Shown here one piece after another: positions 1 through 64,000 of a DNA stretch of 64,000 nucleotides (the first letter of the stretch is position 1; the number at the start of each line of letters is the position of its first letter). This DNA is from Brevibacillus laterosporus (GTDB lineage: Bacteria; Bacillota; Bacilli; Brevibacillales; Brevibacillaceae). A program made the position numbers and the translations under genes. Under the pieces are notes generated by a model, which had not been told where the DNA came from, did no database searches, and saw only the letters and a list, made by a program, of their open reading frames with translations. The stretch lies in NCBI GenBank assembly GCA_007833815.1, contig CP033464.1, positions 3,528,001-3,592,000 of the forward strand, written 5' to 3'.

Positions 1-630
1 ATAAAAGGCTCCTGCCTATCTGCAAAGATAACAGATGAAGACGGAGACCGAATAAGATATAAAATGACTTTGAACAACAAGCAAGTACTTCCAGTTAATG
101 GCTACACAAAACTAATGAACACACCTGTAGTTCTAAATCAATCATTCCACAGAACTCTAATAAATGTTGGAGATGAGAATGTACTAAAAATAGAGGCTAT
201 GGACGAGGTTGGTGGAACATTCTCAAAAGACATCAGATTTACAGGAATTCATTCTGGTCTACTATTCTGTGATGCCGAAGAGACATTGTATACAACAGAG
301 ATAGGCGAACTACTGAAGTTCCTTGACTTTGGAGATGTAATATCAGGACAAACAACGCCAGCAGAAAGAGTGTGGGTAAAGAATACATTAGGATTTCCAG
401 TAAATGATTTAACTATAACCGTAAATCAAGGAGACTTAGATGGAGTCACTACTAAAGTAGAAATAAGTAGATTTGACTCACCTTTTGTTAGTGAGAATAG
501 TTTAGTATTTTCAGGACTCACGGAACATGACGAAAAAGTTAACTTCTATGTAAGAGTAGATACGGCAAAAAAATCTAACTCTAGCGGAGTATTTGACATT
601 ATAGTTGAAGCCGACCCAGTGATCGAATAG
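1..630 (+). CDS. Phage-like structural protein, 5' end outside window
   Basis: The frame is open to the first base of the window (the residues before the first Met read IKGSCLSAKITDEDGDRIRY), so this is the C-terminal 209 residues of a larger protein. The visible part is beta-rich with no membrane segment or enzyme motif. I do not recognise a family. The upstream neighbour is unseen; downstream, after a hairpin terminator, is a long repeat protein with a DNRLRE domain, which suggests a phage tail or baseplate-appendage context. The role as a structural protein is inference from context only. Confidence 0.5.
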   Translation: MKGSCLSAKITDEDGDRIRYKMTLNNKQVLPVNGYTKLMNTPVVLNQSFHRTLINVGDENVLKIEAMDEVGGTFSKDIRFTGIHSGLLFCDAEETLYTTEIGELLKFLDFGDVISGQTTPAERVWVKNTLGFPVNDLTITVNQGDLDGVTTKVEISRFDSPFVSENSLVFSGLTEHDEKVNFYVRVDTAKKSNSSGVFDIIVEADPVIE

Positions 631-639
631 TAGCTAACT

Positions 640-668
640 CCCCTATAATATATAGGGGATATTTTTTT
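640..668 (+). terminator. Rho-independent terminator
   Basis: CCCCTATA (640-647) pairs with TATAGGGG (651-658) around a 3-nt loop and is followed by ATATTTTTTT. It ends the partial upstream gene 10 bases after its stop and separates it from the next gene. Confidence 0.8.
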
Positions 669-696
669 GGAAATCTAAGAATGGGGGGTGGGAATT

Positions 697-3600
697 TTGC
701 CAAATAGCACAGAAGACACAGACTACAGTCAAAGTCATCTAGGGTCGGTAATCAAAATTAGTAGTGCTTTAAAAATGAGTGTCAAGGTAGACATAATAGG
801 TGAAAAATCTAGCTATATTGTTAGTAGTATATTTGTTACTGCATCTGGAACCAATACACTATTATCGGCAATCAGTATATCAGAAGAGAATTTTCTTTTT
901 GGTAAGGTAGAAGTAGCTGGAGTATTTATTTACGATGTAAACGGAACACTTTATGTAGGTTCACCTAGAGACACGCTTAATGCTGCGATAGCAATCAGAA
1001 ACAAGAATAAAATGCAATCAGAAATAGATATCGTCGGAGCAAAAAATTCCGAAATAGATGGTGGAATTTTCGTTTCAGTCCCTAGTGACATTTATTCCAG
1101 CATAGGCATAATCAACAAGAATAAAATGACCTCTGAAATAGCTATTAATGGGGTATATCGTAGTAACCTGCAAGGTAGCCTGACAATCCCTGCTACCAAC
1201 AATATAGAGTCCTCAATACTAGTTCGTTGTGGAAATAAAATGTTCGGTACTTCAAAAGTTATACCGACAGACGACAGTGATTTAGAAGGCACTATCGGGA
1301 TAATTCTGAATCGAGAAATCCCTGCTACCGTTCTAATCAAAAGAAGTAACAAACTGTACGGAATCATGGATATAACTGAGCAACCTAACCAAAGCACTGA
1401 ATTAACCCCAGTACGTGATGCTTTCCTTAGCGAAAAGGTTCCTTTACTAAACTATGGCGGGGAGCAAACCCTAGTTGTAGGTTTAGGTACCGCAAGATAC
1501 AGAACAATTCTAGGTTTTAATTCATCCGCTATACCAGAAGACCATGAGGTTGAGTCTGCAGTCCTTAGATTGTACATCACAGAGGGAAGAGAACCGAACA
1601 GAAAACTTGGACTCTATGCTACATCCAATGACTGGACAGAGTACGGCGTCACGTGGATTAACCAACCAGATAAACGAGAGCTCATTACGGACGTTCACGC
1701 TATTCATGCAGGTAGTATTACTTTTGATATAACAGAATGGCTTAAGCAACAGAGAAAGTCAAGTAAGACAAATTATAGCTTTTACGTCGTAGCAGAAAAT
1801 GAGACTGAGCAAATATATTACTCGTTCTTCTCCAGAGAATCAAATCAAAAACCAGCATTAAAAATACTGCACCATTCTCTGACAATACCTAGCACGTCTA
1901 GAGCAAACATTGACGGTAGCATTGAAGTAAATAGTCTTCTTACACCAAAGGATATACCTTCTACGATCAAAGTACTTCCTCCACTGGATACATTGTCTAC
2001 AGAAGAAGCAGGAATATCCTTACATGCTTGGGATACGAATGCAGAAGATGGAGACAAGGTTAATGTATACTTGCAGACGCCTAACGGTAACGGTAGACTC
2101 ATCAAACAGAACTGGAGCCTTAAATCTTCTGGAAATTCTACTAACTCTGACTTCCTAGATATTGAGCTAGATGAGGGACTAAACGTTATCATTTATGAGG
2201 GCGTATCTCCAGGAACTTCAGGTGATTTGACAAGTAACATAAAACTACTGACATACGGAACCAGAGATAAAGCTGGTAGTTTCCCTAATATGCTTTCCAT
2301 AAATAAGCAAGGTAAGTGGGAATCTCTCAAATCAAATGAGTTTCAAGCAACGATTAAACGTGCTGCTCAGGCTCTAGATGGTCTGGAGTACATAGATCCT
2401 AAGCCAGTTATCACTTGGAGAGTAATCAGAAGACCGATATCAGACATAGGCGGTAGTGTTTTAGTAGAGAGAAGAAAGTTCTTAGAATCAAGAATCATTG
2501 TAAGCCGTCCAAATTTGGCAGGTGATGTCCATGTAAGACAAAGCACAGACAATGACCTTCATTCATCATTGGTGGCTTCACAGAGAGATTTTGATGACTT
2601 TGGCGGGTCTATCCTTATAGGTCAGCCTAACCTACCTTCCTCCATTAGAGTAAAAGGCCGTTCTGATATTGATGGGGGTATTAAGGTAACGTATCCAATA
2701 ACCTATGAGGTACCTTCTAGTCTGTTTGTTTCAAAAGGAGTAATTGTATCCTCTATTTTCGTAACCATTGCAGGTAAGTCGGACATGGCTTCGACACTTC
2801 GTACACAAAGACCAATCATCAAAAAAGATGTTCCGGCTAAGTTGTTCGTTAACAGGAAGTCGTTGCCTTCAAGAGTAACAATCAGGGCTGTCGGTAATGA
2901 TGATAGCAGGGGTAGTATTTCAATCCTGTCTTCGATACAAAAAGAAGATCTTCCTGTAATACTTAGCGTAACAAGGAACAATGTCAAGTCCAGCTTGGAA
3001 GTACTTTCTCACGACGATGTAAACTCTTTCCTTATTGTCAGACCGTACCACCACTCCATTTTAGATAGTAGTTTGGGAGTATCTAGAGGTAACCTGCCGT
3101 CTACAATTGATGTGTTTCAGCCACGTACACGAGTAAGCAATTCCATTAAAAGTACGATTGACGTTTGGCACAAGGACACAATAGAAAGTTCTCTCAGAGT
3201 AGTGTCTGGAAATTTGGCTGGCCAAATAGGTGTAATGGGATACGGTGACCACGAGATACCAAGTAATCTGACAGTACGTATAAGATTCAAGGACGATATT
3301 GAGACCGTAATTGATGTAGCCACAGTAAGGAGCTACTTGAAATCCAAACTAGCCGTTGCCAAGCAGAACGAGATGCTAGGCAGAGTGGATAACATTGTAC
3401 GAATGGGTAAAGGAGACTTACCGTCCACCTTGCACCCTACAATTTGTAATACAGTCGCTTCTACACTAGGTGTAAGAAATAGAAACCACATGGAAGGTAA
3501 CGTAGTTATTGGTTTCTTGAGGGAAAGTGACCTACTTTCTACTTTAGATATAGCTCCGACATCGACCATTCCATGTAATATAGTAGTGAGAAGAGATGGC

Positions 3601-4095
3601 AGTTCGGATAAGGCTTCTAAGATTATTATTCGCTCAAAGAAAAACCATGACCTACCTTCCAGCATTAGTGTATTTTCTGCAAGCGAAGTTCCTTCCAGCA
3701 TTAGTGTCAAGAAGACAGTAAACAACAACCTACTGTCCTCAATTGATGTGAAGAGGCACACTAGCTTACCTTGTTCTATTCTAATAAAGGCTAAAGCAAC
3801 TAAGAACTTATCTGCAATGATTATCATTAAGCAGGTAGGCAATAGAGACCTAATCTCTCTACTCAATGTTGTTATTAGAGCTAATGATGAAATTGGCGGC
3901 TCCATCCTAGTCGGTAAGGCAAGTAACATAGAGGCAACTATTGCTGTTAAACGTACAGACAGTAGTGACTTACCTGCGAAGGTTGAAGTATGGCACTCCA
4001 GTAAAATACCTTGTGAGATAGAAGTAAACGTTAAAAATGAAGTACCTTGTTCTATAGACATAGTAACAGACTACGGATATTACTATATAATGTAA
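697..4095 (+). CDS. Giant repeat protein with DNRLRE domain (phage appendage-like)
   Basis: Protein of 1,132 residues starting at TTG 697, eight bases after the GGGGG core of a GGGGGGTG ribosome site (683-690). A GTG at 688 is inside that site and less likely. Most of the chain is a degenerate tandem repeat of about 20-28 residues with the recurring pattern hydrophobic-P-S-S/T-I/L-x-V (for example LPSSIRV, VPSSLFV, LPSTIDV), typical of stacked beta strands. Around residues 240-395 the repeats are broken by a DNRLRE-type module (DAFLSEKVPLLNYGG, a TARYRTILGFN segment, WTEYGVTWINQP). No signal peptide or enzyme motif is visible. Such architecture fits a fibre or surface appendage; a phage origin is inferred from position behind another beta-rich gene. 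A surface adhesin without a signal peptide is less likely. Confidence 0.6.
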   Translation: MPNSTEDTDYSQSHLGSVIKISSALKMSVKVDIIGEKSSYIVSSIFVTASGTNTLLSAISISEENFLFGKVEVAGVFIYDVNGTLYVGSPRDTLNAAIAIRNKNKMQSEIDIVGAKNSEIDGGIFVSVPSDIYSSIGIINKNKMTSEIAINGVYRSNLQGSLTIPATNNIESSILVRCGNKMFGTSKVIPTDDSDLEGTIGIILNREIPATVLIKRSNKLYGIMDITEQPNQSTELTPVRDAFLSEKVPLLNYGGEQTLVVGLGTARYRTILGFNSSAIPEDHEVESAVLRLYITEGREPNRKLGLYATSNDWTEYGVTWINQPDKRELITDVHAIHAGSITFDITEWLKQQRKSSKTNYSFYVVAENETEQIYYSFFSRESNQKPALKILHHSLTIPSTSRANIDGSIEVNSLLTPKDIPSTIKVLPPLDTLSTEEAGISLHAWDTNAEDGDKVNVYLQTPNGNGRLIKQNWSLKSSGNSTNSDFLDIELDEGLNVIIYEGVSPGTSGDLTSNIKLLTYGTRDKAGSFPNMLSINKQGKWESLKSNEFQATIKRAAQALDGLEYIDPKPVITWRVIRRPISDIGGSVLVERRKFLESRIIVSRPNLAGDVHVRQSTDNDLHSSLVASQRDFDDFGGSILIGQPNLPSSIRVKGRSDIDGGIKVTYPITYEVPSSLFVSKGVIVSSIFVTIAGKSDMASTLRTQRPIIKKDVPAKLFVNRKSLPSRVTIRAVGNDDSRGSISILSSIQKEDLPVILSVTRNNVKSSLEVLSHDDVNSFLIVRPYHHSILDSSLGVSRGNLPSTIDVFQPRTRVSNSIKSTIDVWHKDTIESSLRVVSGNLAGQIGVMGYGDHEIPSNLTVRIRFKDDIETVIDVATVRSYLKSKLAVAKQNEMLGRVDNIVRMGKGDLPSTLHPTICNTVASTLGVRNRNHMEGNVVIGFLRESDLLSTLDIAPTSTIPCNIVVRRDGSSDKASKIIIRSKKNHDLPSSISVFSASEVPSSISVKKTVNNNLLSSIDVKRHTSLPCSILIKAKATKNLSAMIIIKQVGNRDLISLLNVVIRANDEIGGSILVGKASNIEATIAVKRTDSSDLPAKVEVWHSSKIPCEIEVNVKNEVPCSIDIVTDYGYYYIM

Positions 4096-4144
4096 AGAAA
4101 AGTCCCTACTTTTTGGTGAGGGCACTGAAAAAGTCCACTTAACA

Positions 4145-4192
4145 AAAAAAAGGTATAATCCCTCATTTTTCGAGGTGATTGTACCTTTTTTC
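4145..4192 (+). terminator. IS left-end read-through terminator
   Basis: AAAAAAGGTATAATCCCTC pairs, with one wobble and one bulge, with the segment at 4172-4192 that ends in TACCTTTTTT. It lies between the left inverted repeat and the transposase and would stop transcripts entering from outside. A TATAAT at 4195-4200 may be the transposase -10 box. Confidence 0.6.
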
Positions 4193-4229
4193 TGTATAAT
4201 AAAAGTATCAATTTATGTGGGTGGGTACG

Positions 4230-5681
4230 ATGATTCAAAAACAACAATCAATGATCCTCAGTCCATTTATAGCTATATATGATGTAGTCGTTCCGAAGGA
4301 TAATTTGTTACGAAAAATCAACGAACTTATGGACTTCTCTTTTGTGTATGACGAGCTTAAGGATAAATACTGCCTAGATAATGGTCGTAAAGCTATTGAT
4401 CCTATTCGTATGTTTAAATATTTATTGTTGAAGTCTATTTATGATTTGTCTGATGTAGATTTGGTTGAACGTTCGAAATATGACATGTCATTTAAGTATT
4501 TTCTCCATATGGTACCAGAGGAGAAAGTGATAGAAGCGAGTTCTTTAACCAAATTTCGAAAGCTACGTTTAAAAGACATTAACCTTCTAGATATGCTTAT
4601 TAATAAAACAGTTCAAATCGCTATTGAAAAGGGGATTATCAAAAGTAAAGCTATTATTGTTGATGCTACTCATACGAAAGCTCGCTATAATCAAAAATCT
4701 CCGAAGGAGATCCTCACGGATCGATCAAAGAAATTAAGAAAAGCCGTCTACACAATAGATGAAAATATGAAGCAGAAGTTCCCTGCTAAAACAACATCCA
4801 ATGTATTAGAGGATGAAATAGACTACTGTCAAAAGCTCATTGACGTAATCGAAAAAGAAGGCAATATCTCCGAGTATCCAAAAGTAAAAGAACAGTTAAA
4901 TCTACTGAAAGAAACTGTCACTGATGACCTCGAACAGTTGCAAATCTCAGAAGATCCTGATGCAAAACTTGGTCATAAAAGTGCAGATTTCTCGTTTTTT
5001 GGCTACAAAACACACTTGGCAATGAGTGAAGAAAGGATAATCACAGCCGCAACAATTACTTCTGGAGAAAAAAGTGATGGAAAGCAATTACAAACGTTGA
5101 TTGAGAAAAGTATAGAAGCTGGCATGGAGATTGAAACAGTTATCGGTGATACAGCTTATTCGGAAAAAGATAATATTATTTACAGTAAAAAGAATGAAAT
5201 CAAACTAGTTTCTAAATTAAACCCTCTCGTTACGCAAGGGAATCGTAAAAAGGAAGATGAATTTGAATTTAATAAGGATGCCGGGATGTATGTGTGTAAA
5301 GCAGGACATATGGCAGTCCGTAAAGCTCGACAAGGGAAAAAAGGTGTAGGGAAAAATCAAACGGATACGTATTACTTTGATATTGAGAAATGCAAGCAAT
5401 GTCCATTGAAAGAGGATTGTTATAAAGACGGAGCAAAAAGCAAAAGTTACTCAGTGAGTATTAAATCCAGTGAACATACTGAACAGGCAAAATTCCAAGA
5501 GAGTGAGTACTTTAAAGAAAAATCAAAGGAAAGATATAAAATTGAAGCGAAAAACAGTGAGCTAAAACACAGACACGGGTATGATGTGGCATCATCTTCG
5601 GGTCTTATTGGCATGGAGTTACAAGGGGCAATGGCTATATTCACTGTAAACTTAAAAAGAATATTGAAATTAATGGATTAA
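4230..5681 (+). CDS. IS1182-family transposase
   Basis: DDE transposase of 483 residues. The N-terminal third matches the DUF772-type domain (KINELMDFSFVYDEL, IDPIRMFKYLLLKSIYDLSD, LTKFRKLRL). The catalytic core follows: the first Asp in IIVDATHTKARYN, the second in VIGDTAYSEKDN, and a C-terminal region with a Cys cluster (CKQCPLKEDC) and a YKIEAKNSELKHRHGYD segment holding the candidate Glu. I start it at ATG 4230 because GGGTGGG lies just upstream; the ATG at 4215 has no ribosome site. Length and layout are normal, with no frameshift, so it may be active. It acts on the ends at 4118 and 5810. Confidence 0.9.
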   Translation: MIQKQQSMILSPFIAIYDVVVPKDNLLRKINELMDFSFVYDELKDKYCLDNGRKAIDPIRMFKYLLLKSIYDLSDVDLVERSKYDMSFKYFLHMVPEEKVIEASSLTKFRKLRLKDINLLDMLINKTVQIAIEKGIIKSKAIIVDATHTKARYNQKSPKEILTDRSKKLRKAVYTIDENMKQKFPAKTTSNVLEDEIDYCQKLIDVIEKEGNISEYPKVKEQLNLLKETVTDDLEQLQISEDPDAKLGHKSADFSFFGYKTHLAMSEERIITAATITSGEKSDGKQLQTLIEKSIEAGMEIETVIGDTAYSEKDNIIYSKKNEIKLVSKLNPLVTQGNRKKEDEFEFNKDAGMYVCKAGHMAVRKARQGKKGVGKNQTDTYYFDIEKCKQCPLKEDCYKDGAKSKSYSVSIKSSEHTEQAKFQESEYFKEKSKERYKIEAKNSELKHRHGYDVASSSGLIGMELQGAMAIFTVNLKRILKLMD

Positions 5682-5710
5682 AAACAAAATAATAAACCGA
5701 TGAAAATGGT

Positions 5711-5760
5711 AAAAAGACGACTCTTGCATTCAAGAAATGAATTTGAGCCGTCTTTTTTTT
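5711..5760 (+). terminator. IS right-end terminator
   Basis: AAAAAGACGACTC (5711-5723) pairs, with one mismatch, with GAGCCGTCTTTTT (5745-5757) and runs into a T tract. It lies 30 bases after the transposase stop and inside the right inverted repeat. Confidence 0.75.
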
Positions 5761-5810
5761 GATGAAGCTATATAATTCCTTCGGAAAATCGTAAGATTTT
5801 CAGTGCCCTC

Positions 5811-6127
5811 CTTTTTGGTAGGGGCTATTTTTATTGTCAATCTTACTTCTTAAAGTTACATGGTAACTTTGATAAACCAATTAAAGCGACTAGCCCCAAC
5901 TCAAGCATCATAAGGCATTTTTGAATTTGAAGTCCAATAAATTCCGAACGAATCAAATGTTGTAAAAATTATGAAAATTATATAATTAGTTATGAATATT
6001 CTATATTTCGACACAATTTAGCAAAAAATAGGTATTAGGTAATATTACCAGTTTTGGATTTTTTGACGATACTATTAAATGGAAATATTATTCCAATTCC
6101 AACTAGATAAGGAGTCGATCAGAAGTT
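5811..6127. other. AT-rich intergenic region before collagenase
   Basis: The first 20 bases are the right half of the terminator split by the IS. The rest is AT-rich leader DNA for the collagenase gene. I see no RNA gene, no open frame and no convincing promoter pair. Confidence 0.6.
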
Positions 6128-9100
6128 ATGAATTATAAGTGGCTAAGTATGATGACGGCAAGTGCAGTATTACTCTCTAATGGGGCAGTATGGCAACCTA
6201 CACCTGCCAATGCAGCAACAAACACAGTAAACAAATCAGTATTTTCGCTAAGTAAACAACCGCCTTTGCCTCAGTTCAAGACAGGTGCAGGTGTCCTTGG
6301 AGCCGAGGTAACTCCACTAGGAGATGAGGAGCTCCGTACTGAAACCTTTTCCCAACTAGAGGAAAAGAGCAAACGAGTCAAACGGCAAGCTCTACAACAA
6401 AATAGTACAGAACAACAGACGTACAGCATGTCTCACTTGAATAGACTTAGCAATGCAGAGTTAGTAGATGTTCTGCGTCGGGTGGAGTGGAAGGAAATTC
6501 CTGAATTATTCAAGTTTAACCCTGATACGGTTGAGTTTTACGCAGACCGTGAGCGGGTACAGGCCATTATAAATGCGCTCCAAGATAGCGGTAGCTCCTT
6601 TACAGATCATGATGCTCGTGGAATTTCGACATTTGTCGAAGTATTACGTTCTGGTTATTACCTTGGATACTACCACGATGAATTAAAGTACCTCGACCAG
6701 CCAGAGTATAAAGAAAAGGTACTGCCAGCTGTAAAAGCCATTATGGCAAACAAGTATTTTGCATGGGGAAGCAAGACACAACAGGAAGTAATCGGTGCTA
6801 CGGGGAAACTGATTTCAAACACAACGGTAGATGTTGAAACGATTGATCGTATGACTGGAGTAGTCTCAGATTTTGTTGACCATTTTGACCAGTATGGAAA
6901 AGATCGAGACATGAGCAATTCGTTCTACTCTGTAATCCAAGGGATCGGGTACGTACTCATGTGGCAGGTGCGCGAACCAGAGGAGCAAAAAGAGTTCAAG
7001 GGTACGATTGATGAATACCTGGAACAGCTTTTCCGTATAGCGCACGAAGACAAAGCGTCCAGTGATCTTTCGTGGTTAGTAAGCAATGGTTTGTATTATA
7101 CGGGTTCTTTAGGGCATTACCACAGCAACCCAGAGAAAGGCAATCAAATTCTCACTGATGCAATGAATTTGCATCCGAAGCTGAGTGAACTGTATTTTGT
7201 GGCAGCAGAGCAAATTTCTTATCAATATGACGGCAAAAACTACCACGGTGAGCAAATCGATTTGAAACGACTGAAAGAAGAGGGAAAACAGCAATACCTA
7301 CCTAATCGGTATGAGTTTGATGGAGGCAACTTTGTCTTCCGTACAGGGGATCAACTGACTGAGGAACAACTACAACGCCTCTATTGGGCAGCTAAAGAGG
7401 TAAAAGCTCAGTTCCATCGTGTCGTAGGTAATGACCAAGAGCTGGAAAAAGGCAATCCTGATGATGTGTTAACTGTGGTCATTTACAATAATCCTGACGA
7501 ATACCGAATGAATAAATCCTTATACGGTTACGAAACAGAAAATGGTGGGATTTACATTGAGGGAGATGGAACGTTCTTTACCTATGACAGAACCCCTGAG
7601 CAAAGCATTTATTCACTAGAAGAATTGTTCCGTCATGAGTTCACCCATTATCTACAAGCTCGATACGTGGTTCCAGGTATGTTCGGTCGAGGAGAGATGT
7701 ATCAAAATGGACGATTGCCTTGGTTTGAAGAAGGTGGGGCAGAGTTTTTTGCCGGCGCTACCAGAACAGATGGCATTCATCCACGTAAATCTGTCGTTGG
7801 GAATATGAGATATGATGATCCATCTAGTCGTATGTCTGTGTCCGATACCTTACACGCTCAGTATGGCTCGTGGAATTTTTACAACTATGGATTCGCTATG
7901 CAGTATCATCTATTCCAAAACGATTTTCCAATGTTGGATAATATTCATAACGCTATTATGAAAAATGATGTAGCTCAATTTGATCGATATATCGAGCAGC
8001 TGAGTAAGGACAAGGTGGTAAATGACGACTATCAACAAACCATTGATGAACTGGTACAGAATTATGAAAATTGGGATGTACCACTTGTGTCAGATGATTA
8101 CCTAAAGGTATTGGAACCGAAGCAGAAAGAAGATATTTATGCAGAAATTTCTGAAGCTACAGGTTTGCGTGACGTAGAGACTGTAGAGCATGAATCTGAA
8201 TTTTTTACTACCTTTACCTTACACGGGACCTATGTCGGTGACAGGTCAGCAGGGGAAGAGCAAGATTGGAAAAAAATGAATCAGGTAACAGATGACTTCT
8301 TGAAGGAATTAGGTAAAAAATCTTGGAATGGATATCGGACTGTAACCGCTTATTTTGTAAATTATAAGGTAACGAAGGATGGAAGATTCTCCTATGATGT
8401 AGTGTTCCACGGCAAATTACCAGAAGGTAGCCATAGTGGGAACCTAGCGCCTGTCGTAGAAATGAATGGTCCGTATACGGGAATCGCGCGTGAATCAGTT
8501 CCGTTTAGTAGCAAAGGAACTCACGATAAAGACGGGAAGATTATGTCTTACCAATGGGATTTTGGCGATGGACAGACAAGCCAAGAAGAGAATCCAACTC
8601 ACGTGTATGCTGAAGCTGGAACCTACGAGGTGAGCTTGCAGGTAACCGATGATTCAGGACAAAAAGTGACGAAAAAGACCACAGTAACTATTAGCCAAAA
8701 GGATAGCAAGCCGTCCGATAACGCTAATGATTCCTTTAAAAATGCTAGCAAGCTAGAAGCATTTGGTAAGCAATTAAAGGATGAGTTACGTCAAGGAGAT
8801 CAAGCTGATGTATTCTATTTTGATGTAAAAAAACCAGGAAAAATAGATGTATCAGTAGAAGTGAAGGATGGAAAAGGAGTTGCATGGCTATTATTCCACG
8901 AGGATGATCTGAAAAATTACATTGCCTATCCAAATCAGGGCGAAGACGATCGTTTGATGGCGACCCATGAGGCAAAAGCAGGTCGATATTATCTTTATGT
9001 GTATCCAACAACGGAAGAGTCTGTTTCCTACAAGTATCAAGTAGATCTGGCTGGCAGCAAGGATTTTACAGAGAGTGAACCAAACGATCGATTTGAGGAT

Positions 9101-9409
9101 GCAAATGGTCCGTTTCCACTAGGTGAACCTGTTAAAGGAATACTAGATGAGGACGATAATGCAGATGTGTACCGTTTTGAACTGAAAAAAGAGAGTGATT
9201 TAGAAATTATTCTGAAACATGCGAAAGGAGCAGGAATTAACTGGATGCTCTACCATGAGGATGATTTGAAGAATCCAGTCTCCTATCCGGAATCTATCGA
9301 TAAAGATCGGATGAGTGCTACTTATACAGCTGATCCAGGTCTCTACTATCTGTACGTCTATAAATATAAAGAGGAAGTAATGCCGTATACGTTACAGGTA
9401 AACGAATAA
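6128..9409 (+). CDS. Secreted M9-family collagenase
   Basis: Zinc metalloprotease of 1,093 residues predicted to cleave native collagen outside the cell. A Sec signal peptide ends near ANA-A (residue 29), followed by a pro-region with a KRVKR dibasic site near residue 80. An activator-like helical domain precedes the catalytic domain, which has the zinc motif HEFTH near residue 503 and the downstream glutamate ligand in FEEGGAEFF about 30 residues later. The C-terminus has one PKD domain (WDFGDG, HVYAEAGTY, about 775-860) and two PPC-type collagen-binding domains (about 880-975 and 985-1093), each with a LYVYP or LYVYK strand. The order is that of Bacillus and Clostridium collagenases. AAGGAG lies 13 bases upstream. 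It is monocistronic here. Confidence 0.92.
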   Translation: MNYKWLSMMTASAVLLSNGAVWQPTPANAATNTVNKSVFSLSKQPPLPQFKTGAGVLGAEVTPLGDEELRTETFSQLEEKSKRVKRQALQQNSTEQQTYSMSHLNRLSNAELVDVLRRVEWKEIPELFKFNPDTVEFYADRERVQAIINALQDSGSSFTDHDARGISTFVEVLRSGYYLGYYHDELKYLDQPEYKEKVLPAVKAIMANKYFAWGSKTQQEVIGATGKLISNTTVDVETIDRMTGVVSDFVDHFDQYGKDRDMSNSFYSVIQGIGYVLMWQVREPEEQKEFKGTIDEYLEQLFRIAHEDKASSDLSWLVSNGLYYTGSLGHYHSNPEKGNQILTDAMNLHPKLSELYFVAAEQISYQYDGKNYHGEQIDLKRLKEEGKQQYLPNRYEFDGGNFVFRTGDQLTEEQLQRLYWAAKEVKAQFHRVVGNDQELEKGNPDDVLTVVIYNNPDEYRMNKSLYGYETENGGIYIEGDGTFFTYDRTPEQSIYSLEELFRHEFTHYLQARYVVPGMFGRGEMYQNGRLPWFEEGGAEFFAGATRTDGIHPRKSVVGNMRYDDPSSRMSVSDTLHAQYGSWNFYNYGFAMQYHLFQNDFPMLDNIHNAIMKNDVAQFDRYIEQLSKDKVVNDDYQQTIDELVQNYENWDVPLVSDDYLKVLEPKQKEDIYAEISEATGLRDVETVEHESEFFTTFTLHGTYVGDRSAGEEQDWKKMNQVTDDFLKELGKKSWNGYRTVTAYFVNYKVTKDGRFSYDVVFHGKLPEGSHSGNLAPVVEMNGPYTGIARESVPFSSKGTHDKDGKIMSYQWDFGDGQTSQEENPTHVYAEAGTYEVSLQVTDDSGQKVTKKTTVTISQKDSKPSDNANDSFKNASKLEAFGKQLKDELRQGDQADVFYFDVKKPGKIDVSVEVKDGKGVAWLLFHEDDLKNYIAYPNQGEDDRLMATHEAKAGRYYLYVYPTTEESVSYKYQVDLAGSKDFTESEPNDRFEDANGPFPLGEPVKGILDEDDNADVYRFELKKESDLEIILKHAKGAGINWMLYHEDDLKNPVSYPESIDKDRMSATYTADPGLYYLYVYKYKEEVMPYTLQVNE

Positions 9410-9468
9410 GACAGTAAAAGCGGTAACAGAAGTAACAGTAGTCAGGAGCAATCATACCTTTTAACGTG

Positions 9469-9531
9469 CACCCCTTACAGTAAGCATTGGTATAACCCTT
9501 AGGGATATCCGATGGAGAGCTGTAGGGGGTG
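9469..9531. other. Long hairpin downstream of collagenase
   Basis: CACCCCTTACAG (9469-9480) pairs with CTGTAGGGGGTG (9520-9531), 12 pairs with one wobble, around a 39-nt loop that has its own weaker pairing. There is no clear T tract after it, so it may be a structured 3' end, a processing site or a weak terminator. Confidence 0.45.
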
Positions 9532-9663
9532 TTTGTGTTGAAAGGATCGGAAATATTCAAGCGACATAATCCTTGAATTCAAAAGAAGTGTTGATTTTCT
9601 TAATAAGAAATTAAACGTCAATTTAGAAAATATTTTTTATTATATAATACCTTGCAACGCGAT

Positions 9664-9677
9664 GTAATATGAATTAC
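9664..9677. promoter_or_regulatory. Candidate PadR operator
   Basis: GTAAT-ATGA-ATTAC is a perfect inverted repeat 31 bases before the padR start. It lies about 15 bases after a TATAAT box (9643-9648), where a repressor would block its own promoter. PadR autoregulation is common; binding here is inference. Confidence 0.45.
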
Positions 9678-9708
9678 TATGTATTTGCAAAGGAAAGGGG
9701 TTGAACCT

Positions 9709-10035
9709 ATGAATAAAGAGATTCTTAAAGGGAGCATTGATCTGCTCATACTTTCCTTGATTTCACAGAAAGAGTATTACGGTTATGAACTAGGAAAGAA
9801 GATCAGAGAGAAAAGTGATGAAGTATATGAAATTGGGGAAGGTACCCTATACCCAGCTTTAAAACGGCTGGAAGCTCATAAAGCGATTGAATCCTATTGG
9901 GGAGAATCTCAAGAAGGAGCTCGCCGCAAATATTACCGGATTACAAATGAGGGGCGGAAGCTACTAGAGGAGAAGATGAAGGACTGGAACGAAATTCATC
10001 GCCTCGTTACGCTTTGTTATGAAGGAGGAGAGTAA
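9709..10035 (+). CDS. PadR-family transcriptional regulator
   Basis: A 108-residue winged-helix repressor. Visible PadR features are the N-terminal GSIDLLILSLISQKEYYGYELGKKI helix region (quoted in part: DLLILSLI, YYGYEL), the wing with GTLYPALKRLE, and the GARRKYYRIT segment before the dimerisation helix. Start ATG 9709 has AAAGGGG eight bases upstream; an ATG ten codons earlier has no ribosome site. The next gene begins four bases after the stop, a classic pairing of PadR with a membrane protein that has a permease-prefix domain. It probably represses this pair, perhaps in response to envelope stress or antibiotics; the ligand is unknown. Confidence 0.9.
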   Translation: MNKEILKGSIDLLILSLISQKEYYGYELGKKIREKSDEVYEIGEGTLYPALKRLEAHKAIESYWGESQEGARRKYYRITNEGRKLLEEKMKDWNEIHRLVTLCYEGGE

Positions 10036-10038
10036 CCG

Positions 10039-10773
10039 ATGACGTTGGAGAAATATGTAGACCAAATCGTCAAAAGGCTCCCTTGTTCTAAAAAAGAAAA
10101 GCGGGATATGAGAGATGAATTACTCGATCATCTCAGGATGTTGGCAGAAGAGTATCGAGAAGAAGGACACGATACTAAACAAGCGGAACAGATGGCCATG
10201 GATCGTTTTGGTAAAGAAGAGCAGATTTCCAAGCATATCTGTGAGGCAATGCCTGTTCTGGATCAATACTGGCGTAGATGGTTCATGGGTGGCTTATGTG
10301 GATACGGTTTTATCCTTATTTATCTATTTTTTCTAAGTCCAGATCGTTGGAGAAGACAAGAATTCATTGTTGCTTGGAAAAAGAGAATGATTGAATATGG
10401 GGTACCACAGTATACGAAGGTATTTCAGAACACAAAACCATTTAGCACCATTAGCGACTACATTGTTCATTACCAGAATTATTCTGCTACGACCATCTTT
10501 CTTAACTTATTTGGAAATATCCTGGTATTTATACCATTGGGATTTTTACTACCAATCCTATTTACTCGCTTTGCTAGTGTCAACCGCGTGTTCCTATTTT
10601 CTTTTATGACAAGCTTATTAGTTGAAATCTTTCAATATTTATTTATGCTTGGCAGTTTTGACGTGGATGATATCTTGTTAAATAGCATCGGTGCTTTATG
10701 TGGATTTGGATGTTACCGCTTGAGCTTGTTTTTGGTTTATCGGTATCGCAATAGATTGTTTGATGATCAATAA
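10039..10773 (+). CDS. Permease-prefix / VanZ-like membrane protein
   Basis: A 244-residue protein joining two parts. Residues 1-75 resemble the cytoplasmic permease-prefix domain often paired with PadR (EKYVDQIVKRLPCSKKEKRD, DELLDHL, AMDRFG). The remainder is a membrane domain with about four helices and VanZ-like motifs (NLFGNILVFIPLGFLLP, EIFQYLF, DVDDILLNSIGALCGF). VanZ-like proteins confer low-level teicoplanin resistance in some systems, but most chromosomal ones have no known role. It is translated right behind padR and followed 28 bases later by a lipoprotein gene. The fusion of prefix and VanZ domains is less usual than a prefix with an ABC permease. Confidence 0.75.
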   Translation: MTLEKYVDQIVKRLPCSKKEKRDMRDELLDHLRMLAEEYREEGHDTKQAEQMAMDRFGKEEQISKHICEAMPVLDQYWRRWFMGGLCGYGFILIYLFFLSPDRWRRQEFIVAWKKRMIEYGVPQYTKVFQNTKPFSTISDYIVHYQNYSATTIFLNLFGNILVFIPLGFLLPILFTRFASVNRVFLFSFMTSLLVEIFQYLFMLGSFDVDDILLNSIGALCGFGCYRLSLFLVYRYRNRLFDDQ

Positions 10774-10801
10774 CAATAGAAAAGATTCGGAGTGTATTGG
10801 T

Positions 10802-13111
10802 ATGAAAAAACAAACCTATCTCATGTTCCCGCTCTTTGCATCCTTACTAGTAACGGGTTGTGGACCAGTCGCAAGTGGAAATGTGAGTGGAACAACCCCG
10901 CAAAGCATTCAGGCCATAGCAGCCTACAAATCATTTTCATTTGATGTTGATCCAGAAACATTTGAAGTATGGGTAATCAAGGATGGAGTGAAGGAACGGG
11001 TATCTGAGCCGATAGCTAAGCAGAAAGTAACTGACCTTACGAAAACAGCAGATGCAGTCTCATGGACGTATCCAGATCAGCATGTAAAGGTTGAGCTTAC
11101 AAAAGGAAAGACCGATCTACATGTTACAATCATTTCTACAGCTCAGGATGCAAATCACTTTACATGGCCTACCGTTCAAGCTGATAGCTACATGGTACCG
11201 ATCGGAGAAGGGAAGTACATTCCTAGTAAAGACAACAATTGGAAAAGCTTCCTAAAGGAAAAAGAATTGAGCTTTACACAGGACTTCTCCATGAGATTCT
11301 TTGCATCAAATAAACAAAAGTACACGATTATGTATGTGGCAGATCACATGTTTAATAGCGACATCAGCTTCATGGTAGAGCCACAGATTCGTTTTTCCTT
11401 TACACACTCATTCCCACGCATTCATTCAAAGAAAGAATATGGCTTCCGAATTTTCGTCACGGACAATGATCCGGTTAGTATAGCGAGTATTTACAAAAAG
11501 CAAATCAGCGACGAGGGCGGTAATGTCACTCTAGCTGAAAAAGCAAAAAGTAATTCTAACATCGAAAAATTATACGGGGCACCACATATATATTTATGGG
11601 ACAAATCATTTATCAGCGATAGTAATATTAAGTGGCCACAGCTGAAAAATACAATGAAAGCTGATACATTTGCTTGGATTAAAAATTTAGCATCAACAAA
11701 GCTTGAAATGGGTAAGGAAGCTGTTGCAGAACTGGAAAAAGTACGTAATCAAGATTATGCAGATAAATATCAAAAACGTGTCATTACTCAGATGTTTAAT
11801 GAGCTATTGAAGCTACGAGAGTTTTACAATCCGACTGTATTTAAAACACTGAATGACCCAGCGAAAGCATTCGTTGCAAAGGGAGTAAATCAGTTAAAAG
11901 AGCGGGACCTTTATGAATTGAACAAGCAATTACTAAAAAGTGTATTAGGACAAGCCGCAGATGAGGTAAACAAGTGGGCAGTTGACAAGAATAGTGATCT
12001 CCTCGCTGATATGCATAAAGCGGGCATACAAAAAGCGTGGATCGGTTTACCAGATTGGTCAAGCGCCTACATAAATCCTGACATGGTAAAAGAAGCAAAC
12101 GAGTTGGGCTATTTGATTGGTCCATATGATTCCTATCACTCGATTCATGAGAAGGAAGACAAAGAGTGGCGCACGGCTTATTTCGCGGATAATCAAAATC
12201 TATATAACAACGCTACGATTACCAATCAGAATGGTAAGAAAATTGGTGGATTTCTACAACGTGGTCGTAAGCTGAATCCAACTTTATCCCTACCAAGTGT
12301 TGAGCAGCGTTTAAAAGAGATTATGAGTAACGAGGTTGTGTTTAATTCTTGGTTTATCGATTGTGATGCGACGGGTGAAATTTTTGATGATTATACACCT
12401 GGACATGAAACAACTCAAGAGCAGGATGTTAAGGCTAGAATGGATCGTATGGCGTACATTCGTGATCAGCACAAGATGGTTATTGGCTCAGAAGGAGGCA
12501 ATGACCTCGCAAGTAAAACAATTGCTTATGCTCACGGAATTGAGACTCCTGTCATTGCATGGGGAGATAAGGACATGAATGACAAAACGAGCAAGTATTA
12601 CATTGGGGCTTATTATTCTCCTGATGGTGGAGTGGCACCGCGACAAGGAAAAGCTGTTCCGATAAAGGAATTATATAAGCATATCTATCTCGACCCAGCT
12701 TATACGTTGCCTTTCTATAAACTAGTGTACAATAATTCAGTGATTACCACTCATCATTGGGAATGGGGTAGCCTCAAGGTACAAGACGAGGCACATAATC
12801 GCATGATGTACGAAATCTTGTACAATGTACCGCCTCTGTATCATCTAGATAAGAACAAGTGGGCAGAAGACAAAGCAGTTATCACCAAGCATCTGGCTGT
12901 ATGGACGCCTTTCCATGAAAAGGCGGTCACACGCGAAATGACGGACTATAAGATTTTGTCCCAAGATCGCCAAGTACAAATGACAGCATATGGAGATGAT
13001 CTGAAGGTTATTGCTAACTTCTCAAAGCAAGATTTCACATATGAAGGAAAATTCGTAAAAGCTAGTTCTCTGATTATCTTAGATGCAGATAAGGAGATTG
13101 TGTATCAGTAG
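10802..13111 (+). CDS. Lipoprotein glycoside hydrolase, GH101-like
   Basis: A 769-residue surface lipoprotein. The start at ATG 10802 has GGAG nine bases upstream and gives a lipoprotein signal with lipobox LVTGC, lipidated at Cys20. The middle and C-terminal parts look like a TIM-barrel glycosidase: KAWIGLPDWSSAYINPDM, WFIDCDATGEIFDDYTPGH (acidic active-site-like cluster near residue 525), GSEGGND, and THHWEWGS. The spacing and motif style recall GH101 endo-alpha-N-acetylgalactosaminidases and related families, but I cannot assign the family firmly. Together with the upstream collagenase it could help degrade host glycoproteins. It may be co-transcribed with padR and the VanZ-like gene. Substrate is unknown. 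Confidence 0.6.
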   Translation: MKKQTYLMFPLFASLLVTGCGPVASGNVSGTTPQSIQAIAAYKSFSFDVDPETFEVWVIKDGVKERVSEPIAKQKVTDLTKTADAVSWTYPDQHVKVELTKGKTDLHVTIISTAQDANHFTWPTVQADSYMVPIGEGKYIPSKDNNWKSFLKEKELSFTQDFSMRFFASNKQKYTIMYVADHMFNSDISFMVEPQIRFSFTHSFPRIHSKKEYGFRIFVTDNDPVSIASIYKKQISDEGGNVTLAEKAKSNSNIEKLYGAPHIYLWDKSFISDSNIKWPQLKNTMKADTFAWIKNLASTKLEMGKEAVAELEKVRNQDYADKYQKRVITQMFNELLKLREFYNPTVFKTLNDPAKAFVAKGVNQLKERDLYELNKQLLKSVLGQAADEVNKWAVDKNSDLLADMHKAGIQKAWIGLPDWSSAYINPDMVKEANELGYLIGPYDSYHSIHEKEDKEWRTAYFADNQNLYNNATITNQNGKKIGGFLQRGRKLNPTLSLPSVEQRLKEIMSNEVVFNSWFIDCDATGEIFDDYTPGHETTQEQDVKARMDRMAYIRDQHKMVIGSEGGNDLASKTIAYAHGIETPVIAWGDKDMNDKTSKYYIGAYYSPDGGVAPRQGKAVPIKELYKHIYLDPAYTLPFYKLVYNNSVITTHHWEWGSLKVQDEAHNRMMYEILYNVPPLYHLDKNKWAEDKAVITKHLAVWTPFHEKAVTREMTDYKILSQDRQVQMTAYGDDLKVIANFSKQDFTYEGKFVKASSLIILDADKEIVYQ

Positions 13112-13236
13112 ATGAAAATGTAAGCAAATATGTAAATTAATCCTCTATTTGAACACAAAGCGTTATAATAAGAAAAGAGAGAGCGGATATGTACCCACTA
13201 TCTCATTTAGCTATTATTCGTGAGGTGACTACATCC

Positions 13237-13722
13237 ATGTTTCAAGCAGAGGGATATACAGGCAATAAACAGGAAAATTACGAGCTTCTGTTAAAACAAC
13301 TAGATGCGCTATTAGATGGAGAGCCTAATGTGCTTGCTAATCTATGTAATGCAGCTGCTCTATTAAATCAGTTCCTTACAGAGGTAAATTGGGTAGGCTT
13401 CTATCTATATGACAAGGAACAATCGGTATTAACCCTTGGTCCATTCCAAGGTCTGCCGGCTTGCACACGTATTCCAACAGGTAAAGGTGTATGTGGAACA
13501 GCAGTATCTGAGCGACGTACGATGAGAGTGGCAGATGTACAGGCATTCCCTGGACATATCGCCTGCGATGCAGCATCTCGCTCTGAAGTAGTCATTCCGA
13601 TCATCAAAGGGGAAGAAATTTATGGTGTACTAGATATAGATAGCCCGATTACCGATCGTTTTGACGAGGTAGATGAGAAGTATTTAGAAGAGTTTGTAGT
13701 ACGTGTAACAAAGTATCTATAA
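13237..13722 (+). CDS. msrC: Free methionine-(R)-sulfoxide reductase
   Basis: A 161-residue single GAF-domain enzyme that reduces free methionine-R-sulfoxide in the cytoplasm using cysteine chemistry and thioredoxin. The family cysteines are visible in GLPACTRIPTGKGVCGTA and HIACDAASRSEVV. NWVGFYLY and GVLDIDSP are also diagnostic. I chose ATG 13237 because GAGGTGA lies eight bases before it and the resulting length is normal for the family. A longer reading from ATG 13189 adds 16 residues without a good ribosome site. It has its own terminator and seems monocistronic. Confidence 0.92.
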   Translation: MFQAEGYTGNKQENYELLLKQLDALLDGEPNVLANLCNAAALLNQFLTEVNWVGFYLYDKEQSVLTLGPFQGLPACTRIPTGKGVCGTAVSERRTMRVADVQAFPGHIACDAASRSEVVIPIIKGEEIYGVLDIDSPITDRFDEVDEKYLEEFVVRVTKYL

Positions 13723-13756
13723 GTATGGAACAAATAAAAGAATAGAATTAACTTGC

Positions 13757-13800
13757 AACCAGGCGTAACCACGAATAGAAGGTCGCCTGGTTTGTTTATT
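13757..13800 (+). terminator. Rho-independent terminator
   Basis: AACCAGGCG (13757-13765) pairs with CGCCTGGTT (13784-13792), then TGTTTATT. It ends the methionine sulfoxide reductase transcript. Confidence 0.75.
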
Positions 13801-13844
13801 AGAATGAAATAGTAATAGATCGTGTATATAAGTAAGCTCGATTC

Positions 13845-13873
13845 TTGACAATACCCTTACTCTTATATATATT
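13845..13873 (+). promoter_or_regulatory. SigA-type promoter for marR
   Basis: TTGACA (13845-13850) and TATATT (13868-13873) are spaced by 17 bases, a near-consensus vegetative promoter 47 bases before the MarR start. Confidence 0.75.
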
Positions 13874-13919
13874 TTAATCAGTGAAATTTATATGTAGTAA
13901 AATAAGGTGGTAAGTTACT

Positions 13920-14339
13920 TTGGGAGATAAGCATTCCGTTGATCAAGATATTCATTCCATCATGATAGAAATGAGTCGCGTGCAACTAAAATCAAAAACT
14001 TTTGTTGATTCAATTACAAAAGATGATACTTTATCACAAAATCATGTCATGTTGCTGATCGATTTGAAACTATCCAATAGTATGAGAATCACCGAAATAT
14101 CCGAAAGATTTCTCATTACAGCAGGTGCAGCTACATCCATGTGTGACAAATTAGAAGAACAGGAATTAGTTTGTAGGATTCGTACGAAAGAGGATCGTAG
14201 AGTGGTTTTGGTTGTTCTTACAGAAAAAGGTGAAGAGAAAATAAATCATATATTTAAAGGCTTTTCCAAGGACAAATTACGTGAAATTGCAAATGTATTT
14301 AAGCAAGTGAGCGAATTATTGTCAACAATTATTGACTAA
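13920..14339 (+). CDS. MarR-family transcriptional regulator
   Basis: A 139-residue winged-helix regulator starting with TTG at 13920, with AAGGTGG about 11 bases upstream. The recognition region reads ITEISERFLITAGAATSMCD and the wing RIRTKEDRRVVLVVLTEKG, the usual MarR layout. The family normally binds small phenolic or oxidising ligands as a dimer; the ligand here is unknown. It stands alone between a strong promoter and a terminator, with a small membrane-protein gene 280 bases downstream that could be a target. Confidence 0.88.
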   Translation: MGDKHSVDQDIHSIMIEMSRVQLKSKTFVDSITKDDTLSQNHVMLLIDLKLSNSMRITEISERFLITAGAATSMCDKLEEQELVCRIRTKEDRRVVLVVLTEKGEEKINHIFKGFSKDKLREIANVFKQVSELLSTIID

Positions 14340-14367
14340 ATGTAATGATAATTAGAATGCATGTAAA

Positions 14368-14404
14368 ATGAGCTATTCCTCTTGATGGAGTAGCTCATTT
14401 TTAT
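14368..14404 (+). terminator. Rho-independent terminator
   Basis: ATGAGCTATTCC (14368-14379) pairs with GGAGTAGCTCAT (14387-14398), 12 pairs with one wobble, followed by TTTTATTA. It ends marR. Confidence 0.8.
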
Positions 14405-14616
14405 TATCTTTTTTATTTTGTTGACAAAAAAATATAAATATATTAAATTGTAATCGTGAATTATTTTAGTTATTAAAATATACATAAACTAAAATTTTTA
14501 TCGGATGAAGGGTAATAAACTTAATCAAAAATACGGAGCATAGTAAGAACTAGTTCATTTAAGAGATGGTCAAGACGAGACTTATTATGCCCAATGTAGA
14601 AGATAGGGGAAAATAT

Positions 14617-14910
14617 ATGATGCAAAATAAGTACATTCAGTTTATTTGCAGAGGGGCTGTCGGTTTGTTTGCGATGCCTGTGCTTAGTGTATTCTCGATC
14701 GGGATGTGTATATGCTCCTTTATCTCCGTGATAGGCGGGGTGCTATACATATTGGGTATTGATATTAAGATGAGCATTTGGGGATTTGGGCAAGTTCCAC
14801 AGCTTTCTAGTTTCCTCATTTCAGTAATGTTTGGCGGGTTATTGTTACTGATATCCTTTGTTAGTTGGAGATTGCTAAAAGTATCTTATCAGTATGTTAA
14901 GAGGGGTTGA
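14617..14910 (+). CDS. Small two-helix membrane protein, unknown
   Basis: A 97-residue protein starting at ATG 14617, seven bases after AGGGGA. Two long hydrophobic stretches (about residues 12-45 and 60-85) predict two membrane helices with a short basic C-terminal tail (KVSYQYVKRG). I do not recognise the family. A possible promoter, TTGACA (14421-14426) and TAAATT (14444-14449), lies upstream. Nothing here shows a function. A longer reading from ATG 14566 adds a charged N-terminus without a ribosome site. Confidence 0.6.
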   Translation: MMQNKYIQFICRGAVGLFAMPVLSVFSIGMCICSFISVIGGVLYILGIDIKMSIWGFGQVPQLSSFLISVMFGGLLLLISFVSWRLLKVSYQYVKRG

Positions 14911-15093
14911 AAAATATTGAATTTTTCGTGTCTTCAAAAGGACATAAAAGGGTATAATTACTATCACAGTATCTACGTAATGATTTTGCTAAAATTGAAA
15001 ATTACATACTAGAATTCGAGTTGATTGTTACTATCTTTTTTAGATTTTCATCGCTTATTTACGAATCTATACATTTGAGGAGGACATGAGAAG

Positions 15094-15162
15094 GTGATCG
15101 TACAGTTAGGAACATTTATTACAGAAGAAGATTTACTTGAAGAGGATGAGGATGAAGATTAA
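15094..15162 (+). CDS. 22-residue acidic peptide gene (candidate)
   Basis: A GTG-started frame of 22 codons encodes a peptide with a hydrophobic N-terminal half (MIVQLGTFIT) and a strongly acidic tail (EEDLLEEDEDED). A GAGGAGG ribosome site lies ten bases upstream, and a TATAAT (14953-14958) could drive it. It is followed 10 bases after the stop by the hairpin AGGAACC-TGTAG-GGTTCCT. The strong ribosome site and defined 3' hairpin argue for a real small gene, but it could be a leader peptide of a regulatory RNA. I do not recognise it. Confidence 0.45.
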   Translation: MIVQLGTFITEEDLLEEDEDED

Positions 15163-15172
15163 ATAATAGTAT

Positions 15173-15191
15173 AGGAACCTGTAGGGTTCCT
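15173..15191 (+). terminator. Hairpin after the 22-codon gene
   Basis: AGGAACC and GGTTCCT pair around TGTAG. The same 19 bases recur at 18873-18891 after gltS, where a T tract follows. Here no T tract follows, so termination is less certain. Confidence 0.5.
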
Positions 15192-15310
15192 CAGGCTGTG
15201 GAGAAACCCCCACTTATTTTTTGTAATTTGAACATTTTTTTAACCTTCTAGAATCGCTTCTAAGAGAAAAGACTTCTTTTTTTCAAAAGGGAACTTTCTC
15301 GTCAATCTGT

Positions 15311-15337
15311 ATCCTTGTTCAAACAAGGATTTTTTTG
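15311..15337 (+). terminator. Rho-independent terminator
   Basis: ATCCTTGTT (15311-15319) pairs with AACAAGGAT (15322-15330) and is followed by TTTTTT. No gene of its own is obvious just upstream; it may be the real end of the small-peptide transcript. Confidence 0.75.
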
Positions 15338-15375
15338 TTGTATTTGTCTATGCAGGGGAAGGCAGGAGGTCTTAG

Positions 15376-15600
15376 TTGATAACTTGGATGTATCGATTCC
15401 TGCGAGAGAGGGCTAAATGGCGATTGCCCTCCTTCCAGTTAACGGGGGAGGACTTTAATGCATTAAGCGTTCTTATCAAAGATACCCAAGTGCTTTTCAA
15501 AGAGTCTTGCAATACGTGTGAAAAATACACCTTATGTTCTTGTGCTAGATCGTCAAACTTCAAAAGAACTTTCCGCTTAAACGCGGTCGCTCCTTGGTGA
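15376..15600 (+). CDS. Uncertain 74-residue frame with Cys cluster
   Basis: A TTG-started frame six bases after AGGAGGT encodes 74 residues with a Cys cluster (CNTCEKYTLCSC). I do not recognise it. On the opposite strand a 90-residue frame (15372-15644) overlaps the stop of the LysR gene and covers the same DNA, so only one, or neither, is likely to be real. The ribosome site favours the plus strand. Confidence 0.25.
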   Translation: MITWMYRFLRERAKWRLPSFQLTGEDFNALSVLIKDTQVLFKESCNTCEKYTLCSCARSSNFKRTFRLNAVAPW

Positions 15601-15640
15601 GTAGACTTAAATTGAGGTTTTTTATGTTGTCGTTCGCTTG

Positions 15641-16525
15641 TCAAGCAAAGTTCCGTCGAATATCTTCCAAAAAGGTTTGGACCGCGGGAGCCAAATAACG
15701 ATTTTTCATAAACGTTAAATAAACGGTCCTTTCCAATGCTGATGAATCAATTGTTTTCTGGACAATGGATGCATCCATTGGTACAGATAAATAATTTTCG
15801 GGGATAATCGTAATTCCTAGATTTTCTCTTACTAATGTCAAAGCTGTTTCAAAACGTTCAATTTCAAATTTTATTTTCGGAGTCATTTGTTCAAGTGTAA
15901 AGGCTGTTAAAATATCTTCTCTCGTTTGAAATCCTTCCGTACTAATTATGAAAGGTTCTCTTTCTAACTCTTTTAAAAGAATGGATTCCTTCTTCTGGGC
16001 CAGAGGGTGATCCCTGTGCAGCACAAGTACTAATCTTTCATCGTATAAAGGGAATGATTCGATATCCGCTTCGTCTATATACTGATTTGTAATGAGTAAA
16101 TGTGTATCATACTTCCTCAATGATTCCTTCACAGCTTTTCCACTCAGCACTTCAATTAGCTTGATGTTAATGGAAGGAAAACGATCTTGATACTCACGGA
16201 TCACTTTTGGAATCCAATGCTTCACTGACTCAATGATGCCAATAATGAGGTCCCCACTGCCGGTCAGCTTTACTTCTTCCATCTCTTTTTTCAACATGTT
16301 CATTTGGGAAAGGAGGAGAATCGATTTTTTATATAAAATTTTACCAGCGTCAGTCAGTTCCATTTTTCTCGTATTTCTATCAAGCAGTGGTGATCCGACC
16401 TCTTGCTCCAAATTTTTAATAGCGTTGCTTAAAGAAGGCTGTGATATATGCAGTTTTTGTGCGGCTTTGGAGTAGCTCAACTGATTGGAAATCGTCACAA
16501 AATAATGCAATTGTTTTATGTCCAA
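15641..16525 (-). CDS. LysR-family transcriptional regulator
   Basis: A 294-residue LysR regulator. Residues 1-60 form the winged helix (MDIKQLHYFVTISNQLSYSK, LHISQPSLSNAIKNLEQEVG), followed by a linker helix and a periplasmic-binding-like effector domain (GDLIIGIIESVKHWIPKVI, NLGITIIPENYL). It is transcribed divergently from hutG and gltS with about 125 bases between starts, the usual position for a regulator of its neighbour. Its inducer is probably a histidine- or glutamate-pathway metabolite; that is inference. Confidence 0.93.
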   Translation of the reverse strand: MDIKQLHYFVTISNQLSYSKAAQKLHISQPSLSNAIKNLEQEVGSPLLDRNTRKMELTDAGKILYKKSILLLSQMNMLKKEMEEVKLTGSGDLIIGIIESVKHWIPKVIREYQDRFPSINIKLIEVLSGKAVKESLRKYDTHLLITNQYIDEADIESFPLYDERLVLVLHRDHPLAQKKESILLKELEREPFIISTEGFQTREDILTAFTLEQMTPKIKFEIERFETALTLVRENLGITIIPENYLSVPMDASIVQKTIDSSALERTVYLTFMKNRYLAPAVQTFLEDIRRNFA

Positions 16526-16651
16526 AAAATCTCCTCCTTATTTATAGCTTTAAACTATTAATTTATTTGAATTATATATTTGAAATAATAAGTTTGTCAT
16601 TATATAATCAAAAACAAATCTACTTCAGAAATTTCAGAAAGGATGAACAAA

Positions 16652-17629
16652 GTGCCAACGAATGTTTCAGCTGATTTATGGACCGGTAGGACTGATCATA
16701 CGGAAAGAAGAAGCAGTTTTCGCTACCATCAAATTGTGGAATTGATTGACTTAGATAGATTGCAGACTTCCAAGGATAACACCTGTGCAATTATCGGGTT
16801 TGAATGTGAAGAAGGAGTTAGGCGCAATCAAGGCCGATTAGGTGCAGCCAAAGCTCCGAATGCTATTAGGCAAGCACTTGCAAGTCTTCCTTGGAAACTG
16901 GAGGAAGGTAAACGTATTATCGACGTAGGGAATATTCTTTGTCAAAACGAAAAACTCGAAGATGCCCAGAAAGAATTGGGTCTGGCAGTTTCTGAAATCT
17001 TTTCAAAATCGGCGACTCCCATTATTTTAGGCGGAGGACATGAAACGCTGTATGGACATTATTTAGGTGTTCGAAAACATATAGGAAAAGATGCTACGCT
17101 TGGAATCATCAATATAGACGCTCATTTCGATTTACGCTCCTATGAAAATCAGCCTTCATCTGGGACGATGTTTAGGCAAATATTAGAAAATGACAAAAAT
17201 AGCCGTTATTTTGTGCTTGGGATCCAGCGTTTCGGTAATACACAGGAATTATTTGATAAAGCGGACGAACTCGGTACCCAGTATATTTATGAAGAAGATA
17301 TAACTGAAGAACGGATGGATGACATCATTTCTGCATTAAACGAATTCATAGAAAAACAAGATCATGTCATGCTCACACTTTGTACAGATGTTTTAAATGC
17401 AGCATTTGCCCCGGGAGTTAGTGCTCCATCTCCTTTTGGATTAACACCAATGGTGGCCCGAACCTTGATTCGCAGAGTTGCAGCTCATAAGAAAACGCTT
17501 TCTTTCGATATTTGTGAAGTGAATCCTGTCTTAGATGAAAACGGAAGAACAGTAAAATTAGGTGCTTATTTGACGAATGAAGCTATCATGAGATTTTTAG
17601 GGGGAAACAACTATGACTTTAGCACTTAA
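16652..17629 (+). CDS. hutG: Formimidoylglutamase (arginase family)
   Basis: A 325-residue ureohydrolase-fold enzyme predicted to hydrolyse N-formimidoyl-L-glutamate to glutamate and formamide in histidine breakdown. Arginase-family metal motifs are visible: GGGHE, NIDAHFDLR, and the DVLNAAFAPGVSAP segment. Where arginases carry Asp-x-Asp before this last segment, the first position reads Cys (LTLCTDV). I do not know whether that is normal for this branch. I start at GTG 16652, eight bases after AAAGG; the ATG at 16643 touches that site. It overlaps gltS by 17 bases. No other hut genes are in the window, so the assignment within the ureohydrolase family rests on GGGHE and context. Confidence 0.8.
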   Translation: MPTNVSADLWTGRTDHTERRSSFRYHQIVELIDLDRLQTSKDNTCAIIGFECEEGVRRNQGRLGAAKAPNAIRQALASLPWKLEEGKRIIDVGNILCQNEKLEDAQKELGLAVSEIFSKSATPIILGGGHETLYGHYLGVRKHIGKDATLGIINIDAHFDLRSYENQPSSGTMFRQILENDKNSRYFVLGIQRFGNTQELFDKADELGTQYIYEEDITEERMDDIISALNEFIEKQDHVMLTLCTDVLNAAFAPGVSAPSPFGLTPMVARTLIRRVAAHKKTLSFDICEVNPVLDENGRTVKLGAYLTNEAIMRFLGGNNYDFST

Positions 17630-18800
17630 TCAAGTAAATACGATATTTCTCGCGGTAGCACTACTAGTATTAGGAACATTCCTAGTAAAAAAAGCGGGAT
17701 TTCTGCAAAAGTTTTGTATTCCGGCACCAGTTGTTGGAGGGCTATTATTTGCAATCATTGTGACGACCCTGAAAGCGACGGGACTTTTGGAAATTACATT
17801 GGATACTTCACTTCAAAGCCTGTTCATGCTCACGTTCTTCACAACTGTAGGGTTGGGAGCAAGCTTTAAACTCATCAAATTAGGTGGTAAGCTGCTCGTC
17901 ATTTACTGGCTTGCTTGCGGATTCTTGGCTTTAGCACAAAACGTGATTGGTATCTCCTTGGCTTCGTTGTTCGGCATTCATCCACTAATTGGGATGATGG
18001 TAGGGTCAGTTTCCATGGAAGGTGGACATGGTGCGGCAGGCGCATTTGGACAAACCCTTGAAGATATGGGAATTCAATCAGCGTTGGCTATTGGGATCTC
18101 GGCAGCTACCTTTGGCCTCGTAGCCGGGGGCTTAGTTGGCGGACCGACTGTAAAATATTTAATTTCAAAATACGATCTAAAGCCGACTGAAACAGAAGAT
18201 GAGGTAGAGAATGTTGAAGAAAAAGTACAACCGATTACGACAAATACCTTCTTCATCCAAGTACTGCTCATTACATTCTGTATGGCATTAGGAACGTATT
18301 TAGGAGAGCTGTTCTCATCAGCAACCGGCTTTGTTCTACCTAATTATGTAGGAGCTATGTTTGTGGCGGTCATCGTCCGTAACATCGTAGATAAACTTAA
18401 TCCGAATGCAATTGACATGAAGAGCATCAACCTGATTAGTGACGTGACACTCGGAATCTTCCTGTCCATGGCACTTATGAGCATAAAATTATGGGAAGTA
18501 GCTGATCTTGCGCTTCCAATGCTATTGATCGTGTTTGTACAAGTTGTATTTATCATCCTGTTTGGTATTTTCATTTTGTTCCGGTTGCTTGGCAAAGACT
18601 ATGACGCCGCAGTAATGGTCGCAGGTTTTACAGGACATGGCCTTGGCGCTACACCAAATGCAATGGCGAATATGGCTACAGTGACTGGGCGTTTTGGGCC
18701 CTCACGAAAAGCTTACCTAGTCGTTCCCGTTGTAGGTGCCTTTCTCATTGATGTGTTCGGCATGCCGATCATTATTACAACGATAAATTTATTTAAATAA
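17613..18800 (+). CDS. gltS: Sodium/glutamate symporter
   Basis: A 395-residue polytopic transporter of the ESS family that imports glutamate with sodium. Two homologous halves are visible, each with a glycine-rich re-entrant segment: GSVSMEGGHGAAGAFG in the first, AGFTGHGLGATPNAMANM in the second. Both halves start with strongly hydrophobic helices, separated by an acidic cytoplasmic linker (KPTETEDEVENVEEK). It overlaps the end of hutG, so the two are translationally coupled. Glutamate is the product of HutG, which links uptake with histidine catabolism. LysR upstream is the likely regulator. Confidence 0.93.
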   Translation: MTLALNQVNTIFLAVALLVLGTFLVKKAGFLQKFCIPAPVVGGLLFAIIVTTLKATGLLEITLDTSLQSLFMLTFFTTVGLGASFKLIKLGGKLLVIYWLACGFLALAQNVIGISLASLFGIHPLIGMMVGSVSMEGGHGAAGAFGQTLEDMGIQSALAIGISAATFGLVAGGLVGGPTVKYLISKYDLKPTETEDEVENVEEKVQPITTNTFFIQVLLITFCMALGTYLGELFSSATGFVLPNYVGAMFVAVIVRNIVDKLNPNAIDMKSINLISDVTLGIFLSMALMSIKLWEVADLALPMLLIVFVQVVFIILFGIFILFRLLGKDYDAAVMVAGFTGHGLGATPNAMANMATVTGRFGPSRKAYLVVPVVGAFLIDVFGMPIIITTINLFK

Positions 18801-18872
18801 GATGACGAAAAAATCGAAACTGAAACATTTAGAAATAGTTCAGTCTGCATTGATGGCTCTATCCGCATTCTG

Positions 18873-18896
18873 AGGAACCTGTAGGGTTCCTTTTTT
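18873..18896 (+). terminator. Rho-independent terminator of hutG-gltS
   Basis: AGGAACC and GGTTCCT pair around TGTAG and are followed by TTTTTG. The 19-base hairpin is identical to the one at 15173-15191. Confidence 0.8.
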
Positions 18897-19452
18897 GAGT
18901 TTATTTTCTAACATTTATTGTTCTATGACAAATACGATACCGACTTTCACTTGGCGAAAATATCTAACGATGAAATGGATTTTTTTAATCCTAACATCTC
19001 AGGATCGTCAGGATTAAGTGTTGATTCTTAGAGAAGGGAATTTCTTGTATAAAGCTAATTTGAGAGAGATTGTTAATAATATGATCCCAAGGGAGAATCA
19101 TGGTTAAAATTGATTTATTTTAAAATAATTAAAACTTAACCTAACATCCAATGTAAAAGGCCCATTTGTTGAAATTTTTTCCTTTAGGAAAGAACTATAG
19201 CAAATGGGCCTTTTTGGTAACGGAATTTGATGGCAAAAGCCTATATCCCAGCAACAGTACTACACGTTTCAGCGCTTGATATTCCAAAAAGTTGCACATA
19301 CATATGAATATGTGCATTTTTCCGTTACTAGTGAAAATGTGTCGATTTTTTGAAATTGTATGTTATTATTTCGAAAAAGCATATAACTTATTTTGTGATA
19401 AATTCCAATATATGTTAAGTTTTATGGAAATATAAATAGCGAGGTGTTATCG
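18897..19452. other. Intergenic region before the bacteriocin cluster
   Basis: Apart from the hairpin at 19155-19217, this stretch holds no open frame I can support. It is AT-rich and probably contains the promoter of the LuxR-type gene, but no clear -35/-10 pair stands out. Confidence 0.5.
19155..19217. terminator. Long bidirectional terminator-like hairpin
   Basis: AAAAGGCCCATTTG (19155-19168) pairs perfectly with CAAATGGGCCTTTT (19201-19214), with T on one side and A on the other. It insulates the bacteriocin cluster from the gltS side. Confidence 0.75.
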
Positions 19453-20112
19453 TTGCAACAACATTCAAAGATGCCGGTAGTGACAATAAACCATTTGCTC
19501 GTTTATGTTAAAGAAGAAATTCATTTTGTCCAGCCTTTTTTTCATAATCCTCATTTTTTCATTGTAACAAATAAGGATGCACAAAGCGTAGATTTCATGT
19601 GCTCACATGGTGAGATGAGAAATGATGATTCTTTCGAGAAAAAAATGATAGCGCTCTCAATGAAGACGATCCAAGAAGCAACCTTTACAAAAGCTCCTGC
19701 TATTCGTTATGGAGAAGAAATGTATCCAAAATCACTGCAGGGATGGATCAGTCTAGGAAGTCCTGTGTATATAAATAATAAAAAAAAGGGGTATGTTAGC
19801 TTGAACTATCAGTCAGAAGAGCATATTTCCTACATAGTAAATATTTTTTGCTACATCATAAAAACAGTGGAAAGGCGATTAAATAATGCCGGACCTTCCC
19901 ACAAGGAGCAGGAATTGAAGAAGAAATTCAAAGACTTACAGCTAACCAAGAAAGAGTGTGAGATTGCCTATTGTCTTCTTGAAAATATCTCTATCAAAGA
20001 TATTTCAAAACATCATTTTATTTCGGTAGAGACAGTTCGAACACACGTGAAAAATATCTACAACAAAGTTGGTGTAAACAACAGAGTAGACTTAATTAGA
20101 ACGTTTGTATAA
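19453..20112 (+). CDS. LuxR-type regulator of bacteriocin cluster
   Basis: A 219-residue regulator. The C-terminal 65 residues are a LuxR helix-turn-helix (QLTKKECEIAYCLLENISIKD, quoted in part as LTKKECEIAYCLL; ISVETVRTHVKNIYNKVGVNNR). The N-terminal 140 residues look like a GAF-type sensor with an ISLGSPVYINNKKKGYVSLN strand set; I see no receiver or membrane domain. Start: TTG 19453, six bases after GAGGTG (19441-19446); the GTG at 19444 is inside that site. It ends 258 bases before the laterosporulin-like gene, same strand, so it is the obvious candidate activator. The signal is unknown. Confidence 0.82.
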   Translation: MQQHSKMPVVTINHLLVYVKEEIHFVQPFFHNPHFFIVTNKDAQSVDFMCSHGEMRNDDSFEKKMIALSMKTIQEATFTKAPAIRYGEEMYPKSLQGWISLGSPVYINNKKKGYVSLNYQSEEHISYIVNIFCYIIKTVERRLNNAGPSHKEQELKKKFKDLQLTKKECEIAYCLLENISIKDISKHHFISVETVRTHVKNIYNKVGVNNRVDLIRTFV

Positions 20113-20185
20113 CGATACTTACAAAAATCCCCCGTAAAGGTGATTTTAATTATTTGTGAATAGAATATAATAAAAATTGTAAAAG

Positions 20186-20223
20186 TTACCATTTGAAAAT
20201 AAATGATATTTTTATCATGGTAA
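20186..20223. promoter_or_regulatory. Nested palindrome upstream of bacteriocin gene
   Basis: TTACCAT (20186-20192) is repeated inverted as ATGGTAA (20217-20223), and inside it ATGATA-TTTT-TATCAT (20203-20218) forms a second palindrome. It lies 150 bases before the peptide gene and is a candidate operator for the LuxR-type protein. A role as a terminator of the regulator gene is less likely because no T tract follows. Confidence 0.4.
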
Positions 20224-20370
20224 TCTAAAATGGTGATTTTTTCAAAGTGGTTCGAGGGTTTTTATATCTCTAGCGCGTTCTTCCATGGAATAGAGTGTAA
20301 TCCCGAGCACCACAGTTGAAATGTAAGTTAACTTAAAAAATTTTAAACATGTGAATGGAGGATGAAAGGT

Positions 20371-20529
20371 ATGGGATGCCAATATGAATGTCCAGATGCA
20401 GTTAAAAATTGGGCTTATCAAGATTATCAGTGTCACCCAGTAGAGAAAAAATATTATAGACATGTTTATGCTGTGTGCATGAATGGTCTTAATGTGTATT
20501 GCAAAACAGAGTGGAGCACCAAGTGTTAG
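20371..20529 (+). CDS. Laterosporulin-like bacteriocin (defensin-like, leaderless)
   Basis: A 52-residue frame too short for most gene callers. It has six cysteines (positions 3, 7, 21, 36, 44, 52) and the blocks CPDA, DYQCH, KKYYRHVYAVCMNG, VYCKTEW. From memory these match laterosporulin and laterosporulin10 of Brevibacillus laterosporus, class IId bacteriocins with a defensin-like fold held by three disulfides. There is no leader peptide: the first Cys is residue 3, so only Met would be removed. GGAGG lies nine bases upstream. The hairpin at 20561-20590 and the redox and export genes that follow support a dedicated production operon. The sequence differs from both remembered homologues at many positions, so it looks like a new variant. 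Confidence 0.9.
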   Translation: MGCQYECPDAVKNWAYQDYQCHPVEKKYYRHVYAVCMNGLNVYCKTEWSTKC

Positions 20530-20560
20530 AATAAACACATAGATTAGGATAAAAAGGGAA

Positions 20561-20590
20561 GGAACACTCTATACCAATATAGAGTGTTCC
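20561..20590 (+). terminator. Perfect 13-bp hairpin after bacteriocin gene
   Basis: GGAACACTCTATA (20561-20573) pairs perfectly with TATAGAGTGTTCC (20578-20590) around CCAA, followed by only a weak T run (TAGTCCTTTA). It probably works as a partial terminator or mRNA stabiliser, giving more peptide message than message for the export and folding genes. Confidence 0.7.
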
Positions 20591-20620
20591 TAGTCCTTTA
20601 TCTGAAGTGGAGGGTTAATA

Positions 20621-21106
20621 ATGGGGACAGACAATCATAAAAAGTTTCTTAAAAACCCAGATCGTTTTTTTGAAAAGATCGGTAGTTCTTTTCCAGAAGA
20701 AATGAATCTAATGAAAGATGGATCATCCGTAGACTTTACATGGGTTCGTAAGGAAGCTTGTGGAACAATTATCTACATAATGAGTGAATCATGCAAATTT
20801 TGTAGATATGATGCCATAAAAGAGTTCGCTGACAAATACAATAAATTTTCTTATATGATTTTCTTATATGGTTCAGAGGAATATAAGGAACAGATAAGAG
20901 AAGAGTATGGGATTTCATTTCCGATCGAGTTAACGGATCTGAAAGAAATAGGAGAAAAACTATTTATAGAGTTGGTTCCCACTATGATTGCTATGAATCG
21001 TGTAGGTCAAATTATCACTTGCGGTAGTTTTCGTAATGAAGTAGAGTCGCTTGAAATGAGAATGGAACCGTTTCTTCAAGTTTATTACTCCTTGGAGAGT
21101 TGTTAA
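20621..21106 (+). CDS. Thioredoxin-like protein, bacteriocin cluster
   Basis: A 161-residue thioredoxin-fold protein without a signal peptide or membrane helix. The redox motif CKFC sits in IIYIMSESCKFCRYDA, and the conserved cis-proline region reads ELVPTMIAMNRVGQII. Start ATG 20621 follows GGAGGG by six bases. It is the first gene after the bacteriocin and its end touches the exporter gene. With two further thioredoxin-fold proteins and a MauE-like protein it probably handles the cysteines of the peptide before or during export, as oxidant, isomerase or reductant. Which of these roles it has cannot be read from sequence. Confidence 0.8.
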   Translation: MGTDNHKKFLKNPDRFFEKIGSSFPEEMNLMKDGSSVDFTWVRKEACGTIIYIMSESCKFCRYDAIKEFADKYNKFSYMIFLYGSEEYKEQIREEYGISFPIELTDLKEIGEKLFIELVPTMIAMNRVGQIITCGSFRNEVESLEMRMEPFLQVYYSLESC

Positions 21107-21108
21107 AA

Positions 21109-22959
21109 ATGAATGTGAATGACAGAGACTCTGTAAATAAAACGAGCAAGAAAGAGAGCTTGGGATTTTTTCAGAGCATGCAACATAGAAAAAGCCTGAT
21201 GCTGTATGCATGCAAAATCGTTTGGAATTTTAATAAAACCTATATGCTTTTGGTCGTTTCCTTAAGTATAATTCTTGCTCTTCAATCAAACGCAATCATT
21301 ATCGTGAACAAATATACAATTAACAATCTTATAAGTTCGCAAGTATACCTTGCACTACTTGGAATTGGAATGATGCTCTTCCTAGAACTGCTTCAGGAGG
21401 GCTTTGAACTTTTCCTGCGATTCTATAATACAAAATGTGATGAACAATTTTCCATTTATAGGGAACAAATACTATTTAACAAGCTGGCAAGTATGGGTTT
21501 ATTAGAACGTGAGCATCCCAGCTTTTTAGGAAAGCTACAGATATGGTCACTTGGATTGATGAAAATACAAGCCACTTTTCAAACAGGGGTACAATGTGTA
21601 AAGGCGTTACTTACAGGCGTACTTTCCATTTATGTGTTGGTTAGTGGTTATTGGCTCATAGGTGTTATTATCATTTTGTTTTCACTTGCCAAAAGCGTAT
21701 TTGTGTTTAAGGTTATCGATCCACTTGTAACGATGAATATGCAGATGGCTCGCGCCCATAACCTCACTACATACTTTAGAGATCTACTAGTAAAAAAAGA
21801 GGCACAAAAGGAATTTCTCCTCATGCAAGCTTTCTCCTTTTTTAAAGATAAATGGCTACGATCGAAAACAAACATCATGAACATGAACATAGATATTACG
21901 AAATTAAATGTAAGACCAGAACTGATAAGTAGTCTGTTATCGATGTGTAGCAGATTAATTATTATGATTATGATGGTCTTTCTTGTTATTGATAAGAAGA
22001 TGACCATTGGGGATTTCATTGCGGTATCTTTGGCTGCCTCCTTGGCAGAAAGAAATATCCTGTCTCTGTTCTTACAATGCAAAAATCTACTAGAGAACCT
22101 GCGCTACGTAGAGGAATATGAGAAGATGGACTCTACCACTCAAAGCGTAGAGGATAAACAAGTGGCAACAACAGACTTTCAACTAAAGCAAGGTATAGAG
22201 GTAGTGGATTTAACCTTCACTTATCCAAATAGGCTAGTACCAGCTCTTCATAACATCAATCTCTCTATAAAAAAAGGAGAGAAGATTGCTATTATCGGGG
22301 ATAACGCAGCTGGAAAATCAACGCTGATCAAACTATTGCTAGCCTTATATCATGCTCCAGATAACACGATTTTTTATGATGGTGTGGAACAAAAACAGAT
22401 AGATGTTGCTGGCTTATGGAAAAGGTGCGGAGCTATCTTTCAGGATTTTATGAAGTACAAGATATCTATCCATGAAAATATCTGCTTGGAAAATGAAAAG
22501 AAAGATGATCAGGAGTTATATCATCTTCTCGAACATCTGAATATACAAGATTTTTATCAGTTAGAAAATGGTCTTTCTACCATGATTGGTGATATCCATG
22601 AGGATTCGGTGGATTTGTCAGGTGGCCAATGGCAAAGAATTGCACTAGCTCGACTATTATATCGTAATCTGGATTTTATAGTTTTAGATGAACCGACTTC
22701 CGCCCTAGATCCGAACAGTGAAGTGAAAGTATTTGACGATATCCTAGACTTAGCTAAAGATAAAACACTCATCGTCATTTCCCATCGAATTGGAATCGGA
22801 AAAAAGGTAGATCGTATCTATTATATGCGGCAAGGAAGTATTATCGAGCAAGGGAGTCATCAGCAATTGATGGATGCAAAAGGTGAATATTTTCAGACAT
22901 GGGAACGCCAAAGCGAGTGGTATAATTCAGAATTAGTTTACGAAAGTAGGGGGTCATAA
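21109..22959 (+). CDS. ABC exporter (bacteriocin transport), no peptidase domain
   Basis: A 616-residue half-transporter: about six membrane helices (residues 30-310), then an ATPase domain with Walker A GDNAAGKST, signature LSGGQWQRIALARL, Walker B FIVLDEPTSALD and the switch His in VISHR. It lacks the N-terminal C39 peptidase that cuts double-glycine leaders, which agrees with a leaderless peptide. ATG 21109 is preferred over TTG 21100, which is too near the GGAG site. It follows the first thioredoxin gene by two bases and precedes the second by four. Export of the laterosporulin-like peptide, and perhaps immunity, is the likely job. Confidence 0.88.
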   Translation: MNVNDRDSVNKTSKKESLGFFQSMQHRKSLMLYACKIVWNFNKTYMLLVVSLSIILALQSNAIIIVNKYTINNLISSQVYLALLGIGMMLFLELLQEGFELFLRFYNTKCDEQFSIYREQILFNKLASMGLLEREHPSFLGKLQIWSLGLMKIQATFQTGVQCVKALLTGVLSIYVLVSGYWLIGVIIILFSLAKSVFVFKVIDPLVTMNMQMARAHNLTTYFRDLLVKKEAQKEFLLMQAFSFFKDKWLRSKTNIMNMNIDITKLNVRPELISSLLSMCSRLIIMIMMVFLVIDKKMTIGDFIAVSLAASLAERNILSLFLQCKNLLENLRYVEEYEKMDSTTQSVEDKQVATTDFQLKQGIEVVDLTFTYPNRLVPALHNINLSIKKGEKIAIIGDNAAGKSTLIKLLLALYHAPDNTIFYDGVEQKQIDVAGLWKRCGAIFQDFMKYKISIHENICLENEKKDDQELYHLLEHLNIQDFYQLENGLSTMIGDIHEDSVDLSGGQWQRIALARLLYRNLDFIVLDEPTSALDPNSEVKVFDDILDLAKDKTLIVISHRIGIGKKVDRIYYMRQGSIIEQGSHQQLMDAKGEYFQTWERQSEWYNSELVYESRGS

Positions 22960-22963
22960 TACG

Positions 22964-23398
22964 ATGTCTAAAAAACTAGTTCGTGATACTGGTTTAGAAA
23001 TAGGCACAAAGATTCCACAGATTCATTTCACAAATTGGGATTCGTCACAGGTAGAGTTGAATTTTTTACCTAAGGGAGCAGCATTGGTTTTTGTCTCTGT
23101 TTTTTGTTCCTATTGTATTGATTTGCTACCTCACCTTCGATCAATAAGTCAGTGTGAGGATATGCAACTCTACCTTTTTTCAGACGGAGAAATAGAGGAT
23201 CATGCTGAAATGGCTGATTATTTTGAGTGGGAATTCCCGGTTATTCAACTCAAACATAAAGAAATGAGCGAAATCTTTGAGATTACCTATCACCCGTTTC
23301 TTCTTGTTACCGATTCTCAGGGTGTGATTATTAGCAAAGGGGATATATATCATGTGGAGGATTTTCGTAAAATAGTAGAAAGTGCTTTATTACCATGA
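22964..23398 (+). CDS. TlpA/peroxiredoxin-like thioredoxin-fold protein
   Basis: A 144-residue thioredoxin-fold protein. The redox motif CSYC lies in VFVSVFCSYCIDLLPHL, the cis-proline in EITYHPFLLVTD, both typical of TlpA/ResA relatives. There is no signal peptide or membrane anchor, which is unusual for TlpA proteins and suggests action on the cytoplasmic side or with the membrane partner encoded next (the two genes overlap by four bases, ATGA). It is the second redox protein of the bacteriocin cluster. Confidence 0.8.
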   Translation: MSKKLVRDTGLEIGTKIPQIHFTNWDSSQVELNFLPKGAALVFVSVFCSYCIDLLPHLRSISQCEDMQLYLFSDGEIEDHAEMADYFEWEFPVIQLKHKEMSEIFEITYHPFLLVTDSQGVIISKGDIYHVEDFRKIVESALLP

Positions 23399-23931
23399 TG
23401 TTGTATCTTCTCTTGCTCCCGTATGGTTTTTCGTTCCTCTTTTTTGTTTCGGCTGTTACGAAGTGCCTTTCTTTGTTTGATTTTAAGCAGGCTATTGTAC
23501 ACTTTGATGTAATATCCAGAAAATATGTAGCAATCACTTCCTATCTGGTTATTATCATGGAATTAGCTCTGGCGGTTTGTTTTTCTCAATTAGTATTTTT
23601 ACATGCCGCTTTTATTCTGACTTCCTTGGTGATGATATTTTTTATTGCGTTGTTTGTGAGAGCTATTAAGCAGAAAAAGAATTTTGCATGTAGCTGTTTT
23701 GGAGTCAGTACGAACAAGACAAACATGAAGCTGGCAATCTTTCGTAATAGTATCCTGTTAGTAGGAGCTATATGGGGAATATGTATTGCCAATCATGTAG
23801 AGACGTTACCATATGCCCAAGAACATATCATGTTTTATCTTATCTCAGTAGCTTTTCTCATACATGTCTATAAGGAATTACATATTTTGCATAACATACA
23901 AAAGAAAATAAGGATGATTGTACCATGGTAA
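23395..23931 (+). CDS. MauE/DoxX-like redox membrane protein
   Basis: A 178-residue protein with four predicted membrane helices and a MauE-type look: FVSAVTKCLSLFDF at the N-terminus and the cysteine pair FACSCFGV in the loop after helix three. MauE partners with MauD-type thioredoxins in disulfide handling of exported proteins in methylamine dehydrogenase systems and in some RiPP and bacteriocin clusters. Here it overlaps a TlpA-like gene before it and a membrane-anchored thioredoxin-fold gene after it (by 7 bases), so the three probably form one redox relay across the membrane. Confidence 0.8.
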   Translation: MMLYLLLLPYGFSFLFFVSAVTKCLSLFDFKQAIVHFDVISRKYVAITSYLVIIMELALAVCFSQLVFLHAAFILTSLVMIFFIALFVRAIKQKKNFACSCFGVSTNKTNMKLAIFRNSILLVGAIWGICIANHVETLPYAQEHIMFYLISVAFLIHVYKELHILHNIQKKIRMIVPW

Positions 23932-24341
23932 ATTTCATGCTCAGTCTTTGGGGCATCATACTTGTTTTTATCATAGGAATGAGGATTATAAAATCTTTTT
24001 ATTATAAAAATTATCTACAAATCTATGTGTCTGATAGTGAGGAGATAACGGAATTACATGATAAAAGTGTCTTTTTGTTTTTGTCTTATACTGATCCTAG
24101 TAACGCTGAATATCTTAGTGAAATGAACCGTCGCTTGCCCGAGTATCAGGTTTACGTCATCTATAAGGCACCTGAATGGAAAGCAAGGGTATTTTCACGC
24201 CAAGTAAACGAACAAACGAAGCTACGAGTTGATGAACAAGGGATAATATCTGATGATTTAGGTATTTCTGCCTTTCCCGCTTACCTTACCTATCATGCGA
24301 TTTTTAAAAAAATATGGATAGTACGTTTTCACATGTATTAA
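23925..24341 (+). CDS. Membrane-anchored thioredoxin-fold protein lacking CxxC
   Basis: A 138-residue protein with one N-terminal membrane helix (residues 4-22) and a thioredoxin-like domain: SVFLFLSYTDPSNAEYLSEM stands where the CxxC strand and helix should be, and LGISAFPAYLTY carries the cis-proline. The two redox cysteines are missing, and I see no cysteine anywhere in it. It may be a MauD-like partner reduced to a binding role, a chaperone or an immunity factor. It overlaps the MauE-like gene and ends 26 bases before the last gene of the cluster. Confidence 0.7.
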   Translation: MVNFMLSLWGIILVFIIGMRIIKSFYYKNYLQIYVSDSEEITELHDKSVFLFLSYTDPSNAEYLSEMNRRLPEYQVYVIYKAPEWKARVFSRQVNEQTKLRVDEQGIISDDLGISAFPAYLTYHAIFKKIWIVRFHMY

Positions 24342-24367
24342 GATAAAATGCGAGGTGTTACCAGGAC

Positions 24368-24754
24368 ATGAATAGTCAATTACTAGTCGTAGATAAAGCC
24401 ACTTTTAGAAAAGAACATAAAAAACATATAGTAGGGCATATCATAAATGAAATTACAGTTCCAGCACTACCTTATGTGCATACATTTCATATGTTCATTG
24501 CTTTGAAAGAGCTACCTGATCAGGCAACTTTTGAACTTCAACTAAAAATAAAAGATCGTAATGGAAAAGATGTTGGAATTTCGAGTCCCGTAACGATGTA
24601 TCATGAGCGCAAAGAAGACCAATCTTCAGCAATGGAAACATCTTTAAACATGTCTATGGTACTTAGTCTAGAAGGGACGTATACAGCTGAGCTATACTAT
24701 GATGGAGAAGTGGCAACGACTTATCCAGTAAAGGTACGTATGGAACATATGTAG
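24368..24754 (+). CDS. DUF6941-like beta protein, end of bacteriocin cluster
   Basis: A 128-residue soluble protein with alternating strands and phrases such as ITVPALPYVHTFHMFIAL and LQLKIKDRNGKDVG that recall the DUF6941 family; this is a tentative assignment. It has no signal peptide, membrane helix or cysteine. It is the last gene before the terminator at 24813, 26 bases after the preceding gene, so it belongs to the operon. Immunity or regulation are possible, but nothing in the sequence proves either. Confidence 0.6.
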   Translation: MNSQLLVVDKATFRKEHKKHIVGHIINEITVPALPYVHTFHMFIALKELPDQATFELQLKIKDRNGKDVGISSPVTMYHERKEDQSSAMETSLNMSMVLSLEGTYTAELYYDGEVATTYPVKVRMEHM

Positions 24755-24812
24755 TAGTAACATATGACTATTTTCTAATTGTGAGTAACATATAGAGCAA
24801 TCGTATTTATGG

Positions 24813-24845
24813 AAGCTACCAATTTAGGATGGTAGCTTTTTATTT
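24813..24845 (+). terminator. Terminator of bacteriocin operon
   Basis: AAGCTACCA (24813-24821) pairs with TGGTAGCTT (24830-24838), followed by TTTATTTT. It marks the end of the cluster 58 bases after the last stop. Confidence 0.85.
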
Positions 24846-25258
24846 TGAAAAAAACTTTTGAAACGAAAGCAGCTTTAGAATCTGGGTGATACCAAGGATT
24901 TTGTGGCATCGTGTCATGTAATCGTATCGCGAACAAACGTCTATGCGGCACTGCGATCTTTATGGGATATTACTAATTCCTAGTACACGTATTGGAGACT
25001 GGCTAGAAACAAACGTTAAATGGGATTGGAAATGTCCATAACGCTTGGTAAATGAAATGACATACACTCTTCCGCTACAAGTCAAGCTAAGTTGTCGAGT
25101 ACTTAAAAATAAAAAATCATGAGTAGAAGGAACAAAGAATAGTTATTATGATAACTTTCTTGCTTCCGATTAGTAGCGTGTTTGTGGTGAAGAATGCTGG
25201 AATATCAAACCTATTTTGTTGCAAAAAAGGTTTATTAATGGTAAAGGAGAGATGTGTT
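24846..25258. other. Intergenic region, possible decayed DNA
   Basis: No frame with a ribosome site is present. Short stretches look coding-like (for example a frame reading GILLIPSTRIGDWLETN) but are interrupted. The last 60 bases lead into the CPBP protease gene. Confidence 0.4.
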
Positions 25259-26050
25259 ATGGATAAACGCAGGAAGAAAATTTTTCTTTTTTTAACGCTG
25301 ATTGTTTTATTGGGAATTTTTCCATATTATAAAATCATTAGTGCTGGTTTAAAAGGGAATGGATTATATGTTTTCTTACTAATGTGGGTACCTGCCATTT
25401 CAGCGATTACTGTTAAACTTTTGTTTGATAAAAATGTAAAAAATTTAGGTTGGAAATTAGGTGAAGGAAAGTATGTAGTGATATCTTATGGTATTCCATT
25501 AGTTAGTGCTATACTTGTTTATTCAATAGTATGGAAGACAGGAATTGGAGGCATCGATTTTAGTAAGATAAGTATAGTTAACATTTTATCGATTGCTACC
25601 ATAGGTGTTGTGGCCAGTGGAGTGTCAGCTATAGGTGAAGAAATAGGATGGAGAGGTTTTCTTGTACTGGAGTTGTTTAAAAAATTTTCATATACAAAAA
25701 CAGCTATCATAACCGGTGTCATATGGAATATATATCATTACCCTCCTTTGCTTTTCAGTGATTACAATAACGGAATTTCAGTATTATCTTCATTTATTTT
25801 TTTCACAATAAGTATTTTTTCAATAACCTTTATAGCAACATGGCTAAGAATGAAGTCGGGAAGCATGTGGACTGGTATTATCATTCATGCATCTCATAAT
25901 TGCTTTATTCAGGGGTTATTTGATCCTATTACAATTGATAAACAACACACAAAATTATTTACAACGGAATTTGGCATAGGATTAGCGACCGTTTATACGA
26001 TAATAGCATTCTATTTTTGGAAAAGAAGAGATGAACTTTCAAGTGCTTGA
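25259..26050 (+). CDS. CPBP-family intramembrane protease
   Basis: A 263-residue polytopic membrane protein of the CPBP (CAAX protease / bacteriocin-processing) family. The active-site motifs are present: EEIGWRGFL, then the His of WNIYHYPPLLF and the HASHN motif near the C-terminus. ATG 25259 follows AAAGGAGA by eight bases; a longer reading from 25148 has no ribosome site. Members near bacteriocin genes often act in self-immunity. It lies 500 bases beyond the bacteriocin operon terminator, so a link with it is possible but unproven. Confidence 0.85.
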   Translation: MDKRRKKIFLFLTLIVLLGIFPYYKIISAGLKGNGLYVFLLMWVPAISAITVKLLFDKNVKNLGWKLGEGKYVVISYGIPLVSAILVYSIVWKTGIGGIDFSKISIVNILSIATIGVVASGVSAIGEEIGWRGFLVLELFKKFSYTKTAIITGVIWNIYHYPPLLFSDYNNGISVLSSFIFFTISIFSITFIATWLRMKSGSMWTGIIIHASHNCFIQGLFDPITIDKQHTKLFTTEFGIGLATVYTIIAFYFWKRRDELSSA

Positions 26051-26090
26051 AGTAAAGATATAAAGTAAGTATATTAATTGATATCGTAAA

Positions 26091-26137
26091 ATAATCTAAC
26101 CCTCCGGTAAATATAATCTTCCGGAGGGTTAGATTAT
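26091..26137. terminator. 17-bp bidirectional terminator
   Basis: The arms at 26091-26107 and 26121-26137 are perfectly complementary over 17 bases (core AACCCTCCGG) with A and T flanks on both sides. It can serve the CPBP gene on the plus strand and the nadE relic on the minus strand, whose stop codon lies inside it. Confidence 0.85.
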
Positions 26138-26626
26138 TTTCGCGATTTCAGCAGCTACAGGCTGAAGTGTCAAATAGTTATCTAGATCGTCGTAAGAAAA
26201 GCCAAGAGCGGTTTCCATCAGGAAGCAGAGGACGATTATCTTCAAGGTCTGCTGTAGGAATTTTCAAACATAAAAAATTTGGTGCTCCAAGGGATTGCAG
26301 GATTTGTCTGACTTGACTTTTTGTCAGACCGGAAAGAGGAACAATATCCGCTCCTCCATCACCATATTTTGTGAAGAATCCGGTAGCTGCTTCGACCGCT
26401 TGATCAGTCCCAAGGACTAATAATCCTAAGTGTGCAGCTAAATCAAACAGAACCTTCATTCGTTTCTTGAGTAAGCTCATCGCAAGCAACACGAGCCATT
26501 ATACCGACCAAGGTTGAATCAATACCGCCGCTTATCCCAACAACGTACCCTGTCACGATATTCTGTTTCTGGTAGCGTATTTATATGAACATTTAAGGAT
26601 TGATTAATCTCTACTTGTTTATTCAT
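26129..26626 (-). pseudogene. nadE: NAD synthetase relic
   Basis: Pieces of ammonia-dependent NAD synthetase in three frames. The N-terminus begins at ATG 26626 (MNKQVEINQSLNVHINTLPE); after a frameshift the P-loop reads [20 protein letters not shown]; then a large internal deletion joins to [31 protein letters not shown] (quoted in part: [14 protein letters not shown]), and a last frameshift leads to [15 protein letters not shown]. About 500 bases remain of a gene that is normally about 820. It cannot give an active enzyme. It lies three bases after nadD, so the two were an operon. Confidence 0.85.
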
Positions 26627-26628
26627 CC

Positions 26629-27267
26629 TCAACGAACCTCCTTCACATATAATTGATGCTTCTTGATGTAGTTCAATACTTCGTCAGGTAAGAGAAAACT
26701 AGCCTCACCGTCATTGCGAAGTTCACCACGAATATAGCTAGAGCTAATCCCCATACTAATTCCTTTAGACATCGTAAGGAAATTATCGTCGTTATTACGT
26801 AATAACGGGTCCTTAGCGATTAAATCATCGGAGTGATATCCTTCCCGTGCCATGACGATGAACTTGTTGTTCTTTACTAATTTTTCGGCGTTACCCCAAG
26901 TTGATATTCCTTCTAATAAATCTGCTCCCATGATGAAAAAGAATTCACCTTGCGGATATATCTTTTTAAAATAGTTCATTGTATCGTAGGTGTATGTTTC
27001 TCCAGGCAAGGCATTCATTTCAACAGTAGAGATTTCAAAAAGAGCTTCACCAGAGCTGTTCTTCTTGTTTTTGCATGTTTCTAAGGCGAGTTCAAGCATT
27101 TTCAACCGGTGGTGATCTTCTGTTTGAAGAATTTTATCTCTACGCAGAGAGGAGCAGGGAACAAAGAATACTTTATCGAGACGTTTGCGTTTCGCCACCG
27201 CAGCAGCTGTAAAAAGATGAGAATAGGTGATTGGATCAAAACTACTTCCATAAATGCCATAACGCAT
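26629..27267 (-). CDS. nadD: Nicotinate-nucleotide adenylyltransferase
   Basis: A 212-residue enzyme that adenylates nicotinate mononucleotide in NAD synthesis. Nucleotidyltransferase motifs are clear: GIYGSSFDPITYSHL (the first His of the HxGH-type motif is replaced: TYSH where TxGH is usual), FFVPCSS, FIMGADLLEG, and the ISSSYIRGEL motif. The gene is intact, although the pncB and nadE genes around it are decayed. A second, housekeeping nadD is expected elsewhere in the genome. Tyr-Ser in place of the usual x-Gly before the catalytic His is worth checking. Confidence 0.85.
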   Translation of the reverse strand: MRYGIYGSSFDPITYSHLFTAAAVAKRKRLDKVFFVPCSSLRRDKILQTEDHHRLKMLELALETCKNKKNSSGEALFEISTVEMNALPGETYTYDTMNYFKKIYPQGEFFFIMGADLLEGISTWGNAEKLVKNNKFIVMAREGYHSDDLIAKDPLLRNNDDNFLTMSKGISMGISSSYIRGELRNDGEASFLLPDEVLNYIKKHQLYVKEVR

Positions 27268-27650
27268 TAAAGTTTCCCCCTTTTTTTTACATTTGGAAAG
27301 CCCGCATTGTCAAGCATTTTTCGCGGTCTCTTTGATAAGAAGGCTAAATCACCACTATCTAATCGAATACCAGTAAGCTTTTGTCCACGTTCTTCCATCC
27401 GTTTCGCTACTGTAATGGCATTATTTCCTATTTCAATAACACTTTGCCCATCAGCTGCTGTCACAATTCGAGATGCTATCTTCCTCATACATTTTTTTGG
27501 ACCGCAGATAATCAATGTCACTCTCATTAAAGTAGAGATTTTCTACGATATCAATGAGGCGGTAAAAATCATCAAATACAACTTGTGTGCGGTGTACATC
27601 CTTTTTATATAAAGCATACATTAGGTTGTTTACAATTATAGCAAACATGG
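27267..27650 (-). pseudogene. pncB: Nicotinate phosphoribosyltransferase relic
   Basis: Two fragments in different frames match nicotinate phosphoribosyltransferase. The upstream one contains YALYKKDVHRTQVVFDDFYR and VENLYFNESDIDYLRS; the downstream one contains NAITVAKRMEERGQKLTGIR (substrate loop GIRLDSGDLAFLS) and KMLDNAGFPNVKK. Together they are a small part of a gene normally about 1,450 bases long. It abuts nadD, giving the order pncB-nadD-nadE on the minus strand. Confidence 0.75.
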
Positions 27651-27898
27651 ATATAGCGATATACTTTTTTGCGGATTTTGTACTCTAATCTAAGCTCTGA
27701 TTGACTGAAAAAAACGATATCCTGTACGCTAAGGACTACCGGCATCGATTTTTCCTTATATAAGTGGTAACAATGAATCAAGGCTAGCCCTCCACTTTTG
27801 ATCGAACGTATACGTACCAAGGAAGTTGATATGTTCCCATTCTAACAATGTAATTCTGATAAAGAAAAGAAGTAGGTGTGCTGATCATTTTTTGCGCT
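27651..27898. other. Decayed DNA upstream of NAD relics
   Basis: Only shadow frames are present. It may contain the old promoter of the NAD-salvage operon and the shared upstream region of the TetR gene; I see nothing else. Confidence 0.35.
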
Positions 27899-27945
27899 TT
27901 GCAAATATACGACCAAGTTGTATAATAAAAAAACCGATCGGTCTT
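27899..27945 (+). promoter_or_regulatory. TetR promoter with overlapping operator
   Basis: TTGCAA (27899-27904) and TATAAT (27921-27926) are 16 bases apart. AAACCGATCGGTCTT (27931-27945), with the palindrome ACCGATCGGT, starts four bases after the -10 box and would cover the transcription start. The same palindrome recurs at 28629-28642 after the gene. Confidence 0.75.
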
Positions 27946-27988
27946 AAAAAATGACGTATATCTTCGGTAAATGGAGGCAAGTGGATTC

Positions 27989-28594
27989 ATGGCTAATCGT
28001 AAGGGAGAACAAACCAAAGCACTGATCGTGCAAAAAGCGTCGAAACTTTTTAACCGCCAAGGATATATGGCTTCTTCGATATCTGGCATAATGCACGAGA
28101 CTGGTCTTAAAAAAGGAGGGATTTATAACCATTTCGAAAATAAAGAAGAACTGATGCTGAGCGCTTTTTCCTTTTCCATTCACACGATGAGCCAATTCTA
28201 CTCTGAAGCGCTGGCAGGAAAAAAAGGCTGCATGGAACGTCTTCTTTCCATCGCTTCCGTATTTGAAAAGCTTGCTGAAAACGAACTCTTGCCTGGTGGC
28301 TGTCCTATTATGAATGCAGCGATTGAGGCAGATGACGCAGACCTCTTGCTACGAGAAAAAGCTTGTGTAGCAATGGAGGATTTGCTCGGAATGGTTCGCA
28401 ATCTTGTTGAGAAAGGCATAGAGAAGGGGGAGGTTAACCAAGGTGTAGACTCCGAATTTGTGGCGATCGTATTTATCTCCACGCTGGAGGGGGCGCTAAT
28501 GCTGAGCAAACTATACAGGAACCCGAAGTACATGAATAGAGCAGTGCTTCATCTAAGATCGTTTCTTGCTTTAGAACTATGCCAAGCTGTCTAA
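27989..28594 (+). CDS. TetR-family transcriptional regulator
   Basis: A 201-residue TetR regulator. Residues 8-55 are the DNA-binding domain (LIVQKASKLFNRQGYMASSI, SGIMHETGLKKGGIYNHFENKEEL); the C-terminal ligand domain has a Cys-rich segment (ELLPGGCPIMN) of the type seen in regulators of acyl-CoA or quinone-responsive genes. Start ATG 27989, ten bases after GGAGG; the ATG at 27971 precedes that site. Twin ACCGATCGGT operators before and after the gene suggest it represses itself and the downstream acyl-CoA genes, the first of which is now a thiolase relic. Confidence 0.9.
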   Translation: MANRKGEQTKALIVQKASKLFNRQGYMASSISGIMHETGLKKGGIYNHFENKEELMLSAFSFSIHTMSQFYSEALAGKKGCMERLLSIASVFEKLAENELLPGGCPIMNAAIEADDADLLLREKACVAMEDLLGMVRNLVEKGIEKGEVNQGVDSEFVAIVFISTLEGALMLSKLYRNPKYMNRAVLHLRSFLALELCQAV

Positions 28595-28628
28595 AATAAA
28601 GCCGTTGGTGGCTTTATTGCACAAAAAC

Positions 28629-28642
28629 AGACCGATCGGTTT
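28629..28642 (+). promoter_or_regulatory. Second TetR operator copy
   Basis: AGACCGATCGGTTT carries the same ten-base palindrome, ACCGATCGGT, as the site at 27931. It lies between tetR and the thiolase relic, so it probably controlled the downstream catabolic genes. Confidence 0.7.
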
Positions 28643-29085
28643 TAAAAAACATCTAATTAGGCTACCTGAGATTGTACCTGTTCGAGTCATTTCTACAGAC
28701 AGCAACCTTGCAGACTTTAACGCCGATGAGACACCACGCGTTACGACTCTGGAGAAAATGGCTGCCTTGAAGCCGGCATTTATTCCTGATGGTATCATAA
28801 CAGCTGGAAATTCAAGTCCGATTAAATACGGAGCATCTTTATGCTGACAGGAATCATTCCCGCCTCAGTAGTTCTGGCTTGGGAAAGAGAGATAAAACCT
28901 GATCCTGACAAAGTGAATGTAAATGGTGGGCCATTGCTCTAGGTCATCCTCTGGGAGCAAGTGGAGCCAGACTGATCACAACGATGCTGCACGAGCTGGA
29001 AAAACGAAAAGCACGTTACGGATTCGCCACTGTCTGCATCATGCACGGGATGGCGGTTGCTACGATCATCGAGTGTGAAGAATGA
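28643..29085 (+). pseudogene. Acetyl-CoA acyltransferase (thiolase) relic
   Basis: Pieces of a thiolase in several frames: ALKPAFIPDGIITAGNSSPI, which matches the substrate-loop region, and after stops and a large deletion the C-terminal [20 protein letters not shown] and [19 protein letters not shown]. The catalytic GHP motif is still readable, but the final Cys region reads CIMHGM in place of the usual CxGGGMG. The N-terminal half is missing. It cannot be functional. Confidence 0.8.
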
Positions 29086-29230
29086 GAGGAGGAAATGAAA
29101 ATGAAACCTTGGCTGTCTCAACTGCAGAGACTGATGAACAAAGACGTGCCCGAGCCAGCAGCACTTGTATGACACTCCAGGGAGAAAAGGCCAATGGACG
29201 TTAGTTTCAGTGAGTAAGGAGTTGGGTACC
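29086..29230 (+). pseudogene. Truncated N-terminal frame before the ferredoxin-like gene
   Basis: After GAGAGGAGG, ATG 29101 opens a 23-codon frame (MKPWLSQLQRLMNKDVPEPA) ending in TGA. A one-base shift continues it into a frame reading YDTPGRKGQW that runs without stop into the next gene. This suggests a longer N-terminus or a separate lost gene. I do not recognise the domain. Confidence 0.35.
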
Positions 29231-30574
29231 GTGAAAAACATGACAATGAATGATCATCCTACCGTAAAACAGCATTACCGAAAGATGGAGAATGTTCAGA
29301 GAAGCGACGTTAGCATCCTCGATACAGAGTTGCTACGAGATCGATGCCTGCATGCAGGGGCTGACGATGTCGGATTTGTCTCTGTGGACCGACCTGAACT
29401 AGCCGACCAGAGAGAAGAGATTTTAAACCTATTTCCTGGCGCGAGGACGCTGATAAGTTTCGTCTGCAGAATGAACCGTGAACCCTTACGCTCGACTGCC
29501 CGATCCATTGCTAACTCGGAATTTCATCATGTGCTCGATACTGTAACGCATATTGGGCATCAAATCGTGAAAGAGCTTGAAGAACACGGAATCAAAGCGT
29601 TGAACCCGCCGGCAGGCTTCCCGATGGAGCTGACACGGACCGGAAAGGCATGGGTCATTTCGCATAAACCTATTGCCGTGGCTGCGGGACTTGGACGAAT
29701 TGGCATTCACAGAAATGTCATTCATCCGAAGTTCGGCAACTTTATCTTGCTGGGTACGATCATTACGGATGCGATCATGACTTCAGAAAGCCACCCCATA
29801 GATTACAATCCGTGTCTGGAATGCAAATTGTGCGTGGCAGCTTGTCCGGTTGGGGCGATCGGTGCTGATGGGCATTTTAATTTTTCTGCCTGCTATACGC
29901 ACAACTACAGGGAATTTTCCGGTGGTTTTACGGATTGGGTGGAAAGCATTGCTGATAGCAAGACCTCGAAAGAATACCGGGCCAAAGTGAATGACGCAGA
30001 AACCGCATCGATGTGGCAGAGCCTCTCTTTCGGGGCCAACTATAAAGCCGCCTACTGTCTGTCCGTTTGTCCAGCAGGAGAAGATGTGATCGGTCCATTT
30101 CTTGCCGATCGCAAGAACTTTTTTCAAGAGATTGCCAAACCACTGCAGGATAAAAAAGAAATGGTTTATGTCGTTCCAGGTTCTGACGCGGAGGAGTATG
30201 TGAAAAAACGTTTTCCGCATAAACAAGTACGGCCTGTGAGCAATGGCTTACGTTCGAAATCAATTCGGTCATTTTTGGCGGTTCTTCCTCATATGTTCCA
30301 AAGAAATCAAGCGAAAGATTTAGCAGCTACCTATCATTTTACATTTACAGGAGAAGAAGAGGCCCAAGCAACTGTTGTCATTCAAAACCGGACCCTTTCT
30401 GTAAAAGCGGGACATATCGGAGATGCCAACTTCCAACTTATTGCAGACAGTCAAACATGGATTCGTCTTCTTGCCAAAGAAACAGGGATATTGTCAGCCG
30501 TCTTGTCCGGCAAAATTCGCACAAAAGGCTCTTTAAATCTTCTTAAGGACTTTCGTAGGTGCTTTCCGTCATAA
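29231..30574 (+). CDS. QueG-like 4Fe-4S protein with SCP2 domain
   Basis: A 447-residue protein. Residues 30-300 resemble the epoxyqueuosine-reductase / reductive-dehalogenase-like ferredoxin family, with one full cluster motif CLECKLCVAACPVGAIG and a second partial set in ACYTHN and AYCLSVCPAGED. The last 100 residues resemble an SCP2 sterol- or acyl-carrier domain (TYHFTFTGEEEAQATVVIQN, ending with GKIRTKGSLNLLKDF). GTG 29231 follows AAGGAG by nine bases. QueG itself lacks SCP2, so this is not the tRNA enzyme. It sits between a thiolase relic and an enoyl-CoA hydratase gene; a role in reduction of a lipid-like or CoA-bound substrate is inference. Confidence 0.7.
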   Translation: MKNMTMNDHPTVKQHYRKMENVQRSDVSILDTELLRDRCLHAGADDVGFVSVDRPELADQREEILNLFPGARTLISFVCRMNREPLRSTARSIANSEFHHVLDTVTHIGHQIVKELEEHGIKALNPPAGFPMELTRTGKAWVISHKPIAVAAGLGRIGIHRNVIHPKFGNFILLGTIITDAIMTSESHPIDYNPCLECKLCVAACPVGAIGADGHFNFSACYTHNYREFSGGFTDWVESIADSKTSKEYRAKVNDAETASMWQSLSFGANYKAAYCLSVCPAGEDVIGPFLADRKNFFQEIAKPLQDKKEMVYVVPGSDAEEYVKKRFPHKQVRPVSNGLRSKSIRSFLAVLPHMFQRNQAKDLAATYHFTFTGEEEAQATVVIQNRTLSVKAGHIGDANFQLIADSQTWIRLLAKETGILSAVLSGKIRTKGSLNLLKDFRRCFPS

Positions 30575-30624
30575 ATTGCGCTGAGTATTTGTCGATAAAC
30601 CAAATAGCTATAGGAGGGTTTAAG

Positions 30625-31410
30625 ATGTTAAACAAAGATGTCGTCCTATGCACTGAAGAAAATGGAATCGCAAGAATTACACTAAACAGACCGGAAGCAC
30701 TAAATGCATTAAACCGAGATGTACTTGAACAACTTTCGTTCTTCTTGGACAGGGTAAAAACTGCTTCTAGTGTAAAGGCAGTGATAATTACCGGTGCTGG
30801 GGAAAAGGCATTTTCCGCAGGAGCGGACATTCAGTTTCTCAATAAAGCGACTCCTCTAGAAGTGCGGGATTTAGCTCAGCTAGCTGTTACGGTTACGAAT
30901 AAAATCGAATCATTGGGAAAAGTAGTTGTTGCTGCTATTAATGGATTTGCACTAGGAGGCGGGCTTGAGTTAGCTGAATCCTGCACGCTCCGTGTTTCTA
31001 CTAATCATGCTAGATTAGGACATCCTGAAGTCCGTATTGGAGCTGTTGCTGGTTTTGGAGGAACCACAAGACTTCCCAGACTTATTGGAAAGGGTCGGGC
31101 TGCAGAACTGTTACTCACTGGAAACTCGATAAGTGCAGACGAAGCGTACAGACTAGGATTAGTTAATCGGATTGTTGAACCTGATTTGCTACTATCAGAG
31201 GTAGAAACTCTTATCCTAGAAATTTTGTCTCAAGCTCCTCTCGCAGTAAAACTGACTTGGGAGGCAATTCATCGTGGGGGGGATCTAACGTTAGAGGAGT
31301 CAGCGCTTCTTGGTGCAGATTATTTCGGTTTGATTGCTTCTACAGAAGACTTCAGAGAAGGAACCAAATCATTTTTAGAAAAGACCCAACCATCATTTAA
31401 AGGTAGATAA
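30625..31410 (+). CDS. Enoyl-CoA hydratase/isomerase family protein
   Basis: A 261-residue crotonase-fold enzyme. The oxyanion segments AFSAGADIQFL and NGFALGGGLELA are clear, and both acid residues expected of a hydratase are present, in GGGLELAES and GHPEVRIGAVAGFGGTTRL. Start ATG 30625 follows AGGAGGG. It would hydrate 2-enoyl-CoA to 3-hydroxyacyl-CoA in fatty-acid or aromatic-acid breakdown. It follows the SCP2 protein by 50 bases and is likely part of the same TetR-controlled locus. The exact chain length cannot be read from sequence. Confidence 0.9.
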   Translation: MLNKDVVLCTEENGIARITLNRPEALNALNRDVLEQLSFFLDRVKTASSVKAVIITGAGEKAFSAGADIQFLNKATPLEVRDLAQLAVTVTNKIESLGKVVVAAINGFALGGGLELAESCTLRVSTNHARLGHPEVRIGAVAGFGGTTRLPRLIGKGRAAELLLTGNSISADEAYRLGLVNRIVEPDLLLSEVETLILEILSQAPLAVKLTWEAIHRGGDLTLEESALLGADYFGLIASTEDFREGTKSFLEKTQPSFKGR

Positions 31411-31616
31411 TCGAACCTATTTATTTGCACCAACCAAGTCTGAAAAAGATAACAAGGTAATGAACCAATAAAATACGAAATTCGTATAATGTGGCGGTTA
31501 CCCTTTAAGAAAGAACAAGGTCGGTTAAAGGAATGTGAATGGAAAATAAAGTTTGATCGATAATAATAAAAGGTATTCGACCCGAACCGAATCATGTAAA
31601 AGAAAGGACGATCCCA

Positions 31617-32000
31617 ATGAAGATTAAACTAACTAGTATATTTGTAGACGACCAAGACAAGGCTCTTACATTTTATACGGAGATTTTGGGCTTTGTTAAA
31701 AAAAACGAACTGCCAGCTGGAGAATTTAAATGGTTAACTGTTGTCTCGCCAGAAGGACCGGACGATATTGAGTTACTTCTCGAGCCACTTGGTCATCCTG
31801 CTGCCAAGACATTCCAAAAAGAAATGTTTGAGGCAGGCATACCTTTAACTGCATTTGCTGTTGAGGACATTCACAAAGAGTACGAAAGAATGAAAAAACG
31901 GGGTGTGGTGTTTAAGACGAAACCAATAGACATGGGAGGGACAGCCATTGCCGTATTTAATGATACGTGTGGTAACCTCATACAACTCTTTCAGGGATGA
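31617..32000 (+). CDS. VOC-family (glyoxalase-like) protein
   Basis: A 127-residue single VOC domain with two beta-alpha-beta-beta-beta modules: KLTSIFVDDQDKALTFYTEI at the start and AVEDIHKEYERMKKRGVVF in the second half, ending GNLIQLFQG. Metal-ligand candidates are the Glu in ELLLEP and the final region. Related proteins include glyoxalases, antibiotic-binding proteins and epimerases, so the substrate is open. AAAGGACG lies just upstream. It is separate from the hydratase by 200 bases with a TATAAT-like box. Confidence 0.85.
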   Translation: MKIKLTSIFVDDQDKALTFYTEILGFVKKNELPAGEFKWLTVVSPEGPDDIELLLEPLGHPAAKTFQKEMFEAGIPLTAFAVEDIHKEYERMKKRGVVFKTKPIDMGGTAIAVFNDTCGNLIQLFQG

Positions 32001-32523
32001 TAACTAACGCTAAGCAATTCCAAGCTTGGAATTTTAACAGATAGAGTAGTGAACCTTTCTGACCGCAAAAATGCCGGTATCCTCTACGAAAAGGATTACC
32101 GGCATTAGATCGCTTGGAAAATCAGTGGCGATAAGGATGGAAAGACGTTCTTTGCAGTCTGTCGTTGCAATAATCCGGTCATCCATCAATTTCTGAAGCA
32201 TATGAGCCTTCTTGGTTACAGGTCCCTCCGATCAGCATACAATCAGGCGATCATGAGTGCGGAGGATGGTTCAGTTACGTACTGAAACCGAATCTATATC
32301 GATTAACTAAATTATTTATATTCTTTCGGTATTTTAATAATGAGAATGATGGCTATATTCGCATACCTTATAAAATTGATTAGATCCCTTATTTTCGTAT
32401 CACATTTAAGTGGCTTGCCTGTCTTTTGAATATCACTTATTGTGTAAGCATGCAAGAAATAGGCGCGAGCTAATTTCAAACTAATAGTACGCTTAAAGGG
32501 TGCGGATACTGAGGGGAGTTACG
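32001..32523. other. Intergenic region with hairpin and decayed coding traces
   Basis: AATGCCGGTATCC (32070-32082) pairs with 32093-32106 around a 10-nt loop with one bulged base, without a T tract. On the minus strand between about 32100 and 32235 a frame reads KKAHMLQKLMDDRIIATTDC, likely a fragment of a lost gene that I cannot name. The rest is AT-rich leader DNA. Confidence 0.4.
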
Positions 32524-33762
32524 ATGAACGTTATTAAAAAAATGAAACAAACTGAACTACATGAGTTTGCACAAATTTTTGTAAATGCCTATCCAGGACG
32601 TGGGTATACTGAAGACCATATCAATGGGACAAAAAAATGGTTTTCTGATGTCGTTGATCAGGAACCGGAACAACAGTTATTTGGGGCTTATCGTGATGGG
32701 CAGCTTGTAGGGGGGATGATCCTTTATACAATGAAAATGAATTTGATCTCTCACTCCATCCAAACGGGTGGAATTGGCGCAGTTGCTGTTGATCTACTTC
32801 ATAAAAAGGAAAAAGTTTCGTTAGACCTTTTTCGATATGCATTCAAATCATTTTTAGAAGAAGGGATCCATTTTATTAGCCTGTATCCATTTGACATTGG
32901 CTTTTATCGTAAACTAGGTTTTGGATACGGTGGACAAATGAAGCAATATCAAGTAAAACCAACTCATTTTCCAAAGGGTTCATCGAAGGAGCATATTCAT
33001 TTTTTACAACGTGAGAAAGATCATGATGAAGTGTTGCGCTGTTACACTCAATTCTATGGAAGAACCAATGGAATGATTGAGAGACACGATGTAGAGGATT
33101 TGTTTGACGCAAATGAACGAAGGATTATTGGATATAAAAAGTCTGGGAAAGTTCTAGGCTATCTCGTATTTTCCTATGAAAGAAAATATGATTACGTATG
33201 CAATTTAGTAATCCAAGAAATAGTGTATGAAAATGCTGAGGTACTTTTAGAGCTGTGTACATACTTGCACTCACAATCAGATCAGTTCGAAAGTATTAAG
33301 GTTGATACGCAAGATGAGTATTTTCACTATCTACTGAGCAATCCGACCCGAGGAACGAGCGATGCTTTTGGTTCTCTCTATTTAGAAACGACCACGACAG
33401 GTGAAGGCATCATGTATCGAGTTACAGATATTACTGGTATTTTTCAAGATTTACGCGATCACAATTTCGGGGATCAAACGTGTAAATGTAAACTATCTGT
33501 TCAGAATGATTTAATCGAGTCTAACAATGCCAGCGTAATCATTCATTTTACAAACGGTTTTGCTCAAATCGTTGAAAATGAAGATTATGAGGTAGAGATA
33601 GGTATGAATGTGGGCGAGTTTTCCTCTTTGTTAATGGGTGCCATTGATTTCAAATCTTTAGTCAGATACGGCCTAGCTACCCTATCGGATTGCCATTACG
33701 AAAATATGATTCAACGAATTTTCCGAACTGATCAAAAGCCGATGTGTTTTACAAGTTTTTAG
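32524..33762 (+). CDS. Eis-like GNAT acetyltransferase
   Basis: A 412-residue protein with the three-part Eis architecture: an N-terminal GNAT domain (GAYRDGQLVGGMILY, IGAVAVDLLHKKEKVS in place of the acetyl-CoA loop), a second GNAT-like domain, and an SCP2-like C-terminal domain (DLIESNNASVIIHFTNG, MNVGEFSSLLMGAIDFKSL) ending in Phe, whose carboxylate is catalytic in mycobacterial Eis. Start ATG 32524 follows GGGGAG. Eis enzymes acetylate aminoglycosides or other amines; the substrate here is unknown. It stands alone before the riboflavin operon. Confidence 0.85.
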   Translation: MNVIKKMKQTELHEFAQIFVNAYPGRGYTEDHINGTKKWFSDVVDQEPEQQLFGAYRDGQLVGGMILYTMKMNLISHSIQTGGIGAVAVDLLHKKEKVSLDLFRYAFKSFLEEGIHFISLYPFDIGFYRKLGFGYGGQMKQYQVKPTHFPKGSSKEHIHFLQREKDHDEVLRCYTQFYGRTNGMIERHDVEDLFDANERRIIGYKKSGKVLGYLVFSYERKYDYVCNLVIQEIVYENAEVLLELCTYLHSQSDQFESIKVDTQDEYFHYLLSNPTRGTSDAFGSLYLETTTTGEGIMYRVTDITGIFQDLRDHNFGDQTCKCKLSVQNDLIESNNASVIIHFTNGFAQIVENEDYEVEIGMNVGEFSSLLMGAIDFKSLVRYGLATLSDCHYENMIQRIFRTDQKPMCFTSF

Positions 33763-33784
33763 TAGGAAGGCAGGAAAGTATCCG

Positions 33785-33813
33785 TTCCAATGTTTTTATA
33801 CTTGTGTTATACT
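33785..33813 (+). promoter_or_regulatory. Promoter of the riboflavin operon
   Basis: TTCCAA (33785-33790) and TATACT (33808-33813) are 17 bases apart, placed about 20 bases before the riboswitch aptamer. Confidence 0.65.
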
Positions 33814-33831
33814 ACTGGCAATTGCATAACC

Positions 33832-33965
33832 ACCTTCAGGGCAGGGTGAAATTCCCGACCGGCGGTAATGACGTTTATGTCTGAGCCCGCGACTCGCAAA
33901 CCGTTTTTGCGACTGACTTGGTGAAAATCCAAGGCCGACGGTATAGTCCGGATGGGAGAAGGTAC
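33832..33965 (+). ncRNA. FMN riboswitch (RFN element)
   Basis: The conserved FMN aptamer blocks are all readable: CAGGGCAGGGTGAAATTCCC, GACCGGCGGTAATGAC, GAGCCCGCGACTCG, GACTTGGTGAAAATCC, GCCGACGGTATAGTCCGGAT and GGGAGAAGG. It lies in the leader of ribD. FMN binding would favour the terminator hairpin at 34162 and switch the operon off. Confidence 0.97.
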
Positions 33966-34161
33966 AAGGCTTATCACATTTTTCAGTGAGGGTTCAAGAC
34001 GTTAGATGGTGAAGCCGCCGTAAGACTGTTTTTTGAGAAATAAGAAAACAGTTTATTTAGACGTATTCAATAACGTTTTTATAGCGTTAAGAATAAGCGG
34101 CGGGTGCTCTTTCTATGGATTCCTCTTTTTTGAAAAAACAATCGATAAGCTGTATTTCTCT

Positions 34162-34192
34162 ATGCCCTTTTCATGAAAAGGGCATTTTTTAT
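34162..34192 (+). terminator. Riboswitch-controlled terminator
   Basis: ATGCCCTTTTC (34162-34172) pairs with GAAAAGGGCAT (34175-34185), then TTTTTTATT. It lies between the aptamer and ribD, about 100 bases before the ribD start. Confidence 0.88.
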
Positions 34193-34290
34193 TGTAAAAA
34201 ATCGGTTATTTCACGTAACCAAGGTGCGTTTGCAAGGAAAAAGGTAGTAAACAAGGCAAGATAAAAAAATAAGGAGAGGAGGGACGCTTT

Positions 34291-35445
34291 ATGAGAAAGG
34301 AACAAGAACAGGAGAGGAGAGAATCAAAGAATCAAGTACTTTTGGATCAATCTTTTATGAAGATGGCTATTCAATTGGCAGAGGGAGCACGTGGACAGAC
34401 ATCTCCTAATCCTACTGTGGGAGCTGTTGTTGTTAAAAATGGAACTATCGTCGGGTTAGGAGCGCATCTGCGAGCAGGAGAGTCACATGCTGAAATTCAT
34501 GCCTTGCAAATGGCTGGGGAAAAAGCAAAGGGTGCGACTGTATATGTAACCTTGGAACCATGCAGTCATTATGGAAAAACACCACCTTGCGTACAAGCGC
34601 TACTTGAAGCGGAAGTTACTCGGGTTGTTATCGCTACCTTGGACTGCAATCCGCTGGTCGCTGGTAAAGGTCTAACATTACTAAAACAAGCGGGTGTAGA
34701 GGTAGTGGTCGGTGTATTAGAGCGTGAAGCCCGACAATGTAATGAGCCATTTTTTCATTATGTCAAAACACGTATGCCGTTTGTGACGTTGAAGACTGCT
34801 AGTACATTAGATGGAAAAGTAGCCACAACGACAGGAAACAGCAAGTGGATAACCAGTGATATAGCTCGAAGGGAAGTTCATGAAGAAAGGGCCAAATCTG
34901 ACGCTATTTTAGTGGGAATAAATACTGTAATCAAAGACGATCCTTCTTTAACAGCTCGGATGTATGAAAATGGGAAGCAACCTATACGTGTCGTTCTGGA
35001 TCAAACACTTCGCATCCCGGAGACTGCTGCTATTCTGAATGATGCTACTTCGCCAGTCTGGATATTTACTACGAGAAGAGCTTCTCTAGAAAAAGCGGAT
35101 GTACTGCGGGCAAACGGAATACGGATTACGGTGCAACAGGAAGATCAATTGACTATACCTTTTGTTCTACAAACATTGGGTGAGGCTGAGATTGTCTCGG
35201 TACTGGTTGAAGGTGGTAGCAGAATCAGTGGGGCTTTTTTAGAAGCGAAAGCGATTCAAAAGGTCATTGCTTATGTAGCTTTTACGCTTGTTGGCGGGGA
35301 GCAGGCCCCGGTTGCTTACGGAGGAATTGGCATCCCTTTTATGAAAGATGCGATAAAACTCAGAGATGTAGCGGTGGAGACGGTGAGTGAACAAGAGTTG
35401 AGGATAACAGGCTACCCACTTTGGACAGATCATATCAATTCATAA
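34291..35445 (+). CDS. ribD: Riboflavin deaminase/reductase
   Basis: A 384-residue bifunctional enzyme. Residues 20-150 are the cytidine-deaminase-like domain with zinc ligands in HAEIHAL and EPCSHYGKTPPC. The rest is the reductase domain (TLKTASTLDGKVATTTGNSK, ITSDIARREVHEERA, VEGGSRISGAFL). It converts the GTP cyclohydrolase II product by deamination and side-chain reduction. GAGGAGGG precedes the ATG. First gene of the rib operon under the FMN riboswitch; ribE follows after 15 bases. Confidence 0.97.
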   Translation: MRKEQEQERRESKNQVLLDQSFMKMAIQLAEGARGQTSPNPTVGAVVVKNGTIVGLGAHLRAGESHAEIHALQMAGEKAKGATVYVTLEPCSHYGKTPPCVQALLEAEVTRVVIATLDCNPLVAGKGLTLLKQAGVEVVVGVLEREARQCNEPFFHYVKTRMPFVTLKTASTLDGKVATTTGNSKWITSDIARREVHEERAKSDAILVGINTVIKDDPSLTARMYENGKQPIRVVLDQTLRIPETAAILNDATSPVWIFTTRRASLEKADVLRANGIRITVQQEDQLTIPFVLQTLGEAEIVSVLVEGGSRISGAFLEAKAIQKVIAYVAFTLVGGEQAPVAYGGIGIPFMKDAIKLRDVAVETVSEQELRITGYPLWTDHINS

Positions 35446-35460
35446 GGAGTGAATACGGTC

Positions 35461-36144
35461 ATGTTCACAGGCATTGTTGAGGAAGTAGGAACGATTTATG
35501 GGGTGTTAACCGGAAGAAAAGCCGGAAGTCTTCATATAAAAGCTAGTCTAGTTATTGAAGGCAGTAAAGTGGGCGACTCCATCGCAGTGAATGGTGTTTG
35601 TTTGACGGTTACCCAATTTACAGCAAGTGGTTTTGTCGTTGATGTCATGCCGGAGACGCTGAACAAAACCAATTTAGGTGAACTTCGTTATGGGGATCCA
35701 GTGAATTTGGAGCGGGCAATGTCATTAGGAGACAGATTAGGTGGACATCTTGTCTCAGGGCATGTGGATGGCAGAGGGAGAATTTTATCTAAAAAGCAAA
35801 GTGAAAATGCCATTCTGTACGAAATTGAAGCGGCAACGGATATTTTGCGTTATATCATTCCCCGAGGTTCTGTTACGGTAGATGGAATCAGTTTAACAGT
35901 GGTTGACGTACATGCCAACTCCTTTTCCCTCTCTATCATTCCGCATACAGTAACAGTTACTACGCTCGGTAAGAAAAACGTGTGGGATCATGTAAATCTT
36001 GAAAATGATCTGATTGGAAAGTACGTGGAAAGGCTTTTAGCTGATCAAGGAAATCAAGGAAATCAGCCATTTTCTCTGCATTCCTCTAGAACCAAGCAAC
36101 ACTCTGTAACAGATAGCTTTTTACGTGATAACGGTTTTGTGTAA
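35461..36144 (+). CDS. ribE: Riboflavin synthase alpha chain
   Basis: A 227-residue enzyme made of two lumazine-binding beta-barrel repeats. The first begins MFTGIVEEVG and contains SIAVNGVCLTV and GGHLVSGHVDG; the second contains SVTVDGISLTVV and NLENDLIGKY. It dismutates two 6,7-dimethyl-8-ribityllumazines to riboflavin. ATG 35461 is the usual start of the family; a GTG twelve bases earlier overlaps the ribosome site. The C-terminal 25 residues after the second repeat are longer than usual and low in conservation. Confidence 0.96.
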   Translation: MFTGIVEEVGTIYGVLTGRKAGSLHIKASLVIEGSKVGDSIAVNGVCLTVTQFTASGFVVDVMPETLNKTNLGELRYGDPVNLERAMSLGDRLGGHLVSGHVDGRGRILSKKQSENAILYEIEAATDILRYIIPRGSVTVDGISLTVVDVHANSFSLSIIPHTVTVTTLGKKNVWDHVNLENDLIGKYVERLLADQGNQGNQPFSLHSSRTKQHSVTDSFLRDNGFV

Positions 36145-36171
36145 TACAAAAAAGCTAAGGGAGGAAGCTAC

Positions 36172-37368
36172 ATGCTCCACACGATAGAAGAAGCTTTGAG
36201 ATCATTACGTCAAGGAAAACCCATTATTGTTGTAGATGATGAGAATCGGGAAAATGAGGGCGACTTTCTATGTATGGCGGAGAAGGCAACTCCAGAAATG
36301 ATCAATTTCATGGTCACTCATGGAAGAGGACTGGTTTGTGTCTCTATAGAAGACAAAAGAGCTCGCGAGCTACAATTAAGACAGATGGTCGAAAATAATA
36401 CAGATCATCATGGGACCGCTTTTACAGTCTCTATTGATGAGAGGAATACGCATACTGGTATTTCAGCACAAGAACGTTCGCAAACCATCATGGCTATGCT
36501 CGATCCGCAAGCGGTAGCCGATCAGTTTCGTCGTCCTGGACATATCTTTCCACTGGTTGCCAAGGAGGGTGGAGTATTAAAAAGAGCAGGACATACAGAA
36601 GCAGCTGTCGATCTCGCAAAACTTGCTGGAGGTTATCCGGCTGGAGTCATTTGCGAAATCATGCAAGAAGACGGAAGCATGGCACGCTTACCTGCTTTAT
36701 TGGAAATAGCGAAGCGACTGGATCTGAAGATTATTTCGATCGAACAATTGATTCAGTACCGCATGCAAAGCGAATCGTTGGTGCAAAAGGAAGCGGAAAC
36801 CATTCTGCCTACAGAATACGGAGATTTTCGCATATTTGCCTACTCAAATATTTTGGATGGAAAAGAACATGTAGCTCTTGTTAAGGGCAAAATTGGCTCT
36901 CAGTATCCAGTTTTAGTCCGAGTACATTCAGAATGTCTAACAGGTGATATTTTTGGTTCCCTTCGTTGCGACTGCGGTCCTCAATTACATGAAGCCTTGC
37001 ACCAAATTAAGGAAGCAGGAACTGGCATTCTCCTATACATGAGGCAAGAGGGGCGTGGGATCGGTTTAATAAACAAGTTAAAAGCTTATCAACTACAAGA
37101 AGAAGGATTAGATACCGTCGAAGCTAATGAACGGCTAGGCTTCCCAGCAGATTTACGTGAGTACGGAATTGGTGCACAAATTTTGCGTGATCTGGGTGCC
37201 AAGAAACTTCGTCTTTTAACCAATAATCCTAGAAAAATCGTTGCGTTAAATGGTTATGGTCTGGAAGTGGTGGAACGTGTGCCGATTCAAATAACAGGTC
37301 ATAAACACAATCAAAATTACCTTCATACCAAGCAACAGAAACTGGGACATTTATTAACACTATTCTAA
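36172..37368 (+). CDS. ribBA: DHBP synthase / GTP cyclohydrolase II
   Basis: A 398-residue fusion. Residues 1-200 are 3,4-dihydroxy-2-butanone-4-phosphate synthase ([11 protein letters not shown] metal-binding motif, [21 protein letters not shown]). Residues 205-398 are GTP cyclohydrolase II, with zinc ligands in [15 protein letters not shown] and the catalytic [10 protein letters not shown]. It supplies both precursors of riboflavin. The order ribD-ribE-ribBA-ribH is that of Bacillales. Confidence 0.97.
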
Positions 37369-37387
37369 TAAAGAAATGAGGATGGTT

Positions 37388-37861
37388 ATGAAAGTATGGG
37401 AAGGAAATCTCGTAGGTTCAGGATTACGTATAGGAATTGTTGCGGGTAGATTCAACGAGTTAATTGTTAGTAAATTAGTAAGTGGGTCCGTAGATACACT
37501 GAGACGTCATGGCGTGGAAGAGAGCCAGATTGAAATGGCTTGGGTTCCGGGTGCCTTCGAGATTCCACTTATGGCAAAGAAAATGGCAGAAACAGCGCGT
37601 TTTGATGCGATTATTACCTTAGGAGCAGTGATTCGCGGATCGACTCCTCATTTTGACTATGTTTGCAACGAATGTGCAAAAGGGGTAGCATCCCTTTCCA
37701 TGACTAGCGGAGTACCTGTTATTTTTGGTGTCCTCACAACTGATAATATTGAACAGGCTATTGAGCGTGCTGGTACAAAGGCAGGTAACAAAGGGTGTGA
37801 AGCAGCCACTTCCGCTATTGAAATGGCTAACTTGACACGCAGTTTTGAGCATTCCTTCTAA
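37388..37861 (+). CDS. ribH: 6,7-dimethyl-8-ribityllumazine synthase
   Basis: A 157-residue subunit of the icosahedral lumazine synthase. Motifs: [74 protein letters not shown]. Start ATG 37388 is four codons downstream of another ATG and gives the usual length; GAGGATGG precedes it. Last gene of the operon, followed by a terminator. Confidence 0.97.
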
Positions 37862-37888
37862 ACTTTTGATAAGATGCATGATGAATTA

Positions 37889-37918
37889 GAGCTACCGGTA
37901 GAATTGGTAGCTCTTTTC
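37889..37918 (+). terminator. Terminator of the rib operon
   Basis: GAGCTACC (37889-37896) pairs with GGTAGCTC (37906-37913), followed by TTTTC. Confidence 0.8.
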
Positions 37919-38710
37919 AGTACGTGTCAGTAAACAAACGAATTTATATACGTAGAACCTACGGGCATTTCATTCGTGCCAATGGTTAAAGTTACTTGGA
38001 TACTTCTTATCCTATTGAACTATCCCTAGTTTACGAACAATGTCAAAAGCTTTTATGAAAAAGGATATTCTTACTTATATCGCGATAGGATGGACTGGCT
38101 TCGTTCCTTCTAGTCTTAAGCATGCAGAGTTACATATACCTGAGAAAGTCCTTGGCTTTGGGGTTGGCCGAATCTTATTCTTAATGGACAAATCCGCATT
38201 GATAAAATATCCCCTTTATTTAAGAAGTAAAGCATTCTATCACAAGCAAAGTTTTCTTCGTTTGCTTAATTAGGGATAGTTTGATAAGAGAAATAGTTTT
38301 GCATCCGGTTCCAGGATGAGTAGGGATAAGCGGCTTCAACTCCTCATAGGAACAATTCAATTCTGCCAGTTTACGCTCGAACAAGGGAAAGAGGCTTCCC
38401 ATTGCCTTTCAACGCAGCTCATGCGAGTGTTCTAGACATTAAAGTTAACCACAGCAGTTTCAATTCTTGATGTTATATGAAGTGATTCGTTTTGACCACG
38501 CTAAAAATGTGAAACGTTTTCTATTACAATTTTTGACATATTGTCACATTTCAAGCGTTATATTCATGAACAATAGGGTAGTTTGTTGTAATTGGAAATA
38601 CTTTTATGTATGATATTGTAATTGATATAAATTCATTGAAATTTTCTGTTATTCAAAAATATTCTTAGGTGTGATTCTGACACCTTGTCTTATTTCAGGA
38701 GGTTTATTTC
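37919..38710. other. Long intergenic region between ribH and ctaB
   Basis: Roughly 790 bases without a supported gene. AACTATCCCTA at about 38018-38028 recurs inverted as TAGGGATAGTT at 38271-38281, bracketing a 250-base segment that could be a decayed small element. A minus-strand frame at 38220-38402 (MGSLFPLFERKLAELNCSYE) looks like a gene fragment that I cannot name. The last 200 bases are AT-rich leader DNA of ctaB. Confidence 0.4.
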
Positions 38711-39568
38711 GTGTTTATGGACATGATTGCATTAACAAAACCAGGGCTCCTTCGGCTTAATGTGTTTGCAGTTGTGGCTGGTTTCTGGGTAGCTTCCAAA
38801 TGGAGCGTTGACTGGTTAGCGATGGTTTGGGTGCTGATTGGCTCTACGTTTATGATCGCATCGGCTTGCGTCATTAATAATTATTGGGATCGCGAGCTTG
38901 ATCAGAAGATGAAACGCACGAAAAACCGCGTGATGCCTACTGAACGTTTAAAGCCTAACTTTGCACTTGCCTATGGAATAATGCTCGGTATTATTGGAAC
39001 CGGCTTATTATTCACGTTAGTTAATGCTGTTACAGGCTGGCTTGCCCTTCTTGGATGGTTTGTTTACATTGTTATTTATACGATTTGGTTAAAGCGCAGT
39101 TCGACCTGGAGTACTTCGATTGGTGGTATCTCCGGCGCTATGCCACCTGTAATTGGTTATTGCGCAGTAACAAATCAAGTGGATATAGGAGCTTGGTTAT
39201 TGTTTGCTCTTTTGTTCCTCTGGCAGCCAGCCCACTTCTGGTCGCTTGGCATTCGCCGAGTTGAGGAATACCGAGCAGCGGGTTTTCCGCTATTACCGGT
39301 CGTTAAGGGCATCAAGCGGACTAAACTGCAGATGATCCCCTATGTGCTGTTGCTTATCCCGGCTGTTATTCTCATGTTTTATTATGGGTATGTCGGTGGC
39401 ATTTTTCTGGCAGTCTCAGTTTTTGGTGGGGTAATTTGGTTGGTCCATACACTGTGGGGACTGTATGTAAAAGATGATGAAAATTGGGCGAAAACGAATT
39501 TTATTATTTCCATTAATTATTTATTGGTAGTTTTTATTCTTATGATTGCCAACACGACATGGCAGTAA
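38711..39568 (+). CDS. ctaB: Protoheme IX farnesyltransferase (heme O synthase)
   Basis: A 285-residue UbiA-type membrane prenyltransferase that adds farnesyl to heme B for terminal oxidases. The first Asp-rich motif reads NNYWDRELDQKMKRTKNR and the second region HFWSLGIRRVEEYRAAGFPL; both are family signatures. About eight membrane helices. GTG 38711 follows AGGAGG by eight bases. It stands alone; ctaA and cytochrome oxidase genes are not in the window. The first Asp of the usual NDxxD motif reads Asn here (NNYWD), which is a mild variation. Confidence 0.93.
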   Translation: MFMDMIALTKPGLLRLNVFAVVAGFWVASKWSVDWLAMVWVLIGSTFMIASACVINNYWDRELDQKMKRTKNRVMPTERLKPNFALAYGIMLGIIGTGLLFTLVNAVTGWLALLGWFVYIVIYTIWLKRSSTWSTSIGGISGAMPPVIGYCAVTNQVDIGAWLLFALLFLWQPAHFWSLGIRRVEEYRAAGFPLLPVVKGIKRTKLQMIPYVLLLIPAVILMFYYGYVGGIFLAVSVFGGVIWLVHTLWGLYVKDDENWAKTNFIISINYLLVVFILMIANTTWQ

Positions 39569-39680
39569 GATTGATATAAGCAGAGAAGGTGTCGAGTGTT
39601 CTAAAGACACAAAAATAAATTTCGGAGATTTTAAAGACTACCTAACTGAAAAACATCTAGTATTTTCGGTTAGAAAAATT

Positions 39681-39721
39681 AATAAGGGGTTCATACCGTT
39701 GCTAGGTATGAACCCCTTATT
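39681..39721. terminator. 17-bp perfect hairpin after ctaB
   Basis: The arms 39681-39697 and 39705-39721 are fully complementary (core AAGGGGTTCATACC), with A before and T after. It lies 110 bases after ctaB. Confidence 0.75.
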
Positions 39722-39742
39722 ATTAAACAAAGGAGATAAAAC

Positions 39743-39894
39743 GTGGAAAACAAAACACTTGTCGGATAGCTGAAGGATGGGTAAAGCAAACCTTAGGCGA
39801 TCTCATGTTATGGTATATCTACTCAGATGGCATTGAAGCTCATGGGGTAAACCCGAAAGCTACAAGGTCATATGTCCGAAACGACAAGCAATAA
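39743..39894 (+). pseudogene. arsC: Arsenate reductase relic
   Basis: After AAAGGAG, GTG 39743 opens a reading MENKTLV; a shift at about 39760 then gives [30 protein letters not shown], closely matching the intact ArsC at 41779-42207 ([27 protein letters not shown]). The CxxxxxC active-site loop is lost by deletion. It lies on the opposite strand to, and outside, the arsenic cargo of the Tn7-like element. Confidence 0.75.
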
Positions 39895-39958
39895 TTATAT
39901 TGAGTCCGATAATATATATTATGTAAACTAATAAAACAAAAATTGAAATTTCATCTGG

Positions 39959-40317
39959 CGACACAAAGATTATACTGATATGCGACACAAACATTATTCG
40001 TTTTGATTTTACGACACAAGCATTGTGCGATAAGTTATAAAGAATCAAGTTTGTGTCGCAAAATAATGACACAAACATAACAGTGTATTAATACTTGTCT
40101 TAGGATTAATGTCTAAAGACCCACTTACTATTTACAACAATAAAAAAAAGAGATAGGCACTCCATATTATTTTCTATGTTAATTTCAGTTCATGAAATGG
40201 CTGTTTTAAGAACTGAAATAGAACAAGAACGTTAGTTCCTACATTTGTCGAGTGACACAAATGTCGAGTGACACAAACATGGTTGCACTTATAAATCTGC
40301 AACCATGTTTGTGTCAC
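39959..40317. repeat. Left-end repeat array of Tn7-like element
   Basis: Copies of [C/T]GACACAAAC-like sites occur at 39959, 39983, 40012, 40049 (inverted), 40067, 40252, 40268, and inverted at 40298. TGTCGAGTGACACAAA is present twice in tandem (40246-40261, 40262-40277). The sites at 40268-40287 and 40298-40317 are a perfect 20-bp inverted pair with a 10-nt spacer. These look like transposase (TnsB) binding sites; two subfamilies (CGACAC and TGACAC) suggest two nested or successive ends. Confidence 0.6.
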
Positions 40318-40324
40318 ACTTTTA

Positions 40325-40787
40325 TTATAATAATAACTTTTCCATTGCAATTACATCTATATATTTACCATCCAATGAACCATGCCTTTCATTTTCTTAT
40401 AGAGTGATTGTCCAAGTGCATTATTAGGTAAGGTAAACAAAACAAACTTAATAAATTGGAGTTTTATACCTTCCTCCTCCAATTTATTAAGTAATGCTAT
40501 GCCAATCCCTTTTCCCCTATCAACTCTACTAACATAGATGGATATTTCCCCAACTCCATTGTATGAACACCTACTATTATACTCATTAATAGATGCCCGA
40601 CCGAGAATCTTCGATTCGTTGTCAGCTATCAAAACTGGATGTCTGTTTGTCCTTTTATCATACCATTGTTCAAGTAGGAAATTTCTTTATGATTCGTTTC
40701 TAATGTTGCAATACGATCTTCAATACCTTCATTATAGATTGTTAAAATATGTATTAATTCATTTTCATTAGTTCTTCTTATCCTCAT
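40325..40787 (-). pseudogene. arsN1: ArsN1-type N-acetyltransferase relic
   Basis: A GNAT gene in at least three frames. From ATG 40787 it reads IYNEGIEDRIATLETNHKEI, a signature I associate with ArsN1 and phosphinothricin acetyltransferases that detoxify arsinothricin. After a shift near 40680 it continues WYDKRTNRHPVLIADNESK, GEISIYVSRVDRGKGIG; a deletion and shift near 40370 lead to GSLDGKYIDVIAMEK. It lies in the ars cargo and cannot be translated as one protein. Confidence 0.75.
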
Positions 40788-40877
40788 TTCTCCTACCAAC
40801 CTTTTAGAATATGATAAAAAGAATCTTTCGAATCAATTATGTAAACACGGATCTGTTAGGGATTTCTAAGTGTCAAA

Positions 40878-40927
40878 TGACAAAAATGTTGATACAAAAT
40901 TACTTATAGGTACCAACATTTTTGTCA
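40878..40927. repeat. TnsB-site-like hairpin downstream of arsM
   Basis: TGACAAAAATGTTGATAC (40878-40895) is repeated inverted at 40910-40927 with one wobble. Its layout copies the hairpin at 40268-40317 (TGACACAAACATGGTTGCA). The two hairpins flank the arsN1 relic. It could be a diverged transposon end or a 3' mRNA hairpin of arsM, though no T tract follows. Confidence 0.45.
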
Positions 40928-40945
40928 CTTTACTGCTAGTTATTT

Positions 40946-41737
40946 TTATGGTTTGATAGCCTTAATTACCGCCGATACTATATAGTCCTCTACATTTTTA
41001 CCTGGTGCCCAATCTTTAATAAATTCTTTTGATTCATCTTTTGGATTGATTTGAATTTCTGTAAAACCAGCATCCACTAAATATTGTTCCAATTCATTTA
41101 TCGGAGATGAGCCAGATATACATCCGGAATACAGTTGAATATCTTTACGGATTTCTTCAGGTAAGTCATTCGTCATAACAATATCTGAAATGGCCAAACG
41201 TCCTCCCGATTTCAATACACGATAGGCTTCTTGGAACACTCTTCCCTTATCAGGAGATAAGTTGATCACGCAATTTGAGATAATTACGTCTACTGTATTA
41301 TCAGCTATTGGCAAATTTTCGATTTCGCCGAGTCTAAATTCTACATTGGTATACTGATGATTGTGTGCATTGGAGCGTGCTTTTGAGATCATTTCAGGAG
41401 TCATATCCACACCAATTACTCTACCGTTTTTCCCAACTTGCTTTGAGGCTAAAAAACAATCAAATCCTCCTCCACTGCCTAGATCAACGACAACTTCATT
41501 TTCTTTTAATTCGGCAATGGTTTGTGGGTTTCCGCAGCCTAATCCTAGATTTGAACCATCTGGAACAGATTTGATTTCTTCTAATGAATAACCAAATTGA
41601 AGAGACACATCTGAATCTGATCCACAACAGGTTGTTGAACCACAACAACTAGGAGCGTTGTCTGTTACACTTAGAACCACTTTCTTATAGTTCTCACGAA
41701 CTGACTGTCTAATTTGATCTTTGTTTACTTCATTCAT
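40946..41737 (-). CDS. arsM: Arsenite S-adenosylmethionine methyltransferase
   Basis: A 263-residue class I methyltransferase that methylates As(III). SAM-binding motif VVVDLGSGGGFDCFLA, the family signature NLGLGCGNP, and the arsenic-binding cysteines in APSCCGSTTCCG, SNCVINLSPDKG and SGCISG are present. Gene intact. It lies 40 bases after arsC on the minus strand and is the last complete gene of the ars operon. Confidence 0.95.
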   Translation of the reverse strand: MNEVNKDQIRQSVRENYKKVVLSVTDNAPSCCGSTTCCGSDSDVSLQFGYSLEEIKSVPDGSNLGLGCGNPQTIAELKENEVVVDLGSGGGFDCFLASKQVGKNGRVIGVDMTPEMISKARSNAHNHQYTNVEFRLGEIENLPIADNTVDVIISNCVINLSPDKGRVFQEAYRVLKSGGRLAISDIVMTNDLPEEIRKDIQLYSGCISGSSPINELEQYLVDAGFTEIQINPKDESKEFIKDWAPGKNVEDYIVSAVIKAIKP

Positions 41738-41778
41738 CTGAACCCCTCCTAATAAGCGTAATTTGTATAAGAAAAGTA

Positions 41779-42207
41779 CTATTTACCAGTCTCAGCAAAG
41801 AGTTTCACACGTTCTCCTATCTCATCTCGGACACGTTGAAATATAATCCATTTCTCTTCATTCGTACCTTTTGCTTTGGCTGGATCATCAAATCCCCAAT
41901 GTACACGTTCCTTCTCCTTTGGTGTAACTGGGCATACATCATTCGCGTGTCCACAGAGAGTTACAACAAGGTCTGCATTTTGTAAAATCCAAGGATCAAT
42001 AACATCGGAAGTTTGATTGGAAATGTCAATGTCCACTTCTTTCATGGCTTTGACTGCATGAGGATTTATGCCGTGGGCTTCAATACCAGCAGAATAAACC
42101 TTCCAGTGCTCCCCTAGATATTTTTTAGCCCATCCTTCTGCCATCTGGCTACGGCATGAGTTCCCTGTACACAAGAAGTAGATAATTTTTTTATCATTTT
42201 TGTTCAC
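41779..42207 (-). CDS. arsC: Arsenate reductase, thioredoxin type
   Basis: A 142-residue low-molecular-weight phosphatase-fold reductase that turns arsenate into arsenite. The active loop [14 protein letters not shown] carries the first two catalytic cysteines, and [14 protein letters not shown] the redox pair. Arsenite from this step is the substrate for ArsM and the efflux pump encoded next to it. Gene intact; it follows acr3 by 15 bases. Confidence 0.96.
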
Positions 42208-42222
42208 GAGTTTACCTTTCCT

Positions 42223-43247
42223 TTACGTTTCCTGCTGTTCCGAATAATATTTTCGTTTAAACCAGAAGGCCACATTGACTAGTGCAATCATGACTGGGAC
42301 TTCAACTAATGGACCAATAACTGCTGCAAAGGCAGCACCGGAGTGGATACCAAACACTCCTACTGCTACAGCGATCGCAAGTTCAAAGTTATTGCTACCC
42401 GCCGTAAAAGCAAGTGTCGTTGTAACTGGGTAGCTTGCTCCAATTTTCTTTCCCATAAAGAAAGAAATAAAGAACATCAGTACAAAATAAATTAATAATG
42501 GGATAGCAATACGAACCACATCAAGAGGTAAATTGATAATCGCATCCCCTTTTAAAGAGAACATCACGATAATGGGACTGATTTTAGGAATGAACTCTTT
42601 TTCATACCAGTGACGTCCTTTTGTTTTAACTAAAGCAAAACGTGTGAGAATGCCTGCAAGAAATGGAATTCCTAAGTAAATCATGACGGACTTCGCCACT
42701 TCGATCATGGTGATAGAAACGACTGTACCTTCCATCCCCAACCATTCTGGAATTACGGTTACAAATAGGTAGGCATACACAGAAAAGAAGAGCATTTGGA
42801 AAACGGAGTTAAAAGCCACTAATCCAGCAGCATATTCCGTATCCCCTTTGGCAAGATCATTCCAAACAATTACCATAGCAATACAACGTGCCAAACCAAT
42901 CATAATTAAACCGACCATGTACTCTGGCTTATCGATAGGAATAAGACGGCTAGACCAAACATTAAAATGGGACCGATAATCCAGTTTTGAACGAGAGAAA
43001 GGACTAAAACCTTGGTATCTTTAAACACTCTTCCCATTTCTTCATAACGCACCTTAGCGAGTGGTGGGTACATCATTAAGATAAGACCAATCGCAAGTGG
43101 AACGGATGTGGTTCCCACTTGTAAGCTATTTAACCCAGTAACAAACTGTGGGTAGATAAACCCAATTCCAATTCCCATAGCTAGAAAAATCCAAAGTGTT
43201 AAGTATCGATCTAAAAATGAAAGACGTTTTTTCCCCTCATTACTCAT
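42223..43247 (-). pseudogene. acr3: Arsenite efflux pump ACR3, frameshifted
   Basis: Two frames together give a complete ACR3 transporter of about 345 residues with ten membrane helices. Frame one (43247 to about 42906) begins [20 protein letters not shown] and holds [20 protein letters not shown]; frame two continues with [20 protein letters not shown] and [16 protein letters not shown]. The shift is near 42935-42945 (the first frame turns into SISQSTWSV-stop). A single base change in length would repair it, so a sequencing error must be excluded. As read, arsenite efflux is lost. Confidence 0.9.
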
Positions 43248-43341
43248 TGTTACATCTCCCTTACATTTCTTTTGTTCACGAATAAAAAAGTTGTTTAGAA
43301 AATAATAGAGTCATTTAAAAAATATAAAAGTTTTTTAAAAA

Positions 43342-43399
43342 AATACGAGTCATTCTATTCAACAATCGGGCCAGATTGTTGAATAGAATGACTCGTATT
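43342..43399. repeat. 26-bp perfect palindrome upstream of acr3
   Basis: 43342-43367 and 43374-43399 are perfectly complementary over 26 bases around the loop GGGCCA. The centre (CAACAATCGGGCCAGATTG) belongs to a short repeat family seen also near 46.0, 56.35 and 57.3 kb. It lies 95 bases before the acr3 start. Confidence 0.85.
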
Positions 43400-43509
43400 G
43401 AAAATTGGATATTTGTGTTTGAAATACAGAAGAGATTGTGAAGGTTTGCACTTAAACTAACGGGCAGGTTAGATGTACAAGTTATAAATTTAATGGTTTA
43501 AAGTTATAG

Positions 43510-43540
43510 AGCATTTCTTTGAATGAGGAATGCTTTTTAT
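43510..43540 (+). terminator. Rho-independent terminator
   Basis: AGCATTTCT (43510-43518) pairs with AGGAATGCT (43526-43534), one wobble, followed by TTTTATTTTT. No intact gene precedes it, so it may be the remains of a lost one. Confidence 0.65.
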
Positions 43541-43648
43541 TTTTGCTTAAAACAAAAACCTACAATAAAAATGTTATTCAAATTAATAAAAATTTATTGT
43601 AAAACAATAAAATTTATATTAAAATCAAAATCAGAATAAATAAGTGAG

Positions 43649-44140
43649 GTGCTTTTTATGGAAAAAGTAACAACGTTGTTTTTAAAAATAGCTGTTATTC
43701 TTTTAGGAGTCCCAGTTCTTGCTCTGTGCATCTTTTTGGTGCCAGAGATGGCGAATCTTGCAGCAAAATTGCTTCCACAGTTTGCTTTTATAAAATATCT
43801 CGTTTTCATCGCTTTTGATGCATCGGCTATACCTTTTTACTTTGCTTTGTATCAGGCTTTCAAACTCTTATGCTATATTGACAAAAATAAAGCTTTCTCC
43901 GATTTATCTGTAAAAGCTTTAAAGAAAATCAAATACTGTGCCATCACAATCAGTATTTTGTATGTGCTAGTTTGGCCGCTCTTCTATATCTTTGCGGAAG
44001 TAGACGACGCACCAGGAGTTATCTTTGTCGGATTGGTTGTTCCTTTTGCTTCGATGGTTATCGCAGTCTTTGCGGCTGTTCTCCAAAAACTTTTACAAGA
44101 TGCAATTAATATCAAATCAGAAAATGATTTAACGGTCTGA
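43649..44140 (+). CDS. DUF2975 membrane protein
   Basis: A 163-residue protein with four predicted membrane helices and the DUF2975 pattern (FDASAIPFYFALYQAFKLL, FSDLSVKALKKIKYC). GAGGTG precedes the ATG. The next gene, 12 bases later, is a Cro-type regulator; this membrane-protein/regulator pair recurs in many Firmicutes. Function unknown. Confidence 0.85.
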   Translation: MLFMEKVTTLFLKIAVILLGVPVLALCIFLVPEMANLAAKLLPQFAFIKYLVFIAFDASAIPFYFALYQAFKLLCYIDKNKAFSDLSVKALKKIKYCAITISILYVLVWPLFYIFAEVDDAPGVIFVGLVVPFASMVIAVFAAVLQKLLQDAINIKSENDLTV

Positions 44141-44151
44141 GGTGAATAACA

Positions 44152-44367
44152 ATGGCAATTATAATTAATATTGATGTGATGTTAGCAAAAAGGAAAATGA
44201 GCGTAACAGAACTTTCGGAGAAGGTTGGAATAACAATGGCGAACCTTTCTATATTGAAAAATGGAAAGGCAAAAGCGATTCGATTATCCACTTTAGAGGC
44301 AATTTGTAAGGCTTTAGAATGTCAGCCAGGAGATATTTTAGAATACAAAAGTGACGAAGACAGTTAA
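44152..44367 (+). CDS. Small Cro/CI-type regulator
   Basis: A 71-residue helix-turn-helix protein (MLAKRKMSVTELSEKVGITM, NLSILKNGKAKAIRLSTLEA, CKALECQPGDILEY), the whole being one XRE domain of the YozG type. It is coupled with the DUF2975 gene and probably controls this three-gene operon. Confidence 0.9.
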   Translation: MAIIINIDVMLAKRKMSVTELSEKVGITMANLSILKNGKAKAIRLSTLEAICKALECQPGDILEYKSDEDS

Positions 44368-44415
44368 ACATTGTGGAGGAAACTTAATATAACAATTATT
44401 AGGGGAGGTATAACT

Positions 44416-45663
44416 ATGGATATTAACAATTTGATTATTGAAAATATTGTTAACCCTCATGAGCTGGAGAGAATGTATAGAAAAGACCCGAAAGCTTTTA
44501 AAAAGTCATTCTCACACGCATGGGAACAAAATCCTGATTCTCAGGTTCTTGGTGTTTGGTATGAAAGATTGCATTTCAAGGAGACGGCAAATACAGAAAA
44601 AACTTCCTTGCTTCAAAAAGGTTTCTTATTCATGGGCATTTTAGCCATTCTGGCCGGGATAAGCACCAGGGTCATTTTCCATTTTGTCGAACAGGAAGCA
44701 ATTGCTCCAATTAACCTTGCTTTTGGTATAATTCCCTTTATTGCTGCCTATTTTGTTTACAATAATACTCCGAAAAAAAGTGTTATTTATTCCCTTGCAG
44801 CGTTGTTCCTAATTTCCGGGTTTTATCTTAATATGCTGCCAATAAATTATAAAGACAGTATTATCCTTGCTTATTTACACCTTCCCATATTCTTATGGGT
44901 ATTGGTAGGGCTTGCATTTACAGGAAATGAATATTCAAAAGGCAGTACAAGATTAGCCTATATTAAATTTAATTTGGAATATTGTATTCTCTACGCCAGC
45001 ATGGCAGTTAGCGGAATGGTACTAGCAGCATTAACCATGCAGTTATTTAGCTTTGTTGACTTGGATATAGAAGACTTCTATTTTAGTAATGTCGTTTTAT
45101 TTGGTGCTGCCGCTCTCGCTATTGTGGCTGCATACCTGGTATCAATGAATCTTAAACTTGCTAAGAATATTACACCATATATAGCTAAAATTTTTAGTCC
45201 TCTTGTCCTGATCACATTGTTGATCTATCTTATAACGGTTATATGGGTCGGAAAAAATCCATTCTTGGACCGCAATTTCCTGATAGCCTTCAACGGAATA
45301 CTCCTTGGTGTATTGGCCGTTACCATATTTTCCATTATCGAGAGCGACTCAGACGAGAAAAAGAACATTTCAGATTATATAAATTTTGCCTTAATTGTTC
45401 TTGCGCTTATCATTGACAGTGTGGCTTTGTCAGCCATCGTGTTCAGACTTTCTTCTTATGGGATTACGCCTAATAGACTTGCTGTTTTAGGAGTAAACAT
45501 ACTTATCTGGGCAAATCTAATTTGGATTATGCTCTCCTATATGCGTTTTCTACAAAACAAATCCGGACCTTCAACTATCCAAGATGCCGTTACTAAGTAT
45601 TTGCCGGTCTACGGACTTTGGGCAGCTTTCGTTACATTTACTTTTCCTATAATTTTTAATTAG
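44416..45663 (+). CDS. Polytopic membrane protein, unknown family
   Basis: A 415-residue protein with a soluble N-terminal stretch of about 65 residues (HELERMYRKDPKAFKKSFSH) and about ten to twelve hydrophobic helices. Start ATG 44416 follows GGGGAGG by seven bases. It follows the Cro-type gene by 48 bases and is probably in the same operon. I do not recognise the family; no transporter signature is obvious. Confidence 0.75.
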   Translation: MDINNLIIENIVNPHELERMYRKDPKAFKKSFSHAWEQNPDSQVLGVWYERLHFKETANTEKTSLLQKGFLFMGILAILAGISTRVIFHFVEQEAIAPINLAFGIIPFIAAYFVYNNTPKKSVIYSLAALFLISGFYLNMLPINYKDSIILAYLHLPIFLWVLVGLAFTGNEYSKGSTRLAYIKFNLEYCILYASMAVSGMVLAALTMQLFSFVDLDIEDFYFSNVVLFGAAALAIVAAYLVSMNLKLAKNITPYIAKIFSPLVLITLLIYLITVIWVGKNPFLDRNFLIAFNGILLGVLAVTIFSIIESDSDEKKNISDYINFALIVLALIIDSVALSAIVFRLSSYGITPNRLAVLGVNILIWANLIWIMLSYMRFLQNKSGPSTIQDAVTKYLPVYGLWAAFVTFTFPIIFN

Positions 45664-46213
45664 AAAGGCTCTGTTAATGTAACGAAAAGTTAATCTTCTA
45701 TAACGTATAAAATCCTTAGAGCCGATATTATGCAGCTTTTTATACAGAGTTGCATAGTTTTGGCTTATTTTCATTACTAAAGTTAAAAAGAGGGTATTCA
45801 AACTAGAAGACATAATATATTGTTGCAACTGGATTCTTTAAAATATGTCCAGTTTCATGTGCCCAACGAAAAAGGACTACATGAAACGTATTTGATAAGC
45901 TAAACTTGCAGGTTTTAAGTTTGAGTTTGATTTAGATTAAATGTGAAAAGATGTACTTACACTAAAGGGGGCGTTAGTTGAAGAAGAATTAAGTAATATT
46001 CTTAGTTATTCAATTAAGGGGCGCAATTGTTGAATAAAACTTAGATTTTCAAACGATTTTATTGTTAATTTTTTTTAGTGTATTGAAGTATCTTACATCA
46101 AGATTAAACAACTATATTTTTAACCCGTCCTATATTTAGAACGGGGTTATGCTTATTTAAGCTTTTAAAATTAAATAGCTTTATTGTCATTTTACATCTT
46201 TTCAGTAGAGGGT
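45664..46213. other. Intergenic region with dispersed repeats
   Basis: No supported gene. Two members of the short repeat family lie here (45961-45985 with GGGGGCGTTAGTTGAAGAAG, 46009-46038 with AAGGGGCGCAATTGTTGAAT). It contains the end of the inserted three-gene operon and the downstream side of arsR. Confidence 0.5.
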
Positions 46214-46537
46214 TTAATCGCAAATAATCTGTAGGTTTGCCTCTTTCAATTTGTCAAAATCTGAAGTGCAATCCAGTAACTGTGCTAGGGATAATCCAAT
46301 TTCCTCCATGGTTGAACGATTCAAAGAGTAAAAGACCCATTGACCTTTCCGTGTTTCATTTACTAAATTTTCGTTCTTTAGACGACTCATGTGCCTAGAA
46401 ATCGACGGTTGAGAAATACCGAAAATCGGGACCAACTCACATACGCAACATTCTCTTTGATTTAATAAGGCAATGATTTTAAGACGTGTTGGATCACCTA
46501 ATGCTTTTAAGGCCGAAGAAAGTTGGATTAGATCCAT
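46214..46537 (-). CDS. arsR: Arsenic-responsive repressor
   Basis: A 107-residue ArsR/SmtB winged-helix repressor. The arsenite site in the recognition helix region reads ECCVCELVPIFG, followed by ISQPSISRHMSRLKNENLVN. It would leave DNA when As(III) binds. It is the promoter-proximal gene of the ars cargo, but it is now 3 kb from acr3 because a three-gene operon on the other strand lies between them. An inverted-repeat operator lies upstream. Confidence 0.94.
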   Translation of the reverse strand: MDLIQLSSALKALGDPTRLKIIALLNQRECCVCELVPIFGISQPSISRHMSRLKNENLVNETRKGQWVFYSLNRSTMEEIGLSLAQLLDCTSDFDKLKEANLQIICD

Positions 46538-46568
46538 GTAAATAAATATACCTCCTTTATAATTACCA

Positions 46569-46586
46569 TATAGCCATATCGCTATA
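46569..46586 (-). promoter_or_regulatory. Candidate ArsR operator
   Basis: TATAGC-CATATC-GCTATA is an 18-base site with perfect 6-base arms, 32 bases before the arsR start and next to the AGGAGG site. This position and size fit ArsR autoregulation. Confidence 0.6.
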
Positions 46587-46669
46587 TTAGCATTTAAATC
46601 CTATCCGTTCAATGGGCATTTGTACTTCTTTATGTACTGTGACCATGCCATATGTTATTTTCCCGGATT

Positions 46670-48172
46670 TTATTGGTTGTCGTTTTCTTTTTTTTGTTTT
46701 CTATGTGGCTCTCTTCTACTTTTCACGGTTTGAAAGGGACAAAGTAGTCCGGTGATTGGAGGTAAATAACGTGGATCTATTTCAAGGTGCATATGAGGAG
46801 ATTCCTCACTCAAAAAATTTAGTGTGAAGAAAAAGGGTCTGACATTACTCGTTTGAAAAGGAGGCCTTACAGATTGGTAGTCTTTTACATTGTCTCTTGT
46901 ATAACGTAAATACTGATTGAAAATCGAAAGTGAAAAGTCTGCTAATGCTCTGCCAAATACCCATTTGAGTGAAGATCTAGATTCTGTTGTTATATCCAAT
47001 CCAGATGAACTCCATAGATGATACAGTTTTTCGAAATATTCCGTTTGCGGTGGGTAGGGATGCAAAGGAAACTTCACTTCTTCAGGATTCTCCATCATCG
47101 GTCGAGATATTGAAATGACATTGTGAGAATCTCTATATCTTTCAATTTGTGACCTCCAATGAAGATAGGCAAAAGCAAATGGGCATTTTGGCATTGTTAC
47201 AGACTCGTTGTAAAACCGATGTATACATGTTTTATGCTGTTTTAGAATTGTCTTTCTTAATTGACGTGCAAGAGATGAAATAACTTTGGAATAAGATTCG
47301 TATAGGTCTTCATGAAGTTTAATCAATTTAAACCTATATTTTATACGGTTTACTTGTAAATCCCCAAATTCCCTATTTTCTTCTAATTGTCTTTGCCCTT
47401 TAATTCGTCTAATGTTAGGAGTGCTTTTTATTGTTATATAAGACTCTGATCTTGTGCAATGTGGATTTGAAGCCTGAAGCAAACCATTTAGTGTATGTGG
47501 CGATTGCTGAAGTTCTTTAGAAGGGTAAATGTGAAGTGTGTTGAATATTTCTCTTTCTTTGTTTTCTAAAGTGGTCCATTTTTTTACACGTGCACATTGA
47601 AGATCTTCTTCCATCGTCCAATTATGGAAAAACGGTTTATTCTTTTCTTGTTGCAAGAACAAATGTCCACATTTGCATGTAAAAGAAGAGCTAAAACCTT
47701 TATCATAACATTCGTAAAGAAAAGTATTCCTACAATTTGGACATTCCTTTTGTAAGGGAATCATGTGAAATGGGCAATACCGTAGAAAGGATATTTGGTG
47801 AAGATGACTATGAAAACCTCTTTTGATACATTCTATACAGAAGATTAGTATGGGGTTAATAAACAAAAATTCATTGCTCCTATGCGGAAATTGAACGAAT
47901 AATTTATCGAGGTACGTTCGATTCATTACGTAAAGATCGTATTGTAATCTTTCCTTTGTTAGTTGTGTATCAAATCCACTTAAAGTAACATAATTCCTAT
48001 GAATTTCACCGATCGTTGTTTTAATTTTTTGAACAGTTTGGGTTCCGAGGAATCGTAATACATCCCGTGATGTTATCTCATTCGCATATTTAAACTTTTC
48101 AATGGTAGACCAAGGTGACTCAAACCATCTGATCCATTCAGATCGCCAAGTAAAAGTTGTATGATCATTCAT
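46670..48172 (-). CDS. tniQ: TniQ/TnsD-type target selector 1
   Basis: A 500-residue TniQ-family protein. Zinc-finger cysteines and histidines are visible in FCIECIKRGFHSHLHQ, RYCPFHMIPLQKECPNCRN and FTCKCGHLF. The N-terminus (FTWRSEWIRWFESPWSTIEK) and the C-terminal SRREPHRKQKKE are shared with the second TniQ at 51936-53450. In Tn7-like elements TniQ/TnsD binds the attachment site and recruits TnsC. It is the last gene of the tns operon, 11 bases after tnsC. Confidence 0.88.
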   Translation of the reverse strand: MNDHTTFTWRSEWIRWFESPWSTIEKFKYANEITSRDVLRFLGTQTVQKIKTTIGEIHRNYVTLSGFDTQLTKERLQYDLYVMNRTYLDKLFVQFPHRSNEFLFINPILIFCIECIKRGFHSHLHQISFLRYCPFHMIPLQKECPNCRNTFLYECYDKGFSSSFTCKCGHLFLQQEKNKPFFHNWTMEEDLQCARVKKWTTLENKEREIFNTLHIYPSKELQQSPHTLNGLLQASNPHCTRSESYITIKSTPNIRRIKGQRQLEENREFGDLQVNRIKYRFKLIKLHEDLYESYSKVISSLARQLRKTILKQHKTCIHRFYNESVTMPKCPFAFAYLHWRSQIERYRDSHNVISISRPMMENPEEVKFPLHPYPPQTEYFEKLYHLWSSSGLDITTESRSSLKWVFGRALADFSLSIFNQYLRYTRDNVKDYQSVRPPFQTSNVRPFFFTLNFLSEESPHMHLEIDPRYLPPITGLLCPFQTVKSRREPHRKQKKENDNQ

Positions 48173-48183
48173 ATTCTTTCCCC

Positions 48184-49079
48184 CTATTCAGGATCTGATT
48201 GTATCTTTAACTCAGCAAAAAGGTAGCCTGATACAGTAATTGCTTCCTTCCATAATGCTTTTGTTAGCCATCTCACATTTTGACCTTCAACACCAAATTC
48301 TAATAAAGCATATTCGATAGTTGTGATTACGTACTGCATCGGTATTTCTAATTGACCTTTAATTCTAGCTTCTTGGCGGAGTAAACTAAAAACTTCATAC
48401 AACTCTTTAGTACAGTCTTCTAACCTATGGCCTAATGCATAAGCCTCAGGAAAGTAATACCGCGTGTAAGACCACCCACTATCCTTTGGGAACTCAGCCA
48501 TTTGATCAAAACATTGCAAGCAGACACGCAAGTCTCCTAAGCTCTTAATACCAAAAAATTGATGCCTTTTGGTCTCTATAAATATCGATCTTAAATGAAT
48601 CAATTCTGGTTGTCCTACTAATATTACTGTCATTGCGATTCGATATTTATCTAGTTCATTATAAATATCCATTAGCCAACCAAATTGTAATTCATGTAAA
48701 CATTGGGCTTCGTCGATAAACATAACAACACGTTTATGCTTGGATAAGTCACCTCGTTCTATGAGGAATTTACATAGTCTACTTCTTTTCAATGAAGTTT
48801 TTCCCGTAAAAGGTACACTGTGACCCACATCGTTCAGCAGTGTTTCGAAGAAAGTCATCTCGTTTGGTACCTTGACATGTAATGTTCTAATATGAAAAAT
48901 AGGTAAATCTGAACCAAATTCATCTGGAAGTGTATGCATGAGAAATTCTATAGCCCTTGTCTTTCCTAAACGTGGACGCCCAAAAATAATTCCTCCGGGT
49001 GAGTTCCTTTAGGAACAGGTGGTCTAGGCTGATTTAGAAGGTCATCAAAAGAAATTTGTTTGCTTATTTCTTTCCCCAT
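48184..49079 (-). pseudogene. tnsC: AAA+ transposition regulator TnsC, frameshifted
   Basis: From ATG 49079 the frame reads MGKEISKQISFDDLLNQPRP and PVPKGTHP, then stops; the downstream frame reads SPGGIIFGRPRLGKTRAIEF, containing the Walker A motif GRPRLGKT, and continues to the end with Walker B VVMFIDEAQ. The shift lies near 48995-49005, just before Walker A. Restored, the protein would have about 298 residues, short for Tn7 TnsC (555) but like the TniB type. One base would repair it. As read, the AAA+ motor is not made. Confidence 0.85.
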
Positions 49080-49090
49080 TTTGATCACCT

Positions 49091-51055
49091 CTAAATATTT
49101 ATTGTTTTAAATTTTTTTCTTAATGCGGATAATTCTTGGTCAGTGTTCTGTGCAGAAAGAGGTTGTTTGTTTTTAAAATTACTTTTTTCATTAATTTCTG
49201 AATTAGTTTGATTATCTTTAGACTTATCAACGGATGATATAGGATTTTGATCGCGATAATGTTTAGTTGCAGCTAATTTTGTACGAGACTTTTTGTTGTT
49301 ACTTGCTTTACTTACTAAATAATTCTGAAGAGCCTCGATGGGATCATCTAATTGGGTGTACGAGAGTAATTTTTTTCGTGATAAAGCATTAATTTGTTTT
49401 CTCATTTGAAGTGAATGTGGAGTTATTCCCCATCTTCCCGTGGCAGTAAAATACCCTAATTCTGAACCGTCATTTAGAAAAGCTTTAAGAAACCGGATAT
49501 CTTTGGTATTAACTAAAAGAATTATCTCTTGGCCAATTAAATCAAATGTACTTGATACTAAATCATTCCTATAATCCACGCCTTGGAAAGTGATATATGG
49601 CCGCCTTCCAATTTTAATACTTCCCCTAATCGTTCTTTTTACTGTCATTTCAAAGAAACCTACATTGGTTCTTTCTTCTTCAGCTAGTACTCGTGGTTCC
49701 ATTCCTTTCATCACCCTTTGTTCCATTACTTCTAATGGAGTTAGATTTCCAATTCCACTGTGTGGTGTACGATTATAATTGGCAATTAAAACAGCAGTTA
49801 CCTGCTCTAAATCTTCAACAGACATTTCATATTTCAATGCAATTTTTTCAGGATCTCCTCTTCTTGGATCTGATGGACTGCTACCAGTAGTATTTTGCAA
49901 ACGATGAAATCCCATCTCCTCTAATATTCCAAAAAACCTTTCAACAAAGGGTCTTCTTTCTGGCATATTAACTGGACCTGGATTGACTGCACATCCAACA
50001 ATATTTGTTAGTCGACTTGTTACTATCTTTGCTAGGTTTGCCTTCCCATTGTCGTAACTAAATTCATTCCATAAAGCCCATTGAGTGTCCGGTATAGCTT
50101 GCCAATGAAAGCCTCCGTTATCTGAGTATTTCAGTCCAGGGATCGTCAATTCTTTTAGATGACCTGGTTCAATCGCATTACGAATACAAGTAAGAACATC
50201 AGTTGAAGAATATTGGGAAGCGATGCAAATATGGTAGCCAAGAATTACTCTAGTTGCTACATCAATAATAACTAGTATCCAAAGTCTTTCAATAGTATCG
50301 GTACATTCATCTCCATACTGATTTTGAAAGGTAATAGTTAAAATGAGATCTATGCAATGACCATCAAATTCAACACGTTGAAATGGTCTTACGGGGATTT
50401 CTTTTTTAGTTCCTATACCAGTATTTTTTAAATGCCTGGCTGCATCATCTCCAAATCTTTGTGCAGCTTTTTCAGGAAAGTTAGTTGATATCATTTTAAT
50501 GTAACGATATAAAGAACGACGGCCGAGATCTTTTGTATTGAATGGATAATCTGTAATCGATAATCCAGATGCCCTACAAGCATTGAGAAACTGACGATGT
50601 AAGAATTTCACTCTCATATTGGGTTCATTAGAGTAGGATCGGTTTGTATTAAAGAATTTTTCAAAGATTAATTCTTTTATTCTGGGGTATTTGGTTAGAA
50701 GTAAATTGAAGGAGCCAGTCATTTTCTGACCTTTAGTATTAATATTTTTTCGTGTATATTTTACTGTGTTTTTTTGTGGAATAAGTGCTCGGTATCCCCA
50801 AATTCTACCTTCATCATCAAACAACAAGCATTTTTTAACATATTTTGTAATATGGTTTCTGTGAATTCCGGTTTCTAATGCAATTTCAGTTGCTGTAACA
50901 TTTGAATTCAAATACATATCTACTGCACGTTTTCGATTAAGAAACTTTTCTTTGTCACTTTCATCTAAGATTTCAATTAAAACTGTTGGCCAATTATCGG
51001 TATCAAGATAAGCAGCATCTAGTGCTATATCCTCAAAGAATTTTCTATTTACCAT
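49091..51055 (-). CDS. tnsB: Transposase TnsB (DDE)
   Basis: A 654-residue DDE transposase of the Tn7/Mu type. An N-terminal helix-turn-helix (VTATEIALETGIHRNHITKY) precedes the catalytic domain: first Asp in VEFDGHCIDL, second in FSYDNGKANL, Glu in RPFVERFFGIL. A basic C-terminal tail with many Lys and Gln residues is the probable TnsC contact. It joins the element 3' ends to the target, after TnsA cuts the 5' strands. It overlaps tnsA by 11 bases. Intact. Confidence 0.95.
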   Translation of the reverse strand: MVNRKFFEDIALDAAYLDTDNWPTVLIEILDESDKEKFLNRKRAVDMYLNSNVTATEIALETGIHRNHITKYVKKCLLFDDEGRIWGYRALIPQKNTVKYTRKNINTKGQKMTGSFNLLLTKYPRIKELIFEKFFNTNRSYSNEPNMRVKFLHRQFLNACRASGLSITDYPFNTKDLGRRSLYRYIKMISTNFPEKAAQRFGDDAARHLKNTGIGTKKEIPVRPFQRVEFDGHCIDLILTITFQNQYGDECTDTIERLWILVIIDVATRVILGYHICIASQYSSTDVLTCIRNAIEPGHLKELTIPGLKYSDNGGFHWQAIPDTQWALWNEFSYDNGKANLAKIVTSRLTNIVGCAVNPGPVNMPERRPFVERFFGILEEMGFHRLQNTTGSSPSDPRRGDPEKIALKYEMSVEDLEQVTAVLIANYNRTPHSGIGNLTPLEVMEQRVMKGMEPRVLAEEERTNVGFFEMTVKRTIRGSIKIGRRPYITFQGVDYRNDLVSSTFDLIGQEIILLVNTKDIRFLKAFLNDGSELGYFTATGRWGITPHSLQMRKQINALSRKKLLSYTQLDDPIEALQNYLVSKASNNKKSRTKLAATKHYRDQNPISSVDKSKDNQTNSEINEKSNFKNKQPLSAQNTDQELSALRKKFKTINI

Positions 51056-51710
51056 CTTTCCACACCTCTGTGGCTAAAGATAATGCCTTTTCACTAATAT
51101 CTGAATTTATTTCTCCTAAATAGATCATGCGGTATAGGGTTTGGTTAATTCTTAAAGCTGAAAGATGTTTACAGTTTTCACGTATCTGTTTTATTGTGAG
51201 ACGTTGATTACCTATAATCTGGTTAATAGTTCTATGATCAACCTCATTCGTTATGAGGTTAGGACGTAAAAAAGGAATAATCGTCTTAAGATTATCTAAA
51301 AGAAAGGTATTACTTCTAATTTCCTGTTCTGTTAATAATGTATATTCATAACCATTTTCTTCACACCATTTTTGTTGAACAGTTGTTTGACGTATTGATC
51401 TAGTTGACATTGGATTCGTGGAATTTAAGTCTTGAAGATATTTGATCTCAATAAAACTTTGACTTCCATCAAAGCGCTGTATCCACATATCAAAAATTGA
51501 TGTGACATAGAGTCCATTAACAAGAACTCGAATTTTTTTTGGTTGTTCACAAAATTTTTTTATCATAGGATTCCCTTCTATCAACAACCAATGATCATAT
51601 TCAAGATCGCTAAAGAGTTGAACCATCCTATTAATTTTCGGACTATAAACATACCAGTAATTGCTGCCAAATTTATTACTTCTTTTCATTGGAACAGGAG
51701 TATTAAACAC
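51045..51710 (-). CDS. tnsA: Transposon endonuclease TnsA
   Basis: A 221-residue restriction-endonuclease-fold nuclease that cuts the 5' ends during cut-and-paste movement. The catalytic set is readable: Glu in DLEYDHWLLIEG, Asp in SIFDMWIQR, and the ExK pair in SFIEIKYLQ. The C-terminal half is a winged-helix-like domain that contacts TnsC. First gene of the operon, just inside the right-end repeats. Its presence means a cut-and-paste rather than copy-type element. Confidence 0.93.
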   Translation of the reverse strand: MFNTPVPMKRSNKFGSNYWYVYSPKINRMVQLFSDLEYDHWLLIEGNPMIKKFCEQPKKIRVLVNGLYVTSIFDMWIQRFDGSQSFIEIKYLQDLNSTNPMSTRSIRQTTVQQKWCEENGYEYTLLTEQEIRSNTFLLDNLKTIIPFLRPNLITNEVDHRTINQIIGNQRLTIKQIRENCKHLSALRINQTLYRMIYLGEINSDISEKALSLATEVWKDGK

Positions 51711-51834
51711 AAAAATCCCTCCTTTAAATAAGATAATATCATAATTTCCTTATTTTTCTAATATTATAACTGTTAAAAATTATCTTTTATGATATTTTTC
51801 AGTTAACGATTTTATAAACCTGTTTTTACGACGA

Positions 51835-51884
51835 TGCAACCATGTTTGTGTCATAAAACAAGAGTGCAACCATGTTTGTGTCAC
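51835..51884. repeat. Right-end repeats of Tn7-like element
   Basis: TGCAACCATGTTTGTGTCA occurs at 51835-51853 and again at 51865-51884, direct, 30 bases apart. The second copy equals the left-end site at 40298-40317 over 20 bases. Spaced direct sites next to tnsA match the TnsB-site layout of Tn7 right ends. Confidence 0.7.
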
Positions 51885-51935
51885 TGTTTTTTTTAGTGTA
51901 TGTAAACAACCTACATGCTATTAATAATGATCGTA

Positions 51936-53450
51936 TTATTTTCTTTGGTAAATACCACGTAATTCCTCAAACCGTTTTTTCCTATACGGCTCTCTTCTGC
52001 TTTTTACAGATGTAAAAGGACATTTACAAGAGGTATTTTCTAAGTAGATTTTGGGGATTTCATGGAAATAAAATTCTGGTGCATGGTTTCCTTCGAAGTC
52101 TATATGCAGAAAATAGTCTGGTACACAATCATAGTTAAATACTCCTCTCCAAATACCCTTGAACTTTTTTTGATACTCTGGATTTATTTCTGTTTGATGA
52201 ATCCATTCGTTAAAAAAGGCAATAGCAGCATGAGCTAAGCATCTTCCAAAAACCCATTTAATAGCATCCATATTTTCGTCGATAATAATATTTTTTGATT
52301 TGAATGCCCATTGCCAAAAAAGACTTTCATAGAAAGTATTATCATAGTAAAAAGGAAAATCTACAAAATTATGATTTGCTGGTTCTATACGACCAAATTT
52401 TGAATCCACAAAGCTAGGACTCATATACCTTCTAACAATTGCACTCCAATGTAAATAAGCAAATGCATAAGGACACTGTTGCTCCGTCTCATTCCCCCCA
52501 TAGAATCGATGTATACAAGTTTTATGCTTTTTTAAGATCGTGTTTCTCAACTTTCTTGATATAGAAGATATAGTTTTACAATATGAGTTATACAAATCTT
52601 CCTGAAATTCTATTTCTAATTTATCATTCAGATATTCTTGGGATTTTTGTGTTCTACATTGGTTATTTTTAATTTTTTTCTCCGTTGTTTTTATCAGTCT
52701 GATATTTCGGGTGCTCTGCACTTTTTTATAAGGTTGTAGATCCTCACTCTGTACAGAAACACTTTGTAATATACCATCTAACAGACTAGTCTTTTCACTG
52801 AATTTTGTTGGGAATATATGAAGGTTACTTATATACGTCTTTTGGTTTTCATTAAGTGATAGCCACTTTAAGACATTTTTACAAACTAACTCTTCTTCCT
52901 TTCCCCAGTGTTGAAAAAACCTTTCTCTTCTCCTTTTTTTAAAAAACATATATCCACATTTACATTGGAATGGAGAAGTCAATAGTTGGTCGCTACACTC
53001 ATAAGGAATTAGATGTTTACAATGGGGACAATAATTTTCCAAAGGAATCATGTGAAATGGACAATGATACAGTAATGTAAACTGGTGAAATACACTATGA
53101 TACCCTGTCCGTATACATTTCTTACAAAAAAACAAATGATCTCGAATAAAAGCTTTATCCTCATATTTTTGATTAAAATGCCCAATTAATTGCTGTAGAT
53201 TATTTTGATATTCTTTTAAAAAATGAAATTGAAGGATATGATTCGTTTGTTCAAGATCAAAACCTTGTAAGGATAAATATGTGCGGTGACACCTTCCTGC
53301 ATTAGTTTTTAAAGATTTTACATGGTTTGAACCTAATAATTTTAATACCTCTTTCGATGTTAGTTCGTTTGCATATTTAAATTTTTCTATCGTAGACCAA
53401 GGTGATTCAAACCATCTCACCCACTCTTTTCTCCAAGTAAACCTACTCAA
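51936..53450 (-). CDS. tniQ: TniQ/TnsD-type target selector 2
   Basis: A 504-residue paralogue of the TniQ at 46670. It shares FTWRKEWVRWFESPWSTIEK at the N-terminus, zinc ligands in FCKKCIRTGYHSVFHQ, YHCPFHMIPLENYCPHCKH and FQCKCGYMF, and SRREPYRKKRFEEL at the end. It lies outside the right-end repeats, so either the true right end is further out, or it belongs to a second element of which only this gene remains. The two proteins differ at most positions, so they may recognise different target sites. Confidence 0.88.
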   Translation of the reverse strand: MSRFTWRKEWVRWFESPWSTIEKFKYANELTSKEVLKLLGSNHVKSLKTNAGRCHRTYLSLQGFDLEQTNHILQFHFLKEYQNNLQQLIGHFNQKYEDKAFIRDHLFFCKKCIRTGYHSVFHQFTLLYHCPFHMIPLENYCPHCKHLIPYECSDQLLTSPFQCKCGYMFFKKRRRERFFQHWGKEEELVCKNVLKWLSLNENQKTYISNLHIFPTKFSEKTSLLDGILQSVSVQSEDLQPYKKVQSTRNIRLIKTTEKKIKNNQCRTQKSQEYLNDKLEIEFQEDLYNSYCKTISSISRKLRNTILKKHKTCIHRFYGGNETEQQCPYAFAYLHWSAIVRRYMSPSFVDSKFGRIEPANHNFVDFPFYYDNTFYESLFWQWAFKSKNIIIDENMDAIKWVFGRCLAHAAIAFFNEWIHQTEINPEYQKKFKGIWRGVFNYDCVPDYFLHIDFEGNHAPEFYFHEIPKIYLENTSCKCPFTSVKSRREPYRKKRFEELRGIYQRK

Positions 53451-53596
53451 AGTACCTTCACCCCATTATTTTTAGATGCGTATCTAAAACGAGTAATTTT
53501 GAATGGATATTTTTATTAAAAATACCATATTTAACAATAAATTACTCTTACAAAAGAGAAATTTATACATAAAAAAACAAAAGACCAGATCTACTC
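53451..53596. other. Leader of second tniQ, bounded by IS3 element
   Basis: AT-rich DNA between the minus-strand tniQ start and the IS3 left end. It probably holds the tniQ promoter on the minus strand; I see no repeats of the GACACAAA type here. Confidence 0.4.
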
Positions 53597-53662
53597 TGAT
53601 ATGCTCCCCTAAAGGTAGACAGGTGAAATAATAAAACCTGCTACTGTGAGGGGAGCTTTTTC

Positions 53663-54340
53663 ATGCCTAAAGTACAATATGGTGCGCCAGAGAAATTCGC
53701 CATCCTACAAGAAGTTGAAAGTGGCCAGTGGGGTCTTATGGCTACAGTTAAAAAATACGGGATTAACAAATCAACCTTAGCGAAATGGCGAGGTCGTTAT
53801 GAAGTGTATGGATACGAAGGGTTAGAGGTTCGAACCCACAATAGAAGTTATTCTGCGGAACTAAAGCTTCAAGCGGTGAGGGATTATCTCTATGGGGGAT
53901 TGTCACAATATCAGACCATCGATAAGTACAAGATAGCCAGCCGAACACAACTCTCCAACTGGGTAAAGAAGTATAATGGTCATAGCAGCTTAAAAACCTA
54001 TACAGGGGGAGTGAAAGCTATGACGAAAGGTCGATCTACAACTTGGCAGGAGAGGATTGATATTGTTCTTTATTGTCTTACCCATCATCATGACTATCAA
54101 AAGACAGCGGAGCAGTACCAGGTCTCCTACCAACAAGTGTACCAATGGGTAAAGAAGTATGAAAATGACGGTCAGGATGCTTTACAGGATGGGCGGGGAA
54201 GAAAAAAAGCGCTTGAGGAGTTAACCGAAGCGGATCGCCAAAAGTTCGCAATGAAAAAGCTGGAGTATGAAAATGAGCGGCTTCGAGCAGAGAATGCTTT
54301 CTTAAAAAAGTTACAGGAAATCGAAAGGTGGCGACGTTAA
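53663..54340 (+). CDS. IS3-family OrfA
   Basis: A 225-residue DNA-binding protein with two helix-turn-helix units (KYGINKSTLAKWRGRYEVYG and QYQVSYQQVYQWVKKYENDG) and a leucine-zipper-like tail (EYENERLRAENAFLKKLQEI). AAAAAAG near 54303 before the end is a typical slippery site for making the OrfAB transposase. GAGGGGAGC precedes the ATG. Confidence 0.92.
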   Translation: MPKVQYGAPEKFAILQEVESGQWGLMATVKKYGINKSTLAKWRGRYEVYGYEGLEVRTHNRSYSAELKLQAVRDYLYGGLSQYQTIDKYKIASRTQLSNWVKKYNGHSSLKTYTGGVKAMTKGRSTTWQERIDIVLYCLTHHHDYQKTAEQYQVSYQQVYQWVKKYENDGQDALQDGRGRKKALEELTEADRQKFAMKKLEYENERLRAENAFLKKLQEIERWRR

Positions 54341-55208
54341 GCCAATATCGGCAGGAGAATGTCTACCTTGCCATTCAAGCCAAGAAGAACAATGTAGCGT
54401 GCAGGTATTGTGTGAAATCGCAAAGATTTCACGGTCAAGCTATTACAAATGGCTCAATCGCAAAACCAGTTCTCGTGAACTGAAAAATCAACAACTCACT
54501 GATGCCATGCTCTCGTTATACGAGAAGGTTGATGGCATCTACGGGTACCGTCGGTTAACCCTCCATTTGCGCCGCCAGACCCAGCGACGGATCAATCATA
54601 AGCGAATACAACGCCTTATGAAGAAAAAAGGAATCCAATCGGTGATCCGCAGAAAGAGAAAAAAATATGCGCGTTCAACTCCACAGCAAGTTGCTGAGAA
54701 TCTGTTAAATCGTGAGTTTTATGCGAAAACACCGAATGAGAAGTGGGTAACCGATATAACGGAATTCAAGTACGGAAGTGGCCAGAAGGCCTATTTAAGT
54801 GCTATCTTAGACCTTCATGATAACTCGATTGTCTCCTATGTTTTAGGCCATTCCAATAACAATAGCCTTGTGTTTAAAACAGTGAATTTGGCCTTGCAAG
54901 CGGTACCAGGAAGTAAGCCTATGCTTCATAGTGATCGAGGTTTTCAATATACCTCTTTCAGGTTCAAAAAGTTATTTGCCGACAAACTAACCCACAGCAT
55001 GTCCCGAGTTGGCAGGTGTATTGATAACGGTCCAATAGAAGCGTTCTGGGGAACCCTTAAATGTGAGAAGTATTATTTGCATTCATATAGTACCTTCGAG
55101 GAACTTAAGAAAGACATTGATGACTACATGTACTTTTACAATAACGACCGATTACAGGTAAAACTAAACAGCCTTAGTCCAATGGAATACAGAACTAAGG
55201 CTGCTTAA
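54341..55208 (+). pseudogene. IS3-family OrfB, frameshifted near its start
   Basis: The rve-type catalytic domain is complete (VQVLCEIAKISRSSYYKWLN, first Asp in WVTDITEFK, second in LHSDRGFQYTS, Glu in GPIEAFWGTLK). Its N-terminus, however, lies in another frame (LSQYRQENVYLAIQAKKNN, the frame reached by a -1 slip from orfA), and the two meet near 54392-54398, out of phase by one base. So the normal OrfAB fusion would stop early. A sequencing indel would explain it too. Confidence 0.75.
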
Positions 55209-55254
55209 CTGTTTTTTATTTTTTGTACTGTCTACTTGACAGGGTGCAGTTCAC

Positions 55255-55608
55255 TCGATCTAGTGTCTTCTGTCTCTTCATTTAATCCCCCAGTCTTTTT
55301 TTAATGTTGGTTTAGAATAAAGTTTGATTAAAAATTACTCTAAATCCTTGATTTCACTGCATATAAAAAGCCATTATTTTGAACAAAGATTGATCAAAAC
55401 GATGGCTCTCTTTTACTTTTCAGAACTGTTTTTTATAAAAAAGTTTGATTAATTTAATGCTCCTTATTCCACTAAAGAGCCCGTTAGTTTAATAAAAGAC
55501 AGCAACAAAAAGAATCAATTTCGAAAAAAGATTGAACAAAATTGATTATACAATACCGGATGGAAATGTAATACAAGAAGTTTGACCATTAGGATGGGTT
55601 TTGTTGAA
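55255..55608. repeat. AAAGNTTGAT repeats, likely Tn554-type element end
   Basis: Four direct copies of AAAG[T/A]TTGA[T/A][T/C]AAAA-like sites at 55319, 55385, 55440 and 55527. Similar inverted copies are found near 56286 (ATCAAACTTTTTT) and 61110 (TTATCAAACTTTATTTT). They bracket the tnpABC genes and their cargo. I see no gene in this stretch; a dispersed-repeat copy (GAGCCCGTTAGTTTAATA) lies at 55477-55498. Confidence 0.5.
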
Positions 55609-56112
55609 CTACATTTGTGGGGCTTCCATACCAAACTTTGCCCATTCCTCTTTTGAAGGACCATAAATTCCTGGGACAGTTAATCCTGCCTGTCGCATAA
55701 GAACTGTCATTTGTCCTCGATGGTGGCTTTGATGTTGAATCAAAAACATTAATAGTGAACCATTTGGCATCTGTTGACCTATAAATTCGATACGTTCTTG
55801 TAGTGTATGGTCAGTCCATTCTTTTTTTAATGCCTGTACAAATGCATTACTAGCTTGATGATAACTGTCTGCTATAAACTGAGCCGTAGTAGGAACGGGA
55901 TAATCTTCGGCTGGGGCATCAAACGTTAAGTTTGTATTTGAAGTAATAATGCGAATAGCAGCAACGGTATGCCAAGCAATACGTCCTAAAGTCCAATTTT
56001 GTGAAGTTATTTCCTGTTTAAGTGATTCATCAGTTAGATTACTCAGTAGTTTCTGTGTAGCAGCAGCTTCGAACTCCCAAGATTTTAAAAAATGGTCTAA
56101 GGTTTGGAACAT
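55609..56112 (-). CDS. DinB-family protein
   Basis: A 167-residue four-helix-bundle protein of the DinB/YfiT family. The metal-binding histidines are in LGRIAWHTVAAI and IQHQSHHRGQMTVLMRQAGL, a standard three-His set. Family members include thiol transferases for bacillithiol and proteins of unknown role. Probably cargo of the Tn554-type element. Confidence 0.9.
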   Translation of the reverse strand: MFQTLDHFLKSWEFEAAATQKLLSNLTDESLKQEITSQNWTLGRIAWHTVAAIRIITSNTNLTFDAPAEDYPVPTTAQFIADSYHQASNAFVQALKKEWTDHTLQERIEFIGQQMPNGSLLMFLIQHQSHHRGQMTVLMRQAGLTVPGIYGPSKEEWAKFGMEAPQM

Positions 56113-56381
56113 AAAAAAATCCCCCTAAAAAATGTTTGTTTAATTCTTCTATTTTTAATTTACAAGATAGATTTGAATTATTAACAGATTAATTGAAATG
56201 TTCTATAATATCTACACTAAATCCTTCTTACGCTAACCTCTCCTGCCCGTTAGTGAAATAAGAAATTCTAGCTCACAGGATTTCTTATCAAACTTTTTTA
56301 TAAATGATCAGACTTTTTCAAATTATCACTCCTTTACTTCTTGTTAAACAATCGCGCCCTTTAGCTTAATAAGAGAACCCC
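56113..56381. other. Intergenic region with dispersed repeats
   Basis: Two short-repeat copies (56243-56264 with CCTGCCCGTTAGTGAAATAA; 56341-56374 with AACAATCGCGCCCTTTAG) and an inverted ATCAAACTTTTTT site. No gene. Confidence 0.5.
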
Positions 56382-57149
56382 TTATTCAAATACAACCATT
56401 TCTCCGACATCTATAAATCCAAATCGCTTATAGATATTTTTCCCATCATCTGAAGCCTGTAATACAACTGGTTTTTGTTTATCCTTTGTTTGATTTAGAA
56501 GAAATTGAAACATTTCACTGCCAATTCCTTTACCTCTAAATGTTTCTTTTGTCATCACATCATAAATACCATAACTATCTTTGCTTTCTATTAATAAACC
56601 AGTAGTTACAGCCATTTCGTCTATGCATCCAATAAACATTTGAACTTCTGAACCTAATTTTATTTGTGAAAACTTATTAAAGTAACTTTCTAATGCATCT
56701 TTTTCTGGTGTGCCTTCAAATAAGCTCATAAATACCTCTATATATTTTAAAAGTTCTTCATTATTTTTCACATTAGTAATCATAAGCTGATGGGAAATTC
56801 TTTGACCAACATTAAGAGTATTTTCAAGTTTCATCATTACATTACGTTCCGTTTCTTTTAGGTCATATTCTTGCATAAGTTTTTTCCAATCATCGTTTAA
56901 ATACTGAGCATCAATCCAAATACTAAAGGGATATTCTTTATAAGAAAAATTATCGATTCCATGTCTAATCTTAACTGCATTTTTGATATTTGGAGATTTC
57001 GGCAATAATACATTGAATGTATCAGTAGGAATTTCTGTATTTGCTATGACGAAATCTTCTTCCTTTGTAAGTTCTCCACTAACTGCATGAGTAAATACTT
57101 TTAATTTTTCTTCAAAATTGTTTATTACTAATTGTTGATTTGTAATCAT
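56382..57149 (-). CDS. GNAT-family N-acetyltransferase
   Basis: A 255-residue protein whose C-terminal 120 residues are a GNAT domain: SYGIYDVMTKETFRGKGIGS with the acetyl-CoA loop RGKGIG, then QFLLNQTK and YKRFGFIDVGEMVVFE. The N-terminal half is unlike known domains to me. Substrate unknown. Probably cargo of the Tn554-type element. Confidence 0.85.
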   Translation of the reverse strand: MITNQQLVINNFEEKLKVFTHAVSGELTKEEDFVIANTEIPTDTFNVLLPKSPNIKNAVKIRHGIDNFSYKEYPFSIWIDAQYLNDDWKKLMQEYDLKETERNVMMKLENTLNVGQRISHQLMITNVKNNEELLKYIEVFMSLFEGTPEKDALESYFNKFSQIKLGSEVQMFIGCIDEMAVTTGLLIESKDSYGIYDVMTKETFRGKGIGSEMFQFLLNQTKDKQKPVVLQASDDGKNIYKRFGFIDVGEMVVFE

Positions 57150-57331
57150 GTTTTTGCACCTTTCAATTTAATTTAGCGCGCTCTTTTTTATTATAAGGTC
57201 ACTTAAATTCTAAAAAAACTGTGTTCACAGTATTTATATCCTCCCATAATTTTCAGAAAACATTGAAGTGATTCATTTTCTTTTTTCAATAATCTGGCCC
57301 GATTGTTGAAAAGGAGGAAGTTTTTCTCTGA

Positions 57332-57712
57332 CTATAACCTTTTATAAACATCCGCATAAGCTACTTTCAATTGCTCTCTGAGTTGCCTGTTTTCTTCCTC
57401 CAATTTTTTGTTCTTCCTTTTTAGAGAGGCGATAAGGGCATCTTTATTGCTTTCGTTCATTTCTCGCTTTAGTTGTTTCGATGTAGACACTTGTGACTGT
57501 TGACTTCGCAATGTTTCAATCCTTGAACGAAATTCTTTGTTATTATAGAGCGTTGCTTTAGAAACATCAGCTTCACTGGATACACTATTAAAATTTATTT
57601 TTTCATTGGCTTTTATGAGCCTTTTAATGGCTTCATCTACTCTCAGGTAGGTATTCGCCTTTCGTTTGGCATGTATTGCTTTCAAATGAGCAGAACGGTC
57701 ATATTCAGACAT
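57332..57712 (-). CDS. tnpC: Tn554-type TnpC (DUF6262)
   Basis: A 126-residue protein with a helical DNA-binding N-terminal half (VSSEADVSKATLYNNKEFRS) and a long coiled coil (LKRKNKKLEEENRQLREQLK). In Tn554 TnpC (125 residues) influences efficiency and orientation of integration. It overlaps the end of tnpB by 8 bases. Confidence 0.85.
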   Translation of the reverse strand: MSEYDRSAHLKAIHAKRKANTYLRVDEAIKRLIKANEKINFNSVSSEADVSKATLYNNKEFRSRIETLRSQQSQVSTSKQLKREMNESNKDALIASLKRKNKKLEEENRQLREQLKVAYADVYKRL

Positions 57713-59822
57713 TTTTAACCCCCAACTTTCTTTTCATTCGATCTTGTCTACCAAAAATAATATTTCCTTCTTGAAGAGTATTTAAAATGTTTTGGTAACG
57801 TTGTAGATTCTTTTGGTTCTTCTCCGCAATATCTTCTCGACCTCGTTGTTTTGCTATTTCAATTGCCTTTGTGGTTGTTTTAATATGAAGTTCATACTTT
57901 TCCTTATCTAACTCTGAAAAACCTACCGCTAAATCTTTACATGGTGTTTGATTATCACCACAAGTTAGGCAAGGAGGTGCTTCCATATGAGGGCAGTTTC
58001 CGTTCAACCGAGCGTGACACGTTCCATAAGGGTTGTCCATCGCATTTAGCTTATGATCCTGCCATAAGGCATCCAATATGTCAGTTGGAATATCTTCTCC
58101 TGCTTTAATTTCTTGTACTTCACCGTTTAAGTCAAAACTGAATACCCCTTGTTTTATTACCAATTCAAACACTTTCCTTTTGGTATCATCTAATAACTTG
58201 GCGTATCGTAATGTCATTTCTGGAGATGCGTGAGCCAACAATTCTTATACGGTTAGAATATCCGCACCACCGTTTAACATTTTTACACCGTAGGTGTGTC
58301 GGAATTGGTGAGGTTTAAAATGAAATAAGTTCCCATTTTCATCGGTGATGTTCTTTTGCATTGCTAATATATTTAGTTGATCTTGAAAAAAACTTTGATT
58401 AAATGGTTTTCCTTTGCGCTGACCACGATAGCGAACGAAAATATACCCTTTGGGGTTGTTGTCTTGATTACCCAATTCTTTGGATATATCAATCAGAACG
58501 GCAAGTATACCTGCTAACTCATCATCAATCGGAATCCTATGTCCTTTTAAGTATGTTTTTTTAACATCAGTTTCTATGTAATATTTACCATTGAGTTTGA
58601 CTAAGCAATCAGAAGTTAACCCAAGTGCATCGGATATTCTTAGTCCTGTTTTAAACGTTATCCAAACAACAGGTTGAAAATCTTTATGCAAGTCATTGAT
58701 ATGAGTGAATAATTGCTCTAATACATAGTCGGGAATATAGTCAATTTGGTCAATGGATTTTTTCCGTACTTTCGGTTTATCATCGGGAAAAATCAATCGT
58801 TGTACAGGTGTTTCAGGAGCCATTTCATATTCGTACCGTTGAATATCTTCAAGGAACTTTTGTAGTTTTGTTAGTGAGAGATTTACATACTGTTCGGGTT
58901 GAGAGTTACGTTTCTTCAAATTGTTTTTAGCGTATTCATGTAAATATTCAATATATTTTACAATATGTGTACGATTTAAAGCCTTTAAATCCTGCCACGT
59001 TGGCTCTAAAGAAAATACAAATGTGAAAAACACTGGGAGAAAAGCTAGATAGTTTTTTGCTGTACACCATGAAAATTTGTTTTTACTAAGCAATCGTTGT
59101 TTTATATATTTCTTTATTTGCTCACGAATATCTTTATCAAACTTTGAAAAATTAAGGTAATATTGACTTTTACTTTTATTGTATTCTATACCGTACTTAT
59201 CATGTAAAACACGAACATCCCATTTGTCTTTTTCAAACTCTTCTCGGTTGTCCGTGAATTGAAATAACATATTATAAGTTTTTCTTAAAAAACCTGCTAC
59301 TGGTGTTTTTTCAACCAAATCGTTTTGAATTATCATTTGTTTAAACCGATGAGTAGTGACTCCATTTTCATTCAACCAAAACAAATACTCTCGTTCTACT
59401 TTATCAATATCCAAATCCAACAATGATGTTAGTTCAGGATAATTTTTGTTTATGAACTCGGTCATTTTCTTTAATGGGAATTGATAAGCGTTAAAAACAC
59501 TACTTATTGTCCATAAATCGTTAAAGAGTTGTTGATAATAAATATATTTCACTTCTATGTTGATTGTAGGGTTGGTGAATCGGAAATATATATTTTTATT
59601 GGCATACTTATAATTTGATACTAATTCCTCAAACTGTTTTATTTCACCAATAAAATGGATATTCCACTTGTCATTCACTAAGAAATAGGGATTGTTTACT
59701 TGTACAACTGTAACCGAACCATCTTCATTTATTGTTTTTACGAGAAAGGTGGATAGTATATTTTTTTGTGCTTCATGAAATCTCTGTTCAATCACATAAA
59801 TTTTTTTCGTTTCTTTCATCAA
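57705..59822 (-). pseudogene. tnpB: Tn554-type recombinase TnpB, nonsense mutation
   Basis: A tyrosine recombinase of 705 codons interrupted by a single in-frame TAA (minus strand, at 58245-58247) in the segment GADILTV-stop-ELLAHASPEM, where CAA for Gln is expected. Before it are the catalytic Arg region (TFKTGLRISDALGL) and HQFRHTYG; after it the catalytic Tyr (LRYAKLLDD) and a Cys-rich C-terminal part (CPHMEAPPCLTCGDNQTPC). The break separates the Tyr from the rest, so no active enzyme is made unless the codon is read through. Confidence 0.9.
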
Positions 59823-59833
59823 TTAACTCCTTT

Positions 59834-60934
59834 TCATTCCAGTTTCGATAAATTAAATTCGGACTGTGCTTTTTCCCAATCCTCACGGATTTCTTCTTCC
59901 GAAGGATGAAGGTATAAGTTCATTGTTGTTTGAATTTGTGCGTGTCCTAATCGTTCTTGTACCTGCTTAATATCTTTGGTTTTCTGATAGAATATGGTGG
60001 CGTGTGTATGGCGAAATAGATGGGGGTGTAAGTTTAGCCCTGTTTTCTTCCTCAAACGCTTAAAAAGAGATTCTACGTTCCAATATTCCATTGGTTTTCC
60101 TATATCTTTTCCCCTTAGTTTTACAAAAGTAAAGTTTGAATCTAAATCTAATTCGTCAATCACTTCATACAAATAATCATCATATAAATCCATTAAAGAT
60201 TGTGACACATAAATTTCTCGTTCCCCTGTTTTTAACATTGCACCGTTTTCTAATTCCCCTCGATCTACTAAACGAATCCGATGCCCCTTTTGATGATCAA
60301 AAACAAAATCCTCCATAAAGAGAGCGAGAGCTTCTCCAATACGTAATCCCGTTTCAAATAACAATTGAATTAAGAACTTATCTCGTATATTAGTGGTTGC
60401 TTGTAATACTTGTTGTACTTGTTCTTTTCTGAGTGTATCTACTCTTTTGCGTGGTTCTTTTAATTTCAGTATATTTCTAATTGATGGCTTGTCCTTATTA
60501 ACATGATGTAAGAAACTTTTGTAACGTGAGTTTCCTCCTGTAAATACTTGTTTCATTAACTTTTCCATCATGTCATTTTGTACCACTTCATTTCGGTAAA
60601 GGTAGTCATAGAAGTTTGCTACAACTGTAATTGTAAGGTTAATTGTTTTTTCCCTTCGCTTTGATTTCTCTTGTTGAAGGGGAGTGACCTTTGAACTCTC
60701 ATAAGGACTTCTTAACCACCCCACAAACTCTATTAAATCCTCTAATCTAATAAACTTATAATCTTTGTTTGTTTCTTCTAAGTAGGTAAAAAAATGTTTT
60801 AAGGAATAACAATATGTTTTTTGAGTATTAGGGCTTTTTCCTGTCTTGTCTAAATACTTTATATACCTCATGACTGGCATTACAGGCAACCCCTCTTGAT
60901 CTAGTAATATGTATCTCTTATTGTTATTCTCCAA
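59834..60934 (-). CDS. tnpA: Tn554-type recombinase TnpA
   Basis: A 366-residue tyrosine recombinase (361 in Tn554). Core-binding domain about residues 20-120 (SPNTQKTYCYSLKHFFTYLE), catalytic set Arg in LLFETGLRIGEALAL, His-x-x-Arg in HPHLFRHTHATIF, second His in ERLGHAQIQTTMNLYLHP with the nucleophilic Tyr. Intact. Followed after 11 bases by tnpB. Confidence 0.94.
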   Translation of the reverse strand: MENNNKRYILLDQEGLPVMPVMRYIKYLDKTGKSPNTQKTYCYSLKHFFTYLEETNKDYKFIRLEDLIEFVGWLRSPYESSKVTPLQQEKSKRREKTINLTITVVANFYDYLYRNEVVQNDMMEKLMKQVFTGGNSRYKSFLHHVNKDKPSIRNILKLKEPRKRVDTLRKEQVQQVLQATTNIRDKFLIQLLFETGLRIGEALALFMEDFVFDHQKGHRIRLVDRGELENGAMLKTGEREIYVSQSLMDLYDDYLYEVIDELDLDSNFTFVKLRGKDIGKPMEYWNVESLFKRLRKKTGLNLHPHLFRHTHATIFYQKTKDIKQVQERLGHAQIQTTMNLYLHPSEEEIREDWEKAQSEFNLSKLE

Positions 60935-61138
60935 AATAACCTCTTGAACTCTAATAGCACTTCACCCCCAAATAATCTTTTTATATTTTATACATATTGA
61001 ACGATTTTTTAAATATCTAAATAAAAAATTTAATATGTAAAGAAAAGAGGATATATGCTCATATATTAAACATAATATCCTATTATTAGTTTAGTCTATT
61101 TAAGTTTTGAATTATCAAACTTTATTTTAAAACCACAT

Positions 61139-62194
61139 TTAATGCTCCCGTAGTATAATTGCCTCTTCTATATTAACCTGGGTCTGATAAGACAGTGCAT
61201 CAAAGTTGCCAAACACGTACCCATGCATATACGGGGGTTGTGTGGAGCCACTCCTGTGTGGATTCAGATGCTGAAGGTACGAAAGTACGACTCTGGGAAG
61301 TTGGTCATATTCGGTTAGCAGTAAAGGGGCATGCTTTCCCAAGTGGGAGAAAAGCCCTGAAAAAATGGCAGTCCTCCAGTCACTTGCTGTTACAAACGAA
61401 AATGCATCTCCTCTGCCTGGCTGATTCCGATTCCATCCAACTTCTGTTTGTGGATCAAAAAAACGAGAAAAATTTACCGAGTTTTCATAAGGCGAGTTCC
61501 CTGTTATTCTCACCACATTTCCCCTTATGGTTCGACGTACTAGCGCCTCTACCTCTAGTGAAATCGTAGATTCTGAACCAACAAGATAGGCGTTCATTCT
61601 CTGGTGTTCCGTCAGGAACTGCAAGACGATCGGTGACAGCTCCGTTCTTTTTGTCAACAAAATGGGGAGTCCTTCATGCATAGCATAGTTCGGAGCAAAC
61701 ATGCTTTCCGCAAAGGTTTCACCTGACAATAGAAACAGATTGTTTTTCCCTTGTTCTGACATCGGAGGATAAGTCAGCCGATAGTTTGATACGGCTACAG
61801 AAGTTTCGTATGGGTTTTGACTGCCGATGCGAACCGTAGACAGTCCAAGGTTTCTGACCTGTCGTTCTATCGTTTCACTTACGGGACCAATCAAAAATAC
61901 TTGAGCAGGGACATCTTTTCCCTCCGGATGTAGACGAAGAATTTCATTCGTCAGTTCTTCCGTAAGCCTCTCCGGAACCAGCATAATGGGTGCGTTATTC
62001 GGATGGTGAACCAATGAAGACGCTGTAAAGGCGAATGGAAAAGCAGTAATCGGAGTGAGGACAAGTGCATTTGGTTTCCAGGACACCGTCGTTCGAGGAA
62101 ACCCGGGATATGCCATCTGCAGTGAGTTGATCATCACAGCAAGATCGTGATCTCCCCAAATTCGTGTAGTGTCTACCGTATTTGCGCTAAACAA
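61139..62194 (-). CDS. Cell-wall-binding repeat 2 (CWB2) protein
   Basis: A protein of about 351 residues made of three CWB2-type repeats, each with the T-R-I-x-G-x-x-x-Y/A-x-x-S/A pattern: DTTRIWGDHDLAVMINSLQM, STVRIGSQNPYETSVAVSNY, NVVRITGNSPYENSVNFSRF. CWB2 domains hold proteins to the wall or S-layer polymers, yet no signal peptide is seen here, so the true N-terminus may be lost or export may not be classical. TTG 62194 follows GAGGTG by six bases; GTG 62203 is the alternative. The opposite neighbours are copper genes. Confidence 0.75.
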   Translation of the reverse strand: MFSANTVDTTRIWGDHDLAVMINSLQMAYPGFPRTTVSWKPNALVLTPITAFPFAFTASSLVHHPNNAPIMLVPERLTEELTNEILRLHPEGKDVPAQVFLIGPVSETIERQVRNLGLSTVRIGSQNPYETSVAVSNYRLTYPPMSEQGKNNLFLLSGETFAESMFAPNYAMHEGLPILLTKRTELSPIVLQFLTEHQRMNAYLVGSESTISLEVEALVRRTIRGNVVRITGNSPYENSVNFSRFFDPQTEVGWNRNQPGRGDAFSFVTASDWRTAIFSGLFSHLGKHAPLLLTEYDQLPRVVLSYLQHLNPHRSGSTQPPYMHGYVFGNFDALSYQTQVNIEEAIILREH

Positions 62195-62329
62195 TCGAAT
62201 CACCTCATCCCCATCTTATGTGCAAATGTCTAATTGAGTCCCTTGAAACGAAGAATTTGATCCAACAAATATATGCGGAGCATTACCATAGTTACTGTAA
62301 CTAGTGCCCATGGATTTGCCGTACTATTC

Positions 62330-62569
62330 AAGTTTTTTCAAAATGAGGCGCGTTTTCCAACGCACAAGTACGAGTACCGAAAGCTGTGATTGCCTACATT
62401 GCAATCTGATTTAAAACGTCGTCACAATACGTATCTTTTTCGATGAGCCCTTTTATACCGCGAACTTGACCCTCTATTCGATTGAGCCAGTTTATCATGC
62501 TTTGCTTGGTTTTATCAGAGTGATTACTGCGACTGAAGTGATCGGAAGCTGTTGAAACATGTGTATCAT
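62330..62569 (-). pseudogene. csoR: Copper-sensing repressor CsoR relic
   Basis: The frame SDKTKQSMINWLNRIEGQVR, GIKGLIEKDTYCDDVLNQIA is a clear CsoR core with the first copper Cys (TYCDDV). The start codons after AGGAGG (ATG 62569 or 62560) lie in another frame, and a TAG follows NQIAM, removing the His and Cys that complete the copper site. It cannot work as a sensor. It is divergent from the multicopper oxidase gene. Confidence 0.75.
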
Positions 62570-62593
62570 TCCTCCTTTCCCTATATTTTAAAC

Positions 62594-62610
62594 ATACCCC
62601 TATACAGTAT
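62594..62610 (+). promoter_or_regulatory. Candidate CsoR-type operator
   Basis: ATACCCCTATACAGTAT resembles the GC-flanked ATACCC-type CsoR site, lying between the csoR relic and the multicopper oxidase, 71 bases before its start. One half is degenerate. Confidence 0.35.
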
Positions 62611-62680
62611 GTAAATCTTCATCATTTCCACATAATCGTGTGATACTCTTTCCAACAGAAGCCGAAAAGGAGGTATAAAT

Positions 62681-64000
62681 ATGCGTAACAAGAAACACTT
62701 GAACAAGTGGATAGCACTCCCAATCGTTCTGGCAGGTGTATTGGTGCTCTCTGCTTGCTCCAATAGCACGCAACAGACAAACCAGGACAACGACATGGAG
62801 AATATGACGTCGAAGAAGCCTGAAAATGACCAGACGAAACCTATGTCCGCCTCTGGTGATTCAAAAATAGAAGTGCTCACAGGAAATACGTTTACGCTTA
62901 CTGCAAAGGAAAGCATGCTTCATCTCGACGACAACACGATGAAAAATGCGTGGACGTACAACGGAACAGTCCCTGGCCCTCAACTGCGTGTCAAACAGGG
63001 TGAAAAAATCAAGGTTGTCTTGAACAACGAGTTGCCAGAACCGGTAACCATCCACTGGCACGGCCTCCCGGTACCTCATAACATGGACGGAATCCCGGGA
63101 GTTACTCAAAACGCTGTAAAACCTGGAGAAACCTTTATCTACCAGTTTACGGTAGATGTTCCTGGAACTTACTGGTACCACTCGCACCAAAACGGCGTGG
63201 TACAGGTTGATAAAGGGCTGTACGGATCTCTTGTAGTGGAACCCAAAGACCAGCAACCTGTCGATAAAGATTATACGCTTGTACTAGATGAATGGATGAA
63301 AGATGATAGCATGTCTGGAATGAGCCACGGAGGGGGCCATGCAGGTATGAACATGGGCAGCTCGGAAATGCCGATGAGTGATGCCGAAATGATGTCGCTT
63401 ATGTACACGATTTTTTCTGCCAACGGAAAGACCGGAGCAGCGATTCAACCACTGAAGGTTAAGGAAGGAGAAAAAGTGAGAATCCGCCTTGTTAATGCTG
63501 GCTTTCTCTCCCACAAACTCAACCTTCAGGGACATGAATACAAAATTGTTTCAACGGATGGTCAACCGATCAATAACCCGCCTCTTGTGAGCAGGCAATT
63601 GTTAAACATCGCCCCGGGAGAACGATACGATATTGAATTTTTTGCTAATAATCCAGGAAGTTGGCTGCTGGAGGAACGAAGTTCCAATCCGGGTGCAAAA
63701 TCCCTGACTGTTCCTATCGTTTACGAAGGGTCTGAAAGCGTATCACCAAAATCAGAAACCGGTGACTTACCTTTGGTTGACATCACCACTTATGGTGATG
63801 CAGCAAAAAGCAATTTCTCGTTGGACAGCAAGTATGACGTCGAGTATACGATGGACCTGAATACTGAGATGAGCAACGGAGAAATGGCTTTTACGATTAA
63901 TGGTAAGACATTCCCTAATACTCCTCCTCTCAATGTGAAGAAAGGAGATCTCGTGAAAGTTAAACTAGTGAACAAATCTCGAGAAGACCTTCACCCCATG
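62681..64000 (+). CDS. Lipoprotein multicopper oxidase, 3' end outside window
   Basis: At least 440 residues with no stop before the window ends. A lipoprotein signal ends in VLSAC (Cys near residue 26). First cupredoxin: type 2/3 copper ligands in TIHWHGLPVPHNMDG and YWYHSHQNG. A Met/His-rich insert (MSGMSHGGGHAGMNMGSSEM) may bind copper. Second domain follows (LNIAPGERYDIEF), and the final visible residues EDLHPM begin the ligand motif of the last domain. Likely a copper-tolerance oxidase at the cell surface. AAAGGAGG lies eight bases before ATG 62681. Confidence 0.93.
   Translation, partial: MRNKKHLNKWIALPIVLAGVLVLSACSNSTQQTNQDNDMENMTSKKPENDQTKPMSASGDSKIEVLTGNTFTLTAKESMLHLDDNTMKNAWTYNGTVPGPQLRVKQGEKIKVVLNNELPEPVTIHWHGLPVPHNMDGIPGVTQNAVKPGETFIYQFTVDVPGTYWYHSHQNGVVQVDKGLYGSLVVEPKDQQPVDKDYTLVLDEWMKDDSMSGMSHGGGHAGMNMGSSEMPMSDAEMMSLMYTIFSANGKTGAAIQPLKVKEGEKVRIRLVNAGFLSHKLNLQGHEYKIVSTDGQPINNPPLVSRQLLNIAPGERYDIEFFANNPGSWLLEERSSNPGAKSLTVPIVYEGSESVSPKSETGDLPLVDITTYGDAAKSNFSLDSKYDVEYTMDLNTEMSNGEMAFTINGKTFPNTPPLNVKKGDLVKVKLVNKSREDLHPM

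What the first reader, a model, noticed from the sequence alone, without database searches (positions are those of the whole stretch)
19453..24754. Complete laterosporulin-type bacteriocin cluster with dedicated disulfide machinery
Seen: a 52-residue, six-cysteine gene at 20371 followed by an ABC exporter lacking the leader peptidase, three thioredoxin-fold proteins (CKFC, CSYC, and one without CxxC), a MauE-like protein with a CSC pair, and a DUF6941-like protein, all close-packed up to one terminator. Known: laterosporulins are defensin-like peptides with three disulfides. Inference: this operon is a biosynthetic route for a cytoplasm-made, leaderless, disulfide-stabilised peptide, with its own redox relay on both sides of the membrane. 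I am not aware of a described function for these accessory genes.
Basis: partly seen in the sequence, partly recalled or inferred. Interest (0 to 1): 0.88.

Follow-up and report, generated by a model that had tools for sequence, protein, structure and literature searches.

The report
Redox cassette for leaderless cystine peptides
The genes beside a known bacterial defensin-like antibiotic turn out to be a widespread, largely undescribed set of thiol-handling and export genes that travels with dozens of different short cysteine-rich peptides, which makes it possible to ask how bacteria fold and export such peptides without a signal sequence.

Summary
Window 20371-20529 encodes a laterosporulin, followed by TrxA-like (CKFC), a peptidase-free ABC exporter, TlpA-like (CSYC), MauE (CSCFG), an anchored thioredoxin fold without CxxC, and DUF6941. 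All 4 laterosporulin genomes found (one genus) carry the set in one order; 2 congeners without the peptide lack TrxA and this MauE.

The cassette is wider than laterosporulin. I examined 50 non-redundant loci of Brevibacillus and Paenibacillaceae; strong TrxA hits (E <= 6e-17) lie in 39 of 295 sampled Paenibacillaceae genomes. 42 of 50 loci by filter, 49 of 50 with hand inspection, hold leaderless peptides, mostly M-[AGS]-C with 6-10 cysteines (60 distinct). The nine non-laterosporulin peptides scanned match no Pfam or NCBIfam family above cut-off.

Best reading: a cytoplasm-facing maturation and export line; oxidation versus reduction is untested. MauE beside Cys-rich precursors was noted before in Streptomyces. 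Published expression clones that failed may have lacked the end of tlpA and the three genes after it.

The parts
19444..20112 (+). LuxR/GerE-type regulator (start GTG 19444 or TTG 19453); probable control of the operon
   Evidence: PF00196 50 bits; kept upstream in the 3 other laterosporulin loci at 80-84% identity
20371..20529 (+). Laterosporulin-family peptide, 52 codons, 6 Cys, leaderless; the ATG starts after GGAGG and nine further bases
   Evidence: PF17861 83.2 bits, NF033806 104.7 bits; PDB 6lwy/4ozk/6lwz; alignment A5; sequence
20560..20591 (+). Hairpin after the peptide gene (14 pairs, weak T run): attenuator or mRNA 3' stabiliser
   Evidence: z = -6.1 against dinucleotide shuffles; kept in 4 of 4 laterosporulin loci, one stem pair changed on both sides in L009
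20621..21106 (+). TrxA-like thioredoxin-fold protein, CKFC, no anchor
   Evidence: Profile of 13 relatives finds thioredoxin, ResA and tryparedoxin chains, best E 0.00045; hhalign to TlpA 99.1%; CxxC in 49 of 49 relatives
21109..22959 (+). ABC exporter (TM domain + ATPase) without C39 peptidase
   Evidence: PF00005 97.5 bits, NCBIfam exporter hits, no C39 hit; same in 8 relatives scanned
22964..23398 (+). TlpA/MauD-like protein, CSYC, no membrane anchor
   Evidence: TIGR02661 MauD 43 bits, far below its cut-off; motif CxxC[IV]DLLP in 7 of 7 aligned; no N-terminal TM in 48
23395..23931 (+). MauE-family membrane protein, CSCFG
   Evidence: PF07291 75.3 bits; CxC motif with FG or the like in 40 of 40 relatives
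23925..24341 (+). Membrane-anchored thioredoxin-fold protein without CxxC ('Trx3')
   Evidence: AlphaFold + Foldseek; hhalign to TrxA 61.6%
24368..24754 (+). DUF6941 protein; role unknown (adaptor or immunity candidate)
   Evidence: PF22091 51.1 bits
24811..24840 (+). Terminator-like site that ends the operon

Best explanation
The operon is one member of a conserved cassette that matures and exports leaderless, cystine-rich bacteriocin-like peptides from the cytoplasmic side. Proposed steps: the peptide is translated without a leader and loses only its Met (inferred; Ala was the first residue of purified laterosporulin in PMC3293901). Two soluble CxxC proteins, TrxA and TlpA, act on its thiols in the cytoplasm (inferred). 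MauE, with its CxC loop facing the cytoplasm, recycles TlpA/TrxA through the membrane (inferred by analogy with MauD/MauE). Trx3, a membrane-anchored thioredoxin fold without active cysteines, holds or hands over the folding peptide, perhaps with DUF6941 (inferred). The peptidase-free ABC exporter passes it out (inferred). I think net oxidation before or at export is likeliest. Shown here by computation: gene content, linkage with many peptides, conserved motifs, predicted topology. Not shown: any biochemistry.
For: 4 of 4 laterosporulin genomes carry the full ordered set; the 2 congeners without the peptide have no TrxA and no match to this MauE profile. In 50 non-redundant loci: TrxA 49, TlpA 48, DUF6941 44, ABC 43, MauE 40, Trx3 40; in the 36 loci found with TrxA alone as bait: TlpA 34, DUF6941 30, ABC 29, MauE 27, Trx3 27. 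Leaderless Cys-rich peptides by filter in 42 of 50 loci: 54 peptides in 364 kb of strand, against 3 on the opposite strand of the same 364 kb and 3 in 935 kb outside; by hand also in 7 of the other 8. Of 60 distinct peptides 58 have an even number of Cys, against 31 of 46 control ORFs. CxxC in 49/49 TrxA and 48/48 TlpA, CxC in 40/40 MauE. Cytoplasmic topology. MauE has been speculated to act in disulfide formation of methylamine dehydrogenase (as cited in PMC7794033).
Against: No experiment shows the redox state or direction. DTT did not affect laterosporulin activity (PMC3293901). In the lasso peptide sviceucin the thiol-disulfide oxidoreductase was dispensable for disulfides but mattered for transport, and mslE/mslF knock-outs of MS-271 only lowered yield (PMC9266682). 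The MauE model found no PDB relative, hence no DsbB/VKOR-like fold. MauE and Trx3 were each not found in 10 of 50 loci. Topology rests on hydropathy and K/R counts; a 19-residue hydrophobic segment does occur somewhere in 26 of 48 TlpA and 3 of 49 TrxA, though none lies before the CxxC. Other MauE systems look oriented the same way. No immunity gene is identified.
Confidence: 0.55

Rival explanations
1. Reductive holding: TrxA, TlpA and MauE keep the peptide reduced and unfolded in the cytoplasm so that the ABC exporter can thread it; disulfides form spontaneously outside.
For: All thiol proteins face the cytoplasm by prediction, normally a reducing space (general knowledge); the TrxA profile finds thioredoxin and ResA, which are mostly reductive (recalled), among its PDB relatives; SviF mattered for transport rather than disulfides (PMC9266682).
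Against: A general thioredoxin could do this; MauE has been speculated to form disulfides in methylamine dehydrogenase (as cited in PMC7794033).
Confidence: 0.25
2. One reading: an oxidising relay with components on both sides of the membrane.
For: MauE spans the membrane; DsbA/DsbB pairs work outside (recalled).
Against: No CxxC protein with an N-terminal anchor in the cassette (0 of 49 TrxA, 0 of 48 TlpA); MauE CxC loop on the K/R-rich side in 40 of 40; Trx3 has no CxxC in 37 of 38, and the one CxxC lies in its TM segment.
Confidence: 0.1
3. Part of the cassette (Trx3, DUF6941 or TrxA) is self-immunity rather than maturation, e.g. binding or reducing returning peptide.
For: No other immunity candidate was recognised in the operon; PMC6510442 guessed that the 'hypothetical protein' is immunity.
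Against: TrxA is a CxxC thioredoxin-fold protein; the same protein families occur with very different peptides.
Confidence: 0.2
4. Chance: Cys-rich small ORFs beside generic thiol genes.
For: The peptide filter was defined after seeing the first peptides; small Cys-rich ORFs do occur by chance (6 passed the filter outside or on the opposite strand).
Against: Density 46-fold over the surroundings and 18-fold over the opposite strand (54 to 3); 4 hits in 1400 Markov regions with the earlier form of the filter; tandem copies and Cys parity.
Confidence: 0.02

Closest known systems
Laterosporulin family, class IId bacteriocins (PF17861, NF033806; Brevibacillus GI-9, PMC3293901)
   Same: The peptide of the window is a member; the published 4 kb (regulator, peptide, hypothetical protein, ABC, 'dehydrogenase') fits luxR-lts-trxA-ABC-tlpA here by gene order.
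   Different: The passages I saw of PMC3293901 and PMC6510442 do not mention mauE, trx3 or DUF6941 and give no redox role ('thioredoxin' occurs in neither main text); the other peptides of the cassette are not laterosporulins by profile.
decRiPPter candidate RiPP families with MauE (one with MauD) in Streptomyces (PMC7794033, passages)
   Same: MauE (and MauD) next to precursors with at least 8 Cys; modification role proposed.
   Different: Streptomyces; the passages name no cassette with two CxxC proteins, Trx3, DUF6941 or leaderless M-x-C peptides. I did not see its supplementary tables.
mau cluster MauD/MauE (TIGR02661, PF07291)
   Same: TlpA-like + MauE pair linked to maturation of a disulfide-bearing protein (as cited in PMC7794033).
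   Different: No methylamine dehydrogenase gene in the operon; TlpA here has no membrane anchor and scores below the MauD cut-off.
Sviceucin lasso peptide SviE (DoxX) + SviF (thiol-disulfide oxidoreductase) (PMC9266682, passages)
   Same: Membrane redox partner + CxxC protein + exporter in a peptide cluster.
   Different: Lasso peptide with maturation enzymes of its own; not this gene set.
Sublancin thiol-disulfide oxidoreductases (BdbA/BdbB, names recalled; cited in PMC9266682) and the bactofencin thioredoxin-domain protein (PMC7616364, passages)
   Same: Dedicated thiol proteins with a disulfide bacteriocin.
   Different: Not this cassette; that sublancin and bactofencin precursors have leaders is recalled.
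Actifensin (PMC6989792, passages)
   Same: Defensin-like bacteriocin with three proposed disulfides; ABC and LuxR genes nearby.
   Different: 32-residue leader and protease genes; 'thioredoxin' does not occur in the paper's main text.

Membership tests
Laterosporulin (PF17861 / NF033806) | Profile score over curated cut-off | tested here: met
   83.2 vs 25 and 104.7 vs 40 bits
Laterosporulin (PF17861 / NF033806) | Six conserved cysteines in a leaderless peptide of about 50 residues | tested here: met
   Alignments to 6lwy/4ozk and to three relatives
Laterosporulin (PF17861 / NF033806) | Antibacterial activity with three disulfides | not testable with these tools
   No experiment on this peptide
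Laterosporulin, for the other cassette peptides | Profile match | tested here: not met
   No Pfam/NCBIfam match above cut-off for the 9 scanned of 60 distinct peptides; best E to a 4-sequence laterosporulin profile is 0.0015 in a set of 60
MauE (PF07291) | Profile over cut-off | tested here: met
   75.3 vs 27 bits; also 3 of 3 relatives scanned
MauD (TIGR02661) | Profile over cut-off | tested here: not met
   43.1 vs 188.6 bits
DUF6941 (PF22091) | Profile over cut-off | tested here: met
   51.1 vs 27 bits for the window; 2 of 4 relatives scanned are below it
DsbB/VKOR-type quinone oxidoreductase (for MauE) | Structural match to DsbB or VKOR | tested here: inconclusive
   Foldseek on the MauE model: 28 matches, best E 2.8, none of this kind
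Peptidase-containing (C39) bacteriocin exporter | N-terminal C39 peptidase | tested here: not met
   No C39 hit in window ABC (E <= 0.1) or 8 relatives (E <= 0.01)

The most novel reading that the evidence does not exclude
Brevibacillus and Paenibacillaceae possess a dedicated pathway that makes disulfide bonds in the cytoplasm: soluble CxxC proteins recycled by an inward-facing MauE oxidise leaderless peptides, which a peptidase-free ABC transporter then exports already folded. It defines a large, sequence-diverse and mostly unannotated class of cystine-rich bacteriocins of which laterosporulin is the only characterised member.
Probability: 0.35. Interest if true: 0.88.

Novelty: new variant of a known kind. 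Interest (0 to 1): 0.74.

Why it matters
It gives a genetic handle (one bait profile, TrxA) to a class of peptides that the family libraries searched here do not name, and turns 'how are leaderless bacteriocins folded and exported?' into a set of single-gene tests. It also offers a simple possible reason why laterosporulin could not be made in other hosts: the clones may have lacked the end of tlpA and the three genes after it.

Tried and rejected
Laterosporulin alone as bait: no hits in plasmids or phages. The pattern scan of genome contigs found none, but that scan has little weight: it missed NZ_JAUKFY010000017.1 (B. laterosporus MSSRFCCT15), which matches G005:C9 in length and so holds a laterosporulin. 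Outside the genus there were only weak hits (G146, G268; G621), which I did not settle: L012 and L013 around G146 and G268 were fetched and gave no tblastn match to the operon proteins; G621 was not followed. TrxA and MauE against plasmids gave nothing. Five further genomes with weak TrxA hits (E above 0.002) were not followed. A TlpA profile over 399 genomes is swamped by general ResA/TlpA proteins (142 of 399 at E <= 1e-6); I used its matches down to 9e-50 and G180 (5.7e-14) only. hhalign did not link Trx3 to TlpA (0.2%) and only weakly to TrxA, hence the structure job. MauE as a VKOR/DsbB look-alike: no structural support. CPBP protease 25148-26050 as part of the system: no match in the three relatives' loci. 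Hairpin as true terminator: I think unlikely (weak T run, operon continues). Literature: (10 searches); one search listed 40 of 117 laterosporulin papers, the rest unseen; the listings show no paper that describes this cassette by title or abstract start. Only open-licence PMC papers are held.

Cautions: family HMMs were retrained in three rounds on the loci (Trx3 rose from 21 to 42 members). The peptide filter was defined after seeing the first cases. Six of the 39 Paenibacillaceae genomes with strong hits supplied sequences to the TrxA profile itself. One search stopped on an error at an X residue; one search repeats the count in full. ORF starts are the first possible start and may be too long. 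Two notebook entries are off: the Cys counts for L164/L165 (8 each, not 10 and 9), and the remark that the L009 EcoRI fragment holds a symporter, which I did not check.
Full report
What is there. Window 20371-20529 encodes MGCQYECPDAVKNWAYQDYQCHPVEKKYYRHVYAVCMNGLNVYCKTEWSTKC, a laterosporulin by Pfam and NCBIfam and by match to solved laterosporulins. Nine bases separate GGAGG from the ATG at 20371; the same spacing is seen upstream of the peptide in L009, L010 and L011. Downstream follow TrxA-like (CKFC), ABC exporter, TlpA-like (CSYC), MauE (CSCFG), Trx3 and DUF6941, with overlaps or gaps of -7 to +26 bp, then a terminator-like site. A LuxR-type regulator lies upstream.

The window lies in a near-complete genome (4 contigs) of the B. 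laterosporus group (inferred: G005 of the same genus is B. laterosporus MSSRFCCT15 by the lengths of two contigs).

Laterosporulin is confined to this genus among what I searched: 4 of 60 relatives and 4 of 399 class genomes over the cut-off; one of these four is the window's own genome. In a 299-genome phylum draw only the own genome passed. All four carry the complete eight-gene order; protein identities to the window are 62-89%. G001 and G003, same genus without laterosporulin, have no TrxA match at E <= 0.01 and no match of this MauE profile.

The cassette is not specific to laterosporulin. The TrxA profile found G029 (E 2.4e-29) and G160 (7.8e-7) besides the four (five more genomes had weak hits above E 0.002, not followed), and the MauE profile a second locus in G005. 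All three have the cassette, in part or whole, beside short Cys-rich ORFs that are not laterosporulins. A genome-contig scan with a TlpA alignment (motif CxxC[IV]DLLP) gave 8 loci, 5 of them new: Paenibacillaceae CAVE-418, P. tundrae, P. endophyticus, Paenibacillus sp. OVF10, P. oryzae. Two more came from a TlpA profile over 399 class genomes: a second locus in G004, and G180. A wider TrxA profile then hit 60 of 295 Paenibacillaceae genomes at E <= 1e-6; the weaker hits are probably general thioredoxin-like proteins. Counted by hand from that table, 47 places in 39 genomes have E <= 6e-17; six of these genomes had supplied sequences to the profile. Of the 47 I fetched 40, already had 2, and left 5 unfetched. 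Four of the 40 repeat loci I already had.

The 50 non-redundant loci contain TrxA 49, TlpA 48, DUF6941 44, ABC 43, MauE 40 and Trx3 40; L144 holds only a TrxA fragment, and L143 and some others lack several genes in the stretch fetched. In the 36 found with TrxA as only bait, TlpA is in 34, DUF6941 in 30, ABC in 29, MauE in 27, Trx3 in 27, and all five in 19. Commonest order: peptide(s)-TrxA-ABC-TlpA-MauE-Trx3-DUF6941 (12 of 50 with one or two peptides); other loci shuffle the blocks.

The peptides. A filter (ATG, Cys at residue 2-4, 40-80 aa, at least 6 Cys, Cys in the last two residues) marks 54 peptides in 42 of 50 loci, same strand, within 1.5 kb of the cassette. Three lie on the opposite strand there and three outside, although 2.6 times more strand was searched outside (46-fold density over the outside, 18-fold over the opposite strand). 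The filter was written after the first peptides had been seen, so this is description more than test; an earlier, stricter form marked 13 of 14 loci and gave 4 hits in 1400 Markov regions. Of the 8 loci without a hit, 7 have a similar peptide on inspection of a relaxed list (L117, L122, L127, L130, L136, L143, L145); only L144 has none. The 60 distinct peptides have 8 (42), 6 (10), 10 (6), 7 (1) or 9 (1) Cys; the two odd ones have an internal ATG that would make them even. Control ORFs in the same loci: 31 of 46 even; Fisher p 7e-5, but the peptides are related, so this overstates. Residue 2 is A, G, S or C in 56 of 60, fit for Met removal (general knowledge). Only 1 of 60 has a strongly hydrophobic 12-residue stretch, so no signal peptide is evident. 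Copies are often in tandem: four identical in L111, three related in L035 and L074. None of nine scanned peptides matches NCBIfam or Pfam above cut-off. Homology to laterosporulin is suggested (58 of 60 join in one cluster at phmmer E < 0.01 in this 60-sequence set; some share HVY..C) but not established: Cys composition and the small set inflate such scores.

The machinery. CxxC is in 49 of 49 TrxA and 48 of 48 TlpA, and the CxC motif in 40 of 40 MauE. No TrxA or TlpA has a hydrophobic segment before its CxxC at the level set (0 of 49, 0 of 48); a 19-residue hydrophobic segment further on was scored in 3 and 26 of them, which I take for the strand next to the CxxC. In MauE the side with the CxC loop carries 12.6 K/R on average against 1.7 on the other, more in 40 of 40 (leaving out the CxC loop itself the sign is lost in 5). 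Trx3 has an N-terminal anchor in 37 of 38, with more K/R on its C-terminal side in 37 of 37, which puts its domain inside. So all thiol parts are predicted to face the cytoplasm. A caution: six TlpA/MauD-like neighbours that I looked at of other MauE proteins (CGCGG/CNCGG type; 6 of the 30 loci) do have an anchor, and in 5 of 6 it too has more K/R after it (one tie). The orientation may thus be general for MauE systems, not special to this cassette.

Trx3 looks like a degenerate thioredoxin: its model's first hits are thioredoxin-like, DsbE and CcmG proteins (best E 1.0e-3, so moderate). The MauE model has no credible PDB relative.

Mechanism. I favour a cytoplasmic-side maturation line, with TrxA and TlpA acting on peptide thiols, MauE recycling them, Trx3 and perhaps DUF6941 as holders, and the ABC as exporter. 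Linkage and topology are shown by computation; everything chemical is inference. Oxidation is suggested by the MauE precedent, itself called speculation (as cited in PMC7794033, passages read). Against it, DTT did not affect laterosporulin activity (PMC3293901, passages), and a lasso-peptide oxidoreductase mattered for transport, not for disulfides (PMC9266682, passages). I therefore keep reductive holding as a serious rival.

A published puzzle. PMC6510442 (passages read) subcloned EcoRI fragments of 6738-6750 bp as the entire laterosporulin cluster ('structural gene, hypothetical protein, two transporters, regulator') and got no activity in B. subtilis or L. lactis; it says that the 4-kb fragment of the 2012 authors failed too. 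In the window and in L009 the first EcoRI site downstream of the peptide lies inside tlpA (fragments of 5161 and 6873 bp); in L010 and L011 it is already in trxA. If the published strains resemble the window or L009, their clones lacked the end of tlpA and all of mauE, trx3 and DUF6941. Their genomes were not available to me, and other causes of failure are possible, so this is inference.

Hairpin. A strong hairpin follows the peptide in the window (z -6.1) and in the three relatives (z -5.3 to -7.2); over 52 peptide 3' regions z is below -2 in 32 and not in 20. It may set peptide mRNA above that of the enzymes (inference).

Novelty. The peptide is a known family. MauE with Cys-rich precursors was noted in Streptomyces by decRiPPter (3 families, one with MauD; PMC7794033). 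Within the 10 searches done, I found no description of this cassette, of DUF6941 (0 papers) or of these Paenibacillus peptides. I rate it a new variant of a known kind, with a possible new class behind it.

Noticed in passing
L164 (G001:C9) and L165 (G003:C1): The two congeners without laterosporulin have another MauE (CGCGG/CNCGG) with a membrane-anchored TlpA-like protein next to Cys-rich small ORFs (two with 8 Cys ending LNCNC/LNCSC in L164, with an ABC exporter; 58 aa with 8 Cys in L165): a possible second branch, no TrxA in the 3.4 kb seen.
   Followed up: partly
L035 (G005:C55) and L074 (G004): Two laterosporulin genomes carry a second cassette with three tandem 8-Cys peptides ending SGCC/AGCC.
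   Followed up: partly
L038-L040, L042, L111, L121, L122, L137, L141, L143: ORFs resembling solute-binding lipoproteins sit in 10 of 50 loci by a motif search; possible immunity or uptake role.
   Followed up: no
L034, 10267-14226: In P. xylanexedens two FtsX-like permeases, an ATPase and a NifS-like gene follow the cassette (named by eye from the ORFs).
   Followed up: no
L033, 3839-4078 (-): A 79-aa glutaredoxin-like ORF with CPVC (named by eye) follows DUF6941.
   Followed up: no
window 20560-20591: Strong hairpin between the peptide and trxA, also seen after many other cassette peptides.
   Followed up: partly
window 25148-26050: CPBP/Rce1-like protease gene just after the operon; no match in the three relatives' loci.
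   Followed up: no
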